Assembly (NCBI GenBank): GCA_002110465.1
Contig: NEED01000005.1
Coordinates: forward strand, 1-64,000
DNA: 64,000 bases
Reading direction: 5' to 3'
Origin: an unicellular cyanobacterium SU2
GTDB lineage: Bacteria > Cyanobacteriota > Cyanobacteriia > Cyanobacteriales > Microcystaceae
The notes under the pieces were generated by a model. It was not told the origin of the DNA. It worked only from the letters and a program-made list of their open reading frames with translations, and did no database searches. Shown here one piece after another: positions 1-64,000 of this stretch (position 1 is its first letter; each line of letters begins with the position of its first letter). The translations under genes and the position numbers were made by a program.

Positions 1-2
1 CG

Positions 3-101
3 CTTGTGAAACGCGGCAGCGGCCAAGATACTTGTGGGGTAGCCCACTGGGACAATAGTTCGATGCCAGGATTAGTTTTCAGCATAAAAGAGGTGACCTA
101 G
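3..101 (+). other. Unassigned 3' end (ORF tail or RNA gene end)
   Basis: An open frame runs in from the window edge and stops at TAG 99-101, giving a 32-residue tail with no family signature that I recognise. It is followed immediately by a terminator-like hairpin, so it may equally be the 3' end of a stable RNA gene. Sequence to the left of the window would decide between the two. Confidence 0.2.
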
Positions 102-120
102 ATTAAGGTTCCCTCTTTTT
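86..120 (+). terminator. Terminator-like hairpin
   Basis: AAAAGAG at 86-92 pairs with CTCTTTT at 113-119, and inner bases (ACCT/AGGT) extend the stem. A T-run follows the 3' arm. The hairpin sits just upstream, on the plus strand, of the intron remnant's 3' boundary. It reads as an intrinsic terminator for whatever precedes it. Confidence 0.5.
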
Positions 121-175
121 GTTTGTTTCTATATTAGGGGTCGAGAAAGGAGTCACCTCCTTCCCCTCCCAGTCC

Positions 176-209
176 GAACCGTACGTGAGACTTTCACCTC
201 ATACGGCTC
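176..209 (-). ncRNA. Group II intron domain V
   Basis: Exactly 34 nt on the minus strand, with the catalytic AGC triad in the first strand, a GAAA-like tetraloop, the two-base bulge region and the complementary ACGGTTC end. Domain V is the most conserved part of group II introns and carries the metal-binding active site. Here it is orphaned from domains I-IV. Confidence 0.85.
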
Positions 210-504
210 TCGTTAATCAGTCCCTTTACATGGGAACTACCAATACATCATCAATCCATCTGTAATTTTCTGGGATTACCATGTTATTATCAACACCTGG
301 GGGGGCGACACTGAGGTTTTAAAGCATTATACAATCAGGGTTTGAGCCATGTATGGTTTACAAAGATAGTCCTTTTTCACAAGCTATTTTTGGGAAAACT
401 TGCAATCATTTTCGCTAAAAACCCCATTATCTCGTTTAGTTCATTGGCGATCACTACTTCTATCTTTTTCAAGCGCAACTTGCAGAAGTTAGACCAGGTA
501 TGGA

Positions 505-774
505 TTATAGGCGACAAGTCGCCCCCCCAGTATCAACACATTTCTCGTTACTCCCATCATGTCTTGTTTTGATATCATGGCAGTGACGATGTAGAAGTTG
601 TAGATTTTTCCATTCATCCTTTCCGCCTTTTGACTTGGGGATAATGTGGTCTATTTCTACAACATCTTCAGGGCTAAAATGTTGATTACAGAGGTTGCAC
701 TTACCTTTTCTATAACAACACCAGAGATCTCCGAGGCCTACGAGGGTTGAAAGCCTTTTAATTTCAATTAGTTT
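505..774 (-). pseudogene. Truncated group II intron protein, HNH endonuclease end
   Basis: This frame has no start codon and is closed upstream by TGA at 777-775. It encodes the C-terminal HNH nuclease of a group II intron reverse transcriptase/maturase. Visible motifs are a CNLC zinc knuckle, EIDHIIPKSKGG, NLQLLHRHCHDIKT and a terminal HDGS, ending at TAA 507-505. This is the order seen in the HNH domains that end such proteins. Reverse transcriptase and maturase domains are missing, and the few residues upstream of the knuckle do not match the family, so the break lies near position 725. It cannot support intron mobility. Confidence 0.85.
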
Positions 775-863
775 TCAATATAGATAAAATGGCTTAATTC
801 GCCCATTTTATTTTAACAAATAACAAATAATAACTCTATACTTTGACTAACTATGATATGTAG

Positions 864-3137
864 TTAATTGATATCACTATGGTTCGTTATATTTGTATCA
901 CTACCCATATAGTTTCCCCACAAGACCGCTGCTTGGCTACTACTACCCGTGGTTGGGGAATTATCATCATTACCTAACCATACTCCTGTTACCACATTCT
1001 GATTGGGAACATATCCCATAAACCAAAGATCGACCCCTTTATCAGTGGTTCCTGTTTTTCCTGCTTCTCTCCGTCCAATACTAGCTGCTCCTCCGGTTCC
1101 TTGTTGCACGACCCCTTGTAATAAATTAGTCATGGTTTGGGCTAATTGGGGGGAAATTACTCTTTTTCTATGGGCTTTATCCTGATTAGAATCATAAACG
1201 ACTCGACAGGTTTGCCAATTATTGATATCGGAACAGTCTCCTCCATCAAGGATGCGGCGAATAGCATGGGGACGGTTCCACATTCCTTGGTTGGCAAAAG
1301 TACCGTAAGCCCCAGCCATTTCTAAGACGGTGACTTCACTTTGTCCTAAAATTAACCCAGGTGATCGCGTTAATTCTGATTCTATGCCTAACCGTTGTGC
1401 CATCTCAATCACTCGATTTAACCCTGCATCCTGGGCGACTCTCAAGGCGATCGCGTTTTCTGACTGAGCCATTGCTCGATACATATCTACATCCCCACTA
1501 CTGCGTTCACAGGGTTTGTATCTTTGTCCCATCCAACGAACGCCACTACAAGAGTAAATTTTATGGGGGGAAATTCCTTTTTCTATGGCTGCAGCATAAG
1601 CAAACACTTTAAAAGTAGACCCTGGTTGGCGTTTAGCTTGAGTAGCGCGGTTAAATTGACTTTGCTTATAGTCTACTCCCCCCACTAAGGCTAAAATTTC
1701 CCCTGTACGAGTATCTAAGGTAACAATTGCTCCTTGGGAAAACCGGTAGGTTGAGCCAGTATTTTTAACGTGATCTCGGAGTCCTTTTTCAGCTTTAGAT
1801 TGTAAATTCAGGTCTAATCCCGTTTCTACAATAAAATTGCCTTCTTTAGCGACCGCACTCCCTAAAAGGGTTCGTAATTCTTGAAAAACGTGACTATAAA
1901 AATAAGGGGCAATTAAATTTGATAGGGTCTTTCTAGCTTTAGGACTAATTTCTATCCGCGATCGCCGCGCTCGATCAGCTTCTGCGGGTTTGATCATTCC
2001 TAAGTCTACCATTCGAGTGATGACGCGGTTTCTTAATTGAACGGAGGTATCGTAGTCCTGAACAGGGTTATAAAGATTTGGGGCGGGTAACATTGCCACT
2101 AGGGTAGCGGCTTCGGCAATCGTTAACTCTCTGGCTGATTTTTCAAAATAGAATTGGGCTGCATCTTCAAAGCCATAAAGACCGCCCCCTAGATACACTT
2201 GATTGAGATAGGTTTTTAAGATTTTATCTTTACTATAGACAGCCTCTAATTTTAAGGCGACAATCATTTCCCGTAACTTACGACCGGCTGTATTTTCCCA
2301 TCCCACTTCAGCAAAGAGGCTGCGGGCTAATTGTTGAGTTAAGGTACTCGCCCCCTGACGAATGCCTTGATCTTTTGAGTTGATAACTAACGCACGAACA
2401 ATTCCGTAAGGATCGACCCCAAAATGCCAATAGAAGCGACTATCTTCTGAAGCAATGAGGGCTTTGGGTAAATAGGGGGAAAAGTCCCGTAAACGGTCAA
2501 TTTCTTGATGGGTATTTTGGCTAATGGGGTTCAGAGGAGTTTTACCATCCCTTGCATAGACGACCACCGGACCACTAACTCCTGATGGGAGGGGAGTTAC
2601 ATCATATTTCCGACTTTCCCAGATGATCGCAGCGCTAACTAGGGTCAATAGTCCAACAGTTCCATAAAGGGTGTAGGAAATCAGTCTACGCCAGACAGGA
2701 GGAGGGTTATGGTAAGTTAAATTAGCAGTTTTGGCTAATTCTGGAGGTCCTAAGGTAATTACATCCCCGTGACGTAGGGAAAGATTTTTAATGCGTCGTC
2801 TGTTGTAGTAAACTCCGTTAGTAGAATGTTCGTCTTTAAGGATGAAGCGATGGGGGTTGTTTTTATCACGGTGGAGGGAACAGTGAACTTGACTGACAAC
2901 ACCATTGGAAATGACGATATCACAAGATCTAGAACTACGCCCCAAAATATAGCGATCGCCAATTAACGAGTAGACTTGAGGGCGATCATTTTCTCCATCG
3001 TGTACCCATAATTCAGGAACTTTTGCCCCTTTTTTGAGAGTCTCGGGACTTAATTTTCCTTGACCAAGCTGTTGGACTGCTTGGGTAACCAGTTGACTTA
3101 GGGGATGTTTAGGAGGAGATGGGGGTTTTGAGGTCAT
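864..3137 (-). CDS. FHA-fused class A penicillin-binding protein (PBP1 family)
   Basis: Bifunctional peptidoglycan synthase. Residues about 55-135 form an FHA phosphothreonine-binding domain (GRSSR, SxxH-type and NGxxxN motifs). One membrane helix lies at about 152-173. A GT51 glycosyltransferase domain follows, with EDSRF (catalytic Glu231) and GASTLTQQ at 262-269. The transpeptidase domain carries STFK (Ser507), SEN 559-561 and KTG 694-696, so all catalytic motifs are present. It should polymerise glycan strands and cross-link stems on the outer face of the cytoplasmic membrane. The cytosolic FHA domain implies recruitment or control by a Ser/Thr-phosphorylated partner. FHA-PBP fusions are known in cyanobacteria. 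It is transcribed alone; the neighbours are the intron remnant and a META protein. Confidence 0.93.
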   Translation of the reverse strand: MTSKPPSPPKHPLSQLVTQAVQQLGQGKLSPETLKKGAKVPELWVHDGENDRPQVYSLIGDRYILGRSSRSCDIVISNGVVSQVHCSLHRDKNNPHRFILKDEHSTNGVYYNRRRIKNLSLRHGDVITLGPPELAKTANLTYHNPPPVWRRLISYTLYGTVGLLTLVSAAIIWESRKYDVTPLPSGVSGPVVVYARDGKTPLNPISQNTHQEIDRLRDFSPYLPKALIASEDSRFYWHFGVDPYGIVRALVINSKDQGIRQGASTLTQQLARSLFAEVGWENTAGRKLREMIVALKLEAVYSKDKILKTYLNQVYLGGGLYGFEDAAQFYFEKSARELTIAEAATLVAMLPAPNLYNPVQDYDTSVQLRNRVITRMVDLGMIKPAEADRARRSRIEISPKARKTLSNLIAPYFYSHVFQELRTLLGSAVAKEGNFIVETGLDLNLQSKAEKGLRDHVKNTGSTYRFSQGAIVTLDTRTGEILALVGGVDYKQSQFNRATQAKRQPGSTFKVFAYAAAIEKGISPHKIYSCSGVRWMGQRYKPCERSSGDVDMYRAMAQSENAIALRVAQDAGLNRVIEMAQRLGIESELTRSPGLILGQSEVTVLEMAGAYGTFANQGMWNRPHAIRRILDGGDCSDINNWQTCRVVYDSNQDKAHRKRVISPQLAQTMTNLLQGVVQQGTGGAASIGRREAGKTGTTDKGVDLWFMGYVPNQNVVTGVWLGNDDNSPTTGSSSQAAVLWGNYMGSDTNITNHSDIN

Positions 3138-3403
3138 AGCTTACTACGTTAAAATCCAGTTAACTAGATTTTGTTTAATTTGCTGTAATCTTGTTCAGGT
3201 AATACTATCAATTTTTTTAACCGTTTGATTTTTGACACGCTCACTAACCGTGATTCTCTTTATGATACTTTTTAATTTTAGTCCTGTTTTGTCTCAAATT
3301 AGGGTCATTGGTAGTGATAATTTCATTTAATCTGTATAAAATAATTTCTCTAACTTTATCAGCCTCTTTGTGTCACAATCTTGGCTAAGAAGTCAATCCT
3401 CCA

Positions 3404-4315
3404 TCAAGACTCCGAACTCGCTGGTGCAAATTTTATCATCCCAGCATCTGTTCCTAAATTAATATGGAGTTGACCATCTTTAAAAGAGTAGATAGCTGCA
3501 TTTTTGAGAGCTTGAAGATATTCATTTTCCAGAGAAAAAGGGAAGCAAGCCGCTAATGTCGATGCCCCCAATTCTATCGATAGACTATTATTATCTTGAG
3601 TGTATTTTCCCGTTACTCGGTTGCAGTCGGCTCGAATGGCAAGTTGTCCATTTTCAAGAAACTCAATCGTATACTTTTTGGGAGAACCAGGGACTAAAAG
3701 GGTTCCGTTATTGTGTTCAATTTGTTGTAACTGCCAAATTGTTCCTGTCAGGGTTGTTGGGTTAGCCACAGAAAACTTTATCGTACCTGTATCGGCTTTC
3801 AAATCTAGATATAAATGACCATCTTTAAAAAAGTAAATAACTGCTTCGTTGAGTCCTTGAAGATACCGATTTTCCAATGATCCTGGTGGGCAGGCAGCCC
3901 GTGTCGATGCGCCTAATTCTATAGATAAAACTTTTTCACTATTGTTCGTGTAACTTCCTCTGACTCGGTTGCAGTCGGCTCGAATGGCAAGTTGTCCATT
4001 TTCAAGAAACTCAATGGTGTAGTTTTCGGACTTACCAGGAACTAAACGAGTATCATCACTATACTGTATTTGCTCAAGTTGCCAGACTTGCCCTGTTAGC
4101 AGAGGTAAATCAGTTGATGGAGTGACTGCAAGTTCTTTTTGTTTATTTTGGGCGTTCTCACGAGTTAAGGTTTGAGAAAACTCACCCGATAAATGATGGC
4201 TTCTGAGGAGGTTTGTCTGAATTGGCTTAGGGACAGTTTGGGCTACGATTAACGGTTCATCTATCATGGAAATAATAACACTAAGAGTTATTAATGTTGC
4301 GTAACGTAATTTCAT
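3404..4315 (-). CDS. Secreted tandem META-domain protein
   Basis: The start is placed at the ATG at 4315-4313 because AAGGAGAG lies 10 nt upstream and the product then begins with a signal-peptide-like hydrophobic stretch ending near AQT. Two homologous domains of about 105 residues follow, each with the pattern W-QLEQI, VPG, YTIEFLENGQLAIRADCNRV, ELGAST-AAC, SLENEYLQAL and FKDG-L--(D/N)L. These match META/HslJ-type domains, found in envelope proteins of uncertain function. The two halves share a 53-bp stretch of identical DNA (3615-3667 and 3963-4015), so the duplication is recent or kept uniform by conversion. Conserved Cys pairs suggest disulfides outside the cytoplasm. The exact role is unknown. 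Confidence 0.8.
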   Translation of the reverse strand: MKLRYATLITLSVIISMIDEPLIVAQTVPKPIQTNLLRSHHLSGEFSQTLTRENAQNKQKELAVTPSTDLPLLTGQVWQLEQIQYSDDTRLVPGKSENYTIEFLENGQLAIRADCNRVRGSYTNNSEKVLSIELGASTRAACPPGSLENRYLQGLNEAVIYFFKDGHLYLDLKADTGTIKFSVANPTTLTGTIWQLQQIEHNNGTLLVPGSPKKYTIEFLENGQLAIRADCNRVTGKYTQDNNSLSIELGASTLAACFPFSLENEYLQALKNAAIYSFKDGQLHINLGTDAGMIKFAPASSES

Positions 4316-4488
4316 GCTTAATTGTCTCTCCTTCGTGGCCACAATATCTAGTTTTAAGTTAAATTTTAATTTAGAAGTAACTAAAATGGGACAGTAAATT
4401 TTAATAGTAGGCCAGAGGCAAAAGGCAAGATTAATAAGCTGAAGTGTTCCTCACTTGTTAGGAGAAACGCTATATTCCTTTAAACAAC

Positions 4489-5298
4489 TTACTCAATAAA
4501 TTGCTGACGTAAATAGTTACCTAAACTATCTACTAATGTTACCATCATTAAGACAATTAATAAAAGGGCAGAAACTTCTTCATATTTGAGCAACCTTAAT
4601 GCCCCAATGATTTCAAATCCGATCCCTCCTGCCCCCACTGCTCCTAATACCATAGAAGCGCGAAAATTATACTCCCAACGATAAAAAATTACATCAGCTA
4701 TTTGCGGTAAGACTTGGGGAAAAATACTATGAAAAATAATTTGTAAATGATTTGCTCCTGCTGATTTTGCCGCTTCAATAGGAGCTTTATCTGTATGTTC
4801 GATAGATTCAGCAAAAAATTTTCCTACCATGCCAATCGAATGAAATCCTAATGCTAATACCCCAGGCAGTGCGCCAAATCCAACGGCTACAACAAAAATA
4901 ATTCCCATCAGTAATTCAGGAATTGCTCTAGCAATATTTAAAAGTATTCGTGATATAAAATATATGAAAGGATGGGGAGTCGTATTACGGGCTGCCCCTA
5001 AAGCAATGGGAAAAGAAAAGACAACGGCTATCCCTGTCCCAGCAATACTCATAGCGACAGTATCAATTAATGGTTTAATCCACTCGGAAGCGCGACTAAA
5101 ATCTGGGGGTAACATCTCTCCCATTATTTCAATTAAGTCTGGAATTCCCTCATATAAGCGTTTTACATCAAATAAACCAACTACTATTAAACTCATAAAA
5201 AAAATCCCCAATAAGCTTAATATTTTGCCTGCTGAGCTATACAAATTACGTTTTCTTATATATATAAATCTATTAAGTTTTTCTTTGTTTATTTTCAT
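4489..5298 (-). CDS. phnE: Phosphonate/phosphite ABC transporter permease PhnE
   Basis: A 269-residue inner-membrane permease with about six hydrophobic helices. Its BPD_transp_1-type cytoplasmic EAA loop is visible as EAAKSAGANHLQIIFHSIFP. The RIPELLMGIIF segment is typical of PhnE proteins. It is the third gene of a minus-strand phnC-phnD-phnE set and should form the membrane channel with the PhnC ATPase. No carbon-phosphorus lyase or phosphite dehydrogenase gene is seen nearby, so the true substrate (phosphonate, phosphite or phosphate-like) cannot be read from context. Confidence 0.92.
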   Translation of the reverse strand: MKINKEKLNRFIYIRKRNLYSSAGKILSLLGIFFMSLIVVGLFDVKRLYEGIPDLIEIMGEMLPPDFSRASEWIKPLIDTVAMSIAGTGIAVVFSFPIALGAARNTTPHPFIYFISRILLNIARAIPELLMGIIFVVAVGFGALPGVLALGFHSIGMVGKFFAESIEHTDKAPIEAAKSAGANHLQIIFHSIFPQVLPQIADVIFYRWEYNFRASMVLGAVGAGGIGFEIIGALRLLKYEEVSALLLIVLMMVTLVDSLGNYLRQQFIE

Positions 5299-5381
5299 TT
5301 ATTTTAGATTTTATACTTTAAAAATTAATTAAGTATTTGGGGTTTTTATATCATTTTTAATGACTAAAATTATAAACAAAC

Positions 5382-6305
5382 TTAATTTAACTGAGAAAAG
5401 TTTAGATTAAGAACTTGTCCCAAATCTCTAACAACATTATAATCTTTATCTTCAATTGATTGAAATCCTTCTGCATTAAATGGTTTTAAAACTGTTTCAT
5501 CGTCTAAAGTAAAAAATGCTTGTTTAATTTTTTGTTTAAGCTGAGGATCTAAATCAGAACGCATTGTCCAAGGATATTGGGGAAATGGTTGAGATTCCTC
5601 GATTAAAATGACTTGATTTTTATTAATGGTTCCCTTTTCAATTAAGGCGTTAAAAATGTGCTTACTTAACCCTCCCGCTTGAGCTTTTCCATTAGCAACC
5701 GCTACGGCAACCGCATCATGAAAACCTAAAAATACTTCTTCGTAGTCTTTCCTTGCTTTTAATCCTTTTTTGACCAACATTGACTTAGGAATTAAGTGAC
5801 TAGAGGTGGACGCTTGATCTCCATAAGCCATGGTTTTTCCTTTGATTTTTTCATAAGAATCAATTCCCTCTTTTGAGTTGCCAATCACGACAGCTTTATA
5901 GGTTGTCTCACCATTTTTTTCTAGCGCGGCAAACGCTTCAATATTACTCTTTGTTTTGGCTAAAACATAAGATAATGGACCAAAATATGCTAGATCTACG
6001 CGTCCTTTACTAACAGCTTCGATCATAGAAGAATAATCTGTACTGACAAATAATTCAATCTCTTTATTAAGTTGCTTTTCTAAATAATTTTCTAGTCCTT
6101 TATGATTCTGGATGACCGTTGCTACTGATTCATCTGGTAATAAAGCAACTACTAATTTTTTAGGGTTGCTTTTTGCATTTGTTTGTGTTTCTCTATTTTC
6201 CAAATTCGATATTTTAGTATCTGGATTATCACAACTGATAAGACTTAATAAAACTAGAAAAATAACAGGGATTAATTTTTTTTCAAAGGAAAGTGTTTTA
6301 CTCAT
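5382..6305 (-). CDS. phnD: Phosphonate/phosphite-binding lipoprotein PhnD
   Basis: A 307-residue periplasmic substrate-binding protein. A signal peptide ends in a lipobox with Cys25 (SLISC), so it is membrane-anchored. The fold signature includes VALLPDES near the start, VDLAYFGPLSYVLA, and YGDQASTSSHLIPKSML, the motif lining the ligand pocket of PhnD/PtxB-type proteins. It lies between phnC (82 bp away) and phnE (83 bp away), forming one operon. It captures the ligand and delivers it to PhnE. The motif set is shared by phosphonate, phosphite and hypophosphite binders, so specificity is open. Confidence 0.92.
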   Translation of the reverse strand: MSKTLSFEKKLIPVIFLVLLSLISCDNPDTKISNLENRETQTNAKSNPKKLVVALLPDESVATVIQNHKGLENYLEKQLNKEIELFVSTDYSSMIEAVSKGRVDLAYFGPLSYVLAKTKSNIEAFAALEKNGETTYKAVVIGNSKEGIDSYEKIKGKTMAYGDQASTSSHLIPKSMLVKKGLKARKDYEEVFLGFHDAVAVAVANGKAQAGGLSKHIFNALIEKGTINKNQVILIEESQPFPQYPWTMRSDLDPQLKQKIKQAFFTLDDETVLKPFNAEGFQSIEDKDYNVVRDLGQVLNLNFSQLN

Positions 6306-6387
6306 TGTTTTATTGAAAAATAATTACCAAGATCTTTATTATATGTTAATCATAACTTCACTGCCATTATGCTGTCTTACGGGGAGA

Positions 6388-7116
6388 TTAATTGTGATAA
6401 ATTGCTTCGAGTTGCTGATTTTTTATTTCTGAAGGATTACGATCAAAGACAATGCTTCCATTGGCTAATCCAATAATGCGATCGCCATAACCTAAGGCTA
6501 ACTCTATTTGATGTAAACTAACTAAAACGCCGAGCTTATCTTCTTGACAAATTTGGCGTAGATTAGATAATATTTGGTGTGAAGTGGCTAAATCTAAACT
6601 AGCGACGGGTTCATCAGCTAACAGAAACTGAGGTTGTTGGGCTAAAGCGCGGGCAATGCCGACTCGTTGTTGTTGACCCCCGCTAAGCTGTTTAACAGGG
6701 GTTAAGGCTTTATCTAGTAACCCAACTCTTTCTAAACAATTTAAAGCAAGGTATTGATCAACTTTAGGGAGGGGAAATAAGCTTCTTACGGTAGAGTAAT
6801 ATCCTAAACGCCCAACTAAAACATTTTGGAGGGCAGTTTGTCGGGAGATTAAGTGGTGTTTTTGAAAAATCATTCCTGTTCTTTGACGGTGTTTTCTTAA
6901 AATTTTAGGATGACGTAAATCACCTAATCCCTGAACAATAATTCGACCACTGGTAGGGCAACAAAGATAATTAATACAGCGTAAAAGTGTTGACTTTCCT
7001 GCTCCAGAAGCTCCTAAAAGTACCGTAAATTCTCCCTGGCTAAATTGAAGAGAAATGTCTCGTAAAGCAACCGTCCCATCTTTATAAACAACCCCAACAT
7101 TATCAAGACAAATCAT
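6388..7116 (-). CDS. phnC: Phosphonate/phosphite ABC transporter ATPase PhnC
   Basis: A 242-residue ABC ATPase with Walker A GASGAGKST (about residues 36-44), Q-loop region MIFQKHHLI, signature LSGGQQQRVGIARAL, Walker B FLLADEP and the switch His in SLHQIELAL. The order of sequence blocks is typical of PhnC. It is the first gene of the operon and should energise uptake through PhnE. A 175-bp spacer precedes it; one loose match to a cyanobacterial Pho-box half site (CTTAAACA) sits just before the ATG, too weak to claim phosphate control. Confidence 0.93.
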   Translation of the reverse strand: MICLDNVGVVYKDGTVALRDISLQFSQGEFTVLLGASGAGKSTLLRCINYLCCPTSGRIIVQGLGDLRHPKILRKHRQRTGMIFQKHHLISRQTALQNVLVGRLGYYSTVRSLFPLPKVDQYLALNCLERVGLLDKALTPVKQLSGGQQQRVGIARALAQQPQFLLADEPVASLDLATSHQILSNLRQICQEDKLGVLVSLHQIELALGYGDRIIGLANGSIVFDRNPSEIKNQQLEAIYHN

Positions 7117-7291
7117 CTTGTTTAAGAAAAATAATATCTTTTTAGTTAAAGCTTAACCCAAAATTCTTGTAAATTTCTAGTGATGGCCGTCCATAATTCT
7201 TTAAATCTTTAGTGCTTATTTTACTGTTAAGTTATATGACTAAATAAAAATACATGATAGTTTAAGAGATAGACAAAAAATAAGCAGAACA

Positions 7292-7543
7292 ATGAAACAA
7301 AGGATTCTTATTTGGTTAAATCGCTTTTTAGTAGCTGATGTATTTCTGGTAATTTTGGGGTTTGTCTGGTTAGCCGTCGCAGTAGTTGGACGTTCAATCG
7401 GTGTTCCCCTAGGGTTCGATTTATGGTACAAACTATGGCAACCCCTATTTAATCCAGCGATCGCCATTTTGTTTTTAGGAGCGATCCTCAACTGGCTAAT
7501 TAATAAGATATCTGATCGATTTGATTCTCCATCAAACCCATGA
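7292..7543 (+). CDS. Small two-helix membrane protein
   Basis: 83 residues with two hydrophobic helices, at about 11-32 and 57-74, joined by a short loop containing GVPLGFDLW. The ends are charged, and the C-terminus is probably cytosolic. I do not recognise a named family, though small proteins of this type are common in cyanobacteria. It lies about 100 bp upstream of rpe on the same strand, but the two do not overlap and a link in function is not evident. The opposite-strand open frame across the same bases lacks these features and is a shadow. Confidence 0.65.
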   Translation: MKQRILIWLNRFLVADVFLVILGFVWLAVAVVGRSIGVPLGFDLWYKLWQPLFNPAIAILFLGAILNWLINKISDRFDSPSNP

Positions 7544-7649
7544 GCAGATTTCACGATTTTAGTCCAATCAGAGATTATGATTAGGGAAATTCTAAAGACT
7601 TTGTTAATATTGATATCACAATCGAGCCATCGGAGAACACTCCCAAATT

Positions 7650-8351
7650 ATGAGCCAATCTACTAAATCCACTGTAATAGCCCCTTCTATTTTGTCGGCT
7701 GATTTTAGCCGTTTAGGAGAAGAAATCCAAGCTGTAGACAAAGCAGGAGCCGATTGGATTCATGTTGATGTTATGGACGGTCGTTTTGTTCCTAATATCA
7801 CCATTGGTCCTTTAATCGTTAAGGCGATTCGTCCCTACACGCAAAAACCTTTAGACGTTCACTTAATGATTGTTGAACCTGAAAAATACGTCGCTGACTT
7901 TGCTAAAGCCGGTGCTGATATTATTTCTGTTCATGCGGAACACAACGCTTCCCCTCACCTACACCGCACCCTAGGACAAATTCGAGAATTAGGGAAAAAA
8001 GCGGGTGTTGTTCTTAACCCCTCCACTCCCCTAGAATTAATTGAGTATGTTCTAGAACTGTGTGACTTGGTACTGATTATGAGTGTTAACCCAGGATTTG
8101 GCGGTCAAAGCTTTATTCCTGAAGTGGTTAGCAAAATTAGCAAACTTCGTCAGATGTGTGATGAACGCGGACTTGATCCTTGGATTGAAGTGGATGGAGG
8201 GTTAAAACCTGGTAATACGTGGCAAGTATTAGAAGCCGGTGCTAACGCTATTGTTGCCGGATCAGCCGTCTTTAAAGCCCCTAGTTATAGTGAAGCTATT
8301 GAAGGAATTCGTAACAGCAAGCGTCCTGAACCCGAACTAGCAGCAGTTTAA
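7650..8351 (+). CDS. rpe: Ribulose-phosphate 3-epimerase
   Basis: A 233-residue TIM-barrel epimerase that interconverts ribulose 5-phosphate and xylulose 5-phosphate in the Calvin cycle and the oxidative pentose phosphate pathway. Diagnostic motifs are [15 protein letters not shown] at the N-terminus, [12 protein letters not shown] with metal ligands His38 and Asp40, [18 protein letters not shown] (phosphate-binding loop) and DGGL with the second catalytic Asp. The length is normal. It is a single gene followed by an intrinsic terminator built on a HIP1 sequence. Confidence 0.97.
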
Positions 8352-8380
8352 TCGATAAGTTTAACTGATAAAAGATAGCC

Positions 8381-8408
8381 AAAGGCGATCGCCTTGATCG
8401 CCTTTTTC
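8381..8408 (+). terminator. rpe terminator containing a HIP1 site
   Basis: AAGGCGATC (8382-8390) pairs with GATCGCCTT (8396-8404) around a short GCCTT loop, followed by a T-run. The 5' arm plus loop contains the HIP1 octamer GCGATCGC, so the genome-wide repeat has been used as one arm of a terminator. Confidence 0.75.
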
Positions 8409-8415
8409 CTTGAAC

Positions 8416-8643
8416 CTAATTGTCTGTATAGTTCCTTTGTTTCATCGTTTGTAACTCTTGCAGAAGAACATCAATTTCAGCTTGTAGATGTAAATATTTC
8501 AGTTGCTGTATGGCTTGATAGGATGTCCTCACTTGTCTTACATGGTTTGGCTCTATCTTGGTGCGCGATCGCTGTTGGGTTGAGGAATGAATAGAGGTTT
8601 CATGCTTTGGTAAAGACGAACGAGTAAGGGTTTGATTAGTCAT
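8416..8643 (-). CDS. Small conserved-type hypothetical protein
   Basis: 75 residues, basic and polar at the N-terminus. The second half (about 40-70) is helical and rich in Leu/Gln, compatible with a short coiled coil (LKYLHLQAEIDVLLQELQ). There is no signal peptide or membrane helix, and I do not recognise a family. It converges on the rpe terminator. The coding call rests on its amphipathic pattern and on the lack of a better frame; the plus-strand frame over the same bases looks like a shadow. Confidence 0.5.
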   Translation of the reverse strand: MTNQTLTRSSLPKHETSIHSSTQQRSRTKIEPNHVRQVRTSYQAIQQLKYLHLQAEIDVLLQELQTMKQRNYTDN

Positions 8644-8763
8644 CTATGTGTTTAATTAACGACAGTTGCTTATTATTTCTTAACTTAACTTGAGCATTAT
8701 ACCGTAAGAATGGATCAAGGTATAGCCCAATACTATAGATAATCTAAATCTAGAGGGGTTGAT

Positions 8764-10473
8764 TTACTGTCTTTTTTGATACACAGCCATCAAATTTCTC
8801 TGGGCATTGTACACTTCGATGGTTTTTCCGCTGCGATCGCTAATACCTTGTAAACGGTGTTCAAAACTAGACAGGTGGTGTAGTAGTTGAGTTTGGGTCT
8901 GTAGATCTCCGTGTACTTTGGCTTGTAAAGCGGTATTCCAAACCTTTTCTATATAATCAGAATTCAGTTTTATTTTGATAATACTTCCATCAATTGTATA
9001 AATACAAACTTGATTAGAATCAGTACAAATTTCCTTCAAATCACGACGAATATTTTCTAATTCAATAGCCTGTTTCAATTGAGATTTTGCTTTATTAAGT
9101 GATAAGGTGTAAGAGCTAATTAATGGCTGTGATTGACTAAATTGAAAAGTATTTTGAGGAACTTGCTTAATATAATTAATGGCTTGTGTCCAGTAAGTAA
9201 CAGACTGAGACCATTGATTTTTTGATGCAGCTTCTTCTCCTAGTTTTGCTTGTTTTTTGGCTTGTTCATAAATTTTGACGGCTAATTCTTCTTGATTTTT
9301 TCGGTTTTCTACCTGATTTATTTTAGCCAAATAAGTTTTAAGTAATTGTCTTGACGGTTTGTATAGAGTCGTTTCTGGGGAAATTTCTTGTAATCTTTTA
9401 ACGGCTGTTTTCCAAGTTGAAATAATTAATTCTAAATCAGATAAATTTTTAGCTTTGTTTTCTCTTTTTTCGGCAATTTTCGCAGCTTTTCTAGCTAAAT
9501 TTAAACTTATTTTAGCTTTATCTTCATTCGCCAACTTTTGTTGTAAACGATTCATTAATATTTGATTTTTTTCTACTTGCTTCGCTCCCCAATCAGAGAA
9601 TATACTAGAATCAGAAATTGTTTCTAAATCTAGTAGACTTTGAGATAAAGTTTCCTGTGCAGCTTTTCTTTCAAATAAAGAGCTAGAGTTGTTTTTAATT
9701 AAAGAATTTACTTGATTTTGGATATTTTCAAAAGATATTAAAATTGATAAATGTTTTAAGTCTTGCTGATAGTTTTGTTTTTGTTTTTTAGCCTCTGAAT
9801 AATAGGAAGACCACCAGGGAATCGATTGCAATCGATTAATTGATTCTTTTAATGCTTGTTTAATATTCAAAATATCTGATTCCGATGGTGATTTATCTAA
9901 GACAATAATACTTTTATCAACCTGTTGTTTTACTTCCTTAATTATCTGACATTTATCAATAACACAAGGACGGGTTAATGTATAAATTCCACCAATAATT
10001 ACACTAACACTAATTCCTGTTATTAGAAAGAAAAACTTTAAGTTTTTGGGAGTTGCTATATTATGATTTTTACTAATTGTTTTTACGTCTAAAGTTTCAA
10101 AAGTTGCTCGACTTTTTGTTGAAAATAATTCTAAGAGTTTAGGTACATTTAAAGAAGTCCCTTTTAATTCATTTAAGGGAATAGTAACCATCTCTTGAAG
10201 GTTATATAAGGTTTTATGATCTGAGAAATAAACTTGTATTGGATAATTTTCAAAAGAAGTTTGCCGTTTGATAGTATATTTTAAGACCTGTAAAATTGTT
10301 TGGGGATCATAAGGGTTAGCCTCAGTCTCCGATAGAGTAATAATTAATGTATCTTCTGATAAACTACAATCGACTTGTAACGAGATAGATAATAGGTTAG
10401 TCTTTTTTAACGCCTCTTTTAATGAATTTTCTAATGTTTCTAATTGACTTGAATGGATTGCTAACTTACTCAT
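8764..10473 (-). CDS. Membrane-anchored coiled-coil protein of unknown function
   Basis: 569 residues. The first 100 or so form a compact mixed region of unknown fold. A single membrane helix lies at about 145-166 (FFFLITGISVSVIIGGIYTL). The remainder is long, charged and helical (Lys/Glu/Gln-rich, many AKxAE and EKRENKAK heptads), so coiled coil is likely. Cys169, Cys174 and two later Cys lie beyond the helix and could form disulfides if that side is periplasmic. It lies 95 bp downstream of the TolB-like lipoprotein gene on the same strand and may share its transcript. No enzymatic motif is visible. Confidence 0.75.
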   Translation of the reverse strand: MSKLAIHSSQLETLENSLKEALKKTNLLSISLQVDCSLSEDTLIITLSETEANPYDPQTILQVLKYTIKRQTSFENYPIQVYFSDHKTLYNLQEMVTIPLNELKGTSLNVPKLLELFSTKSRATFETLDVKTISKNHNIATPKNLKFFFLITGISVSVIIGGIYTLTRPCVIDKCQIIKEVKQQVDKSIIVLDKSPSESDILNIKQALKESINRLQSIPWWSSYYSEAKKQKQNYQQDLKHLSILISFENIQNQVNSLIKNNSSSLFERKAAQETLSQSLLDLETISDSSIFSDWGAKQVEKNQILMNRLQQKLANEDKAKISLNLARKAAKIAEKRENKAKNLSDLELIISTWKTAVKRLQEISPETTLYKPSRQLLKTYLAKINQVENRKNQEELAVKIYEQAKKQAKLGEEAASKNQWSQSVTYWTQAINYIKQVPQNTFQFSQSQPLISSYTLSLNKAKSQLKQAIELENIRRDLKEICTDSNQVCIYTIDGSIIKIKLNSDYIEKVWNTALQAKVHGDLQTQTQLLHHLSSFEHRLQGISDRSGKTIEVYNAQRNLMAVYQKRQ

Positions 10474-10568
10474 GTTACCTTGTTTTCCTCACCAATATTC
10501 TCCCTATCTTAAGGTAAGGAATACCTTTCGTCATTAACTAAAACAGAAACGTTACCTTGATAATCTTT

Positions 10569-11060
10569 TCAATCAACCTTACGCTCAACAATAGCAATAT
10601 TCCACTGACCTCGCTGACTGGTTTGAAAAGCAACTTTACTTCCATCCCCACTAATGGTTGGTTGTTTCACCGAACCTCGAATATTAGCACTGAGGAGATC
10701 AGCGCGTTGACGTAAACGATCATAGACCATCACATCAGTTTTTCCCCGTTCTGTTGATATATAGGCAATATAGCGTCCATCAGCACTCAAAGCGGGTTGA
10801 TCTTGGCTCGAATCTCTTCGATTAAGATTAGGAAGGGAAACTAGACGACGTTGCTGTAAATCATAAAGATAGATATCTCGATGTCCATTGCGATCAGAAG
10901 CGAATGCTAAATATCGTCCATCACTGCTGTAGGTGGGATACTCATCAGGGGACTGACTATTGATCCCACCGCTAGGCATTTGGGGAGTTGTTAATAAGGG
11001 ATGACTACATCCAGAGATCAATGACCCCATCAAAATTAATAACAGCCATAGCAAGGACAT
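10569..11060 (-). CDS. TolB-like beta-propeller lipoprotein
   Basis: 163 residues. An N-terminal hydrophobic signal ends in a lipobox with Cys18 (LISGC). Three WD40-like PD40 repeats follow, each with the pattern YS(S/A)DGRY(L/I)A(F/Y) and an R-G/N-xxDIYxYD strand, as in the TolB propeller. Three blades cannot close a full propeller, so it is a short TolB relative rather than TolB itself. Expected location is periplasmic, lipid-anchored. It sits 31 bp after a 69-aa gene and 95 bp before the coiled-coil gene, suggesting a small envelope operon. Confidence 0.8.
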   Translation of the reverse strand: MSLLWLLLILMGSLISGCSHPLLTTPQMPSGGINSQSPDEYPTYSSDGRYLAFASDRNGHRDIYLYDLQQRRLVSLPNLNRRDSSQDQPALSADGRYIAYISTERGKTDVMVYDRLRQRADLLSANIRGSVKQPTISGDGSKVAFQTSQRGQWNIAIVERKVD

Positions 11061-11091
11061 CGGCGATCGCTTTTTTACTTCACATCATTGA

Positions 11092-11301
11092 TTAATAGCT
11101 TTCATCACCAACAACGGTTTTCAACATCAATTGTTGATTAGCTTGTATTAAAAGATCGGCGATCGCCATTCTTATTTTTAAGGCAATAGTAGGATTTGCC
11201 AGAATATTTTGGGCTTCTTCTCGATATTTGGCACTTTCGACCAGATTCCCATTATCTAGATTTTCAAGTTTTTTCATCAAAGGCTCAATAGCAGAAGACA
11301 T
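11092..11301 (-). CDS. Small helical hypothetical protein
   Basis: 69 residues, all helical in appearance (SAIEPLMKKLENL, MAIADLLIQANQQLML), with no signal or membrane segment. I do not recognise a named domain. The gene is first in a minus-strand run with the TolB-like lipoprotein and the coiled-coil protein, and follows the psbK terminator. An unusually well-packed helical heptad pattern supports coding. Confidence 0.6.
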   Translation of the reverse strand: MSSAIEPLMKKLENLDNGNLVESAKYREEAQNILANPTIALKIRMAIADLLIQANQQLMLKTVVGDESY

Positions 11302-11363
11302 AATTATATTCTCTTAATTTTTATCTTTATTTTTATCTTAGCGATCGCTGACATAACGTTGCT

Positions 11364-11400
11364 CAAAAAAAATCAGGGACACCTTAAATAGATGTCCCCT
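11364..11400 (-). terminator. psbK terminator
   Basis: Minus strand: AGGGGACAT pairs with GTGTCCCT across a short AT-rich loop, followed by eight consecutive T. It lies 29 bp after the psbK stop codon and separates psbK from the downstream genes. Confidence 0.85.
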
Positions 11401-11428
11401 AGCCGCAATTTTGGTTCCACCCAGAAAT

Positions 11429-11566
11429 TTATTTGAATCCCACAGCCGCCTGCCAGACAAAGGCAAGTGCCAAAAAGAAAAGAGGGATCACAGGGAGAAC
11501 ATCCACTAAGGGATCAAAAATTTGGTAAGCTTCTGGTAATTTTGCTAACAGTAAGGCAGCGTCCAT
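11429..11566 (-). CDS. psbK: Photosystem II protein K precursor
   Basis: 45 codons plus stop. The product starts [17 protein letters not shown] and continues with a single membrane helix ending in [10 protein letters not shown], the invariant end of PsbK. The first eight residues (MDAALLLA) are the short leader cleaved in mature PsbK, leaving KLPEAY at the mature N-terminus. It is a low-molecular-mass one-helix subunit at the edge of the PSII core near CP43. Monocistronic: it is followed by a strong terminator. Recognised by direct translation. Confidence 0.95.
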
Positions 11567-11793
11567 ATCTCTATTTACCTTTCTAACTCTTTATTTTTAA
11601 TGGATTAAACAAGATCCTATCACAAGCTAGGACAAGATTGTCTTTTGTTTGTGAGAAAAATCTCTATCTTTCAAAGTAAGAACAGGACTCCCAATTTTTG
11701 TGAGGCTTAACGGTAAGACTGGTAGGGAACGTTAGCGAAACCGATTAATTTTTGCCACAAGGTTATTTTTTTGTGTCGATAGCTTAAATTTTT

Positions 11794-11859
11794 CAAACTC
11801 ACTCATGACAAGGTTGTTCATTCTAAATTCTGCATTCCAAATTCTACATTCTCCTATAG
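11794..11859. repeat. 66-bp direct repeat, copy 1
   Basis: About 91% identical to 13681-13746 in the same orientation (roughly six mismatches in 66). Both begin CAAACTCACTCA and end CTCCTATAG. This copy covers the stop codon and downstream flank of the diguanylate cyclase. The core is made of tandem ATTCTAAATTC/GCATTC-like 7-11-mers, typical of short iterated cyanobacterial repeats. Confidence 0.85.
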
Positions 11860-13218
11860 TTGCTTAGGTCGAAATGTTTCTATTGAGTAGCAATTTCTTC
11901 CCTTTTGTTTGGCATCATAGAGCGCATTATCAGCTGCTTCAATTAAGGTTTTTGGTGTAACGTTAGAGGTAGGAACAGTGGTTGCTATTCCTAAACTAAC
12001 AGTGACGTAAGAACTACATCGAGAACGGGTGTGGGGAATTTTTAAATCTTCTATCCCTTGACAAATCTTTTGTGCCACTCGCTCTGCTCCTAGCTCATTA
12101 GTATTCGATAAAATAATGGCAAATTCTTCTCCTCCAAAACGGGCGGCTAAATCAGCAGGACGGTTCACTAATTTTTTGATAGTTTGAGCAATTTTTAGCA
12201 AACACTCATCTCCTGCTTGATGATGATAATAATCGTTGAAAAGTTTAAAATAATCGACATCACATAAAATGAGTGATAAAGGACATCTCTGTCTAGTTGA
12301 TCTGCGCCATTCTCGTTCTAAATATTCATTAAAAGAACGTCTATTATTGATTTGGGTTAGCTCATCGACTGTGACTAAATACTTTAGTTTACAATTTGCA
12401 TTTTTTAATTCTAAGGTTCTTTCTGCTACTTTTTGTTCTAAAACGTGAGAATATTTTTTTAGCTCCTCATAATATTGGGCTGTTTTAATAGCTGCTGCTG
12501 CTTGGGATGTTAGAGCGGTAAATAGTTTTAAGTCTTCAGTATTGTAACTATTGGGTTCAATGTGACTAACCTTAATGACACCAATCGTTTCATTAGAAAT
12601 TTTTAAGGGGGCGCAAATTAAAGATCGTATGGCAGAGTCTTCTTCAATGTAACGTGGATCTTTGAGGACATCATTAAATATTTCTGCTTTACCTGAGCGC
12701 AAGACATGACCATAAATACTACTAATTGTTCCTATGGTTTTGATGATTTGCTCGTCATGCTTATAGAATATTTCTAATTCCCCTTTGGGATCAATTAGCA
12801 TAAAAGAAATATCTGACACCTCTATCAGCTTTTGGGTTTCTTCAATAACAACTTCAATAATATCTTCAATGGTCAATGCTCTTGACATTTTGGCTGAAAT
12901 TTCATATAGAAAATTTATCTCTTCATATTTTTCTAATGTCTCAATGGCTATAGTTTTTTTTTCAAATTCTTGATAAGCAATATAACTTAATGTTTGAGCG
13001 ATGATTTGCGCTTTGGTGTCACCGTGAATCCAGCCAATAATGTCTGCATTGATAGTAACAGGATATTGGCAGGATAAATCTGAACTAAATCTACCCCAGA
13101 GAATATTTCCTTGGAGATCACTCACAAAAATAGTCGTTTTTAAGCTATCAGCCAGATTTTCAATCAGAAGTTGTATACTGACTTGTGCTAAAAGCTTTCT
13201 AAATTGGACGCCAATCAT
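11854..13218 (-). CDS. GAF-GGDEF diguanylate cyclase
   Basis: 454 residues. A short N-terminal sensory region (1-95) is followed by a GAF domain at about 110-250, a coiled linker (255-285) and a GGDEF domain. The active site reads GGEEF (362-366), a functional variant. An RxxD inhibitory site (RPAD 353-356) lies exactly five residues before it, so product inhibition by cyclic di-GMP is expected. DELTQINNRRSF at the domain start is the usual linker motif. It synthesises c-di-GMP in the cytoplasm. The start lies 24 bp after the receiver gene's stop, so the two are co-transcribed and the receiver probably controls the same pathway. Confidence 0.92.
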   Translation of the reverse strand: MIGVQFRKLLAQVSIQLLIENLADSLKTTIFVSDLQGNILWGRFSSDLSCQYPVTINADIIGWIHGDTKAQIIAQTLSYIAYQEFEKKTIAIETLEKYEEINFLYEISAKMSRALTIEDIIEVVIEETQKLIEVSDISFMLIDPKGELEIFYKHDEQIIKTIGTISSIYGHVLRSGKAEIFNDVLKDPRYIEEDSAIRSLICAPLKISNETIGVIKVSHIEPNSYNTEDLKLFTALTSQAAAAIKTAQYYEELKKYSHVLEQKVAERTLELKNANCKLKYLVTVDELTQINNRRSFNEYLEREWRRSTRQRCPLSLILCDVDYFKLFNDYYHHQAGDECLLKIAQTIKKLVNRPADLAARFGGEEFAIILSNTNELGAERVAQKICQGIEDLKIPHTRSRCSSYVTVSLGIATTVPTSNVTPKTLIEAADNALYDAKQKGRNCYSIETFRPKQL

Positions 13219-13242
13219 TAAAAGATCAAATAGGCCATTATT

Positions 13243-13632
13243 TTAATTATACTCGATCAAACCTAATAATTCTTGTGCTTTAGCTAAAATTGCTTTAGGC
13301 CGAAAAGGTTTAGTTATGTATAAATCAGCACCGACATTAATACCATTTTGGCGATCAAATTCTTGTCCTCTTGCCGTTAATAGAATGATATATGTATCTT
13401 TTATTTCTAAGCTTTGTTTAACTTTTTGGCAAACTTCGAGTCCACTCATGTAAGGCATCATTATATCGAGAAAGACTAAATCAGGTTTTTCTTTTTGAAT
13501 AAGATCGAAGGCTTGCATTCCATCCTTAGCTGTTAATAAAACTACATCATAATTGTCTTCGAGAGGTTCGAGAGTCTGCTGCATTAGGATGAGTATATGA
13601 GGTTGATCATCAGCAATTAAGATTTTTTTCAT
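13243..13632 (-). CDS. Single-domain response regulator (CheY-like)
   Basis: 129 residues, receiver domain only. Acidic pair DD in ILIADDQPH, phosphoacceptor Asp in LVFLDIMMPYMSG, Thr/Ser in LLTARG and the conserved Lys in YITKPF are all present, so it should be phosphorylatable. It has no output domain, so it must act through a partner. It directly precedes the diguanylate cyclase and lies 231 bp after the multi-GAF kinase on the same strand, so a kinase-to-receiver-to-cyclase relay is the natural reading (inference). Confidence 0.92.
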   Translation of the reverse strand: MKKILIADDQPHILILMQQTLEPLEDNYDVVLLTAKDGMQAFDLIQKEKPDLVFLDIMMPYMSGLEVCQKVKQSLEIKDTYIILLTARGQEFDRQNGINVGADLYITKPFRPKAILAKAQELLGLIEYN

Positions 13633-13680
13633 TGTTGTTTTATAGCACTATGCATTCAGGTTAGGACAATTAAAATCCCT

Positions 13681-13746
13681 CAAACTCACTCACGAAAAGG
13701 TTGTTCATTCTAAATTCCGCATTCTGAATTCTACCTTCTCCTATAG
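13681..13746. repeat. 66-bp direct repeat, copy 2
   Basis: Second copy of the repeat at 11794-11859. It lies between the stop of the large kinase (13864) and the start of the receiver gene (13632). The receiver-cyclase pair is therefore bracketed by direct repeats about 1.8 kb apart. Confidence 0.85.
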
Positions 13747-13863
13747 CTTTCGGTTAAGGATTGAAAGCTTATTATAATGATGGCTAAAGCCCTTACTATA
13801 AACTTTTATATTGTACGTTTAATTAAACCGAATTTAGATAAGAAAGTTAAAATAACAAGGTTG

Positions 13864-16800
13864 TCAAAATTTAACAATTTCAGCTAGAGGAACGGTAAAG
13901 AAAAAGTCAGTTCCTTGACCAAGTTGGCTTTTAACCCAGATCTTACCTCCGTGGTTTTCAACAATTTGCTTGCAAATTGATAGACCAAGGCCAGTCCCTT
14001 GAGGTTTATTAGTCAGGATATTGCCTACTTGTTGAAAAGGATGAAACAACTTCTTTTGTTCATGATAAGGAATTCCTCTTCCTGTATCAGTGATAGCGAT
14101 CAACAAATAGTTATGATTTACTTTTGCTTGGCAGGTGACTGACCCTTTTTCGGTAAACTTAACGGCATTGGACAATAAATTAATTACCACTTGAACCAGA
14201 CTATTGTTATCCCCCATAATCAACGGTAAATCTGAGGGAAAGTCTCGGATCAACACTAATCCTTTTTGTTGCAATAAAGAAGAAGTAGCGGCGATCGCCT
14301 GTTCTAGAACATCGACGGGACAAATAGCCTCCATTGTCCATGCCATTTTTCCAGCTTCCATTTTGGCAATATCAAGAACATCATTAATCAAATTGGTCAG
14401 ACGTTCTGATTCAGAGAGAATAATATCGAGGTTATTAGTTACTTGCTTGATAGCTTTTTGATAACGGCGATCGTCCTCACCAGACCCTTTCCCTGTGTTG
14501 ATGAGTATTTGGGGAAAAATAACATCTTCAAGCTTATCACGAATCAGAGAAGCAAATCCCAAAACCGAGGTGAGAGGGGTGCGTAATTCATGGGAAACCG
14601 TTGCCAAGAAATCATTTTTCATCTGTTCAATTTCTCGTTCTGCGGTGACATCCCGAATCAAAATAACTGCTCCTAAACACTGTTCATTATCTTGTCGCGA
14701 GGTTCTTCTAATAATACTCCTAGCTAAAGCTTGACCACTCCTTTTTTGAGGAAGTTTTAGGTCTGCGATTGCTACTTTGTGTTGATGTTGTTCTGTTTGT
14801 TCAATCAGATCGCCCAATCTTAAGGGAAGTATATCTGTTAGAGGCTTTCCATTAGGGGAGTCACTGAGGTTAAACATCGAGAGAAAGGTCGGATTAGAAC
14901 GGGTAATTTTGCCATATATGTCAACTACTAACAGGCCATCCCCCAGATTATCTACGATAGCATTCAAGTCAGCGACCGTATTGTTTAGACTTTCGGATTG
15001 TTGTTGGGTTTGGGTTAATAATTGGCTTTGATTAATCGCCACCCCTAATTGATTTCCGACTTGTTGAAGAAGATCGATTTCTCGCTTTTCCCAATCACGG
15101 GAGGCAGAATTTTGATAGGTAGCCAACAGTCCCCAGAGTTTTTCTCCCACAAAAACAGGAACGACAACAAAGGCTTTGACTTGAAATTGAGCCAAGATCT
15201 CAACGTGACAGGGCGTTAAATTAGCGTTATGAATATCATTTACTGCCAAAGTATCATGGTGTTGATAACGTCCTCCTTGATGTTCTTGGAGATAAGTGTC
15301 ATTCCAGATAGGAAGTTTGGCGGATTCTTCTGTTAGGGGTTTCCATCCTCCCCCTAGGGACTCATCGAGAAAATGTCCACTCCAGTCAGGGTTAAAGCGA
15401 TAAATTACCACGCGATCGCATCGAAGCATTCGCCGTACTTCTTGGGTGGTACTTTGAAAAATCGTTTCTATATCTAAGCTTCGTCGAATACGCTCAATCC
15501 CTCTAGCTAATGCTCTTTCTTGGACAGCTACTTGAAGTAGATATTCTTTTTGTTGTTCAACTTTTTTGAGGGCTTCTTGGAGGGCAAGGGAGCGTTTTTG
15601 GGTTTTTTGAAGTAATTTAGCTTGTTGTATGCCTATTCCCAGGTGTGTCGCAATGGTCGCCACAAATTCTTTATCGGAATTTTTCCAATGACGAGGACCT
15701 GAACATTGATGAATACACAGTAACCCCCAAAGTTTTTCCCCTATAAATAAGGGAGAGACTAGATTAGCTTTGACTTGAAACCTCGATAAAAGATCAATAT
15801 GACAGTCTATTAGTCCTGCTTGGTAGATGTCATCATGAGCTAGGATAAATCCTTGTTGATAGTAATGGGCGTGGTTTTCTCCAAAACAGTGATCTTCTAC
15901 TTGAGATGCTAAGGCGGGGCTAAATTGGGGGGAAACATCTTCAGCAATAATTTCTCCTCTAGTCCATTGACTGTGAGGCTCAAATTGGAAGACCGCCACC
16001 CGATCAACTTGTAGGAGATGGCGAACTTCGGTGGCTGTTGTTTGGAAAATGCTATTGATGTCTAAGGTACGGCGAATTTTATCAATGACTTGGGAGAGGG
16101 CTTTTTGTTGTTGAACGGCGATCGCTTGTTCTCTGGCATAATCTTCGATGGTCTGAAGATAATGGGTTTGTTGTAGGGCAATACTCAGATGATGGGCGAT
16201 CTGCTGTAATAATTGTACTTCTCTGTCTGGCCAAGGTCGAGGATGGCTGTGTTCAAAAGCCATCAGCAGTCCCCAAAACTTTTCTCCTTCAAACAGAGGA
16301 ACCATAACGATAGATGCTACGCCTAGTTTTTCTAGGGGCTTAACATGAAGATTTTTCTCTTGTTTTTCTTGGCTAATGTCGTGAATCACACAAGGGCGAT
16401 TTTGTCGTAATTTTTCTCGTTTGGTTGCTGAGAGGATATTTTCAGGCCAATACTGTCCGATGACACTGGGAAATGTTCCAGGATCGGATTCAAAGATAAA
16501 TTGACCTCCTTGATGGTCTTTAAATTGATAGATGGCTATATGTTCAACGTTTAAGAGTTTCTGGACTTCTGTAGCGGCGGTTTGAAAAATAGTATTTATG
16601 TCTAGGGTACAGCGAATTTTATCAATAACAGTGGATAGCGATCGCTCTCTTTCGCCGGTTTTGGCTAGGGTTTCTTTTTGCTGATGGAGGGCAATGGCTA
16701 GGGAGGTTTGCAGTTTTTCTTCGCTTTCTCTGGTTTTTTTGAGTAATTGAGCTTGTTCGATGGCGATTCCTAGATTGACCCCAACTTGTACTAAAAAATT

Positions 16801-17883
16801 GATTTCGCTGTCTTGCCACTGACGGGGACTAGCATTTTGGTAAGCAGCTAACAACCCCCACAGGGAATTATTTTGATAGATAGCAACAATGATATAAGCT
16901 TTGGCTTCATAGCTTTCTAAGATCTCTACATAGCAAGGGGAAAAACCAGCTTGATGAATATCATTACAGACGCGCACTAGGTTTTGGGGGTTAAAAATCT
17001 TCCCTTCAATGGCTTGTAAGTAGGTGTCGGTGAGTTGGGAGTTGCACAATAGTCGCACTTGGCATTGTGGAGGTTCTTCCCCCTGATTAGGGTGTTGCCA
17101 TTGTTTTTCTACTAGGGATGTCCAGCCTTCTGCGACTGCATCTTTGACAAAGGTTCCACTCCAGTCGGGGTTAAAGCGATAAATGACCACTCGATCTGCG
17201 TTTAGGAGTTGTCGGGTTTCTTGGGTAGTGATAGTAAAAATGGTATCGATATCGAGCGATCGCCGAATTTTATCGATAATTTTCGCTGTTGTTTGTTGTC
17301 TTTTCACTACGCCGTCAACTGCTTGGGCTAAGCGTTCTGACTGTTGTTTCTGTTGATTTTGCATATCAGCTTGTTGGATTGCAATTCCTAAATAAACGGC
17401 GATCTGTTGTAGCCATAGAATCTCTTCTTCTTGCCACTGACGGGGATAGGTTGGTTGATACGTGATTAATAATCCCCATAACTGATCCTTTTGCTCGATA
17501 GGAACGGCGATTAAACTTTGACATTCTATGTTTTCTAGAAAGTAACCGTATTTTTCATTTATTTCCACCTGATTAAGATGATCAATTCGCCAAACGCCAT
17601 CTGGTTGACGGTAGTGATAATAGACTTCCCCTAATTGGCTTTCTCCAAATGAGGTTAGCGATCGCCCTTCAATTGCTCTAAATTTCCCTTTATTTTCTTC
17701 TAAATCCAGGCCAAATTGGTAAATCCCTCCCCCTTCAATTTCTAAGATCTTCTGAATTTCTGTGAGGGTAATTTGAAAAATATTGGCTAATTCTTCACAT
17801 TTCTGAATGGTTTGGATGAGTTCTAGTAAAGCTTTTTGTTTAGCAAGAAAAAATTTTGATGAGGGTCGGTTGCTCTCAGACAT
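13864..17883 (-). CDS. Five-GAF, PAS hybrid-input sensor histidine kinase
   Basis: 1339 residues with no membrane helix. Five GAF domains lie at about 25-170, 205-378, 422-572, 602-753 and 800-950. A PAS domain (972-1083), HisKA with DFLATVSHELRTPL (His1098), and a HATPase ending in DTGRGIP and GTGLGLSICK follow. GAF2-GAF5 are each preceded by the same linker, IDKIR(R/C)(S/T)LDI(D/N/E), showing tandem duplication. GAF4 (Cys694-His695) and GAF5 (Cys892-His893) keep the CH dyad used by bilin-binding cyanobacteriochromes; GAF2 has Cys-Tyr and GAF1 and GAF3 lack it. So it may be a photoreceptor kinase. No receiver is fused; the receiver gene downstream is the likely partner. Confidence 0.93.
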   Translation of the reverse strand: MSESNRPSSKFFLAKQKALLELIQTIQKCEELANIFQITLTEIQKILEIEGGGIYQFGLDLEENKGKFRAIEGRSLTSFGESQLGEVYYHYRQPDGVWRIDHLNQVEINEKYGYFLENIECQSLIAVPIEQKDQLWGLLITYQPTYPRQWQEEEILWLQQIAVYLGIAIQQADMQNQQKQQSERLAQAVDGVVKRQQTTAKIIDKIRRSLDIDTIFTITTQETRQLLNADRVVIYRFNPDWSGTFVKDAVAEGWTSLVEKQWQHPNQGEEPPQCQVRLLCNSQLTDTYLQAIEGKIFNPQNLVRVCNDIHQAGFSPCYVEILESYEAKAYIIVAIYQNNSLWGLLAAYQNASPRQWQDSEINFLVQVGVNLGIAIEQAQLLKKTRESEEKLQTSLAIALHQQKETLAKTGERERSLSTVIDKIRCTLDINTIFQTAATEVQKLLNVEHIAIYQFKDHQGGQFIFESDPGTFPSVIGQYWPENILSATKREKLRQNRPCVIHDISQEKQEKNLHVKPLEKLGVASIVMVPLFEGEKFWGLLMAFEHSHPRPWPDREVQLLQQIAHHLSIALQQTHYLQTIEDYAREQAIAVQQQKALSQVIDKIRRTLDINSIFQTTATEVRHLLQVDRVAVFQFEPHSQWTRGEIIAEDVSPQFSPALASQVEDHCFGENHAHYYQQGFILAHDDIYQAGLIDCHIDLLSRFQVKANLVSPLFIGEKLWGLLCIHQCSGPRHWKNSDKEFVATIATHLGIGIQQAKLLQKTQKRSLALQEALKKVEQQKEYLLQVAVQERALARGIERIRRSLDIETIFQSTTQEVRRMLRCDRVVIYRFNPDWSGHFLDESLGGGWKPLTEESAKLPIWNDTYLQEHQGGRYQHHDTLAVNDIHNANLTPCHVEILAQFQVKAFVVVPVFVGEKLWGLLATYQNSASRDWEKREIDLLQQVGNQLGVAINQSQLLTQTQQQSESLNNTVADLNAIVDNLGDGLLVVDIYGKITRSNPTFLSMFNLSDSPNGKPLTDILPLRLGDLIEQTEQHQHKVAIADLKLPQKRSGQALARSIIRRTSRQDNEQCLGAVILIRDVTAEREIEQMKNDFLATVSHELRTPLTSVLGFASLIRDKLEDVIFPQILINTGKGSGEDDRRYQKAIKQVTNNLDIILSESERLTNLINDVLDIAKMEAGKMAWTMEAICPVDVLEQAIAATSSLLQQKGLVLIRDFPSDLPLIMGDNNSLVQVVINLLSNAVKFTEKGSVTCQAKVNHNYLLIAITDTGRGIPYHEQKKLFHPFQQVGNILTNKPQGTGLGLSICKQIVENHGGKIWVKSQLGQGTDFFFTVPLAEIVKF

Positions 17884-18310
17884 TCAGTTCTAGTCACGGG
17901 TAATTATTTGTCTTAACAACAACACCCAACTCCTACTCTAGGGTTGCACTCCTCCTTTAATTTGATCTTATACAGAGACTCCCAACCACCTTAGAAATTC
18001 ATTATTTTTTTCTAGGGGTATTGGGTTAACTCCCTAAGCATTCAGTTGAGGAACTTTACCTTTTCGGATTGGGTGTTGTTAGTCGATAACGAGACAGACG
18101 TTTGGGTAAACAGCTTTTTTATACCTCTTCTTTTACTGATATGTACGTGGCTGCTTAATCTGCCAGGGAAGCTTATTAGCTTCATCTTTTACTTTAACAA
18201 GTGAGGTTTCAATTAGGGATATTTCTTTACTAAACTTAAACTAATGTCTAAGATTAAACGAATTCTGTAAACTAATATAAAGAAAATAATCGATTTAATA
18301 TTTAAGATTT
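17884..18310. other. Gene-free spacer with a distant 12-bp inverted repeat
   Basis: Upstream flank of the kinase gene, no coding frame seen. AACAACACCCAA (17918-17929) is exactly complementary to TTGGGTGTTGTT (18069-18080), about 140 bp apart. This could be the ends of a small decayed element or chance. Nothing else is recognisable. Confidence 0.4.
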
Positions 18311-18587
18311 AATTTGGTATAAAACCCCTAAATATTCCCGATAACCACACACTTTATCTCCTCGAATATCCAAAGAAATAGCTCCTTGATTTTCATAGGG
18401 ATGACCAAACATTTTCCCTTAAGATTTTATTTCAAACACCACTGTATTGTCATTACTGGTTATTTGGACAATGGTGACTAATAATCCTTCTGTCAAAACT
18501 TTTTCTGTAACATAGGAAAAAAATTCTTTGGCCTTAACTTTACCTTGATTTTCTCCTTGAAAAGCTCCCACAGGAAACTAAAACCTA
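18311..18587 (-). pseudogene. NTF2/SnoaL-like protein, broken
   Basis: On the minus strand the frame reads FPVGAFQGENQGK, KAKEFFSYVTEK, then VVFEIKS, a TAA stop, and continues in frame with GKMFGHPYENQGA, then GDKVCGYREYLGV. This matches the second half of small NTF2-like (SnoaL/limonene-hydrolase fold) proteins, whose EIKSxGKxxxGxPYEN and REYxD-like strands are recognisable. The in-frame stop and missing N-terminus mark it as dead. It abuts the remnant of the oxidase gene, so a deletion probably joined the two. Confidence 0.6.
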
Positions 18588-19205
18588 AAATCCTCAGTTA
18601 ATTGAGCATCATCAGGTCTGAGAATTCCTTTAAGAACAATCGGAAGTTGAGTCAGCGATCGCAACCATTCCAACTCTTTCCAGGTAATACTCGGATCAAT
18701 TTGTTGTTGAAAATAAGCGAATAAGCCTGATTCTCCCTTAGTTTGGGGAATACTTAAATCAGCGATTGTTACTAAATTAGCTAGTTGTAGGGGTGGGGGT
18801 AAGGTAAATTGACGACGTATATCCGCTTCGCCCCATCATGGGTGCATCTACCGTAACACACAAGGCACTAAAACCAGCTGCTTGGGCCCTTTCTACTAAC
18901 GCCTTGGTTAACCCTCTATCTTTGTGAATATACAATTGAAACCATCGTAAATTCTGGGTTTGCGCCGCAGCCACATCCTCTAAACGGGTAGTAGACAGGG
19001 TACTCAACACCATCACTGTTCCTAAGTCTGACACCGCTTTAGCTGTAGCCATTTCCCCATCAGCATGACAAAGACATTGAAAGGCCATCGGAGCAATTAA
19101 AATAGGCATTGATAGGGGTTGCCCTAAAATCGTGGTATTTAATTCCACGTGACTGACATCCACTAGGACACGGGGTAATAAGAACTTTGAAAAAACATTA
19201 ATCAG
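18588..19205 (-). pseudogene. FMN-dependent alpha-hydroxyacid oxidase (glycolate/lactate oxidase type), broken
   Basis: Minus-strand remains of an FMN-dependent alpha-hydroxyacid dehydrogenase. LLPRVLVDVSHVEL, PILIAPMAFQCLCHADGE, VLSTLSTTRLEDV, FQLYIHKDRGLTKAL and LCVTVDAPM follow the family order. A frameshift near 18830 then moves the reading to EADIRRQFTLPPPLQLANL and continues to LPIVLKGILRPDDAQLTED, ending at a stop. The first 40-50 residues and the whole C-terminal third (catalytic His and Arg, phosphate loop) are missing. Intact enzymes oxidise glycolate or L-lactate. The open frame 18777-19163 is only the middle piece. Confidence 0.85.
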
Positions 19206-19363
19206 TAATTTTCTTGACTTCTTAGGTTAAGAAAGAGACAAATAATGGATTTAAACTCAGCATTAGTTTAGCTTGAAGGAACCATAAGTTTTAGTCAAAC
19301 TCAAATTCAAAAAATAGCTATCTTTTTTAAGGTCGAACTTGACATTTTTCGAGAATTATAAAA

Positions 19364-20212
19364 TTATAATTGAACAACTTTATAAACGGTTGTTCCATTC
19401 TGATAGAATGGCTGATAATAAATATTGCTGCAATTGTAGTAAATATCATTATTAACCTGAGTTTGGGTGCATCCTTCTGGGAGATAAGTAACCACTGCTC
19501 CCGTGGGAGGAGCGATAATGACATAAGAACCGTTGTTAGGTTGCATGAAGACCCCATCTGAGTAGATATAACTCGTGCTTCCTACATAAACCGTATCGTA
19601 ATACGGGGGAGGAGAATTAACGGTTGCACCAATAGCTAAACCCGTTGCTAGACCGACTGTAGCAGCCCATGCCCCCCAGCCAGGAGGGGTATAATAACCT
19701 CTACCATACCAACCCCCACCATACCAACGACCTCCATAGTAATTATCGTCGATAAAATTCTGGCGGTTTTGTTGATTTTCTCTAATAGAATCTTGACGGT
19801 TTTGTTGTCTTTGATCAAGATTAGTTTGTCGGTTTTCTAAGTTGGTTTGACGATTTTGTTGTCTTTGATCGAGATTAGTTTGACGATTTTGTTGTCTTTG
19901 ATCGAGATTAGTTTGACGATTTTGTTGTCTTTGATCAAGATTAGTTTGACGGTTTTGTTGATTAATTTGTCGGTTTTCTTGTCTTGGAGAACGATCTATT
20001 GATTGAGGACGACTAAAATTACCTCGATTTTGTAGATTAACATTTCTATTCACCCGTGGGGAAGCACCATTACTACGAAAATTGCCACCCCTTCTAGCAC
20101 CACCACCTCCTCGTCTACCTCGTTGAGCAGAGGCTAATTCTAGGGGAAATAAACTAAAACATAATAGGATAGTCAGAAAAGTCATTAAAGATTGACGATA
20201 AATAGTATTCAT
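19364..20212 (-). CDS. Secreted Asn/Arg/Gln-repeat protein (DUF6515-like end)
   Basis: 282 residues. A signal peptide (about 1-29, ending LASAQ) is followed by a Gly/Arg-rich patch. Tandem 11-residue repeats of the type RQTNLDQRQQN follow (about 85-145), then a Tyr/Gly-rich linker. The C-terminal region contains GLAIGATVNSPPP and a paired strand region (YVGSTSYIYSDGVFM, VVTYLPEGC) like the DUF6515 family. The repeats are 33-bp units in DNA. It is basic and low-complexity, and probably periplasmic or extracellular. It lies 29 bp after the DUF2092 gene on the same strand, so the pair is likely co-transcribed. Function unknown. Confidence 0.8.
   Translation of the reverse strand: MNTIYRQSLMTFLTILLCFSLFPLELASAQRGRRGGGGARRGGNFRSNGASPRVNRNVNLQNRGNFSRPQSIDRSPRQENRQINQQNRQTNLDQRQQNRQTNLDQRQQNRQTNLDQRQQNRQTNLENRQTNLDQRQQNRQDSIRENQQNRQNFIDDNYYGGRWYGGGWYGRGYYTPPGWGAWAATVGLATGLAIGATVNSPPPYYDTVYVGSTSYIYSDGVFMQPNNGSYVIIAPPTGAVVTYLPEGCTQTQVNNDIYYNCSNIYYQPFYQNGTTVYKVVQL
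19848..19946 (-). repeat. 33-bp tandem repeat array inside the secreted-protein gene
   Basis: Three consecutive 33-bp units (19848-19880, 19881-19913, 19914-19946), nearly identical, with a further degenerate unit at about 19790-19847. Each encodes the 11-residue repeat RQTNLDQRQQN on the minus strand. No spacers differ between units, so this is coding minisatellite DNA and not a CRISPR array. Confidence 0.9.
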
Positions 20213-20241
20213 TGTTCTAAATTCTTTTCCTTAAATGAATT

Positions 20242-21048
20242 TTATTGCTCAGAATAATCAATGATATTTTGAGGGGGTAAAAACTCAATTTTAGATGCTT
20301 TTTCAGGCGGAATAAAAGTAAATGTATCAGAAGTGATTGAAGAATTAAAATCCCATTGAGAAAAAAGCGCAGTATATTGGGGAGAACCAGGAAGATTTTT
20401 ATAGGTAATAATAGCTTTTAATAATACTGGTTTTTCCGCTTTACTGATCCAAAGTTGAAAATATTTATCCGTTGTTGTTAATAAAATATGATAGCTTTCA
20501 ACTCGATTAACTAAATTTGTACCAATAAACAAAGATTGTTGAATATTATTATTGATCGCCTTACAAGGATCACTAATAAATAGATTAGAAAGGGGAATAG
20601 TAATCCCATATTTTTCATCAATTACATTAACGACTTCATCAAAATTTGAAGGGGCAATTTTAGTTCCATAAAGATTAAGATCGGGGCTAAATAAAGTAAA
20701 TGATTTCCCATCGTAATAAAATTGGGTATGGCGTTCATCTCCAACATAATCTGAGCGCAATTTATTAGGTTTATCTACCCAAACTTTTTGATAAGCACTA
20801 TATTGAACTTTTTCCCCAGAATTAATTAAATTATCATAATTAATATCAATCTCAACGGTAAAAGATTGTTGCTCTTTTAAGAAATTACAGGTTTGGTTTA
20901 AGAGTTCATCGGTTGTTCTTAATTCTGGGGTTGGAGAAGATTTAGGATTATCTACTGATTGAGCCAATATCCGAGTCGAAAGGGAGCAGTAGATTCCAGA
21001 GGCAAGCAATAAAGTCGTTAGTATTTGAAACCTTAATAGATATTCCAT
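20242..21048 (-). CDS. Periplasmic DUF2092-family protein
   Basis: 268 residues with a signal peptide (to about residue 30, ending RILAQ). The body matches DUF2092 proteins: SFTVEIDINYD, an aromatic strand set YQKVWVDKPNKLRSDY, QFYYDGKSFTLFSPDLNLYG, VESYHILLTTTDKYFQLWI and the late FTFIPPEKA. The fold resembles LolA/LolB-like lipoprotein carriers, but the function is not established. It lies directly upstream of the DUF6515-like gene, a common pairing. Two Cys (54 and about 161) may form a disulfide. Confidence 0.82.
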   Translation of the reverse strand: MEYLLRFQILTTLLLASGIYCSLSTRILAQSVDNPKSSPTPELRTTDELLNQTCNFLKEQQSFTVEIDINYDNLINSGEKVQYSAYQKVWVDKPNKLRSDYVGDERHTQFYYDGKSFTLFSPDLNLYGTKIAPSNFDEVVNVIDEKYGITIPLSNLFISDPCKAINNNIQQSLFIGTNLVNRVESYHILLTTTDKYFQLWISKAEKPVLLKAIITYKNLPGSPQYTALFSQWDFNSSITSDTFTFIPPEKASKIEFLPPQNIIDYSEQ

Positions 21049-21063
21049 GATTCAATGTTATTC

Positions 21064-21858
21064 TTATATATAAGAAACTTCAAGACGCTTTAACATGGCT
21101 TCCCTAGCTTGTTCTGCAAGAGAATCATCAAGGGTTTTTAAGGTAACTTCAGTTTGATATTTTTCTTGTAAAGCTATTTGAATTAGCCAGTCAGCAATAA
21201 AAGGATTTTTAGGTAACAAAGGTCCGTGGGAATAGGTAGCGATCGCATGACGATAAAACGCCCCTTCATAACCATCTTCCCCATTATTTCCATACCCTTT
21301 AATCACCTTTCCTAGGGGTTGCACATTGCCTAAATAAGTCCGTCCCCCATGATTTTCAAACCCAATGACAATAGGCGGTTTCCCTAATAGTTTTTTTAAC
21401 GCTTCTGCTAAGGGAGAAGGAGTAATTTCAAAGACCACATTACCAATGCAGCGGGATACATTTGGTCCAGGATGTTTACTGACTAAATCAAGTAACCCTA
21501 ACCCTTCAATGCGCTGTCCTAGAGCAGGTTCGTAGTAATGACCTAAAAGTTGAGGAGACCCACAGGTAAACACTCCAGGAGTTCCTCCTTCAATTTTATC
21601 CCTAAGAGCCTCAGCCTTAGCCCCTTGTAAATCTCGCATCACGATTTCTTGTTGACGATCTTGCGCCCCACCCCCGACAATAACGTCAACTTGTTTAAAA
21701 GTAGAAGCATCTGTTTGTTGAGTGAGGGGGACAACGGTCACATCAAAACCGCGCCATTGACAACGACGTTGAAGACAGATGACGTTACCGCGATCGCCGT
21801 AGGTACTCATTAAGGTGGGATAAAGCCAACCAATGCGTAATTCTTGGGGTTGAAACAT
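21064..21858 (-). CDS. gatD: GatD-type glutamine amidotransferase (class I)
   Basis: 264 residues, class I glutaminase fold. LRIGWLYPTLMSTYGDRGN and VIVGGGAQDRQQ match the GatD start. The nucleophile is Cys99 (VFTCGSPQLLG), with conserved His170 in GFENHGGRTYLG and His211 in YSHGPLLPKNP. GatD hydrolyses glutamine and passes ammonia to MurT, which amidates D-Glu of lipid II. The usual partner murT is not adjacent, and no Mur-ligase-like gene is seen in the window. Related CobB/CobQ-type amidotransferases carry a much longer ligase part, so they are excluded. Confidence 0.8.
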   Translation of the reverse strand: MFQPQELRIGWLYPTLMSTYGDRGNVICLQRRCQWRGFDVTVVPLTQQTDASTFKQVDVIVGGGAQDRQQEIVMRDLQGAKAEALRDKIEGGTPGVFTCGSPQLLGHYYEPALGQRIEGLGLLDLVSKHPGPNVSRCIGNVVFEITPSPLAEALKKLLGKPPIVIGFENHGGRTYLGNVQPLGKVIKGYGNNGEDGYEGAFYRHAIATYSHGPLLPKNPFIADWLIQIALQEKYQTEVTLKTLDDSLAEQAREAMLKRLEVSYI

Positions 21859-21970
21859 AGTTGCACTCAGAAGTTACCAAGGCATTCTATCCTAGTTTTA
21901 GTTTTCTAGAAAAAGCTTGTTCTCGTGATTTTTGCATTATTGCGGTTTGCTAACACTCCTCAAACAAAAT

Positions 21971-22162
21971 TCATGCTTGTTCGAGCCAGTCATAAATTTG
22001 CTCTAATTCTTTGAGATTAATTAAACCATACTGCCAGAGTAACATGGGTAGAGGACCTTGGGTTTGTTCTACTGACCGTTGGGCGATCGCAATGGAATCG
22101 TAAGAAAGGGCTAATTCTTCATTCAAAAAGCGTAGTAATTGCTCATAAGTAGTATTTGGCAT
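21971..22162 (-). CDS. DUF2949-like small protein
   Basis: About 63 residues from ATG 22162 (an upstream ATG at 22192 is possible; neither has a strong ribosome site). Helical, with the pattern LLRFLNEELALSYDSIAIAQR, then PLPMLLWQYGLINLKELEQIYDWLE. This fits the short cyanobacterial DUF2949 family, in which one helix-turn segment is followed by a LWQYGLI(S/N)L motif. Cytosolic, function unknown. It stands alone between the amidotransferase gene and a 380-bp gene-free spacer. Confidence 0.7.
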   Translation of the reverse strand: MPNTTYEQLLRFLNEELALSYDSIAIAQRSVEQTQGPLPMLLWQYGLINLKELEQIYDWLEQA

Positions 22163-22192
22163 AATTTTTTTGATTTTATGGCTAGGTTTCAT

Positions 22193-22575
22193 CCTTGACT
22201 CTAAACAGTCTATTGCTGGCTAAGAATGATTATGTTCGATAACTGGTAAAGCTTAATTGAGTATTAACTTCACCATTGAGTGTGATCGATTCCTGAACAT
22301 TGATACATAACATAGTTAGGGCATCGTTATCACCTAACAGCAAATTCTCTGTCACTAGATAGGGTTAATGAAGCCAACCCTGACCAATGAAAGTCAGGAG
22401 TCGAACACAAAATAGATCACTTTATGTTAAGTAGTGTCGATTTAATAGTATAAATAGTTTGGTGAAAAATAATGTAAAAGATCTCAGAAAGTTGTAAAAC
22501 TTTAATTGACTTAACCTTAAACACCCAAAAAAGTCTACATTTTTCGTCCCTGATCCTGTCGATAGGGTTATTTGA
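22193..22575. other. Gene-free spacer with overlapping hairpins
   Basis: No coding frame. AGGGTT (22361-22366) pairs with AACCCT (22376-22381), and CCTGAC (22379-22384) pairs with GTCAGG (22393-22398). The two stems share three bases and so compete. A small regulatory RNA or 5' leader is possible but unproven. Confidence 0.35.
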
Positions 22576-23124
22576 CTATAGTTTTATAAACTCAATCGGA
22601 ATGCGATCGCCTAATTTTATTCCTAGTTGTGCCGCGCGTCCGCCTCGTAATTCAATTACCATGTCGATCTCTGTATTCAAATTCGGTCCGTAGGTAGGAC
22701 AAGGATCTTCTTGACAAGGGGGAACATTAGCAACTATCTGTTTGACTTCTCCATTATGTAAAAAAATCATATCCAAGGAAAGGCTGACATTCTTCATCCA
22801 AAATCTTACCGGTCTTGGTGGCTCAAAAACAAAGAGCATTCCTCGATTATCTGCTAAAGATTCCCGATACATCAATCCCATGCTTTGTTGTTCAGGCGTT
22901 TTAGCCACTTCTAATTCAATCACTTGTTCATTAATCATTGCTGTGGCTTCAATAGGAAGGGTTTGACCTTGGGTTTGGGCAATTATTTGCGGTGTCTTCT
23001 CAACTTTAGGAAACTTAGATTGAGTTCGTACAGGAAAAGAACACCCCAAGGCTAAAATACTAACCAGAACAGTTAAGGTTAAGGAAATTGATAATTTCAT
23101 AGTCAATTTGTAGTCGGACACCAT
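22576..23124 (-). CDS. DUF192-family lipoprotein
   Basis: 182 residues from the first start; starting at Met9 gives a cleaner lipoprotein signal with lipobox LALGC (Cys28). The body is a DUF192 domain: VELEVAKTPEQQSMGLMYRESL, GMLFVFEPPRPVRFWMKN, LDMIFL, V--I--NVPPC and the end EL(R)GGRAAQLGIKLGD. DUF192 proteins are small beta-barrels exported to the cell surface; their function is not settled. It lies 11 bp downstream of the NblR-like regulator gene on the same strand, so co-transcription is likely. Confidence 0.85.
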   Translation of the reverse strand: MVSDYKLTMKLSISLTLTVLVSILALGCSFPVRTQSKFPKVEKTPQIIAQTQGQTLPIEATAMINEQVIELEVAKTPEQQSMGLMYRESLADNRGMLFVFEPPRPVRFWMKNVSLSLDMIFLHNGEVKQIVANVPPCQEDPCPTYGPNLNTEIDMVIELRGGRAAQLGIKLGDRIPIEFIKL

Positions 23125-23135
23125 CTTTCAAGTTA

Positions 23136-23831
23136 CTATCCTTCTCGTAAAACATAACCAACACCGCGTACAGTATAAATTAATCGTTTTTGTCCTTCAC
23201 TTTCTATTTTTAAGCGTAAATAACGAATATAAACTTCAATCACATTAGATTCTCCTTGAAAATCGTACCCCCAAACATTTTCTAAAATTTTCTCTCGTGT
23301 TAACACTTCTTTGGGATGGGACATGAGATATTTGAGGAGTTCAAATTCTTTCATTGTCAAATCAATGGCTTTTTCATTAACAAAAAGTTGGCGACTGTTG
23401 AGATCTAAGGTTAAATAGTCAAATTGAAGTTGTTCAGTAACGGTTTCGGTGGGGCTTAAATAAAAGCGGACTAATTTAAGTAGATTTTCTGTATGATAAG
23501 CTTTTAAGACATAATCATCGGCTCCTGCTTCTAAACAAGCCACCCTTTCCTCAACACTTTCTTGGTCAAGTACCATAATAATTAACACTCGATTTTGAGC
23601 TTTTCTTAACTGACGACATAGGGTTAATCCGGCTTTTTTTGAGCGATGACGATCAATGACGATCATAGCTGGTTGATGTTTCTTAACTTCGAGCAAGGCT
23701 TGACGAGCATCCGATACAATCACTGGGGTGTAACCAACGTCTTCTAAATCGGTTTTTGCTCGTTGATTAAAGAATTCATCAAGTTGAACTAATAAAATAC
23801 AAGGATTCATAGCAGAGGTCGTTATACTCAT
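23136..23831 (-). CDS. nblR: OmpR-family response regulator, NblR-like
   Basis: 231 residues: receiver (about 10-125) plus winged-helix DNA-binding domain (about 135-230, with LTMKEFELLKYLM, REKILENVWGYDF and the YTVRGVGYVLRE wing). The receiver is atypical. The usual DD pair reads QLDE (one acid kept), the phosphoacceptor position is Asp60 in VIDRHRSKKAG, and the conserved KP is KA (Lys110). This unusual pocket and the PCILLVQLDEF start resemble NblR, the phosphorylation-independent regulator of phycobilisome breakdown. The symbol is by resemblance, moderately sure; a general OmpR regulator is the alternative. Downstream: DUF192 gene, 11 bp. Confidence 0.7.
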   Translation of the reverse strand: MSITTSAMNPCILLVQLDEFFNQRAKTDLEDVGYTPVIVSDARQALLEVKKHQPAMIVIDRHRSKKAGLTLCRQLRKAQNRVLIIMVLDQESVEERVACLEAGADDYVLKAYHTENLLKLVRFYLSPTETVTEQLQFDYLTLDLNSRQLFVNEKAIDLTMKEFELLKYLMSHPKEVLTREKILENVWGYDFQGESNVIEVYIRYLRLKIESEGQKRLIYTVRGVGYVLREG

Positions 23832-23871
23832 CGGTAATAATTTCTCTACAAAATGGTTTAAATTATCTACC

Positions 23872-25041
23872 TTATTCAGGAAAAATTTCGGTCACAACTC
23901 GATCTTGACCATTGCCACTAACCACTATTTTGTTATCGTTTATAGTTCCTACAGCTTTTTCCCCCGTTAAATTAAAGTCAGGATTAGTTTGTTCGTAAAT
24001 AACATTCCCTAGGGCTTCGATAATCTGAGTGTTAATATTCCAGGTCAGATCGTTGGAATAAAGCTTAGCAGCATTAGCGGTGCTATTGCCTTGAACGCCA
24101 CCCCGAAGATAAGCAATATTATTGGTTAAATCAACTTCGGCTTGATTTCCAGTAATGGTTACGCCTTGTTCATAGTGAATCAATGTAACGGGTTTGCTTG
24201 AGGTCACTTGACGGTCTTGATATTTCCAAATAATCTCGTTGGTGGCTACTTGTACGGGAGGTTTAATCGATTTGAATTCAATATTTTCTTGAACAATAAC
24301 CCGTTTGGTGTTGAGGTGAACTTCGGCGCGGTTAGCCACTAATTTATCGGTGATGGTTTTATCTTGGAAACGAATCATGTTAAGTAAGCGATCGCCAATT
24401 ACTTTTTGTTGGGGAATTTTCCAAAGGAGATGTTCGGTCTTCAGTTGCATCTGAGGCTTGTTTGAAGTGGCAATAATGTTCCCCGTCAATTCAAATTCCT
24501 GCTTGTTGGCGTAGTATTTTCCTTCTTTGGCCGAAGCTTTGAGTTGAGGATGGGACCCTCGCAGGTTTTTTCTTACCATAAGAACAGATTCTTGGGGTCG
24601 CCATTCTACTTCGTCACTTTCCATGACCGCATTATTACGAGGATCAACAGCAACCACATTTTGTTTGAGATAAATTTCTTGTCCATCTCGATAAATTTCT
24701 CCTTGATCAGCTTTGATCTTGAGAACAATTTGACCTTTTTCAAAAATATTGCCTTTGACTGCTGTTAATTGGGCTTTTTTTCGGTCAGGACTGTAGGCGG
24801 CCTCATCTACTTGAATTTTCCATAAGATTTCCCCTTGAGCATTAGATTGTTCTAATGTCGCATTATTGAGGATTAATCGACTTTCTGTGTTGCCTACTTC
24901 TTGGGTTGAGTTATTAGAATTATTTTGAGATTCGCTGTTTCCTTGACAGGCGGTGATAGCTGATGCTAGAAACAGCATCCCGACTGTTAAGACCAAATTA
25001 GGCGGAAGATGCTGTTTCTTAATAAGATTTGATGGATTCAT
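23872..25041 (-). CDS. lptC: LptC-type LPS export protein, long cyanobacterial form
   Basis: 389 residues. A signal segment ends in a lipobox-like AITAC (Cys32), so it may be lipid-anchored rather than bitopic. Repeated short beta strands follow with LptC/OstA-type patterns: ILWKIQVDEAAYSPDRKKAQL, KGNIFEKGQIVLKIKADQGEIY, LKQNVVAVDP, ELTGNIIATS, LRGGVQGN and a last GNVIYEQ. Classical LptC is about 190 residues; cyanobacterial versions are roughly twice as long, as here, containing two jellyroll units. It should bridge LptBFG and the outer-membrane translocon. It is followed by the nblR-like gene. Confidence 0.82.
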   Translation of the reverse strand: MNPSNLIKKQHLPPNLVLTVGMLFLASAITACQGNSESQNNSNNSTQEVGNTESRLILNNATLEQSNAQGEILWKIQVDEAAYSPDRKKAQLTAVKGNIFEKGQIVLKIKADQGEIYRDGQEIYLKQNVVAVDPRNNAVMESDEVEWRPQESVLMVRKNLRGSHPQLKASAKEGKYYANKQEFELTGNIIATSNKPQMQLKTEHLLWKIPQQKVIGDRLLNMIRFQDKTITDKLVANRAEVHLNTKRVIVQENIEFKSIKPPVQVATNEIIWKYQDRQVTSSKPVTLIHYEQGVTITGNQAEVDLTNNIAYLRGGVQGNSTANAAKLYSNDLTWNINTQIIEALGNVIYEQTNPDFNLTGEKAVGTINDNKIVVSGNGQDRVVTEIFPE

Positions 25042-25075
25042 TTGGTTGAGGTGATCTGAGTCTAACCTCCCTACT

Positions 25076-25681
25076 TTATCTTGGTTTATTGCTATCTAGC
25101 ATCCCCACTCCTGAAAAACTACTATAGGGCATATTGGCTTTAGGGGTTTTTTGGATGTCTTCTTTGATTTGATCTAGATCAATATAGCGATCCGCAACAT
25201 TAATTAGGCTATCGCTGGTCATTGAACGTAAGCTAACCACTTCGATGCGCGATCCTCTGTAGCTTACAGAATCGGCTGCATAGGCTAAGTCTCCGTCCCC
25301 ACTAACAATGACGGCGGTATCGTAGGCTCCGACTAAAGCCATGAGATCAACGGCAATTTCTACGTCTAAGTTAGCTTTTTTTGAACCGTCGGGGAGTTGA
25401 ACCAGATCTTTGGCGATCACCCGGTAACCATTACGACGCATCCACAACAAAAATCCCTGTTGTTTTTCGTTGGTGCGGTCAACGCCGGTGTAAAAGAACG
25501 CCCTCAGTAATCGTGATCCCCCTGTCAGACGATACAGTAATTTTGTATAGTCAATTTCGATCCCTAATTGTAAAGCCGCATAAAATAAATTAGAGCCATC
25601 AATAAAAATAGCGACTCGTCCACGATTTTCTAATATCTGTTCTGGGGTGAATATGGAATCGTCTTCAAATTCTTCAAACAT
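25076..25681 (-). CDS. labA: LabA-like NYN domain protein
   Basis: About 201 residues from ATG 25681, chosen because an AGGA site lies just upstream and the product then starts MFEEFEDDSIFTPEQILENRG. An upstream in-frame ATG at 25756 would add 25 residues. The body is a NYN (PIN-like nuclease) domain: VAIFIDGSNLFYAALQLG, DVEIAVDLMALVG and VIVSGDGDLAYA, with the Asp cluster expected for metal binding. The sequence is close to LabA/LalA, which acts in negative feedback of the KaiC-dependent clock output. Nuclease activity is not shown by sequence alone. Confidence 0.85.
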   Translation of the reverse strand: MFEEFEDDSIFTPEQILENRGRVAIFIDGSNLFYAALQLGIEIDYTKLLYRLTGGSRLLRAFFYTGVDRTNEKQQGFLLWMRRNGYRVIAKDLVQLPDGSKKANLDVEIAVDLMALVGAYDTAVIVSGDGDLAYAADSVSYRGSRIEVVSLRSMTSDSLINVADRYIDLDQIKEDIQKTPKANMPYSSFSGVGMLDSNKPR

Positions 25682-25819
25682 TTGTTTTATTCCTGGTTGA
25701 TTATGGAGAAGGGATGGTTTATGAAATGGATTTGTTATTTCTGGCTTGTATTTCATAGGACTCGTGTTATTAGATAGTGGGACGATAATTAGGTCTCCCC
25801 ATCACCAGTTGAGCCAGAT

Positions 25820-27421
25820 TTAGGTAGATTCTTCCTCGGGAAGGTCAAGCCTAGCAAAAATTGGTTGGGGTTTCGCTAAAATATGATTAACTTTAATTTT
25901 TCCCCACTGACTATGTTGAATAAAGGGAGCAGTTTGATGGACGCGATCGCCATCATTAAAATCAACAGATAATCCCAATTGTTGGTAGATATTATTACTT
26001 AAATTGGGAATAATTGGAGACAGTAAATAAGCACTTAGGCGCACTGATTCTAACACAGCCGCTAAAATGGCTTCGACTTCACCTTGTTTTTTTTCTTTGA
26101 ATAAACGCCAGGGTGCTTGTTCATCAATAAACTTATTACTTGCCCGAATTAAATTAAAAATTTCCTCGCACCCGTTATCAAATCTTAGGGTTTCATAAGC
26201 TTTGGTTACTCGCTCTTCTAGGTTTTTTCCAATGGTTTTTAAGGGATGGTCTGGGGGAAACTCTGTCACTTGCGGAATTACTCCTTGACAGTATTTCTTG
26301 GTCATCCCTAGCGTTCGATTGAGTAAGTTCCCTAAATCATTGGCTAAATCCGCATTGAGAACATTAACAAAACGGGTTTCATTAAAGTCTCCATCTCGCC
26401 CACATTCAATTTCTTTGAGAAAATAGTAACGCACAGCATCGGAGCCATAACGGTCTACTAAATCAAAGGGATTCAGGGTGTTTCCTAAACTTTTACCCAT
26501 TTTCTGACCATCTTTTGTCAGAAATCCGTGACCGAAAATTTGTCTAGGTAAGGGCAATTTTGCCGACATTAACATCGCTGGCCAATAGACAGCATGAAAT
26601 CTCAAAATGTCTTTACCAATTAGGTGAAGATTAATCGGCCACCATTGAGATAGGGCATTTTCTAGGGTGGGTTCTTGATCTCCATCAAGCAAAGCGGTGA
26701 CATACCCTAAAAGGGCATCAAACCAAACATAAATGGTATGATTGGGATCAACCGGAATGGGAAACCCCCAATCAATGTTGACACGGGAGATTGAGAAATC
26801 TTGCAATCCCTGACTGACAAAATTCAAGATTTCGTTACGGCGACTTTCGGGTTCAATAAACTCACGATGTTCTTGATACAGAGTTTCGAGAGCTTCTTGA
26901 TATTTAGACAACCGGAAGAAATAGTTTTCTTCGTCACGCCATTCAGCTTTTTTATTAGGGTGTAATGGACAACATCCATCTTCTAATAATTCCCGTTTTT
27001 CTTTGAATTCCTCGCAAGCAACACAATACCATCCCTGTTGTTGGGCTAGATAAATGTCGCCATTGTCGTAAACTCGTTGAAAAAACTCTTTAACTATTAC
27101 TTCATGACGTTGGTCTGTGGTTCGACTAAACCTGTCATATTGAATGTTAAGTTTTTGCCAAAGGTCTTCAAAACTTGCCACAATGCGATCGCAGTGTTCT
27201 TGAGGATCTAGTCCTTTTTCTACCGCCGTTCGTTGGATTTTTTGTCCATGTTCGTCGGTTCCGGTAATAGATAGTACCGATAATCCTTTCAGTCTTTTAA
27301 ACCTTGCTATGACATCAGCCACCATCGTCGTATACGCACTCCCCATGTGAGGTACATCATTCACATAATACAGAGGCGTTGTTAAAGAAAATTGTTGGGG
27401 CTTTGTCTTATCTGAGGTCAT
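25820..27421 (-). CDS. metG: Methionyl-tRNA synthetase
   Basis: 533 residues, class I synthetase. The HIGH-type motif reads PHMGSAYT (about 24-31) and the KMSKS-type loop KMGKSLGN (about residue 310). The Zn-knuckle subdomain is present (CVACEEF and CCPLHP). The FWFDALLGY-type and the anticodon-binding helix bundle regions are recognisable. The protein lacks the C-terminal tRNA-binding extension, as in other short cyanobacterial and mycobacterial types. It charges initiator and elongator tRNA-Met. Single gene, with a 414-bp gene-free region upstream. Confidence 0.96.
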   Translation of the reverse strand: MTSDKTKPQQFSLTTPLYYVNDVPHMGSAYTTMVADVIARFKRLKGLSVLSITGTDEHGQKIQRTAVEKGLDPQEHCDRIVASFEDLWQKLNIQYDRFSRTTDQRHEVIVKEFFQRVYDNGDIYLAQQQGWYCVACEEFKEKRELLEDGCCPLHPNKKAEWRDEENYFFRLSKYQEALETLYQEHREFIEPESRRNEILNFVSQGLQDFSISRVNIDWGFPIPVDPNHTIYVWFDALLGYVTALLDGDQEPTLENALSQWWPINLHLIGKDILRFHAVYWPAMLMSAKLPLPRQIFGHGFLTKDGQKMGKSLGNTLNPFDLVDRYGSDAVRYYFLKEIECGRDGDFNETRFVNVLNADLANDLGNLLNRTLGMTKKYCQGVIPQVTEFPPDHPLKTIGKNLEERVTKAYETLRFDNGCEEIFNLIRASNKFIDEQAPWRLFKEKKQGEVEAILAAVLESVRLSAYLLSPIIPNLSNNIYQQLGLSVDFNDGDRVHQTAPFIQHSQWGKIKVNHILAKPQPIFARLDLPEEEST

Positions 27422-27835
27422 TTAAACTTACACTGTCAAAATAAACTGCATTTATCTATAACGATGGAAACATTTTTTCTGTCATCTGAAGTTAATCCTC
27501 ACAAGTTGGTTGTCAATGTCTTTGTGTTACTTGTTCAGTTTTAACCTAATTCGGGAATCTCAATCAATAAAAATATCCTTAAGTCTATATTTTATAAACA
27601 ATTTTCCTATTATTTTAGAGGCTCATCTGTCTTAAGAGACAGTTTTTTGATCTTTCTCTAGGGTAACGTAATTTATTGTAATAGTTTATGATATTTTTTT
27701 TAGAAATTATTAAAACTTGTTGTTGATTAATTGAGAACTAATAATTTTTATCAACTCAAAATGAGGTTAGAAGTATGATGAATGAATAAATGATCATTTT
27801 TTAACGAGGCTAAAGTCCCAAGGGCGAGAGACGTT
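27422..27835. other. Gene-free spacer carrying a plus-strand terminator
   Basis: Lies between metG and the FAD oxidoreductase gene, both on the minus strand. No coding frame is supported. A compact intrinsic terminator at 27627-27648 points along the plus strand although no plus-strand gene precedes it. The rest is AT-rich. Confidence 0.5.
27627..27648 (+). terminator. Orphan intrinsic terminator
   Basis: CTGTCT (27627-27632), loop TAAG, AGACAG (27637-27642), then six T. It is oriented on the plus strand in a gap between two minus-strand genes, so it could end a small RNA starting within 27430-27600, or limit antisense reading into the oxidoreductase gene. Confidence 0.6.
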
Positions 27836-28861
27836 TTATAAAGTATTTGCTTCTAGATTCAGACAATAATGACTAGCTGCTAAGGCTGATAACATAGATT
27901 TTTCTAGATTTAGGGAAATATCTTGAGCCTTAGTGGTTGAAAATCCATCCCCAGCCATAATCAATAATCCAGGTTCTTCCAATACTAGATAAAGGTCTCC
28001 ATAAACGGTTTTTGGATGACTGTAACGCCATCGATGGACTTGATAGTCAATGACGGAGGCGTTTAACCAGGGAGAGGCTATCTTCAATAATTTTTCGACC
28101 ACCACCTCATTATCAACGTCCCAATAAGCTTGGCTAAATTCGGGGGTAGAGTGTAGGGTAATCGCAAAGCCTTCGGGGGAAATTCCTTTTTGATAATTAG
28201 ACGCAATCCAAGCTAGAGAAGCATCCTTAAGCCGTAGTCCTCCTGGTTCAGGAATTAAGCTTTTATGATCAAGCAAGGCTAAAACACTGAGACAAGGATG
28301 ATAACTCACCTGTGCCAGACGATGCTTTAAAAGCGAGGGGATAGCGATCGCTGAGTCTTCGAGTAAGGCTAATGATTGGGGGACAGGAGGCGTTAAGATC
28401 AAACGAGTTCCATAAAAAAGTTTCTCTTGTTCTGTTTCTACCCTCCACTGAGAACCATCCCAGACAATCTTAGTCACTCGTGTTTGGGTGTGGATTTCTA
28501 AGTTTTGGGCTAAATACTGAGCAATGCTACGATTACTGTCACAACCCCGATAACAAATTGTCCCGGTTTCAGTTAATTGGTTTGACCAGGGTGTAATGAT
28601 TCCTTGTTGTACCCATTGATCAACCCAGAGTTGAAATGTTGGGTCACTGACGGTAAAAAATTGCGCCCCATAATCAAAAATTCCTTGACCAGAAGATGGC
28701 TGACGGATACGACGGGTAGCTAAACGTCCGCCAATCCCTCGTCCTTTATCTAAAATAGTAACGTTAATTCCGTGGCGTTGTAAAATGGTTCCTGCCATTA
28801 ACCCAGTTATACCACCACCAATAATAAGAAATGATTTTTGTTGATTGTTGGTAGATATCAT
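27836..28861 (-). CDS. FAD-dependent oxidoreductase, renalase-like
   Basis: 341 residues. An N-terminal dinucleotide-binding fold reads FLIIGGGITGLMAGTILQRHG, then LDKGRGIGGRLATRR, the pattern of renalase/NAD(P)-FAD amine-oxidase-like flavoproteins. FDYGAQFFTVSD is the second FAD contact, and the C-terminal LIMAGDGFS is the GD motif closing the FAD site. It is cytosolic by absence of a signal. The substrate is unknown: cyanobacterial relatives are annotated only as FAD oxidoreductases. Single gene, divergent from thiC. Confidence 0.88.
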   Translation of the reverse strand: MISTNNQQKSFLIIGGGITGLMAGTILQRHGINVTILDKGRGIGGRLATRRIRQPSSGQGIFDYGAQFFTVSDPTFQLWVDQWVQQGIITPWSNQLTETGTICYRGCDSNRSIAQYLAQNLEIHTQTRVTKIVWDGSQWRVETEQEKLFYGTRLILTPPVPQSLALLEDSAIAIPSLLKHRLAQVSYHPCLSVLALLDHKSLIPEPGGLRLKDASLAWIASNYQKGISPEGFAITLHSTPEFSQAYWDVDNEVVVEKLLKIASPWLNASVIDYQVHRWRYSHPKTVYGDLYLVLEEPGLLIMAGDGFSTTKAQDISLNLEKSMLSALAASHYCLNLEANTL

Positions 28862-29059
28862 TGAATTGTCTGGTCGTATTTCAAAAGAGAGTATTGATTG
28901 AATAAGAATTAAAAGAATAATAGCCTTGATTAATAATAAGACTTACCCATGTAACTCACAGAAATTATAAAATACTTGGAAAATATTGTCCGAATCGAAG
29001 ATCACTGAATTACTACTTCTTCCACCGCGATCGCTTCCCATCAGTGTTAAAATAAACAC

Positions 29060-29145
29060 TTATAGCTAGGGGTGTCTGATTGAACCAGGCTGAGAAAGAC
29101 TCTTAGAACCTGAGACTGGGTAATACCAGCGTAGGGAAGCTGTTT
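29060..29145 (+). promoter_or_regulatory. TPP riboswitch (THI element)
   Basis: Contains the conserved THI-box core: AGGGGTG, then GGCTGAGA (29087-29094 region), a short P3a spacer, GAACCTGA, CTGGGTAATACCAGCG and GTAGGGAAG. These are in the order and spacing of bacterial thiamine pyrophosphate aptamers. It ends about 20 bp before the thiC start, with a modest ribosome site (GAGG) between, suggesting control of translation initiation when TPP is bound. Confidence 0.95.
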
Positions 29146-29150
29146 ATTGA

Positions 29151-30548
<1,398 letters not shown>

Positions 30549-30553
30549 TCTTG

Positions 30554-30576
30554 TAGGGTGGGCAATGCCCACCTTA
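30554..30576. repeat. Dispersed palindromic repeat, copy A
   Basis: Contains GGTGGGCAATGCCCACC, a perfect 8-bp hairpin around one base, 6 bp after the thiC stop. The 23-bp sequence TAGGGTGGGCA-ATGCCCACCTTA is found again in inverted orientation at 50392-50414, beside gcvP. It may act as a terminator or as an mRNA-end stabiliser, but its spread suggests a mobile short repeat. Confidence 0.85.
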
Positions 30577-30631
30577 TATGGTCATAAATTAGAAGTTAGA
30601 AGGATAATAATATTGAGAAATTATGAGAATT

Positions 30632-30780
30632 TAGTAGACAACAATAATTGTAAATTTTTTATTTCTTATGGTAAAAAAATGCTATTAATGCAATAGAGAT
30701 TATTGACAAAGATGAAGATGACGAAGTTTTAGTAATTGTAGATGCTGATTTTTCTAGGTCTGATAATAATTTTCTTTAAA
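30632..30780 (+). other. Possible coding remnant
   Basis: A plus-strand frame without a good start reads AINAIEIIDKDEDDEVL, then VIVDADFSRSDNNFL and a stop at about 30780. It is acidic and coding-like but short, with no recognised family. It could be the tail of a degraded gene or chance. Low support. Confidence 0.2.
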
Positions 30781-30826
30781 CTTATAAAAAATACTTGAAT
30801 TGAAATTAAATTATTTATACTAAAAT

Positions 30827-31300
30827 TCATGACTTTACGTCAGGTAAAAACTCAAAACTTAAGGTTTCTTTTACAGAAAAAGGATTTTTGAGCGGGAAAA
30901 TGTCGAGAGATAAACCTGTTTCATCTGCTGCTTCTTTACGAGCATAATCATAGCAAGATTCAAAAACATCGGTTAAATATTTCTTCAAACTGAGACTATC
31001 TTCTAAACTTCTGATAATTCTTCTTCTATGTTCTCTAATCGTATAACGCCAACTATTGGTCTGTTTTTCAGGTTGGTATTGATATTTGAGCAAGTGCATC
31101 AGTAAAACAATTAAATTGCTTTCAATAGCACGTTTTTCACTTCTCCCCATTGCTTCTATTTCTTCAATCAAATTATCGTAGTCTAGTTTCTCAAGTTGAC
31201 GATTTTTTAACAATTTGGCAGTGATTTTTAACCAGAGATGATAATCTTGCTCATAAAGATTAGTTATGGTATTCTGTTGTTGATTGAGTTGAGTTTTCAT
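30827..31300 (-). CDS. DUF29 family protein
   Basis: 157 residues. Core pattern LYEQDYHLWLKITAKLLKN, LDYDNLIEEIEAMGRSEKRAIESNL and LLMHLLKYQYQPE, followed by WRYTIREHRRRI, is diagnostic of DUF29, a family greatly expanded in cyanobacteria. It is helical and cytosolic with no signal. The function is unknown; members often sit near transposase remains, as here. The last 25 residues (KNPFSVKETLSFEFLPDVKS) look intact, so the gene is probably full length. Confidence 0.9.
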   Translation of the reverse strand: MKTQLNQQQNTITNLYEQDYHLWLKITAKLLKNRQLEKLDYDNLIEEIEAMGRSEKRAIESNLIVLLMHLLKYQYQPEKQTNSWRYTIREHRRRIIRSLEDSLSLKKYLTDVFESCYDYARKEAADETGLSLDIFPLKNPFSVKETLSFEFLPDVKS

Positions 31301-31640
31301 AATTAACTTTTTTAATACTTTATCATTGATAATTAATCGCTAAACATCTTAAAGGATCGCTCTCCAACCCTTTTACTATCAGAATTAACTCTTTATCATC
31401 AGAGAGTGTTGCCGTATTTGACTAACTACAATTTTAAAAGAATCAAGGCGATCGCCTAGCAGACTGACTTATAACAACTACATTTAGATACAATATTGGT
31501 ATCTTACTTATGTTACCACAAAAAATTTTTGTCTGATACTACATAGTTGAAAACCCCCATTCTTTCGTTTTTTATTAAAAATAATTATTAATAATTTGCG
31601 AAAAATAACAGATTTTTTAGTATATATTGTTACTTTTTTA
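31301..31640. other. Gene-free AT-rich spacer
   Basis: No supported coding frame or RNA gene. It contains a HIP1 site at about 31448 and is otherwise AT-rich, leading into the decayed mobile-element region. Confidence 0.5.
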
Positions 31641-32165
31641 CAAGACCCCCAGAAGTGAGATCAATTTTTAGGCAATTTAAGTGACAAACGTAATACAAGT
31701 AGAGACGAAATACAAGAGTTCGTGACACTCCTCCCGACGCTGACCGTAAGCGGTACAGCGCGGGCTTCCCTACCTCACGATAGGACGTTACTGTTTCATC
31801 GGTCTTTTCTAGATACACAAATGTTGCCATTTACATATCCCCTTCCAGATACCTCCACAGTCAGCACCACCGACTATCCATCGGCTGCAATGTATCGAGT
31901 TTTTATCCAGAAAAATTTTTCTACCCGTTTCCAGCTTCTTAGCATTGTTGATTGTCTGGGGCAATCTAGGGACGCGATCTCCACTGGCTAGAGCGATGGG
32001 GTTCGCCCTTTAATTTATTAGCCTGTTTCCAGGTGTCGACTAGACTCATCCTATTTTACTTTTGGCTGGCTTGTTTGTCAATTTTCGTGGCATCGAACCC
32101 CTCAATTGACCGCCTATCATCCCGATGCTGATTTTTAATACAGCACGGGGCTTCTCGGCGATTAG
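31641..32165 (-). mobile_element. Decayed element with two related hairpins (IS200/IS605-like)
   Basis: Base composition shifts to higher GC than the flanks. A long imperfect hairpin at 31733-31764 (CCCGACGCTG ... CAGCGCGGG, then CTTCC) has a relative at 32121-32149 (CCCGATGCTG ... CAGCACGGG, then GCTTC). Such subterminal hairpins are typical of IS200/IS605-type element ends and of the guide RNA at the 3' end of tnpB genes. Between them the minus strand gives only broken frames, and no intact TnpB motif is readable. The 66-codon open frame at 31630-31830 crosses the first hairpin and is not credible as a gene. Family assignment is by resemblance. Confidence 0.4.
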
Positions 32166-32318
32166 CTAATGTTAACCTGCGTCTGGGTAACTCGAAACTC
32201 TCATTAATTCCTAGAATAACTGACAAAATAACCTTAAGTACAACTGAACACGATCAGAAGTCTGAAAAAATTTGTTCATCAGAGAACACAAGAAATTCTA
32301 TCTTGTCCCTAACTATTA

Positions 32319-32657
32319 TTAGTGACTAACCAAACTATCGTGACTTAAAGGCACTAAATCACCGTGAATGGTCAATCCCAACAACATTAGTTCATGCTCT
32401 GCAATTAATTTACCCGTAAGAACACAGCTTTGATCTTTCCTCGCAGTAGCTTCAATAGTAGCTCGAATATCAGCTTTAGAAAATTTAGGTCGATAAGTTC
32501 CTGACTTTTGTTGTACATAATTCCAGAGAATATCTCTGATCAACGCTTGATAACCTTGATTTCCAGCTAATTCCTTCAGCTTTTCCTTTAAAGTTCGTTC
32601 TAAGCGAATACTGGTAACTTCCATCTCAGTTGTTGACATTCTTGGAATAGTTCCCAT
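32319..32657 (-). CDS. Ribbon-helix-helix-type protein
   Basis: About 112 residues from ATG 32657, chosen because GGAGA lies 8 nt upstream. An earlier in-frame start would add 13 hydrophobic residues that look like translated spacer. The stretch EVTSIRLERTLKEKLKELAGNQGYQALIRDIL has the strand-helix-helix pattern of CopG/MetJ-type DNA-binding domains. The C-terminal half includes CVLTGKLIAEHELMLLGLTIHG and is unfamiliar. It could be a local transcriptional regulator or an antitoxin, but no toxin gene is adjacent. It diverges from the peptide/radical SAM pair. Confidence 0.65.
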   Translation of the reverse strand: MGTIPRMSTTEMEVTSIRLERTLKEKLKELAGNQGYQALIRDILWNYVQQKSGTYRPKFSKADIRATIEATARKDQSCVLTGKLIAEHELMLLGLTIHGDLVPLSHDSLVSH

Positions 32658-32993
32658 AATATTTATCTCCAATAAAAATATGAAATAAGGTAACACAATT
32701 GTAGTATAAATTAATTCTTTTGAACACCATGGAAAACATTACATTTTCCTACAGGAAGTCAAGAAGATCAAACGATTAACAATCTACTCATTACTACTTA
32801 ATTCGACTTTATTTCTATCAACATAATTACTAAATTCATCAATTTACCGATATTTTGGGACTGACATCACCTCTAATCACCCCATATAGTCAAGATAACA
32901 ATTAAAAGTTGTCGTTCAAATCTATCGAGTCAATGAAAGGGTTAACCCTCAAATTCAACTCAAAACTTAACTCACACTAAGGAGAATCTCACA
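32658..32993. promoter_or_regulatory. Divergent intergenic region upstream of peptide gene
   Basis: 336 bp between the ribbon-helix-helix gene and the peptide gene, AT-rich with no coding frame. It holds a perfect 12-bp palindrome AGGGTTAACCCT at 32938-32949, 45 bp before the peptide start. This is a candidate operator or short transcript hairpin. A strong ribosome site (AAGGAGA) precedes the ATG at 32994. Confidence 0.4.
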
Positions 32994-33350
32994 ATGGCTA
33001 CTAACAAAATCAAATTAATGCTTGGCGTTTTTGCGATGACGAGTGTTGCTGCTTTAACACCATCTGTAAATGCTGAACCCACATCTTCTTATAACGGTAT
33101 TCTAAACCGAGCTAATCTTAACCTTGAATCTTCTTCATTACAACAAACTGAGTCCCAATCATCTCCAACCTTAGAAAAGCCTGATCTTTCTAATCAACTT
33201 GGCACAAGAGCTTGTGATGGTGGCGGTTCAACAAATAACATTTGCTCCAAAAAACCTTTTCGTAATGGTCAATTAACAACGCCTTCTGATTCTCGCTTGA
33301 ACGGAACACAAGCTCAATTTCGTGAAACAAATTTCCGAACCTTACGTTAA
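32994..33350 (+). CDS. Putative RiPP precursor peptide with signal-like leader
   Basis: 118 residues with a strong ribosome site (AAGGAGA, 8 nt upstream). Residues 1-27 resemble a Sec signal (hydrophobic core, PSVNA cleavage). A Ser/Gln-rich, Leu-spaced middle follows (28-70), then a short end with ACDGGGST (Cys74), Cys84, and three aromatic-Arg-X units: Phe89-Arg-Asn, Phe109-Arg-Glu and Phe114-Arg-Thr, closing at TLR118. It lies only 20 bp before a radical SAM/SPASM gene. The arrangement (signal-like leader, variable aromatic core, maturase next door) recalls the GrrA/OscA-GrrM pairs of cyanobacteria, but the glycine repeats are absent. The precursor role is inference. Confidence 0.65.
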   Translation: MATNKIKLMLGVFAMTSVAALTPSVNAEPTSSYNGILNRANLNLESSSLQQTESQSSPTLEKPDLSNQLGTRACDGGGSTNNICSKKPFRNGQLTTPSDSRLNGTQAQFRETNFRTLR

Positions 33351-33370
33351 TTGATTACCTAATACTTTTT

Positions 33371-34789
33371 GTGGAGATGTTTCAGAAAATGTCTCTACAA
33401 AAAAGCCATTATTCGATAATTGATCCAAACAATATGAGAAAAACTATGGACTTAAAACTTTCGCACTATCATCGTGTTTCCCCCTGTTTTTTCGATGAAT
33501 TGAACCAACGTTATAAACGAGTTATTTTTTCAACCCGTACAGCTACAATTCGCATTATTGATGATTATACTTGGAAATTATTAGGAATCGGGGAGATTGC
33601 TTCTATCCATCCAGATATTATCGACGATCTGATCACCATTGAAATTCTTGTGCCTAGCAATGAAAATGAACTAGAAACAATTATTGCCCGTAATGAAACC
33701 ATCCGCTATCAAGATGATAATCTCTATTTAGTTGTTCAACCCACTGCGTTTTGTCAGTTAGGCTGTCACTACTGTGGACAAGAGCATACAAACAAATTAA
33801 TGACTGAAGAAAATCAACAGCGATTTCTTGAACGCGCTCGTCGTCAATTAGAAACACAGAAATTTAGAAGTTTAACCATTGGTTGGTTTGGGGCAGAACC
33901 CTTAGTGGGATTATCTGTCATGAGAAGCTTAACTCCCAAATTACAATCTATGGCAGCAAGTTATGGTTGTAGCTACAATGCCAAAATTGTTACCAATGGG
34001 TTAGCTTTAACGGATAAAATTGCCACTGAACTGGTCAAAGATTTAAGTATTGACAGTATTGAAATTACCCTAGATGGAACAGCAGAATACCACGACAAGC
34101 GGCGAATTCAAAAAAGCGGTCTACCTAGCTTTGATAAAATTTTTGCTAATGTAAAAGCCTTAGTGTGCCGTCAAGATTTAGATGTTCAAGTAAATATTCG
34201 TTGTAATGTAGATGGTGAAAATTATGAATCTGTCTCTCTACTTCTGCAACAGTTAGCAGACGAAGGCATACAAGATCGGATTCATTTTTATGTAGCACCG
34301 ATTCATTCTTGGGGGAATGATGCTCATACTCGTTCCCTTTCTAAAGAAGAATTTGCTGCTTGGGAAATTCAGTGGTTTAGTGAAATGATTGAGCTTGGTT
34401 TCAACCCAAAACTATTGCCAAATCGCAATCCCATTGTTTGTATGGCTGTTCAACCCCATGCTGAGTTAATTGATGCTTATGGTAACGTTTTTAACTGTTC
34501 AGAAGTGTCTTATGTTCCCACTTATGGGACTCCTAATGAGTACGCGATCGCTCATCTTTCAGGTTTACCAATGCCAGGTCAAAGAGAGCGTTTAGGAAAT
34601 TTTAATCAGGATGTCCGTCAAGGAAAATATTCTTGTTCAACTTGTTCTATGCTACCGGTTTGCGGCGGGGCTTGTCCAAAAAGTTGGTTAGAAGGAATTG
34701 AACCCTGTCCTAGTCCTAAATATAACATTGAAGAGCGTTTACTTCTGAGTTATGCCCTTTCTCGTTTACCAAATGTTTATACCCCCTGA
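33371..34789 (+). CDS. Radical SAM/SPASM peptide-maturase-like protein
   Basis: Up to 472 residues from GTG 33371; ATGs at 33377, 33389 and later are alternatives. Residues 30-115 form an N-terminal domain like those that bind leader peptides. The radical SAM core has CxxxCxxC at Cys128, Cys132 and Cys135 (FCQLGCHYCGQ), a GWFGAEP motif (variant of GGEP, SAM-binding) and ITLDGTAEYHDKRR, seen in SPASM peptide maturases. The C-terminal SPASM region has Cys357, 376, 422, 425, 431, 435 and 446 (CSTCSMLPVCGGAC), enough for two auxiliary 4Fe-4S clusters. It probably modifies the upstream peptide, for example by cross-linking. No protease or exporter gene is adjacent. Confidence 0.88.
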   Translation: MEMFQKMSLQKSHYSIIDPNNMRKTMDLKLSHYHRVSPCFFDELNQRYKRVIFSTRTATIRIIDDYTWKLLGIGEIASIHPDIIDDLITIEILVPSNENELETIIARNETIRYQDDNLYLVVQPTAFCQLGCHYCGQEHTNKLMTEENQQRFLERARRQLETQKFRSLTIGWFGAEPLVGLSVMRSLTPKLQSMAASYGCSYNAKIVTNGLALTDKIATELVKDLSIDSIEITLDGTAEYHDKRRIQKSGLPSFDKIFANVKALVCRQDLDVQVNIRCNVDGENYESVSLLLQQLADEGIQDRIHFYVAPIHSWGNDAHTRSLSKEEFAAWEIQWFSEMIELGFNPKLLPNRNPIVCMAVQPHAELIDAYGNVFNCSEVSYVPTYGTPNEYAIAHLSGLPMPGQRERLGNFNQDVRQGKYSCSTCSMLPVCGGACPKSWLEGIEPCPSPKYNIEERLLLSYALSRLPNVYTP

Positions 34790-34798
34790 TATAGACAG

Positions 34799-35773
34799 TT
34801 AGGCTTGAATATCTTGATTGTCCGGTAAAGATGACGTTTTACTTAAAATCCAGTCTTTTAAAATTGAATTAACTAATTCAGGGGCTTCATCTTGGGGACA
34901 ATGACCAACCCCTTCAAGGCGAATAAATTTTTCTACTGTAGAGAAATTCGCCCATTCCTGTGACAATTCAATAGGTTCCCAAGGATCTTCAGTTCCCCAC
35001 AAAATAATCGTAGGACAAGGTAAAATGGGCAATAAATCCTCTGGGAGAGGTCCTTGAGAATAACGAGTAAAGGCTAAAAATACATCTAAGGCTCCTTTAT
35101 CGCTGGCAGGCTTTAAGATAATTTCTATTAGTTCATCGTTAACTTCTTCGGGAGAACAGTAAGCTTGTAAGAGGATTCTACGGACAGTTTTTGGGTTAGC
35201 GATTTGCTTAAAAAACAGAGAACCAATGGTTTTATTGGTTAAAATTTTTGTAGCAAAAGAAGCCCCAAAACGTCGATACCAAGGTAATTGACTCCGCTTG
35301 CGATCATGCAATAATCTTAAGGAACAATTTAAGGCTGCAACCCCTAAAACCCACTCAGAAGCATCTACAGCTGCTTGCATAACGACGACACAACCGATGG
35401 AGTTACCCACTAAAAATGCGGGCGTTCCTACCACTTCTCGACAAAAATCGGCTACCTGTTGCCCCCAAGTTTCAAAGGTATAGTTAGCTCCTGTTCCTGG
35501 GGTAGGTTTGGCCGAACCTCCAAATCCAATTAAATCGATGGCATAACAACGACAAGTTTCTCCTAAAATCGGTAAGTTTTTACGCCAATGCCCCCAGGAA
35601 GCCCCAAAACCATGCACTAAGATTACCGCAGGACCGGTTGTCCCATGGGTTTGATAACAGATAGGAAACCCTCGCCAAGTCCAGGTTTTTGATGAATTCG
35701 GAGAATAAGAATCAATCGTAGAAGATTCCATCGTTAAAGTTGGATTAAAAGTATTCTTTGCATTAAGCGTCAA
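34799..35773 (-). CDS. Alpha/beta hydrolase
   Basis: Up to 324 residues. Classical fold with oxyanion HGFGASWGHWRKN, nucleophile elbow GNSIGC (Ser), acid GTEDPWEP (Asp) and catalytic His in GVGHCPQDEAP, so the triad is complete. DLIGFGGSAKP is the usual lid-side motif. No signal peptide. Met15 (MESSTIDSY) is a possible later start. The closest themes are chlorophyll-related or haloalkane-dehalogenase-like hydrolases, but the substrate is unknown. It converges on the radical SAM gene with 9 bp between stops, so it is not part of that operon. Confidence 0.88.
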   Translation of the reverse strand: MTLNAKNTFNPTLTMESSTIDSYSPNSSKTWTWRGFPICYQTHGTTGPAVILVHGFGASWGHWRKNLPILGETCRCYAIDLIGFGGSAKPTPGTGANYTFETWGQQVADFCREVVGTPAFLVGNSIGCVVVMQAAVDASEWVLGVAALNCSLRLLHDRKRSQLPWYRRFGASFATKILTNKTIGSLFFKQIANPKTVRRILLQAYCSPEEVNDELIEIILKPASDKGALDVFLAFTRYSQGPLPEDLLPILPCPTIILWGTEDPWEPIELSQEWANFSTVEKFIRLEGVGHCPQDEAPELVNSILKDWILSKTSSLPDNQDIQA

Positions 35774-35812
35774 TCAAATTATAACAAATTAAATATTAGA
35801 CGGAATTTTAAA

Positions 35813-36001
35813 TCATTCCTCATAATCAGTATTAATCGTCAATTCTAAACTTTCTTCATCTACAGTCAAATACAGACGATTCGGACGACAGCAAACTTGA
35901 CAATCTTCGATATAAGTTTGGGAATTCCCTCCACTTAAATCAACAAAAGTAGTATTAATTTCTCCACAAAAAGCACACATATAATCTGCTATTGTTTGCA
36001 T
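35813..36001 (-). CDS. CPxCG-type cysteine-rich protein
   Basis: 62 residues with zinc-ribbon-like pairs Cys9/Cys12 (MCAFCGE) and Cys34/Cys37 (CQVCCRPNRL), then an acidic tail. The spacing and the strand LYLTVDEES match the CPXCG-motif small-protein family. It is probably a zinc-binding cytosolic protein of unknown function. Single gene on the minus strand. Confidence 0.85.
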   Translation of the reverse strand: MQTIADYMCAFCGEINTTFVDLSGGNSQTYIEDCQVCCRPNRLYLTVDEESLELTINTDYEE

Positions 36002-36131
36002 AACTCTTTTAATAGTATTAAATCAATTAATAAAGTAATAAATAGGCAAAAGGAAATCTATACAGTCTTCCTCTTGCCTATGAACCATTGCTTATTGTCT
36101 CGTTTTTCGCAAGTCAAATAAGAAGTCGAAA

Positions 36132-36401
36132 TTAAAGGACCCCGGCGTTAGCAAGGCCAAGAATCACGCCAACTCCAATAAGATGACCAAAACTGGTAGT
36201 TCCCAATAAAGCACCCAATCCCATTCCGCCAAACATGAAAGAGGCGGGTAATTCGGGTCCTTCGCTGGGCTTAGCAATAGTGAATTTACCAAAAGCGATC
36301 GCCACAATATTACAAGCAATCATGACAATAGCGACTTTGGGACTCCATTGAATAGTGGTAGGCATAGCAGAGGTGGCCGCTAACAACAAAGTGGAATACA
36401 T
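36132..36401 (-). CDS. psaK: Photosystem I subunit PsaK
   Basis: 89 residues from ATG 36401, which has GGAG 11 nt upstream; a TTG two codons earlier is unlikely. Two membrane helices (about residues 16-38 and 55-85), with the conserved core TIQWSPKVAIVMIACNI and the second-helix HLIGVGVILGLANAGVL. The inter-helix loop is short and positively charged (GKFTIAKPSEGP). PsaK sits at the edge of PSI and helps attach the phycobilisome and IsiA antenna. Single gene. Confidence 0.93.
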   Translation of the reverse strand: MYSTLLLAATSAMPTTIQWSPKVAIVMIACNIVAIAFGKFTIAKPSEGPELPASFMFGGMGLGALLGTTSFGHLIGVGVILGLANAGVL

Positions 36402-36571
36402 CAACAAATTTTCTCCATAATAAGCGATATTAAGTTCTTAATCTTAAAGGTTGGACTGCTTTTCTCAGACAAGATGTTGCAATAGTTCATAAAAATATTC
36501 TCAAAAATAGTTGAGGTAAAAAAATTTTGGGTTAGTCAGATAAAATATGCTATGATACTTAACTGTGCCTT

Positions 36572-36658
36572 GGAGAGGTGGCTGAGTGGTTGAAAGCGGC
36601 TCCCTGCTAAGGAGTTATGGGTTAACACCCATCGAGGGTTCGAATCCCTCCCTCTCCG
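36572..36658 (+). tRNA. tRNA-Ser(GCT)
   Basis: 87-nt class II tRNA. Acceptor GGAGAGG/CCTCTCC, D-arm GGCTGAGTGG, anticodon loop with GCT, a long variable arm (GGGTTAACACCC region) and T-arm GGTTCGAATCC. Discriminator G. CCA is not encoded. Confidence 0.97.
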
Positions 36659-36787
36659 TCTCAACTATTGGAGCGCAGTAATCTCTTCAACTCGCTGCAA
36701 ATACTCTTTCACAATTTTGTTAAAGATTCAGCTAGAATCTAAGGTCAAACTCTCAGAAAAATATTTTGAGCGAGGAATGATCAATCT

Positions 36788-38122
36788 ATGACTAATTTTG
36801 TGAGAAAAAATCCTTCAAAATCTCCTTTAGCCTTAGCTTTGACTCTTACCCTTAGCACTAGCCTCTTGGTTGGTTGTGGTGGAGAACAAAAACAAGGAAC
36901 GAATTCATCTGCTTCTAGTGGTAGCTCTTCCGCTTCGGGGGATGGCTTAAAATTAGGAGCTTTATTACCCGTAACAGGGGATTTATCTTCCATTGGTCAG
37001 AATATGCCTGAAGCAGTGAAATTAGCCATCGATGAAGTTAATGCTTGTGGTGGGGTTAATGATCAACCTGTGATTCTTGTTACGGAAGATAGCCAAACTG
37101 ATCCCTCGGCTGGGGCATCAGCCATGACCAAATTAGCAGAGGTGGATAAAGTGGCAGGGGTCGTTGGGGCATTTGCTAGTAGTGTCTCAAGTGCAGCCGT
37201 GACTATTGCTACTAAAAATAATGTGATGTTGGTTTCCCCAGGAAGTACCAGCCCCGTCTTTACTGAACAGGCGAAAAACGGTGATTTCAAAGGTTACTGG
37301 GCTAGAACTGCCCCTCCTGACACTTATCAGGCTCAGGCGTTAGCGGCTTTAGCTAGTAAAAAAGGGTTTCAAAAGGTTGGGACTGTGGTTATTAATAATG
37401 ACTATGGGGTTGGGTTTGAACGGGAATTTGTCTCCGCTTTTGAAAAAGAAGGGGGAAAAATTACTGATAAAGATAAACCTGTTCGCTATGATCCTAAAGC
37501 AGCAACCCTCGATAGTGAAGCGGCAGCTTCGTTTGCTAACCAACCCGATGCTGTGGCTGCAGTTCTCTATGCAGAGACGGGAACTGTTTTATTACAAGCT
37601 GCTTATAAGCAAGGGTTAACCGAAGGGGTAACGGTATTGTTAACGGATGGCGTTTATTCAGAAGATTTTGTCAAGCAAGTTGGCCGAACTCCCGATGGAA
37701 AGTCAATTTTAACAGGCGCATTGGGAACGGTTCCTGGGGCTGATGGTGAAGCCTTAGCAGGGTTTACGACTAAATGGAAGGATAAAACTGGTAAAGATGT
37801 TACCGCCTTTGTTCCCCATAGTTGGGATGCAACAGTTCTTCTGATGTTGGCAGCAGAAGCCGCCGATGCGAATACAGGAGAGGGCATTCAAAGTAAAATT
37901 CGGGAGGTGGCTAATGCCCCTGGAGTAGAAGTCACTGATCCGTGCGAAGCAATGGACTTAGTTCGCAATGGAGAAGAGATTAACTATCAAGGAGCCAGTG
38001 GTAATGTTGATATTGACGAAAATGGGGATGTGATAGGAAGTTATGATGTTTGGACGGTTAAAGACGATGGAACGACTGAAGTAATTGATAAGGTTAGTCC
38101 TACTGGTGCGGCGGCAGAATAA
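36788..38122 (+). CDS. natB: ABC transporter amino-acid-binding lipoprotein, NatB-like
   Basis: 444 residues. Signal peptide with lipobox LLVGC (Cys30), then a Ser/Gly linker. The type I periplasmic-binding fold follows: LKLGALLPVTGDLSSIGQNM, ILVTEDSQTDPSAGASA, VAGVVGAFASSVSSAA, RTAPPDTYQAQALA, VVINNDYGVGFE and TDGVYSEDFV. This is the pattern of branched-chain/neutral amino acid receptors; the cyanobacterial NatB is the nearest match. It binds neutral amino acids in the periplasm for the N-I transport system. The membrane and ATPase genes are not nearby, as often in cyanobacteria. Confidence 0.85.
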   Translation: MTNFVRKNPSKSPLALALTLTLSTSLLVGCGGEQKQGTNSSASSGSSSASGDGLKLGALLPVTGDLSSIGQNMPEAVKLAIDEVNACGGVNDQPVILVTEDSQTDPSAGASAMTKLAEVDKVAGVVGAFASSVSSAAVTIATKNNVMLVSPGSTSPVFTEQAKNGDFKGYWARTAPPDTYQAQALAALASKKGFQKVGTVVINNDYGVGFEREFVSAFEKEGGKITDKDKPVRYDPKAATLDSEAAASFANQPDAVAAVLYAETGTVLLQAAYKQGLTEGVTVLLTDGVYSEDFVKQVGRTPDGKSILTGALGTVPGADGEALAGFTTKWKDKTGKDVTAFVPHSWDATVLLMLAAEAADANTGEGIQSKIREVANAPGVEVTDPCEAMDLVRNGEEINYQGASGNVDIDENGDVIGSYDVWTVKDDGTTEVIDKVSPTGAAAE

Positions 38123-38125
38123 AGT

Positions 38126-38219
38126 TATAGTCATTTCAATTAAAAGTGAGACACCTGCTGCTTGTAATAATAGTCTTCATAGCTCAATTTTTGTATCATT
38201 CTTATTTGAAATGACTATA
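38126..38219. mobile_element. 94-bp MITE-like element
   Basis: Ends are TATAGTCATTTCAA (38126-38139) and its exact complement TTGAAATGACTATA (38206-38219), with further partial matching inside (about 18 of 20). It is flanked by TA at each tip, as for Tc1/mariner-IS630-type insertions. There is no coding frame. It begins 4 bp after the natB stop and lies before the natB terminator, so the natB transcript must run through it. Confidence 0.75.
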
Positions 38220-38228
38220 TCTCTACTT

Positions 38229-38262
38229 CCGCTACTACTGCTGAGCCAATAGTAGCGGTTTA
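38229..38262 (+). terminator. natB terminator
   Basis: CCGCTACTA (38229-38237) pairs with TAGTAGCGG (38250-38258) around a 12-base loop and is followed by TTTAAT. It is the only good terminator after natB and lies beyond the MITE-like element. Confidence 0.7.
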
Positions 38263-38282
38263 ATATTCAAGAAAACAGTCCA

Positions 38283-38633
38283 CTAATTGCCAATTTTTTC
38301 CCTGATTTCATCAGTCTTCGCTGCCATTATAAAATCATTCTTATGTAATCCCGCAATGGCATGAGTCCACCATGATACAGTTACCTTTCCCCACTCCGTC
38401 AGTAACGCTGGGTGGTGTCCTTCTGCTTCAGCAAGATCCCCTACAGCATTGGTAAAGGCGATCGCTGTTTGGAAATCGGGGAAGTTATAAAGTTTCTCTA
38501 ATTGTAACTGCCCTTCTTTTTCAACAATATTCCAATCAGGAATCTGAGGCTTTAATTGTTCAATTTCTTGGGGACTAACAGAGGGAGCATCAGCACTACA
38601 AGCTTCACATTTTTGTTGTTTAAGATCACTCAT
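38283..38633 (-). CDS. phhB: 4a-hydroxytetrahydrobiopterin dehydratase (PCD/DCoH)
   Basis: 116 residues from ATG 38633, preceded by GAGGAA 8 nt upstream; an upstream ATG at 38696 would add 21 unlikely residues. The PCD signature is [33 protein letters not shown], containing the catalytic His-His pair and the second conserved His. It dehydrates carbinolamine pterins to quinonoid dihydropterin, or in cyanobacteria may act in pterin recycling or as a RuBisCO-assembly-factor-like relative. The short Cys-containing N-terminal lead (KCEACSAD) is unusual but conserved in cyanobacterial forms. Confidence 0.9.
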
Positions 38634-38696
38634 GATGATTTCCTCTATTTTTGGCTTATAAACATCATAAACCATAACTAGACGAGGAATAATCAA

Positions 38697-38990
38697 TTAG
38701 CTAAATCGTCGCCACAGTCGAAATCCTAAATTGACCAACCGTACAATTTTTTGGAGTTGTTGAAGTTTCCGAGTCAATTCTTGGTAGCGTTGTCTGAGTT
38801 GATACGTTTGAAGTTGCCTATTGATAATCCCCACAGGAACTCGCTTTAAAATGTAGTGAGTGCGCCCCTCAACCTTGGTTAATGTTTTAGTCACTTTAAC
38901 CAAGAACCTGTAAATTTTCCAAAGGCGGAAAGCGAGATAACAATTAAGAATTGCTAATAAACAATTACAGAAGACAACAAAGACAAGCAT
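38697..38990 (-). CDS. Hypothetical membrane-anchored protein
   Basis: 97 residues. An N-terminal hydrophobic helix (about 2-26) is followed by a basic amphipathic region with a likely coiled coil (TYQLRQRYQELTRKLQQLQKI). The very basic C-terminus ends in RLWRRFS. I do not recognise a family. It lies 63 bp upstream of phhB on the same strand and just before the tRNA-Ala gene. Possibly a small cyanobacterial membrane protein. Confidence 0.65.
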   Translation of the reverse strand: MLVFVVFCNCLLAILNCYLAFRLWKIYRFLVKVTKTLTKVEGRTHYILKRVPVGIINRQLQTYQLRQRYQELTRKLQQLQKIVRLVNLGFRLWRRFS

Positions 38991-39023
38991 TAAGTGTTAG
39001 TATAATGGGCTGTGACACCTTAC

Positions 39024-39096
39024 GGGGAATTAGCTCAGCTGGTAGAGTGCTGCGATCGCACCGCAGAGGTCAGGGGTTCGACTCCCCTATTCTCCA
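39024..39096 (+). tRNA. tRNA-Ala(CGC)
   Basis: 73 nt. Acceptor GGGGAAT pairs with ATTCTCC (one G-T), D-arm AGCTCAGCTGGTAGAG, anticodon stem CTGCG/CGCAG with loop ATCGCAC giving anticodon CGC, T-arm GGGGTTCGACTCCCC, discriminator A. The HIP1 octamer GCGATCGC lies inside the anticodon arm, an odd overlap of a genome-wide repeat with an essential RNA. Confidence 0.95.
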
Positions 39097-39108
39097 CTTC
39101 AATTAAAC

Positions 39109-39150
39109 CCTAATGATACAAAGGTATTCCCAAACCTTTGTATCATTAGG
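39109..39150. terminator. Perfect 17-bp inverted repeat between convergent tRNA genes
   Basis: CCTAATGATACAAAGGT (39109-39125) and its exact complement ACCTTTGTATCATTAGG (39134-39150), loop of 8. It lies between the 3' ends of tRNA-Ala (plus) and tRNA-Val (minus). It should form a strong hairpin in either transcript and probably stops both. Confidence 0.8.
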
Positions 39151-39162
39151 TTCTAGGTTAAA

Positions 39163-39234
39163 TGGGCGATACTGGATTTGAACCAGTGGCAGCCTGCTTG
39201 TAAGGCAGGAGCTCTACCGCTGAGCTAATCGCCC
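39163..39234 (-). tRNA. tRNA-Val(TAC)
   Basis: 72 nt on the minus strand. Acceptor GGGCGAT pairs with ATCGCCC, D-arm AGCTCAGCGGTAGAGCT, anticodon stem CCTGC/GCAGG with loop CTTACAA giving TAC, T-arm CTGGTTCAAATCCAG, discriminator A. It faces tRNA-Ala across the inverted repeat. Confidence 0.96.
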
Positions 39235-39298
39235 TAAGTCATCCCTATTCAGTATAACATATTTTTTGACGATTGAGCAATCATAAGGGATTTTTTTT

Positions 39299-39853
39299 AT
39301 GCCTTCTGGCCGTACCCATGATCGGATTACATTCTGGGGTTTATCCCCTCTGGTGGGTTTATCCTATTTTTTGAGCAGGAATGGAAAATTAACGTTACTA
39401 ATCGCGGTGTCTTATCTGTTTAGTGGGTTAATGTTCGGGCCAGATCTTGACATTCACTCGGTTCAATATAAACGATGGGGAATTTTTCGAGGGATGTGGC
39501 TTCCCTATCGATCGCTTTTGAAACATCGTTCTATCTTTTCTCACGGGTTTCTCATTGGCACAATTTTTCGTCTTTTATATGTTCTGATTATTTTCACGCC
39601 AATGGCTATGATTGGGGTAGCGATCGCCCAATTAATTTGGGGGTTTGATTGGAATTGGCAACGGTTTAGCCACAAGGTCATACAATTAATGACCACTCAA
39701 TATCTTCAAGAGGCGATCGCCTTGGGGATCGGACTAGAGTTAGGGGCTATGACTCACGTCATCAGCGATTATCTTGGATCAGCGATCAAACGATCTCAGA
39801 CAAAATCTCCAAAACGAACCAAAAACAAAAAAAATTCCCGACGGAAAAATTAA
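39299..39853 (+). CDS. DUF2227-family putative metal-binding membrane protein
   Basis: 184 residues with three to four hydrophobic segments. Begins MPSGRTHDRITFW, the invariant start of this family, and contains FGPDLDIHSVQYKRWG, LLKHRSIFSHG and a later THVISDYLGS. The spaced His/Asp residues are the proposed metal ligands, similar to YdjM/LexA-regulated hydrolases. A basic Lys-rich tail ends it. Common in cyanobacteria; the reaction is unknown. It converges on ndhE with a hairpin (TTCCCGA/TCGGGAA, 39835-39866) at the boundary. Confidence 0.88.
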   Translation: MPSGRTHDRITFWGLSPLVGLSYFLSRNGKLTLLIAVSYLFSGLMFGPDLDIHSVQYKRWGIFRGMWLPYRSLLKHRSIFSHGFLIGTIFRLLYVLIIFTPMAMIGVAIAQLIWGFDWNWQRFSHKVIQLMTTQYLQEAIALGIGLELGAMTHVISDYLGSAIKRSQTKSPKRTKNKKNSRRKN

Positions 39854-39866
39854 TCCGATTCGGGAA
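39835..39866. terminator. Bidirectional terminator between DUF2227 gene and ndhE
   Basis: TTCCCGA (39835-39841) pairs with TCGGGAA (39860-39866), A-rich before and T/A-rich after. It serves the convergent ends of the DUF2227 and ndhE genes and overlaps the end of the former. Confidence 0.6.
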
Positions 39867-39892
39867 ATTATCAGATGAAATGGGGAACTATT

Positions 39893-40204
39893 TTACCATT
39901 TCAGTAGATTAAACTGTTCCATATCAATGGTGTTGCGATTGCGATAAATAGCCAAAACAATGGCTAAGCCAACGGCTGCTTCTGCTGCTGCCACAGTAAT
40001 TACGAATACAGTAAAAACTTGACCCTTAATTCCCACTGGATCAAGGAAGTTTGAAAATCCCATTAGATTCAAATTAACTGCATTAAGTAATAATTCAATG
40101 GACATTAACACTCTAACAGCATTGCGACTGGTGACTAACCCATAAATTCCAATACAAAATAGGGCAGCCGCTAATAGCAAGCAAAATTCTAATTGTAGTT
40201 GCAT
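39893..40204 (-). CDS. ndhE: NAD(P)H-quinone oxidoreductase subunit 4L (NuoK-like)
   Basis: 103 residues with three membrane helices. Motifs [28 protein letters not shown] (conserved Glu in the second helix, a proton channel residue) and [19 protein letters not shown] are exact NdhE/NuoK hallmarks. Last gene of ndhA-ndhI-ndhG-ndhE, 24 bp after ndhG. It forms part of the proton-pumping membrane arm of NDH-1 in the thylakoid membrane, serving respiration and cyclic electron flow. Confidence 0.97.
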
Positions 40205-40228
40205 AACTTTTCTTTACTGAGTTACTGA

Positions 40229-40855
40229 TTACTGTTTACTTCCTTTTGATGAGGCCAATTCCCGCGCTTCTAATTCGCTAAGACGTTCTGGCAATTCTAA
40301 CGCTGTCTCAATTTCTTGTTGAGATGCTACCGTATCAGGAATTAAGTCACGACGGGCTAGAATAATTGCTCCTACCATAGCCATCAAGAGTAATACTGAT
40401 GCTAACTCAAAAGGTAGCAGGAAATCACTAAAGAAATGTTTACCAATTTCAACAATTGTATTATCAATTATCTGAGCAGATGGGGTAGCAATTGACCAAG
40501 GAGTCACAAAAATCATAGTTGCTAATAATACAAAAAGTCCCCCACAGACTAAAGCAGTTGCCCCTTTTCGTATCCAACGTCTGGGGACAGAATAAAAGTC
40601 TTCTCGCTTGTTAACTAACATAATGGCAAACAGAATCAAAACATTGACTGCCCCAACATATACTAATACTTGGGCTGCTGCTACAAAATCGGCATTCAAC
40701 AAAACATAAATCCCAGAAATACTGATAAAAACTCCACCCAATAAAAAGGCAGAGTAAACAATATTTGATAACAAAACAACCCCTAGAGCTGCCCCAATAA
40801 CCATTGCTGATAAAATAGCAAAGGAAACAATTTGAACACCTTCTGCTAAATTCAC
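40229..40855 (-). CDS. ndhG: NAD(P)H-quinone oxidoreductase subunit 6 (NuoJ-like)
   Basis: 208 residues with five hydrophobic helices. NuoJ-type motifs are IVYSAFLLGGVFISISGIYVLLNADFVAAAQVLVYVGAVNVLILFAIML, with the strongly conserved FVAAAQVLVYVGAVNVLI. The C-terminal tail (ETALELPERLSELEAREL) is soluble and acidic. Third gene of the ndh set, 24 bp before ndhE and 85 bp after ndhI. Membrane-arm subunit near the quinone end. Confidence 0.97.
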   Translation of the reverse strand: MNLAEGVQIVSFAILSAMVIGAALGVVLLSNIVYSAFLLGGVFISISGIYVLLNADFVAAAQVLVYVGAVNVLILFAIMLVNKREDFYSVPRRWIRKGATALVCGGLFVLLATMIFVTPWSIATPSAQIIDNTIVEIGKHFFSDFLLPFELASVLLLMAMVGAIILARRDLIPDTVASQQEIETALELPERLSELEARELASSKGSKQ

Positions 40856-40939
40856 TACTGTTAATACTCCTTTTTCTACTTAATAGTTAATAGTTAATAA
40901 TGGGTTTGTTGCACTATTAACTATAGACTATCTACTGTC

Positions 40940-41521
40940 TTACTCGCTCTCTTTGATAATTTCTTCAGGACGCTTCCCTGACCGTTGACTTCCTGGTGGT
41001 AAATCATGGGGGTCAAGCACCCCTTTAGGTAAATATCCCAACTCTCTTAAGGGAGTTACCATGGAGTCTTGAGTTACTTTATAGGGTAATCGTCCTAGAG
41101 CAACATTATCATAATTGAGTTCATGACGATCATAGGCGGCCAGTTCGTATTCTTCGGTCATAGAGAGGCAATTGGTGGGACAGTATTCAACACAATTCCC
41201 GCAAAAAATACAAACCCCAAAATCAATACTATAATGTTTGAGTTCTTTCTTTTTAACGTCTTTGTTAAATTCCCAATCTACGACAGGAAGATTAATAGGA
41301 CAAACTCTTACGCAGACTTCACAAGAAATACACTTATCAAATTCAAAGTGAATTCTGCCTCGAAATCTTTCTGAAGGAATGAGTTTTTCGTAGGGGTATT
41401 GTACCGTAACTGGACGACGACGCATATGGTCGAAGGTGACAGACAACCCTTGACCGATGTATTTAGCGGCCTCAATACTACCTTTAGCGTAATCGCTGAC
41501 TTGTTTGAGTAGGTTGAACAT
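40940..41521 (-). CDS. ndhI: NAD(P)H-quinone oxidoreductase subunit I (2x4Fe-4S)
   Basis: 193 residues. Two ferredoxin-type CxxCxxCxxxCP motifs ([12 protein letters not shown] and [12 protein letters not shown]) ligate two 4Fe-4S clusters that hand electrons to the quinone site. [17 protein letters not shown] is typical of cyanobacterial NdhI. The C-terminal extension is longer than in chloroplast NdhI ([19 protein letters not shown]), as usual in cyanobacteria. Second gene of the ndh cluster, 36 bp after ndhA. Confidence 0.97.
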
Positions 41522-41557
41522 GACGATTAATTGGTGAGTCGTAACAACAAAAAGAAG

Positions 41558-42676
41558 TTAGCCGCCAAAAGCGACAGGAAAAGCAAGTTTTAGGGCTGCG
41601 GTCAATAAAAGATTGACTAGAGAGACAGGAAGTAAAAATTTCCAACCCAAATCTAACAATTGGTCAATACGAACCCTGGGGACAGTCCACCGCATCAAAA
41701 CAGCGAGGAAAATCAAGAAATAGGCTTTGAGTACCGTCATCGTGATTCCCAAGGAAGCGGTCAGTACCTGTAACCAAGAACTTGTCTCGCTAACCCCAAT
41801 CCAACCTGCTAACTTATCAAGAGGAATAGGAAATTCCCAACCCCCTAAATAAAGGATGGCAAAAACTAGGGCTGACAACACTAAGTTAACGTAAGACCCG
41901 ACATAAAATAAACCAAACTTCATTCCAGAATATTCGGTTTGATATCCAGCGACGATTTCTTCTTCTGCTTCAGGAAGATCAAAAGGAAGTCGTTCACATT
42001 CAGCTAAAGCCGCAATCCAAAAGATAATAAAACCTAAGGGTTGCCGCCAAATATTCCAGCCTAAAATACCATATCCTGACTGTTGTTCAACAATATCAAT
42101 GGTGCTAAGACTGTTAGACATCATCGCAATAGCCAGAACAGATAAGGCTAGGGGAATTTCATAACTAATTGATTGCGCTGCAGCCCTTAGTCCTCCGATA
42201 AGAGAATATTTATTGTTGGAAGCATACCCAGCCATGAGTAATCCAATGGGGGCAATACTCGCTAGGGCAATCCACAAAAATATCCCAATATTCAGGTCAG
42301 TAATGACTAAATTTTGACCAAACGGAACAATAAGGTAAGAAACGAACACCGGAAGCACTACCAACACCGGGCCCAGGGTGAATAACCAAGGGTCTGCCTT
42401 AGCGGGGACAACATCTTCTTTAAATACTAATTTGATGCCGTCAGCTACGGGTTGGAGAACCCCTAGAGGACCTGCATATTCAGGGCCGATACGTTGTTGG
42501 GCTGCGGCTGAGATTTTCCGTTCTAACCACACGACCACCAATACTCCAACGGTGGCTCCAATAATCATTAAAAATGAGGGTAAGGGAATCCAGAGGGCTT
42601 TGGCTACCCCATCGGGAAGTCCCAATTGTTTGAGAGATTGAATAAAACTGCCTTGTAGGTCGATTCCTGTGTTCAT
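41558..42676 (-). CDS. ndhA: NAD(P)H-quinone oxidoreductase subunit 1 (NuoH-like)
   Basis: 372 residues, eight membrane helices. Motifs [34 protein letters not shown] (the quinone-chamber loop) and [28 protein letters not shown] are diagnostic. The C-terminal [18 protein letters not shown] is conserved. NdhA forms the quinone-binding site at the base of the membrane arm. It is the first gene of the cluster; a 1-kb region of decayed sequence lies upstream, so the promoter is within about 300 bp of the start. Confidence 0.97.
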
Positions 42677-43100
42677 CTTGATTGATACAAGTTGTAGGTT
42701 TAGGTCGGTTGATTGATACTTGACGTATCTGAATGATCTGCTTGTACTGACTATTTTGTCACAATTTTTTCTAACACCATTGCCTAGTATATCGTTGTCT
42801 GCTGGTTAGCTTGAGGAATTTTATGACAACTTCTGCTTATGATCATCATAGACTGATGGAATAGAAATCTTGTTAATTTAATGCTTGCTCAAAATTTACA
42901 GTATTTGATTGAGAAAAAGATTCTGATGGGAAACAAAAAAAAGTTGATCTTTATCTTTTCCCTATTCCCTAATACTAAAAACCTCTGTCCCTTACGAATG
43001 TGAGCGCAAATGCAAAGAGGTTTAACATTGGGGCGAAACGGTCTATAATGACCGTTATTTATCTTTTCTCTATTTAAGTCTAAAATTTTATGCTAGAACC
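42677..43100. other. Gene-free spacer with two hairpins
   Basis: No coding frame. AAACCTCT (42979-42986) pairs with AGAGGTTT (43016-43023), a stem around 29 bases. AACGGTC (43037-43043) pairs with GACCGTT (43050-43056) around TATAAT. The second could be a terminator for plus-strand transcripts. The ndhA promoter must lie at the low-coordinate end. Confidence 0.45.
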
Positions 43101-43680
43101 AATATTGTTTGTCGGGATAAGTCTTCATCTTAGATCCTCTGAATAGTTGTATCGCAAACTATGAAAACTTGCAGAAACGGAGTGAGTTACTGGGTTTTGA
43201 GGTTAGTCAAAGTCTCGAATTACACCGATCAGACCCATCAACCATTCACTTTCCTATGGGGATCGAGAGTTGTATTGAAACTTAAATAATTAAGGATTTT
43301 GATGGAATTGTCGTACACTGCTGGTATAGTGATAAAATTTTTGATTTTGATTGCTATGTGGCGTTTTTTTTGGAACATTATGCTCTGATCAAGAGACTGA
43401 TTGCAGACCCTATATTTTAGGTTATGGTGCGGTTTCCTTAGAAATTTTAGAATAATTTACTCTGTCTGATTGATTTGCTTCGTAGGTTCGAGTAAAAACC
43501 CTCTTGAAATGTCTGGCCATTATCTAAAAGTGTTAATAACAAATTAGAAAAATAGATCAAAGCTAGAGAAAATAAGTAACTTAAGAAAGATACTCAAGAC
43601 AAGAGGTATCATAAAGCAATAGCAAGGTATCTACAAATAGCTTTAGATGCCCTTTTGGATTCTCTGACCCAAAATCACCC
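43101..43680 (+). pseudogene. Fragments of degraded coding sequence
   Basis: Several stop-interrupted plus-strand frames look protein-like: SCIANYENLQKRSELLGFEV then SQSLELHRSDPSTIHFP (43110-43270), DFDGIVVHCWYSDKIFDFDC (43300-43410), DCRPYILGYGAVSLEILE then stop (about 43395-43455), and LKKDTQDKRYHKAIARYLQ then IALDALLDSLTQNHP and stop (43570-43683). Frames shift between pieces, so one or two genes have decayed here. I do not recognise the family. Confidence 0.4.
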
Positions 43681-43694
43681 ATAAGCTTTTCAAG

Positions 43695-43805
43695 ATGACC
43701 CTTATTGATTCTGATACTTTTCATACCTTCGCCATTACCGTCGGGACATTGTTATTTATGTCCATCGTCTTGTGGGCGGTTTGGTTTGCCTTCAGAATGG
43801 ACTGA
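43695..43805 (+). CDS. Possible 36-residue single-helix membrane protein
   Basis: ATG 43695 to TGA 43805. Short polar start (MTLIDSDTFHTFA), one 20-residue hydrophobic helix (ITVGTLLFMSIVLWAVWFAF) and a charged end RMD. Size and shape resemble low-molecular-mass photosynthetic or NDH-1 subunits, but it matches none that I can recall. There is no clear ribosome site. It lies between gene debris and the HAD phosphatase. Translation is uncertain. Confidence 0.45.
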   Translation: MTLIDSDTFHTFAITVGTLLFMSIVLWAVWFAFRMD

Positions 43806-43872
43806 CGCGCTACAATGAAACCCATCATATTGGTTTTTACCGAAGTAGCAAGATTTTAACTGGGGATAGGTT

Positions 43873-44691
43873 GTGAATATTCGCTTACTGATGCTCGATA
43901 TTGATGGGACGATCGCCGGTGAATCGAATGAGGTCACTGCACCGGTCAAACAAGCGATCGCTAAAATTCAAGCTAACGGGATTCAAGTCGCTTTAGCCAC
44001 AGGTCGGATGTACCATTCTGCCTTACGTTTTCATCAGGCGATTGGTTCCCAATTACCGATTATTGCCTACAATGGGGCTTGGGTTCAATGTCCCATAACA
44101 GGAACCCATCATCAACATTTTCCTGTATCTGGAGCAATCGCACTAGAATTGTTAGACTATTTTGAGCAACCCCGATGGAACCAAGAAATTGAGATTCATT
44201 GTTACATTGATGATCGCCTGTATGTGCAAGATGTCACCCCTCGTACCCAAGCCTATCAACAGCGATCAGGAATTGAACCCGTGGTTGTTGGAGATTTACG
44301 GGATATTCTCAATTTACCCACAACCAAAGTTTTGGCTATTGGCCAACCCCAGTTAATGGATAAACTTCTCAAAGAGTTACAACAAGTTTACCCCCGCGAT
44401 CAATTGTATTTAACCCAGTCTACCGAGATTTATTTTGAGGCTACCCATCCCCAAGCAAGTAAAGGTTATGCTACTCGTTTTTTGGCTGAGGAATTATTAG
44501 GATTGGAGGCCAGTCAAGTGATGGCCATTGGGGATAATTTTAATGATGCTGAAATGTTAGAGTATGTGGGGTTGGGGGTAGCCATGGGAAATGCACCTAC
44601 AGCAGTGCAGAAGATGGCTCAATGGGTTGCTCCGACTGTAGAACAAGATGGCGTTGCGATGGCGATCGAGGAATTTTTACTCAATTGTTAG
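43873..44691 (+). CDS. Cof-type HAD phosphatase
   Basis: 272 residues from GTG 43873 (an AGG site lies 7 nt upstream). HAD motif I is LMLDIDGT (nucleophile Asp9, acid/base Asp11), motif II is in LATGR, and motif III/IV is [10 protein letters not shown] followed by [11 protein letters not shown]. The intermediate cap (residues about 80-190) is the C2B type of the Cof/YidA group, which hydrolyse sugar phosphates, flavin or pyridoxal phosphates. The substrate is not predictable. The last 4 bp overlap the convergent radC stop region. Confidence 0.93.
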
Positions 44692-45419
44692 TCATGCTGG
44701 GGATAGGATTCCCATAAATCTGTGGTTCGACGTAAGCTTTGATGATTTCCTTCTCCTAAAATTAAATGATCTAACAAAGGAATATCTAAATAGTTCGCCC
44801 CTTCAAGTAATTGTTCAGTTAAATCAAGATCTTCTTGAGACGGTTCTAAATTACCTGACGGGTGATTATGGGCAACAATTAAACGAGTTGCGCCCTGTCT
44901 AATGGTTTCTCGAAAAATCTCTCGTGGATGAACTAAGGTTTCTGTTGCGGTGCCAATGGTAATCACTTTAGTCCCAATCAGACGGTTTTTCACATCTAAA
45001 AAAACTACCGCAAATCGTTCTTGACTTTGCCACATTAAATCATGACTCAAAGCCGCCGCAGCCGTATCAGGACTATCAATGACCACCCTTTCGAGGGGAC
45101 GCACCTGAAATGCTCGTTTTCCTAATTCGATCGCCGCTAAAATGGTTGTGGCTTTGGCTGGCCCTATTCCTTCAATAGCCATCAATTCTTGAGGACTCAC
45201 ATCCCTCAGTACATCTAGAGGTTCCCGTCGATGTTGACTCAATTCTTGAAGAATATAGTGTCCAAGTCCTACTGCAGAGAGTTTGCCTTTCCCTTGTCCG
45301 GTGGCTAACAGAATTGCTAATAGTTCAGCCGTAGCTAGATATTTTGCCCCAAAAGAAAGTAACCGTTCACGAGGACGTTCGCTAGAAGGGATATCAGCAA
45401 TTCTAATGCTATAGGTCAT
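44688..45419 (-). CDS. radC: RadC/JAB-type DNA repair protein
   Basis: 243 residues. An N-terminal helix-hairpin-helix region ([24 protein letters not shown]) is followed by an MPN/JAMM domain. The metal-binding motif is [19 protein letters not shown] (HxHPSGxxxxSxxD). [24 protein letters not shown] is the conserved start. RadC proteins are linked to DNA repair or transformation, but the biochemical role is unproven. It overlaps the convergent HAD gene by 4 bp. Confidence 0.95.
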
Positions 45420-45520
45420 AATTGTTAGTTATAGGGGTGATAATCCTCCTTATAACCTATCTGGAAACAATCGTCTGTGATCTTAACACTTCCTAAGTAG
45501 ATACAACCAATAGCGACAAA

Positions 45521-46318
45521 TTATAGAGAAACTTCTTCTATTTCGTCAATGATTAATAGCCAATCTTTTTGTCTTTGTTTAGATTGTGTACTGGCATTGT
45601 TTTGAGATTCTAACAACTTATAATACGGACAACTTTGTTGACAGTTAGGGACATGGGGAAAGTTAGTATTTTCCCGATTATAGTCGTTTAACCAATTCTT
45701 GAGTTGACTTAATAACCTGTTCAAATCTTGATGATTCTGTTGATGTTTCTTTTTGTCATAAGAAAAAGTTAAGGATTGAGGTTTCGTCGGCAGCTTAACG
45801 AACCAATAGGTCATCGAAATTTGTTCGGGTAAATAATCAGAGGTTTCCGCTAAAATATATAGATAAAGTCGAGTTTGCCAATGATGAGCTAATTTTTGAG
45901 GGTTTTCTGGTTGGAGATAGGTTTTCCAATCTAAAATTTCTGCCTTTTCTGGTTCAGCGATTAATAAATCATATATAACCGTCAATAAATATCCTTGAAA
46001 ATCTAAATTACGACAATGCTCGGCTTCTTTCCAACTGTTGGGGGGTGGGTTGTTTAGACTAGGAACAGCATCAATTAAAGCGTTTAATGAAGTGTGTAAC
46101 TGCTGATCTTCCCTAACGATAGACTCAACTGATAAGCCTAACTCCTGTTGCTGTATGAGCTGGTGAAATTGACTGCCCCAAGATAGCTTTTCTTGTTGTT
46201 GGGGACTCAGGGGAGATCCAAGATCTTCCAAATAAAGACGTTGGAACTGAGGTGGACATATTTCTAATAAATTCAAATGAGATTGAGACAGACGAATTAA
46301 AGAATTTTTTTTGCTCAC
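45521..46318 (-). CDS. PD-(D/E)XK nuclease family protein (RecB/Cas4-like)
   Basis: 265 residues. RLSQSHLNLLEICPPQFQRLYLE at the start, GSQFHQLIQ (motif His), and EILDWKTY (catalytic Asp-x-Lys) give the PD-(D/E)XK core, with a Gln/Tyr helix after (RLYLYILAE). The C-terminal CQQSCPYYKLL together with the N-terminal Cys20 resembles the Fe-S staple of RecB/AddB/Cas4 nucleases, although one ligand is not obvious. Probably a DNA exonuclease-like protein. It sits downstream of no cas gene and near radC, so a repair role is more likely than CRISPR. Confidence 0.85.
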   Translation of the reverse strand: MSKKNSLIRLSQSHLNLLEICPPQFQRLYLEDLGSPLSPQQQEKLSWGSQFHQLIQQQELGLSVESIVREDQQLHTSLNALIDAVPSLNNPPPNSWKEAEHCRNLDFQGYLLTVIYDLLIAEPEKAEILDWKTYLQPENPQKLAHHWQTRLYLYILAETSDYLPEQISMTYWFVKLPTKPQSLTFSYDKKKHQQNHQDLNRLLSQLKNWLNDYNRENTNFPHVPNCQQSCPYYKLLESQNNASTQSKQRQKDWLLIIDEIEEVSL

Positions 46319-46528
46319 TATCAGTATTTAACCCCGTCTTAACGAAAAAATCAAAGAGTTTATGGCAATCACTGGTAATTATTATAGACAAAAAACAATG
46401 GTTGTCATACAAATCATTAGATAATGTCTTGAGTTAAGTGATCGAAATCACATCTATTTTGTTGAGTTAGTAGGTATACTTGCTTTTATGTAAAGTTATG
46501 TAACAGAAAGTAAAGGAATATTTAATAG

Positions 46529-47323
46529 ATGGCTAACCAGAACCACGTTGATCTTCTCAAGCGCAGTGTACAGGTTTGGAACCAATGGCGAGAAAATAAC
46601 ATAAACATTATCCCTGATCTCCAAGGGGCAGATCTTAGTCAGATAAATCTCAAGAACGCTAACCTCGAAAGAGCTAACCTTAAAGGGGCTAATCTCTACA
46701 AAGCTAATTTAACTGATGCTTTCCTTGGTAAGGCTCACCTCCATCATAGTGATCTTACCTCTGCCATTTTACTCAAGGCAATACTGAGAAATGCAGATTT
46801 AAGTGGGGCTTTTCTGACCCAAGCTGATTTAAGTAAAGCTGATTTGAGTCAAGTTAATCTAGAAGGTTCCTATCTGATTGATTGTTACTTAATTGATGTT
46901 AATCTTCAAGGGGCTAATCTAGAAGGAGCAGATTTAAGTAATTCCTATTTGAATGGGGCTAACTTAGAAGGGGTAAACCTCCAAAACGCTAACTTGTCCA
47001 ATGTTGACTTAAGTGCCGCCAAAATTGCTCATAGTAACTTTCAACGAGCCAAATTAGCAGGCGTTATCTCTGATGAGGGAGCCTTAGAAAACTTAATTAA
47101 TCTTGAAACCTTTACTCTAGAAAGATCTGAGTCTAGAGTGAGTCAAGTAACAAAGATAGCAACTGACTCTCAATTCGTTACTAATTCTCACTCCTCCAAT
47201 CAACAGTCTGTTGAAAATGATATTACTCTATTAGGGGAAATAGAACGCCTTAGATTGGAAAACTCGAAATTAAAGTTGCACAATCAGCAGTTATCGGAAA
47301 AGAATTTGAATCTAGTTCGTTAA
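46529..47323 (+). CDS. Pentapeptide-repeat protein with C-terminal coiled coil
   Basis: 264 residues. Residues about 30-180 carry some 28 pentapeptides A(D/N)LxX ([20 protein letters not shown]), forming a right-handed quadrilateral beta helix. A short spacer and a C-terminal coiled coil ([22 protein letters not shown]) follow, suggesting dimers or trimers. No signal peptide, so cytosolic, unlike the lumenal family member at 54995. Function unknown; pentapeptide proteins often act as scaffolds. A ribosome site AAAGGAA precedes the ATG. Confidence 0.92.
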
Positions 47324-47464
47324 GTTATTGTTTTTGGTTCTGGTCTCTAGTATATTCCTACATAACTGCTTTTTGATCTTAAAATCAATTAAGAAGTCAC
47401 CTTCTCCATCTGTTGTACCAGAGTGATAGTTATTCCGAAACAAAAATAGGTCTATGAAGGAAGA

Positions 47465-47491
47465 ACTCCCCGAATTGTATTCGTGGGGAGT
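47465..47491. terminator. Bidirectional terminator between pentapeptide gene and hemL
   Basis: ACTCCCCGAA (47465-47474) pairs with TTCGTGGGGAGT (47480-47491), loop about 5. It lies between two convergent stop codons and should act on both transcripts. Confidence 0.75.
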
Positions 47492-47529
47492 ATCCAACTT
47501 CTCATAAATTATTGACTGTCTAACTAAAC

Positions 47530-48831
47530 TTACAAACTTGAGCAAACCTTGCTGGCTGCCTCTAAGGTTTTAGCAATATCTTCATCCGTATGAGCTAAGG
47601 ACGTAAAACCCGCTTCAAATTGAGAAGGAGCTAGATAAATACCCTCTTCAAGCATTCCTCTGTGAAAATTGCTAAATTTAGTCAAATCAGACTGTTTCGC
47701 ATCATCATAGCTACGAACTGGACCGGCAGTAAAAAAGAGTCCAAACATTGCTCCAATATGACCCCCACAAACAGCGTGACCTGCGTCTTGAGCAACTTTG
47801 ATCAAACCATCACTCAGTTTTTGAGTAATTTGGTTTAAATAGTCATAGGTTCCTGGTTTTTGGAGCAATTCAAGAGTTTTAATCCCCGCGGTCATCGCCA
47901 AAGGATTTCCCGAAAGGGTTCCTGCTTGATACATTGGACCTGCTGGTGCAACCATTGCCATAATATCTTTTCGTCCCCCATAAGCCCCCACAGGCAAACC
48001 GCCGCCAATAACTTTGCCTAGCGTCGTTAAATCAGGAGTAACCCCAAATTTCTCTTGCGCCCCACCGTAAGCTAAGCGAAAACCAGTCATAACTTCATCA
48101 AAGACTAGCAAAGCTCCGTATTCTTTAGTCAGTTCCCGCAAACCTTCTAAAAATCCTGCATCTGGGGTAACAAAACCAGAATTACCTACAACTGGTTCTA
48201 GAATAACTCCTGCAATCTGATCAGGGTTTTCCATAAAGAGGGCTTTAACAGCTTCTAAGTCGTTGTAAGGGGCAGTCAAAGTATCCCTAGTGGTTGTTTT
48301 AGGAACGCCTGGGGAGTCAGGTAAACCCAATGTAGCAACTCCTGACCCTGCTTTGACTAAGAACATATCAGCATGGCCGTGATAACATCCTTCAAATTTG
48401 ATGATCTTATCGCGTCCAGTAAAAGCCCGCATTAAGCGTAGGACAGACATACAAGCTTCTGTCCCTGAATTAACAAACCGAACCATCTCGATGCTAGGAA
48501 CCGCTTCAATGACCATTTCCGCTAAAATATTTTCTTTAAGGGAAGGTGCGCCAAAACTGGTTCCTTTTTCTAAGGCTTCATGGAGTGCTGTAATGACTTC
48601 CGGATGAGCATGGCCACAGATAGCAGGTCCCCAGGTTCCTACATAATCGATGTATTGGTTATCATCGACATCCCAAATATAGGCTCCTTTAACGCGATCA
48701 AAAACAATAGGCTGTCCACCAACGGATTTAAAAGCCCGCACTGGGGAACTAACTCCACCAGGCATTAGTTTTTGGGCTGTGGCAAAAATTTCTTCTGATT
48801 TGGTGGTTGTGAATGATGCTGTGCTAACCAC
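47530..48831 (-). CDS. hemL: Glutamate-1-semialdehyde 2,1-aminomutase
   Basis: 433 residues, GTG start at 48831 with AGGAG 7 nt upstream. Converts glutamate-1-semialdehyde to 5-aminolevulinate, the last step before the porphyrin pathway feeding chlorophyll, haem and bilins. PLP-binding class III aminotransferase features are [53 protein letters not shown] and the PLP lysine in [16 protein letters not shown]. The length is normal. Single gene. Confidence 0.97.
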
Positions 48832-49135
48832 TCTTGTCTCCTTTCTGTTGGTAATTGGGTGACTTTATTTGACACTTTAGAAGTATGGGTTATCTTAACA
48901 CTGATTGTGTAGCATCCTACCAATAGTGAATCTAAAGATTACTGTTTGGTCTTCTAATTTGACGACTAAAAATTCTGAGATTGGCATTTTTATGGACAAA
49001 ACGAATGTTTATGTGTCGTTTTTGTGTCATTTATGCAATAAGCTATTTATATTTTGGACTAACCCTATTCAATTTTAAACTATAATTTCCCATCCTTTGT
49101 CTTGTCTATCTATTGTTTAAGGTTTATTACTTAAT
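48832..49135. other. Gene-free spacer upstream of hemL
   Basis: About 304 bp, AT-rich, no coding frame or RNA gene recognised. It must contain the hemL promoter at its low-coordinate end. Confidence 0.4.
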
Positions 49136-50164
49136 TTAGAGAAAATTATCCGTTGACTTAACAATATTCATGCCAGCATTAGCAAAACGGTCAAAAGCTT
49201 CATTTGCTTGATCGGTAAAATCAACGACCCCAGGAACAACAACGGCCGAGGTACAATCTTCTAATAAATAAATCTTACGAGCTAAGCTAGGATCTTCTGC
49301 TGAAATCTCTGACAATAAATCAGCAATTGTCCAAGCTACGCAATGACTTTTTGCTTGTCCGGTAATAATAAGTTTATCAAATTTTAGTAACTTTTTTAGG
49401 AAAATTGTATTTTTTTCTGCTATTGGTTGACCATGAGGGTCTTCTAAAATCTCAGGACTTAACACAGAATAATTTTCTGTTAAAGGATGTTCTCCTTTAA
49501 TTTCAAAATGAGTCTGACTGTGGCGAACAATATTATGGAAAAATAGGGACTCTTCTATCGATGAAACTAAAGCATGACCAATTCCTCCTAACATAGAATG
49601 ATAAGGCCAAACTGTTAAAGGAAACTTTCCTTGCTCTTCTAATTTTTTAACATAATGTATTGCATATTTTTCAAGCTCTGAATAATGCTTTTTATTAAAA
49701 TTAAAAACTACTTTTGGGTTAATTTTCCAAATTCCATTTTGTACATCTTCAACACTAATAATTGTACTCCCTGGAGTGGGATGATTTCCTTGATCATTAA
49801 TCCAAAAAATAGGATGAAAAATTTGCATTGCCCTGTGGGTATCTAGGGTTGCTGCTATGTTAGTAATTTTTCCTAAGTTACGGTAAATAAACTCACACAA
49901 ACGGATATTATCATCGATGGCACCTGTTTGCGATCGCCCAGCAACAAATAATTCAAATTCAGGAAGACAAAAAGTATTTTGAACATCAATTAATAAAAGA
50001 CAAACACGAGATGTATCTTCTTCTGACGGTTTGATATCATAATCTTTAGCCCAATTTTCCCCTTGGGAAGCTCTTTTTAGATAAGGAACACGCCAAAATT
50101 CTTTGACTTTTTTCTTGTCAAAAAAACTAGGGATAGGTAAATTTTTTGAACTGATATTTTGCAT
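49136..50164 (-). CDS. Nicotinamidase/isochorismatase-type cysteine hydrolase
   Basis: 342 residues, larger than ordinary nicotinamidases (about 200). Active site: Asp in LLLIDVQNTFC, metal-site DTHRA (Asp-x-His), and the nucleophile Cys in ITGQAKSHCVAWTI. Inserts between the metal motif and the nucleophile (about residues 130-240) lengthen the protein, and an N-terminal tail with FFDKKKVKEFWRVPYLKRA is unusual. The end, LEDCTSAVVVPGVVDFTDQA, is conserved. It may hydrolyse nicotinamide or a related amide. The large insertions make function uncertain. Confidence 0.85.
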   Translation of the reverse strand: MQNISSKNLPIPSFFDKKKVKEFWRVPYLKRASQGENWAKDYDIKPSEEDTSRVCLLLIDVQNTFCLPEFELFVAGRSQTGAIDDNIRLCEFIYRNLGKITNIAATLDTHRAMQIFHPIFWINDQGNHPTPGSTIISVEDVQNGIWKINPKVVFNFNKKHYSELEKYAIHYVKKLEEQGKFPLTVWPYHSMLGGIGHALVSSIEESLFFHNIVRHSQTHFEIKGEHPLTENYSVLSPEILEDPHGQPIAEKNTIFLKKLLKFDKLIITGQAKSHCVAWTIADLLSEISAEDPSLARKIYLLEDCTSAVVVPGVVDFTDQANEAFDRFANAGMNIVKSTDNFL

Positions 50165-50391
50165 GATTCTGAATAAAAGAACAAGACAAATTATTAAACA
50201 TTTAATCTATAATAGATAGAGAGTAAAAAAATTGTATCAGAAACTGTTTATTAATCAAATTCTAAGATAGTCGTAGGGTTATAGTCAATAATGAATATCA
50301 ACTATTAACTATCAACTATCAAGTAGCCTATCTCAAAAAACTGTAGTTAGCCTAAAACATACTCCTTAATGTTTTGTTGACCAAAATTGTC

Positions 50392-50414
50392 TAAGGTGGG
50401 CAATGCCCACCCTA
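50392..50414. repeat. Dispersed palindromic repeat, copy B
   Basis: Inverted copy of the repeat at 30554-30576 (GGTGGGCAATGCCCACC core at 50395-50411). It lies 10 bp after the gcvP stop codon, matching copy A's position just after thiC. Confidence 0.85.
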
Positions 50415-50423
50415 ACTTTAAAT

Positions 50424-53381
50424 TTATGCCTGATAAGCGTCCATTCCCTCACAAGAACAGACTAAATTTCTGTCCCCATAAGCATTATCAATACGCCCGA
50501 CAACTGGCCAGAATTTAGATTCTTTTGTCCAAGGTGCAGGATAAGCCCCTTGTTCACGGGAATAAGGCCGGTTCCACTCACCACAAATTACCATCTGGGC
50601 AGTATGGGGAGCCTTTTTCAGGGGATTATTTTCAGGGTCAATCGCCTCATTTTCGATGGCTTCTGCTTCTTTATAAATAGCAATCATGGCCTCACAAAAA
50701 CGGTCTAATTCAGCTTTGTCTTCGCTTTCGGTAGGTTCTATCATCATCGTCCCAATAACAGGCCAAGACACCGTAGGGGCGTGGAAACCAAAGTCCATTA
50801 ACCGCTTAGCAATATCATCCACTTCCACCCCTGCACGTCGTTTTAGGGGACGTAAATCAATGATACATTCGTGAGCGACACAACCGGAAGCCCCTTTAAA
50901 CAAGATAGGATAGTAATCTTTAAGACGTTCAGCCATATAGTTAGCGTTGAGGATAGCCACCTTGGTTGCGTCCGTTAACCCTGGAGTCCCCATCATGGCG
51001 ATATACATCCAAGAAATGACTAAAATGCTGGCACTGCCCCAAGGAGCCGCCGAAATTGCCCCAATGGAGTCTTTGGGCTTACCATTGTTATCAAAGGGGT
51101 TCGTATAGGGTTCAAGGGCAACACTGGGTAAAAACGGTACTAAATGGGATTTAACTCCAATAGGCCCCATCCCAGGGCCACCGCCCCCATGGGGGATACA
51201 GAAGGTTTTGTGTAAGTTGAGGTGACAAACATCAGCCCCAAAGTCTGCTGGACGACATAATCCCACTTGGGCGTTCATATTTGCCCCATCCATATAGACT
51301 TGGCCGCCGTTACGGTGAACAATTTCGCAAATTTCGATAATTTCTGTTTCAAAGACCCCGTGAGTGGACGGGTACGTTACCATCAACGCCCCTAAGTTTT
51401 TAGCGTGTTTTTGGGCTTTTTTGTCTAAGTCTGCAATATCGATATTGCCATCTTTATCGCATTTTACCGCAACCACTTTCATGCCACACATAACCGCACT
51501 AGCAGGGTTGGTTCCATGGGCCGACTCAGGAATTAAACAAATATTGCGTTGTCCTTCCCCTCGACTGTGATGATACTGACGGATGACTTGTAGTCCGGCG
51601 TATTCCCCTTGGGAACCTGCATTGGGCTGTAAGGAAATGCCGTCGAACCCTGTAATTTCTCCTAACCAAGTTTCTAACTGTTCAAATAAAATTTGATAGC
51701 CTTCTGTTTGGGATAGAGGGGCGAAAGGATGAATTTTACCGAATTCTGGCCAAGTGACGGGGAACATTTCTGCAGCCGCATTCAACTTCATGGTACATGA
51801 CCCCAAGGGAATCATGGATGTATTCAAGGCTAAATCTTTGGCCTCTAGTTGATGTAGATAGCGTAATAATTCGCTTTCGGAATGATAACGGTTGAATACA
51901 GGGTCAGTTAAATAGTTTGTGGTACGCTGACAGAAGGCGGGAAGATTAAAGTTAACGGTTTCAGCAATGTCTGTGACAGTAAAGGGCAATTCATCTTTTG
52001 CTGCAAAAATCTGCCATAAATCAATAATATCTTGTACAGTGGTGGTTTCATCTAAGCTGATGCCTACCCCACCTTCATCGACTAACCTTAAATTAATTTT
52101 ACGACTTTGAGCAGCTTTTATGACAGCCGAGGCACTGGCATTTCCCACCCCGACGCGAATAGTATCAAAGAAGGGTTCATCATCGATACTATAGTTGAGG
52201 CGTTTCAACCCTGCGGCTAAAATCACCGTTAATTGATGGATGCGTTGGGCAATATTTTTAATCCCTTCTTGTCCATGATATACCCCATACATGGATGCAA
52301 TTACTGCCAGTAACACTTGGGCGGTACAAATATTGCTGGTAGCTTTTTCTCGACGGATATGTTGTTCTCTGGTTTGTAAGGCTAACCGTAAGGCTGGTTT
52401 GCCTTGGGCATCCTTAGACACGCCGACTATCCGTCCTGGGATTTGACGTTTATAGGATTCTCGCGTGGCAAAATAAGCGGCATGAGGTCCTCCGTATCCT
52501 AAAGGCACACCAAAGCGTTGGGTGCTTCCTACGGCGATATCTGCGCCAAATTCACCAGGGGGGGTTAACAGGGCTAAACTTAAGGGATCAGCCGCAACGG
52601 TGACTAATCCTTTTCTTTCATGGACTTTCTCAATAAAACTACGGTAGTCGTGAATCACGCCATCAGTAGCGGGATATTGGAGTAATGCCCCAAAAATTGG
52701 CTTTTCAAATTCAAAGAAGCGATGATCTCCTACAATAACTTCAATATCTAGAGGATTTGCTCTTGTTCTAATGACTTCAATGGTTTGAGGATGACAGTGA
52801 CTAGAGACAAAAAAAGCATTGGCTTCTTTATTCTTACATGCACCGTAACTCAGACTCATGGCTTCGGCTGCGGCGGTTCCTTCATCAAGTAAGGATGCGT
52901 TAGCAATTTCAAGTCCCGTGAGTTCTACTATCATGGTTTGGAAGTTAAGCAAGGCTTCGAGTCTTCCTTGGGCTATTTCGGCTTGATAGGGGGTATAAGC
53001 GGTGTACCAACCTGGATTTTCTAATATATTCCGTTGAATAACAGGAGGGGTAATACAGTCATAGTAGCCCATCCCAATATAGGAGCGATAAATCTTATTT
53101 TTAGAAGCAATTGACTTTAATTGGGCTAATGCACCGTATTCGCTTTGAGGTTCGGGCAATTTTAGCGGTTGACTCAAGCGTATACTTTGGGGGACAGTAG
53201 CATCAATGAGTTGATCTAGGGTAGAAAAGCCTAATACCTTGAGCATTTGCTCTATCTCTTCGTTATTAGGTCCAATGTGTCGGTTAACAAAGGAATCTCT
53301 AGGCGCAAGGATGTTTTCAATATTTTCTGAGGGGTTACTAGCGGTTAATTGAAGGTTTGTTGTAATATCGAGGTTAGGCAT
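50424..53381 (-). CDS. gcvP: Glycine dehydrogenase (decarboxylating), P protein
   Basis: 985 residues, the single-chain homodimer type. It decarboxylates glycine with PLP and passes the aminomethyl group to GcvH lipoyl, a step of photorespiration. Features: [14 protein letters not shown] near the N-terminus, [50 protein letters not shown] and the PLP lysine in [20 protein letters not shown]. Two aminotransferase-like halves are visible. The length matches full-length GcvP. gcvH and gcvT are not next to it, as is usual in cyanobacteria. Confidence 0.98.
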
Positions 53382-53603
53382 ATTCGGTTAAATAAGGGTT
53401 TGCTATATAGACGGCTTTAAAGGTTCATTGTAATCTGTCTTTACAAAGGTTTGCAAGGTATAAACGTTGATATTAAGAGAAATATTTTTGAATATCAAAT
53501 TAATATTTGACTAGCAAATTTTAACTTTTTATGATTCATAAAGCTTATAAATATATACTAAGTTTCTTCTTGTTCAAGAATTGTATAAATTTCATCTAAG
53601 AGT

Positions 53604-54053
53604 TTACCTATTGTACAATTTTGAACCTAATTCAAGATCTAATACTTCACTGACGATATCTCGAATTTGTAAAAATATTTCCAATGCACTTTCTTCTTTA
53701 CCAAACTCTTTTAATTGTCTTTTAACTTCAGTGACATAAGCTACCTCAGCTAATCTTTTAGCTTCTTGTTCTTCTTGCTTTATTTTAGCTTCTATATCTT
53801 GTTTTATTCTTTCTTGTTTAGCTAATCTTCTAGCTTTTTCAGAATTTTTATAAGCAATATGTTGTTTTAAAGGTTCAATTCGACTATTAATAATGTCACG
53901 AATTAGAGAAAAATCAACTTGATGTCCACTTTGTCTATAAACATAAGTAGCTATATTCCAAACAAGTTCATCACATTGAGAGACAAGTTTATTTAACCCT
54001 TCTTCTGTATGAGATACATTTTTATCTAAGTATGATAGGATCGCTTTCTTCAA
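53604..54053 (-). CDS. Charged coiled-coil hypothetical protein
   Basis: 149 residues. The middle (about 75-115) is a Lys/Glu/Arg-rich heptad region (ARRLAKQERIKQDIEAKIKQEEQEAKRLAE), flanked by helices. No signal or membrane segment. I do not recognise a family; coiled coil is the only supported feature. It is next to a broken GxxExxY gene and lies in a region of low gene density, so it may be accessory. Confidence 0.6.
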   Translation of the reverse strand: MKKAILSYLDKNVSHTEEGLNKLVSQCDELVWNIATYVYRQSGHQVDFSLIRDIINSRIEPLKQHIAYKNSEKARRLAKQERIKQDIEAKIKQEEQEAKRLAEVAYVTEVKRQLKEFGKEESALEIFLQIRDIVSEVLDLELGSKLYNR

Positions 54054-54254
54054 GATATTTGATGTCTATAAAATTTATTATTTATTATTGGAAACTCTCC
54101 AACAATGGACTCCTTTAATATTCCCTAATTTAGCGATAAATTGATCATTCATTATTCATTATTAAGTTATTTTGAAGTTTCTAGTTGGGAAACAACATCC
54201 CATCATCAGGATCAGGATTTTTAGGATGATAGGATTATCAGGATGGGGTGACTC

Positions 54255-54524
54255 GATGGTTCCGAATATTGTATATTTAGAGAAGTATCTCAAGATATCT
54301 TTTATGAAGGAATTCATGTAGGAAAAAGAAGAGCAGATTTTGTGGTAGAAGATAAAGTAATTGTAGAATTAAAAGCTGTCATAACTTTAGAAAATGCCCA
54401 TTTAGCCCAAGCTAAAAATTATGTTGTTGCTTATGATTTTCCCATTGGATTATTAATTAACTTTGGTTCTCCTAGTTTATAATACAAAAAAATATTTAAC
54501 CGTAAATATCCTAATGCTAATTAA
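54255..54524 (+). pseudogene. Broken GxxExxY-type PD-(D/E)XK protein
   Basis: A start-less plus-strand frame reads IFREVSQDIFYEGIHVG then KRRADFVVEDKVIVELKA, then AHLAQAKNYVVAYDFPIGL and LINFGSPSL. This is the C-terminal two thirds of a GxxExxY protein (RADFVVEDKVIVELKA is its hallmark). At 54480-54482 a TAA interrupts the frame where a Glu is expected, and the frame then continues YKKIFNRKYPNAN to TAA 54522-54524. The N-terminal third is missing, so this is a pseudogene. It overlaps the yraN stop on the opposite strand. Confidence 0.75.
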
Positions 54525-54985
54525 TCAAAGGCAGCCTCGATATACTCAATCAAAGTAAATTGATAGCCTTGCCATTGTATCGGTTGCCCAAGAGTTATCG
54601 CAGTTTCAATTTTTGTCCTCTTTATTTCCTGAGATTTTTGATAATGAACCAACACCACATCAAAACGACAGGGAACCTCAGCTAAATGGGGATAGTCAGC
54701 CAAAAAATAAGCTGCCGCTTGACTTAATTTAACCTGTTTTTGGGGTGTAACCGCTAAAATACCATCATCATCCCAATTACCACTACTACGGGTTTTCACT
54801 TCCACAAAACTAATAAAATTCTCTTTCTTTGGCTTGGCAATTAAATCAATTTCTCCCCAACGACATCGCCACCGTTGCTGTAAAATTATCCAACCTCGGG
54901 TGGTTAACCACTGGGCGACAAACTGTTCTCCGAGTTGACCAATTGAAGTCATAAAATAATAGTAAGGTGGAATATTACAAGGCAA
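54521..54985 (-). CDS. yraN: YraN family protein (UPF0102)
   Basis: 154 residues, or 143 if the ATG at 54952 (MTSIGQLGEQFVAQWL) is used, which looks more natural. Nuclease-like fold: GEIDLIAKPKKENFISFVEVKTRSS matches the PD-(D/E)XK-like motifs of UPF0102, with Asp, Glu and Lys in the active-site pattern. KLSQAAAYFLADYPH and RFDVVLV are conserved later. The role is not firmly known; it is usually near rnhB or cell-division genes, which are absent here. Confidence 0.9.
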   Translation of the reverse strand: MPCNIPPYYYFMTSIGQLGEQFVAQWLTTRGWIILQQRWRCRWGEIDLIAKPKKENFISFVEVKTRSSGNWDDDGILAVTPQKQVKLSQAAAYFLADYPHLAEVPCRFDVVLVHYQKSQEIKRTKIETAITLGQPIQWQGYQFTLIEYIEAAFD

Positions 54986-54994
54986 TCTGTAAAA

Positions 54995-55528
54995 ATGTTA
55001 CCGAAAATTATGGGGACTATGAGTGTGATTTATTCTAAGTATCGAAGATTATTATCCGTATTCACTTTGTTGTTAACTTTTATTGTGACGCTTTGCTGGG
55101 TTACTCCTAATTTCCCAGCTTTGGCGGTAGATTATAATCGAGGGAATTTAGTTGAAAAGGACTTTTCTGGTCAAGATTTACGGGATGCCCTCTTTGATCA
55201 TGCTAATTTACGCGGGAGTAATTTTAGTAACGCCAATTTACAAGGTGTGCGATTTTTTTCGGCGAATTTAGACTCAGCGAATTTTGAAGGGGCGGATCTC
55301 CGATATGCGGATTTAGAGGTAGCCCGCTTAACCCATGCTAATTTTACCAATGCTTTGTTAGAAGGCGCATTTGCCACCAATACTTTGTTTAATGGGGCGA
55401 TTATTGATGGGGCAGATTTTACCGATGTTTTATTAAGTCCTAAGACGGAAAAAGAATTGTGTGCGATCGCTACAGGAACTAACCCTATCACCGGGCGAAA
55501 GACAAAAGATACTTTATACTGTCCCTAG
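54995..55528 (+). CDS. Lumenal or periplasmic pentapeptide-repeat protein
   Basis: 177 residues. Twin-basic N-terminus (YSKYRRLLSVF), hydrophobic signal to about residue 45 ending NFPALA, then pentapeptides from residue 55 on (ANLRGSNFSNANLQGVRF). The end carries two Cys (ELCAIATG, TLYCP) positioned for a disulfide, as in the TL17/thylakoid-lumen pentapeptide proteins. Alternative starts at Met6 or Met9 are possible. Function unknown. Confidence 0.9.
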   Translation: MLPKIMGTMSVIYSKYRRLLSVFTLLLTFIVTLCWVTPNFPALAVDYNRGNLVEKDFSGQDLRDALFDHANLRGSNFSNANLQGVRFFSANLDSANFEGADLRYADLEVARLTHANFTNALLEGAFATNTLFNGAIIDGADFTDVLLSPKTEKELCAIATGTNPITGRKTKDTLYCP

Positions 55529-55556
55529 ATTAACCCGAATCCTTGTTTAAACCCTG

Positions 55557-55595
55557 AAAAATCCCCAGACACGATCAAGGTGACTGAGGATTTTT
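55557..55595. terminator. Bidirectional terminator
   Basis: AAAAATCC (55557-55564) pairs with GGATTTTT (55588-55595), with further CAG/CTG pairs inside the stem. It lies between the convergent lumenal pentapeptide gene and the repeat-protein gene at 55615. Confidence 0.8.
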
Positions 55596-55614
55596 ACCCT
55601 TAAATAGGGAATAA

Positions 55615-56046
55615 TTAATCAAGAAAGCCCATTAACATAGCAGGATCATCAATTTCGTTAGAAGCGACAGGACGATTTCCCATCACTGCATAGGTTTCAC
55701 TTACTTGTAAATGACTGGCCATAATAGGGCGTTGACCAGAAATAGTCAAAGTTCCTGTAACATCCATACCACTAGCTACCACGGGGCGGTTACCTCCTAC
55801 CGCACCGTAAGTGGCCACAACGTTCAAGTGACTCGCTTCAATAGGACGATTTCCAGGAAGGTGGCCTTCTTCTACAATCAATTGTAAGCCGTGAGAACCG
55901 CGAATAGTCTTTTCCTTAACTGATAAGGCACTGGTGGATTGCTCTTGTTGAGCTTTTTGGTTCCTAGTGGTGGTTTTGGTTGCTGTCGCCGCTTTTGCTG
56001 GCTCTTTGGTTTGGGTTCCGTTAGTTTCTACTTTTTCGGTAGCCAT
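55615..56046 (-). CDS. Three-repeat hypothetical protein
   Basis: 143 residues. Ala/Thr/Lys-rich N-terminus (about 1-50), then about three and a half repeats of some 20 residues with the pattern (G/N)(N/Q)RP(I/V)xASxxxVxxTYxxxG. Examples are GNRPIEASHLNVVATYGAVG, GNRPVVASGMDVTG and GQRPIMASHLQVSETYAVMG, ending with a shorter NRPVASNEID. This repeat is seen in a small cyanobacterial family without a known function. No signal. It may bind a partner through the short strands. Divergent from uvrB. Confidence 0.8.
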   Translation of the reverse strand: MATEKVETNGTQTKEPAKAATATKTTTRNQKAQQEQSTSALSVKEKTIRGSHGLQLIVEEGHLPGNRPIEASHLNVVATYGAVGGNRPVVASGMDVTGTLTISGQRPIMASHLQVSETYAVMGNRPVASNEIDDPAMLMGFLD

Positions 56047-56239
56047 ACTTTTAATCTCCTTAGTTTTAGTGCCACAAAGTGGGTAATTGAGAATTTAAGT
56101 CAGAGAAATTCTACTTTAATTTTCTTTTAAGAATCGCCTCTATTATCGCATCTATTATATTAGGGTATAGCTCCCCCCCTCAAATTGTTATAAGAGTCTG
56201 TAATAGTGTTTATATTCTATAATATCGTTCCCTTGCAAT

Positions 56240-58243
56240 ATGAATGTTAGTCCTTTCCGTCTCAACGCCCCTTTTGAACCTAAAGGAGATCAACCCCAGG
56301 CGATCGCCCAATTAGTCACTTCAGTACAAAATCAAAACCGCTTTCAAACCTTATTGGGAGCCACAGGAACAGGAAAAACCTTTTCAATTGCTGCGGTCAT
56401 TGAACAGATTGGTAAACCAACTCTGGTCTTAGCCCATAATAAAACATTGGCGGCTCAATTGTGCAATGAATTACGGCAATTTTTCCCTGAGAATGCCGTG
56501 GAATATTTCATTAGTTATTACGATTACTATCAACCAGAGGCCTATATTCCCGTCAGTGATACTTATATTGAAAAAAGTTCTTCTATTAATGATGAAATTG
56601 ATATGTTGCGTCACTCAGCGACCCGTTCTTTATTTGAGCGGAAAGATGTGATTGTGGTAGCTTCTATTAGTTGTATTTATGGCTTAGGAATGCCTTCAGA
56701 ATATCTCAAAGCATCGGTTCCTTTAGAGGTAGGAAAGGAAGTTGATCAACGTCAATTATTAAGGGATTTAGTAGTCATACAATATTCTCGTAATGATCTC
56801 GATTTACAACGGGGAAGGTTTCGGGTTAAAGGAGATGTTTTAGAAATTGTTCCAGCTTATGAAGATCGGGTAATTCGGGTTGAATTTTTTGGGGATGAAA
56901 TTGAGGCGATTCGCTATCTTGATCCGGTCACAGGAGACATTCTACAAAGTTTGAAAAATATTAATATTTATCCCGCCCGTCACTTCGTTACTCCTGATGA
57001 ACAAATTGAATCTGCTTGTCAACAAATAAAAGCAGAATTAGAACAACGGGTTGAAGCATTAGAAAAGTCTGGAAAGTTACTAGAAGCGCAACGTATTAGT
57101 CAACGAACTCGCTATGATTTAGATTTATTACAAGAGGTAGGATATTGTAATGGAGTTGAAAACTATTCCCGTTATTTAGCCGGAAGAAATGCGGGAGAAC
57201 CCCCTGAATGTTTAATTGATTATTTTCCGAAAGATTGGCTGTTAGTAGTCGATGAATCTCATGTTACAGTCCCTCAACTGCGGGGAATGTATAACGGCGA
57301 TCGTTCTCGTAAACAAGTGTTAATTGAGCATGGTTTTCGTCTTCCAAGTGCGGCGGATAATCGACCTTTAAAATCAGAAGAATTTTGGGCTAAAGTGAAT
57401 CAATGTATTTTTGTTTCAGCAACCCCTGGAGATTGGGAAATTGAGCAATCAGAAGATAGAATCGCTGAGCAAATTATTCGACCAACGGGAGTATTAGATC
57501 CTGAAATTTTTGTGCGTCCAACCGAAGGACAAGTTGATGATTTATTAGGGGAAATAAAAGACCGTGTTAACCGGAAAGAAAGAGTATTGATAACTACTTT
57601 AACTAAACGGATGGCTGAGGATTTAACTGACTATTTTAAAGACCGAGGAATTTTAGTCCAATACCTTCATTCAGAAATCAAGTCTATTGAACGAATTGAA
57701 ATCTTACAAGCCCTAAGAAAAGGAGAGTTTGATGTTTTAATTGGGGTGAATTTATTACGGGAAGGATTGGATTTACCAGAGGTCTCTTTAGTGGCTATTT
57801 TAGATGCAGATAAGGAAGGATTTTTACGGGCTGAACGGTCTTTAATTCAAACCATTGGGCGGGCGGCACGTCATATTAATGGTCAGGCTATTTTGTATGC
57901 TGATAATTTGACTAAAAGTATGATAAAAGCCATAGAAAAAACTGAAAGACGGCGAGGGATTCAGATGGCTTATAACAAAATTAATGGCATTACTCCTCAA
58001 CCTATTGCTAAAAGAGATAGTAACGCAATTTTATCATTTCTAGATATTTCTCGGCGTTTAAACGCTCAACAAATCGAAGAAGTTTATCAACAATCTGATG
58101 AATTACCTTTGGAAAAAGTACCAGAATTAATTCAACAATTAGAAATGCAAATGAAAGAAGCTGCGAAACAATTAGAATTTGAAGAAGCCGCTAAATATCG
58201 AGATCGCATTAAACATTTACGAGATAAATTATTAGGTCACTAG
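56240..58243 (+). CDS. uvrB: Excinuclease ABC subunit B
   Basis: 667 residues. Walker [11 protein letters not shown], helicase motifs including [12 protein letters not shown] (the UvrB beta-hairpin), [18 protein letters not shown] and [10 protein letters not shown], and a C-terminal UVR domain ([28 protein letters not shown]) that contacts UvrC. It verifies damage in nucleotide excision repair with UvrA and UvrC. Length normal. Single gene, start ATG 56240 without a strong ribosome site. Confidence 0.98.
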
Positions 58244-58281
58244 AATATTTAGATTCACTTTTTTTGTTGATCAAAAATTTT

Positions 58282-58758
58282 TTAAAGGCGACATCTATGT
58301 GAGGAACTATTTTCTGAATTCTGCTGACGTTGAGCCATAATTGTTTCTAAATTAGGTCGTCCTGTAAGAGGAAGGCGTAACTTAGCCCAAATACGGTATA
58401 ACCAAGTGGCGATCGCTCCCAAAATGGGTAATTTAGTCAAAGCGTAAACCCATCCCATTCCTAAGATTTCATACACTCGACGAAATACTTCTAGATCCTT
58501 CACAAGGGTCCCATCAGCTAAAATACCGTGTATGCGTCCCATAGCAGTCTCATAGTCAATTCCAGCGTTATCGGCTGGAGAATAATTTTCATCAGCAATA
58601 TCCACAAAGGATACCAGACCTCTTCCTCCATCGCGCTTTTGAAGAAAGCGAACTTCTCTCATACATAAAGGACACTCACCGTCATAGAGAAGCTTAATTT
58701 TCCAAGATACTTGAGAAGATGCTGAATAATCGGTAGTTTTGGAGCTAAAAACAGGCAT
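58282..58758 (-). CDS. DCC-family thiol-disulfide oxidoreductase-like protein (DUF393)
   Basis: 158 residues. Near residue 25 is LLYDGECPLCMREVRFLQKRD, the DxxCxxC-type motif that names the DCC family. FVDIADENYSP and the terminal helix with LPILGAIATWLYRIWAKLRL complete the fold. The thioredoxin-like fold suggests redox chemistry, but activity is unproven. One C-terminal hydrophobic segment may be a membrane anchor. Single gene, convergent with uvrB. Confidence 0.93.
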   Translation of the reverse strand: MPVFSSKTTDYSASSQVSWKIKLLYDGECPLCMREVRFLQKRDGGRGLVSFVDIADENYSPADNAGIDYETAMGRIHGILADGTLVKDLEVFRRVYEILGMGWVYALTKLPILGAIATWLYRIWAKLRLPLTGRPNLETIMAQRQQNSENSSSHRCRL

Positions 58759-59004
58759 TGATCATAAAACTGTAAATTTATTTAAAACCTTAAAAGCTGG
58801 TGACAGGCTTTGGACTTTAAGCCTAACATAATCCGACTCATATGGTTAAACTACACCAAAGCTATGGGGGTTAGCTGATCAACAACTGAAATACTAGGAA
58901 CGTCATCCATGATTTTTTCCATCGGGATGCTTGGTGTTCGTTTCCTGTTAACTCCTCCCCACAAAAGACTATAAGGAACTGTCTAAATAGCCCTTAGTAT
59001 AAGA

Positions 59005-59799
59005 TTAATCTTTTACTAAACTAAATCCATAATTTTCAAAGGTTTCTTTAGCTTCATCACTAAACAGAAATTCGGTAAACTGTTTTGCTTTTTCAGGATG
59101 TTTACTACTTTTAATCACAGAAACAGGATAAATAATCGGAGAATGAGAATTTTCAGGGGCAGTAGCTACAACTTTAACTTTATCAGAAACTTTAGCATCA
59201 GTTCCGTAAACTAAACCCGCATCAGCATTGCCCGTTTCCACGTAGAATAAAACCTGACGAACATTTTTGCCAAAAACTAATTTAGAATTAACTTTATCGT
59301 ACACTTTTAAAGAAGTTAAAACTTCCTTTCCATACTGTCCAGCAGGAACACTTGCAGGATCACCCAACGCAACTTTTTTAAATTCAGCATTATTTAAACT
59401 ATCAAAAGTTGCAGTGATTTCAGCATCTTTAGGAACCACTAAAACAACTTGGTTTTTTAGTAAATCTTGACGGGTTTCTGTTAATAAAAGATCTTTTTGT
59501 TGTAGGGCATTCATTTGTTTAGGAGCCGCAGATAGAAAAACGTCGGCCGGCGCCCCCTGTTCAATTTGTTGCTGTAAAGAACCAGAAGACCCAAAATTAT
59601 AGTCAATACTAATATTAGGTTTTTGTTCTTTGTAAAGGGATTTTATGTCTTTCATTGCATCTTGTACACTTGATGCCACTGAAACCGTTAAGGTTATCTG
59701 TTGCTCATCTTGACGGGCTGAATTAGAACCTGTACAGGCTGTTAGAAAAGCGGTCAATAAACTTAAGGCTATAAATTGTCTTCTTTGTATTTTATTCAT
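59005..59799 (-). CDS. modA: Molybdate ABC transporter substrate-binding protein
   Basis: About 264 residues from ATG 59799 (the ORF extends ten codons further upstream). The N-terminus has both RRQFIALSL, resembling a Tat motif, and a lipobox LTAC, so a lipoprotein is likely. ModA features: LTVSVASSVQDAMKDI, NFGSSGSLQQQIEQGAPADVFLSA, VPAGQYG, ETGNADAGLVYGTDA and PISVIKSS-like end. It captures molybdate or tungstate in the periplasm. modB and modC are not adjacent within the window. Confidence 0.93.
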   Translation of the reverse strand: MNKIQRRQFIALSLLTAFLTACTGSNSARQDEQQITLTVSVASSVQDAMKDIKSLYKEQKPNISIDYNFGSSGSLQQQIEQGAPADVFLSAAPKQMNALQQKDLLLTETRQDLLKNQVVLVVPKDAEITATFDSLNNAEFKKVALGDPASVPAGQYGKEVLTSLKVYDKVNSKLVFGKNVRQVLFYVETGNADAGLVYGTDAKVSDKVKVVATAPENSHSPIIYPVSVIKSSKHPEKAKQFTEFLFSDEAKETFENYGFSLVKD

Positions 59800-59927
59800 G
59801 CATTTATAGGTTATGACACTCCACAACAAAATTCATTTTACATTAATTTTTAACTAGCCAAAGGTACTAAGGTGTTAAACCTGTTCCCTTTTTCAACTTA
59901 AAAATTTTCAAGCATTATTATCGTTGA

Positions 59928-60071
59928 TTAGTCAACTGCAAACATAACATTAGTCGCTTTAATCACTGCATAAGCTTCTTTTCCTGAAGCCAACCCTAAT
60001 TTTTCAGCAGATTCTTTAGTGATAGAACCACTAACCTCTATTCCAGGAGCAACTTCTATAGATAAAATCAT
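59928..60071 (-). CDS. Truncated Mop (molybdopterin-binding-like) domain ORF
   Basis: 47 residues (MILSIEVAPGIEVSGSITK, ESAEKLGLASGKEAYAVIK, ATNVMFAVD). This is the second half of a Mop/TOBE molybdate-binding domain; the first 20-25 residues are missing and the frame is closed by a stop just upstream. It could still be translated from the ATG, but is more likely a remnant of a molbindin or a ModC tail. It lies 130 bp upstream of modA on the same strand. Confidence 0.6.
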   Translation of the reverse strand: MILSIEVAPGIEVSGSITKESAEKLGLASGKEAYAVIKATNVMFAVD

Positions 60072-60587
60072 AATCTTTTATTCGAGAAAAATTACCCTAC
60101 ATTAAGATTATCTTTAGGGTTTTGGCTTGATCATCTTCAATGTTTTGAAACGATGACAAAGTTTTCTATATTTCAATGATTAATTAAATTAATGAAAGTT
60201 AAAAGGTAACAGATAGTTACAAAAAGAAAAAAAATTAAAATGAAGGGTCAACAATTAAAAGAAAATGAATTTTGTCAAAGGAACAACAAAATAGACTTTA
60301 TGATGAAAACTGCCCAGAAAAAGAAAATAAAGTTTTGATACCGAATTAGGGGAGAGAATTTGTTAGTTCTCAACACTATTGTATGTAGTTTCTCAAAAAA
60401 ATCCAGATTGCTAGAGAGGCAACAGGAAGAGGAATAACCTAGATCTGCGATCGCCAACTACAACTAAGCAGAGGCAAAAGTCCTCAAAGGCGAAGAAGAG
60501 TTTAAGGTTTGCCCTTAACCAACAGATAACCCGCAAAATACTAGCAACGCTATTTTTAACCCATAACACATAGAAGGAAGGTTAAGC
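60072..60587. other. Gene-free region upstream of pntAA
   Basis: 516 bp without a supported gene; a 60-codon minus-strand frame here has no family features. A HIP1 site lies near 60449. It should hold the promoter of the pnt operon. A strong ribosome site (GAAGGAAGG) precedes pntAA. Confidence 0.5.
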
Positions 60588-61745
60588 ATGATCAAAATTG
60601 CTGTTCCGAAGGAAAGTGAACTAGGAGAATTGAGAGTAGCCCTAGTTCCCGATACCGTGGCCCGCTTTATCAAGTTAGGGTTTGAGGTATTGGTTCAGTC
60701 AGGAGCAGGACTCGGAGCCCATTTCACTGATTCTGACTACGCAGCAGCCGGAGCGCAGATCATTAGTTCTCCAGAACAATTGTGGGGAGAAGCCGATATC
60801 CTCCTCAAAGTTGCTCCTCCAGGGGAACAGCATGGAAAAATGGAAATGGACTGGCTCAAATCAGGAGCGACAGTGATCAGTTTTCTTGATCCTCTCGGCA
60901 ACCCTGAAAAAATCCAAGAATTGGCGCAGCGTCGAATCACAGCCTTTAGTATGGAGTTGATCCCCCGCACCAGTCGCGCTCAAAGTATGGATGCTCTTTC
61001 CTCTCAAGCCAATATTGCCGGTTATAAATCTGCGCTAATTGCTGCGGCATCTCTCCCCCGACTCTTTCCCATGATGACAACAGCAGCTGGAACCATTCCC
61101 CCCGCCAAAGTGTTAGTCATTGGAGCCGGAGTTGCTGGGTTACAAGCGATCGCCACTGCGCGTCGTTTAGGGGCTGTGGTAGAAGCATTTGATATTCGTC
61201 CCACCGTCAAAGAAGAAGTACAAAGTGTCGGGGCTAAATTCGTCGAAATTCCCATCCAGGAAGACGCAACTACAGCTGGTGGCTATGCCAAAGAAGTCAC
61301 CCAAAATACCCAAGAACTGATCCGTCAGGTATTAACCGAACACGTTAAAAAGTCTGATGTCGTGATCACCACTGCCCAAGTTCAAGGACGACGCGCTCCC
61401 GTTATCGTTACCGAAGAAATGGTCGCAGAAATGAAAATCGGTTCTGTGATCGTCGATATTGCGGCTGATCGCGGCGGTAACTGTGCTTGTACTGAACCTG
61501 GCAAAGATGTCTGTTACAACGGCGTTCACGTGATTGGTCCGTTGAACTTACCTTCTAGTCTTCCGGTTGATGCCAGCCAAGTTTATGCCAAGAACCTCCT
61601 AACCTTGGTCAAATACTTGGTTAAAGACGGAGAAATGCAGCTTAATTTCGAGGATGACATCATCGATGGAGCGTGTGTCACTCACGAAGGACAACTGCGT
61701 CATCCCAAGGTAAAAGAAGCCCTATCCCGTTTGGTGAAAGCGTAA
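60588..61745 (+). CDS. pntAA: Proton-translocating transhydrogenase subunit alpha, soluble part
   Basis: 385 residues, domain I of transhydrogenase, binding NAD(H). MIKIAVPKESELGELRVALVP is the start; the Rossmann motif is VLVIGAGVAGLQAIATARRLGA followed by FDIRP. VIVDIAADRGGNCACT is the conserved loop. It exchanges hydride between NADH and NADP while protons pass through the membrane domains. The cyanobacterial layout splits alpha into two genes; this is the first, followed by pntAB and pntB in one operon. Confidence 0.97.
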   Translation: MIKIAVPKESELGELRVALVPDTVARFIKLGFEVLVQSGAGLGAHFTDSDYAAAGAQIISSPEQLWGEADILLKVAPPGEQHGKMEMDWLKSGATVISFLDPLGNPEKIQELAQRRITAFSMELIPRTSRAQSMDALSSQANIAGYKSALIAAASLPRLFPMMTTAAGTIPPAKVLVIGAGVAGLQAIATARRLGAVVEAFDIRPTVKEEVQSVGAKFVEIPIQEDATTAGGYAKEVTQNTQELIRQVLTEHVKKSDVVITTAQVQGRRAPVIVTEEMVAEMKIGSVIVDIAADRGGNCACTEPGKDVCYNGVHVIGPLNLPSSLPVDASQVYAKNLLTLVKYLVKDGEMQLNFEDDIIDGACVTHEGQLRHPKVKEALSRLVKA

Positions 61746-61833
61746 AGCCATCATCAAAGAATGTAGGCGTGAAAAGCCTTTCCCCCTATATCGAGATCTG
61801 CTTGTAATCCTAAACTTAGGAGTGAAATTATTG

Positions 61834-62121
61834 ATGACAACTGGACTGTTAATTGGTTTAGTGGTATTCGTTCTAGCCTCATTTGTAGGGTTTGAGGTAA
61901 TTAATAAAGTTCCCCCTACGCTTCACACACCCCTGATGTCGGGAGCAAATGCCATTTCTGGTATTGCCGTTGTTGGGGCGTTATTAATTGCTGGCCCGAA
62001 AGAGTGGAATCTTACCGTCATTTTAGGCTTAATTGCTGTTGTTCTAGCCACCATCAACGTTGTGGGCGGCTTCTTAGTGACTGACCGTATGTTGCAGATG
62101 TTTAAGAAGAAGGGAGCATAG
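61834..62121 (+). CDS. pntAB: Transhydrogenase subunit alpha, membrane part
   Basis: 95 residues from ATG 61834 (AGGAG at about 61818-61822). Three helices, with LASFVGFEVINKVPPTLHTPLMSGANAISG, the hallmark of the alpha membrane domain. It forms the proton channel with PntB. 88 bp after pntAA and 6 bp before pntB. The GTG a few codons upstream is a less likely start. Confidence 0.95.
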   Translation: MTTGLLIGLVVFVLASFVGFEVINKVPPTLHTPLMSGANAISGIAVVGALLIAGPKEWNLTVILGLIAVVLATINVVGGFLVTDRMLQMFKKKGA

Positions 62122-62127
62122 ATAACC

Positions 62128-63555
62128 ATGAACGATACCTTATGTAACGATATTCTGTCAGGATTGACCACTGGCATTGAATTAACCTATTTAACCGCCG
62201 CCGCCCTCTTTATTGTGGGGTTAAAGCAACTTGGTTCCCCTGCAACTGCCCGTCGGGGTAATATTATTGCCTCAGTCGGGATGCTCCTAGCGATTGTAGC
62301 CACCCTCATTAATCAGTCGGTGGTTAACTATGAAATGATTTTAGTCGGCATTGTTATTGGCTCCCTCATTGGAAGCATTACCGCCCAAAAAGTTGCTATG
62401 ACAGCCATGCCCCAAATGGTAGGTATTTTCAACGGATTAGGGGGTGCAGCCAGTGCCTTAGTTGCCGTTGGAGAATTTTGGCGGTTATTAGAAGCAGGGG
62501 AAAAAATTCCCTTTGATGCTACCTTAGTCGCTATTTTAGGAGTGTTCATTGGCGGTATTACCCTGACCGGAAGTTTACTGGCCTTTGGAAAATTACAAGG
62601 GTTAGTCAGTGGTTCTCCTGTTACCTTTCCCTTACAACAGCCGTTCAATATTCTGCTGTTCCTCAGCTTTATTGTCGGTAGTGTTTACCTCTTTATCGAT
62701 CCCACCAACACCGCTATTTTCTTGGCATTAGTGGCTGTTTCCCTCGTCTTTGGGGTTCTCTTTGTCCTCCCCATCGGCGGTGGCGATATGCCTGTTGTTA
62801 TCTCCCTCTTAAACTCCTTCTCTGGATTAGCGGCTAGTGCTGCTGGATTTATCCTAATGAACAATATGCTCATCGTTGCTGGGGCATTAGTGGGAGCATC
62901 AGGGATTATATTAACGGAAATCATGTGTAAAGCCATGAACCGCTCTCTCTTAAGCGTTCTCTTTGGGGCATTTGGTGGAGCAAGCACCGCTACGGGTGGA
63001 GGTTCTGGAGAGGCTACTGATAAGACGGTTCACTCGATTGATCCTGAAGAAGGGGCAATGATGTTAGGGTACGCTCGTTCTGTGGTCATTGTTCCTGGTT
63101 ATGGAATGGCAGTGGCGCAAGCACAACATACGGTTCGAGAATTGGCAAATCAACTCGAAAAAATGGGTGTAGAAGTTAAATACGCTATTCACCCTGTTGC
63201 GGGTAGAATGCCAGGTCACATGAATGTCTTGTTAGCCGAAGCCAATGTTCCCTACAATCAACTTCATGACATGGAAGACATTAACCCTGAATTTGACACC
63301 ACTGATGTCGCTTTAGTGATTGGTGCTAATGATGTGGTTAACCCTGCGGCCAGAAGTGATCAAGGAAGTCCTATTTTTGGAATGCCTATCCTAGAAGTAG
63401 ATAAAGCCCATCACACCATCGTCATTAAGCGAGGTCTTAGCACTGGATTTGCTGGGGTAGATAATCAACTATTCTACGACGACAAAACCATGATGCTCTT
63501 TGGTAGCGCACAAGATATGGTATCTCAGCTAGTGGCTGAAGTTAAGCAACTCTAA
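62128..63555 (+). CDS. pntB: Transhydrogenase subunit beta
   Basis: 475 residues. An N-terminal membrane domain of about nine helices (GLTTGIELTYLTAAALFIVGL through MCKAMNRSL) and a C-terminal NADP(H)-binding domain III: VVIVPGYGMAVAQAQHTVREL, YAIHPVAGRMPGHMNVLLAEA, and the NADP loop VIGANDVVNPAA. Completes the transhydrogenase that makes NADPH at the expense of the proton gradient, or the reverse, in the cytoplasmic/thylakoid membrane. Last gene of the operon. Confidence 0.97.
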   Translation: MNDTLCNDILSGLTTGIELTYLTAAALFIVGLKQLGSPATARRGNIIASVGMLLAIVATLINQSVVNYEMILVGIVIGSLIGSITAQKVAMTAMPQMVGIFNGLGGAASALVAVGEFWRLLEAGEKIPFDATLVAILGVFIGGITLTGSLLAFGKLQGLVSGSPVTFPLQQPFNILLFLSFIVGSVYLFIDPTNTAIFLALVAVSLVFGVLFVLPIGGGDMPVVISLLNSFSGLAASAAGFILMNNMLIVAGALVGASGIILTEIMCKAMNRSLLSVLFGAFGGASTATGGGSGEATDKTVHSIDPEEGAMMLGYARSVVIVPGYGMAVAQAQHTVRELANQLEKMGVEVKYAIHPVAGRMPGHMNVLLAEANVPYNQLHDMEDINPEFDTTDVALVIGANDVVNPAARSDQGSPIFGMPILEVDKAHHTIVIKRGLSTGFAGVDNQLFYDDKTMMLFGSAQDMVSQLVAEVKQL

Positions 63556-63570
63556 ACCGTTTTTAGTGAT

Positions 63571-63614
63571 TCAGTGAGCAGTTATCCCTTTTTGATGTTG
63601 GGACTGTTCACTGA
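63571..63614 (+). terminator. pntB downstream hairpin
   Basis: TCAGTGAGCAGT (63571-63582) pairs imperfectly with ACTGTTCACTGA (63603-63614); the CCC/GGG pair extends the inner stem. An A-rich rather than T-rich tail follows, so it is a weak terminator or an mRNA-end hairpin. Confidence 0.45.
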
Positions 63615-63774
63615 TTTACAGAAAAAAAGAACAAAAAATAAGTTTATATATCTTTCCCAACTCTATCATTAATCTTTGGTCATAACATTTTTCCACTCGC
63701 CCTACACCCTACACCCCGTCTATACTTTAACCCCCAAGCTCACCCCCTAATCCCTAACTCCTAACTCTTCTAAC

Positions 63775-64000
63775 ATGGCAAATCTCAATCCTAATTCCAG
63801 TTATAGCCTTTCTTTAACCATTGAACTCCCCAACATTTCAGGAACTCTCGCTAATGTTACCCAGGCGATCGCCGGAGCAGGAGGAAGTTTTGGGCAAATT
63901 TCTTTGATTGAACATACCCGCGAAATCACCCAGAGAGAAATTACGGTAGATGCGTCGAGTGAAGAACACGCCGAGAAAATTGTGGCGGCGGTTCGGGAAA
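63775..64000 (+). CDS. ACT-domain start of NAD(P)-dependent malic enzyme (partial)
   Basis: ATG 63775 to the window end, 75 residues: MANLNPNSSYSLSLTIELPN, ISGTLANVTQAIAGAGG, QISLIEHTREITQREITVDA and AEKIVAAVRE. This is the ACT domain that begins cyanobacterial malic enzymes, which then continue with a malic-enzyme core outside the window. In this family the ACT domain is expected to bind an amino acid or other small effector. The assignment rests on the N-terminal domain only, because the catalytic part is cut off. Confidence 0.75.
   Translation, partial: MANLNPNSSYSLSLTIELPNISGTLANVTQAIAGAGGSFGQISLIEHTREITQREITVDASSEEHAEKIVAAVRE

Follow-up and report, generated by a model that had tools for sequence, protein, structure and literature searches.

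The window analysed here, a stretch of 64,000 nucleotides from the unicellular cyanobacterium SU2, carries a gene for a small signal-led peptide followed by a gene for a radical SAM/SPASM enzyme (Table 1), and this precursor-enzyme pair is a real, recurring RiPP locus. On balance, we regard it as probable that the two genes form a cassette making a thioether-cross-linked, ranthipeptide-like secreted peptide. The locus resembles ranthipeptide systems of the NxxC type, an analogy drawn by motif with NxxcB as reviews describe it. A guess from one species, in which Phe-Arg-X units were expected to form cyclophanes, is thereby replaced by a family-wide, testable substrate rule that concerns the residue three positions before each Cys.

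Table 1. Features of the precursor-enzyme locus in the window
Feature	Position	Strand	Basis
Promoter-like element: GGGACTGACATC (32857-32868) plus -10-like TATAGT	32857..32890	+	Sequence; putative promoter role
-35-like CTGACA (32861-32866) within GGGACTGACATC; 18-base spacer; TATAGT 32885-32890		+	Sequence
Ribosome-binding site AAGGAG	32979..32984	+	Sequence; 9 bases before ATG 32994
Precursor peptide gene, 118 aa plus stop	32994..33350	+	ORF; homologues 5' of enzyme; alignments
Sec-type signal-like leader, residues 1-27, ends V-N-A	32994..33074	+	Similar leader in 11 cyanobacterial precursors
Leader motif L-N-R-A-N-L, residues 37-42	33102..33119	+	Alignment A5
First predicted ring, Thr71-x-x-Cys74 (T-R-A-C)	33204..33215	+	Position -3 rule; putative chemistry
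Second predicted ring, Asn81-x-x-Cys84 (N-N-I-C)	33234..33245	+	Position -3 rule; putative chemistry by NxxcA analogy
Phe-Arg-Asn, Phe-Arg-Glu, Phe-Arg-Thr	33258..33341	+	Absent from 11/11 other precursors compared
Hairpin between precursor and enzyme genes, 17-pair stem, 4-base loop	33366..33403	+	Folding
Radical SAM/SPASM peptide maturase, 447 aa	33446..34789	+	Pfam Radical_SAM; homologue starts; model; structures
N-terminal domain, residues 1-88, strands then helices	33446..33709	+	Model secondary structure; CteB alignment
CxxxCxxC motif, Cys103/107/110	33752..33775	+	Invariant in 15/15 aligned enzymes
Extra Cys253 (R-C-N-V-D)	34202..34204	+	15/15 in alignment A3; 22/27 ingroup enzymes
Seven SPASM cysteines 332, 351, 397, 400, 406, 410, 421	34439..34708	+	Invariant in 15/15 aligned enzymes

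The precursor gene and its surroundings

The initial annotation had reported a 118-aa signal-led peptide next to a radical SAM/SPASM enzyme, and its reading frame, ribosome-binding site, leader and two Cys (74 and 84) were all found as described. Alignments revealed a signal-like leader in 11 cyanobacterial precursors, with an A-x-A end in most; that of the window, which has a basic start, a hydrophobic stretch and the junction VNA|EP, is predicted to be cut after V-N-A. Within alignment A5 of the precursors, L37 of the LNRANL motif was invariant and A40 and L42 were at least 90% conserved, making this motif a candidate recognition site for the enzyme, while in the core C84 was invariant and N81 at least 90% conserved. 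Neither NCBIfam nor Pfam has a model that matched the precursor at E up to 1.

The spacer between the two genes (33351-33445) folds at -18.1 kcal/mol with a z of -3.5, and all five other spacers that were folded also had stems of at least nine pairs (z -2.5 to -3.9); such hairpins may keep the precursor level above the enzyme level. A repeat search of positions 32600-33450 returned no repeats and also missed the hairpin at 33366-33403 that was seen by folding.

Upstream of the precursor, the 12-mer GGGACTGACATC has nine copies in its own genome, compared with one for a reversed control. The same element lies upstream of the precursor in L003, L037, L038 and the relic L004, and it was not found upstream in L002, L033-L036 and L039-L041. 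Downstream of the eight copies that were read (the window and L104-L110) stand the precursor, three related peptides of 63-68 aa, proteins of 51, 76 and 238 aa with signal-like starts, and one protein of 196 aa. Judged from these genes, GGGACTGACATC possibly marks a regulon of mostly small secreted peptides; no published function for it was recognised, and the literature matches listed look unrelated by title. A DUF29 protein (Pfam) is encoded at 30827-31300 of the window on the minus strand, with no apparent link to the RiPP pair.

Architecture and placement of the enzyme

ATG 33446 is the most likely start of the enzyme, because homologues begin at about that position, and this start yields a 447-aa protein separated from the precursor gene by 95 bp. 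GTG 33371, which underlies the 20-bp gap given initially, was rejected as the start, as homologues align from ATG 33446 and the GTG falls within the strong predicted hairpin. The CxxxCxxC motif and seven C-terminal Cys noted earlier are indeed present, with the former renumbered from Cys128/132/135 to Cys103/107/110. The Pfam scan, run on the longer reading from 33371, gave Radical_SAM (PF04055; 36.2 bits, cut-off 29.5) as the sole model above cut-off. The SPASM spacing is complete (C-x13-G-x4-C ... C-x2-C-x5-C-x3-C ... C), and we take this seven-Cys arrangement to be the SPASM pattern for two auxiliary clusters. The extra Cys253 lies outside known cluster motifs and does not exactly track the NxxC motif among the 27 ingroup enzymes of the tree.

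The AlphaFold model of the enzyme (mean pLDDT 83.9) indicates that residues 1-88 may form an RRE-like, leader-binding domain. CteB, the thermocellin/SCIFF maturase (5WGG/5WHY), has an RRE plus two auxiliary clusters. It was the best solved-structure match by both sequence (5wgg, E 1.9e-8) and fold, with TigE also among the best structural matches and anSME following; the CteB alignment spans 456-480 columns with a TM by query of 0.63-0.65, an rmsd of 7-9 A and an identity of only 14-16%. Structural E values were 1e-15 to 1e-11 for CteB and anSME and 1e-7 for the EpeE epimerase. Thioether chemistry is ascribed to CteB in an excerpt of PMC11002830, although the SCIFF maturase model TIGR03974 gave the enzyme 53.1 bits of the 425 needed.

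The 472-aa reading of the enzyme matched 50 NCBIfam families, of which the best 25 all scored below cut-off. Together with a precursor that has no model, this bears out the earlier view of a RiPP pair of unnamed type: the pair is without a curated family, and among the NCBIfam models listed none covers the enzyme. The five top-scoring models include TIGR04463 (rSAM_vs_C_rich; 221.8 bits, cut-off 525), CefB (Cys-every-fifth; 159, cut-off 600) and Clo7bot (134, cut-off 600). These and the geopeptide maturases are the closest curated NCBIfam models among those listed, and several act on Cys-rich peptides by name, but the enzyme stands apart from TIGR04463 both in score and as a separate clade in the tree. 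When distant relatives were scanned with TIGR04463, the outgroup L058 passed at 643 and L060 fell just short at 506, and seven other relatives (two cyanobacterial, one divergent cyanobacterial and four Bacteroidota) had chance-level scores only in NCBIfam. Scores were lower for YhhB (58 bits, cut-off 445) and AmcB (46.8, cut-off 425), as well as for PapB (76.6, cut-off 340), the freyrasin enzyme. In freyrasin the Asp acceptor follows Cys, whereas the predicted acceptor here precedes Cys by three. PapB forms repeated Cys-Asp thioether rings, as outlined in parts of PMC8326336 and PMC11002830. A defence role was rejected, the sole PADLOC matches at E up to 0.01 being a pair of weak hits of the radical SAM core to viperin.

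In the enzyme tree, which left out L062 (wrong frame) and carries a long-branch warning for L005out, L085 and L045, the window falls in a 12-row cyanobacterial clade (support 100/99), which together with Chitinophaga L042, L079 and L057 makes up a 15-row clade (100/99), itself enclosed in a 21-row clade (92/88). The precursor lies 87-207 bp upstream of the enzyme at all 12 loci of the cyanobacterial clade, the window included, and the expectation that homologues of the enzyme would have a peptide beside them was thus borne out; no precursor was found for L087 in the 21-row clade.

The residue three before each core cysteine

Alignment of the homologous peptides, proposed initially as a way of finding which Phe-Arg-X positions are conserved, revealed [N/D/S/T]-x-x-Cys as the conserved motif instead. 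Every one of the 26 core Cys counted across 11 distinct cyanobacterial precursors has N, D, S or T at -3, compared with 25% expected from composition, and Asn alone occupies that position for 14 of them (shuffle mean 2.0, maximum 10 in 10,000 shuffles), while at 11 other offsets from -6 to +6 the same four residues occur for 2 to 17 of the 26; as the precursor sequences are related, the shuffle and offset counts overstate independence. Cys before residue 41 were excluded from this count (L037 has one at 11), as were L038, which is near L037, and L003 and L056, which are the same loci as or near-identical to L038/L037. The cores themselves vary, as in N-V-A-C-N-G-A-C, N-F-G-C-N-Q-G-C, D-V-A-C...N-G-I-C and, in the window, T-R-A-C...N-N-I-C. 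Core spacing differs even between a pair of congeneric genomes, C-x9-C in L002 and C-x3-C in L055, while the -3 residue stays D or N. The Asn-x-x-Cys that marks NxxC ranthipeptides is found in the window at N81-C84; before Cys74 that place is taken by Thr, and in both Myxacorys precursors Ser/Thr are the sole -3 residues. Kept across the precursors are the LNRANL-like motif, the Cys with N/D/S/T at -3 and the signal-like leader, the last being absent from the divergent cyanobacterial precursor L057, which ends N-I-A-C-D-T-S-C-K. Within each of the two Myxacorys precursors (L040 5385-5816; L041 5390-5812), the core module CDGGGSxNTGGC is duplicated.

The rule extends to relatives with unrelated leaders. 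In the 21-row clade, N or D stood at -3 for 36 of 43 Cys (1 to 16 at other offsets), a count of precursors not chosen by motif. Background, taken from 884 Cys of the remaining six-frame ORFs, was 10.1%, and precursors of enzymes outside the 21-row clade came near it, with N/D at -3 for 3 of 30 Cys and N/D/S/T for 9 of 30. A narrower set, which omitted L091, L092 and L098 (their filter required [ND]xxC) as well as L085 and three further L088/L096 precursors, had N/D for 0 of 13 there. Because the sequences share ancestry, none of these counts amounts to a series of independent trials. Just outside the clade, three precursors of L080/L081 have N/D at -3 for 8 of their 9 Cys, which means that the motif is not confined to the 21-row clade; these precursors and those of L082 were found with a filter requiring [ND]xxC and were left out of the count. 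Exceptions within the clade are the L045 precursor, with the motif at none of the three Cys after its GG (one Cys before the GG, with Asn at -3, was excluded), and single Cys off N/D in L042, L043, L044 (Ser) and L079.

In Sediminibacterium roseum, three precursors lie in divergent orientation, carry double-glycine-like sites and have 18 of their 19 Cys as N-x-x-C; they were chosen by eye among five ORFs that passed a filter requiring GG and two Cys but not Asn, and a C39 peptidase-ABC exporter lies downstream. Among Bacteroidota, double-glycine-like leaders occur in L043, L044 and L086, with a C39 exporter at the L043 locus, and SNGTC repeats are present in a Bacteroidia MAG. We give slightly better than even chances to a two-phylum family of NxxC-type thioether RiPPs with no NCBIfam model past cut-off, whose cyanobacterial members would be Sec-led, large, lightly cross-linked and secreted, and of which some Bacteroidota members would have double-glycine-like leaders and up to seven Cys, nearly all as N-x-x-C. 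At L088 (2904-3393), precursors of a sister enzyme carry the Cys-Trp core pairs NDCW, NECW and NSCW, which suggests a different target motif.

The cyanobacterial GrrA/OscA precursors have a signal-like leader and likewise lie adjacent to a SPASM enzyme, GrrM/OscB. Three-residue cyclophanes, as made by GrrM/OscB and other triceptide enzymes, had been proposed initially at the Phe-Arg-Asn, Phe-Arg-Glu and Phe-Arg-Thr units, which do exist in the window peptide, and XncB or OscB links Phe with the Asn two positions further along (excerpt of PMC11002830). However, Phe-Arg motifs are absent from all 11 other precursors, FRN/FRE/FRT being found in 1 of the 12 compared, the window's alone, so that Phe-Arg-X finds no confirmation as a meaningful feature and the cyclophane reading, now very improbable, was rejected. 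Some other aromatic-x-[NDSTRKE] triplet is present in 3 of the 11 (L033 FKD, L034 FQR, L057 FLD/FST/FVD), and 8 of the 12 have none in the last 60 residues. Membership in GrrM/OscB or the triceptides is likewise unsupported, as the match to TIGR04261 is weak (51.7 bits, cut-off 310) and no aromatic-x-x motif is conserved here, the conserved motif being at Cys.

Streptococcal NxxcB joins the Cys sulfur to the Asn beta-carbon in N-x-x-C, and the known beta/gamma thioether acceptors are Asn, Asp and Thr, according to sections of PMC8326336 and PMC13361665. As portrayed in the same sections, NxxcA/NxxcB of Streptococcus orisratti/porci share with the present pairs the Asn-x-x-Cys core and a radical SAM plus SPASM enzyme, a likeness that comes from motif and domain descriptions, whereas the hosts differ, the leaders here are Sec-like in cyanobacteria and double-glycine-like in some Bacteroidota, and the precursors have up to seven Cys with Ser/Thr/Asp variants. 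A sactipeptide, with sulfur-to-alpha-carbon thioethers at the same Cys, on the -3 residue or another, appears unlikely: backbone chemistry would allow the acceptor to shift among N, D, S and T, and alpha-thioethers too are made by radical SAM enzymes of RiPPs (portions of PMC8326336 and PMC13361665), but the -3 set nearly equals the beta/gamma acceptors given in the PMC8326336 section, and the fold is closest to CteB, a gamma-thioether enzyme as part of PMC11002830 describes it. Another radical modification near the Cys, such as epimerisation with Cys253 as the hydrogen donor, with the Cys forming a disulfide or binding metal after export, seems quite unlikely, since it would leave the strict -3 spacing and the six-fold N-x-x-C precursors unexplained. 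Short C-x3-C pairs could bind metal, Cys253 is invariant in alignment A3 and EpeE structures are among the structural matches; yet CteB and anSME match better than EpeE, and Cys253 does not track the motif.

For the preferred thioether reading, the RRE-like N-terminal domain would bind the precursor leader, probably around LNRANL. A radical formed upon SAM cleavage would then take hydrogen from the residue three before each core Cys (Asn81, Thr71), and the Cys sulfur, which a SPASM auxiliary iron-sulfur cluster probably holds in place, would bond that carbon. By analogy with NxxcA, the bond is expected at the beta-carbon of the -3 residue, giving up to two four-residue rings, N81-C84 and T71-C74, with 2 Da lost per ring. 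The modified peptide would finally leave via Sec through its signal-like leader, and we guess that it serves as a secreted signal or antagonist. In the cyanobacterial loci, where five neighbour genes were scanned in Pfam, no exporter came to light. If true, the thioether reading would take Asn-Cys thioether chemistry beyond streptococci, into cyanobacteria and Bacteroidota. It would also make available enzymes that naturally act on substrates with as many as seven candidate rings, and would pose the question of whether Sec can export a peptide that was stapled while still in the cytoplasm. A Bacteroidales mining study proposed gamma-thioethers for one P. gulae cluster (seen in an excerpt of PMC10352776), and no NxxC family in cyanobacteria or Bacteroidota was recognised among the best-ranked open-access literature, which makes this a weak claim. 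In Chitinophaga niastensis (L042 7262-8455), a gene matching JmjC_2 (Pfam) follows the enzyme and possibly provides a second tailoring step.

Occurrence and decay of the locus

One scan of genome contigs yielded 14 loci, comprising nine intact cyanobacterial loci (in Nostoc, Chrysosporum, unicellular cyanobacterium SU3, Cyanothece BG0011, Dulcicalothrix and Myxacorys), four from Bacteroidota and one cut-off relic, a truncated enzyme in Crocosphaera watsonii WH 8501. An enzyme search of 388 genomes of the window's order matched 15 at E up to 1e-40. Six of these have an enzyme scoring above 600 bits, three have fragments (the relic among them), and the remaining six have distant relatives, with best matches of 179-236 bits. 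At E up to 1e-90, the enzyme was matched in 8 of 298 genomes sampled from the Chitinophaga order and in 5 of 296 sampled across the phylum Bacteroidota. When these 388 cyanobacterial genomes were searched with a profile of 11 precursors, seven were hit. Five hits were strong (111-151 bits), all in genomes that have the enzyme, and two were weak (28 and 23 bits), in genomes that do not; the strong ones are profile members or near copies, and the search says only that no convincing precursor was seen without the enzyme in these 388 genomes. The profile missed the sixth enzyme genome, G491, whose precursor has another leader. No plasmid match for the window locus was found in PLSDB at E 1e-5. The sparse occurrence and decayed copies would fit an accessory trait, for which a signal or an antagonist is our guess.

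Among the decayed copies, the C. watsonii relic (L046 1213-1545, the same locus as L004) holds a truncated enzyme plus a precursor scrap, and L063 and L065 are enzyme fragments in two further genomes. Orphan second precursor copies lie away from the enzyme in two genomes (L118, 1501 onward, and L119); the second core Cys is lost from both, and the start of one is in a different reading frame. The one core Cys that they keep has Gln at -3, outside the rule, and was excluded from the count.
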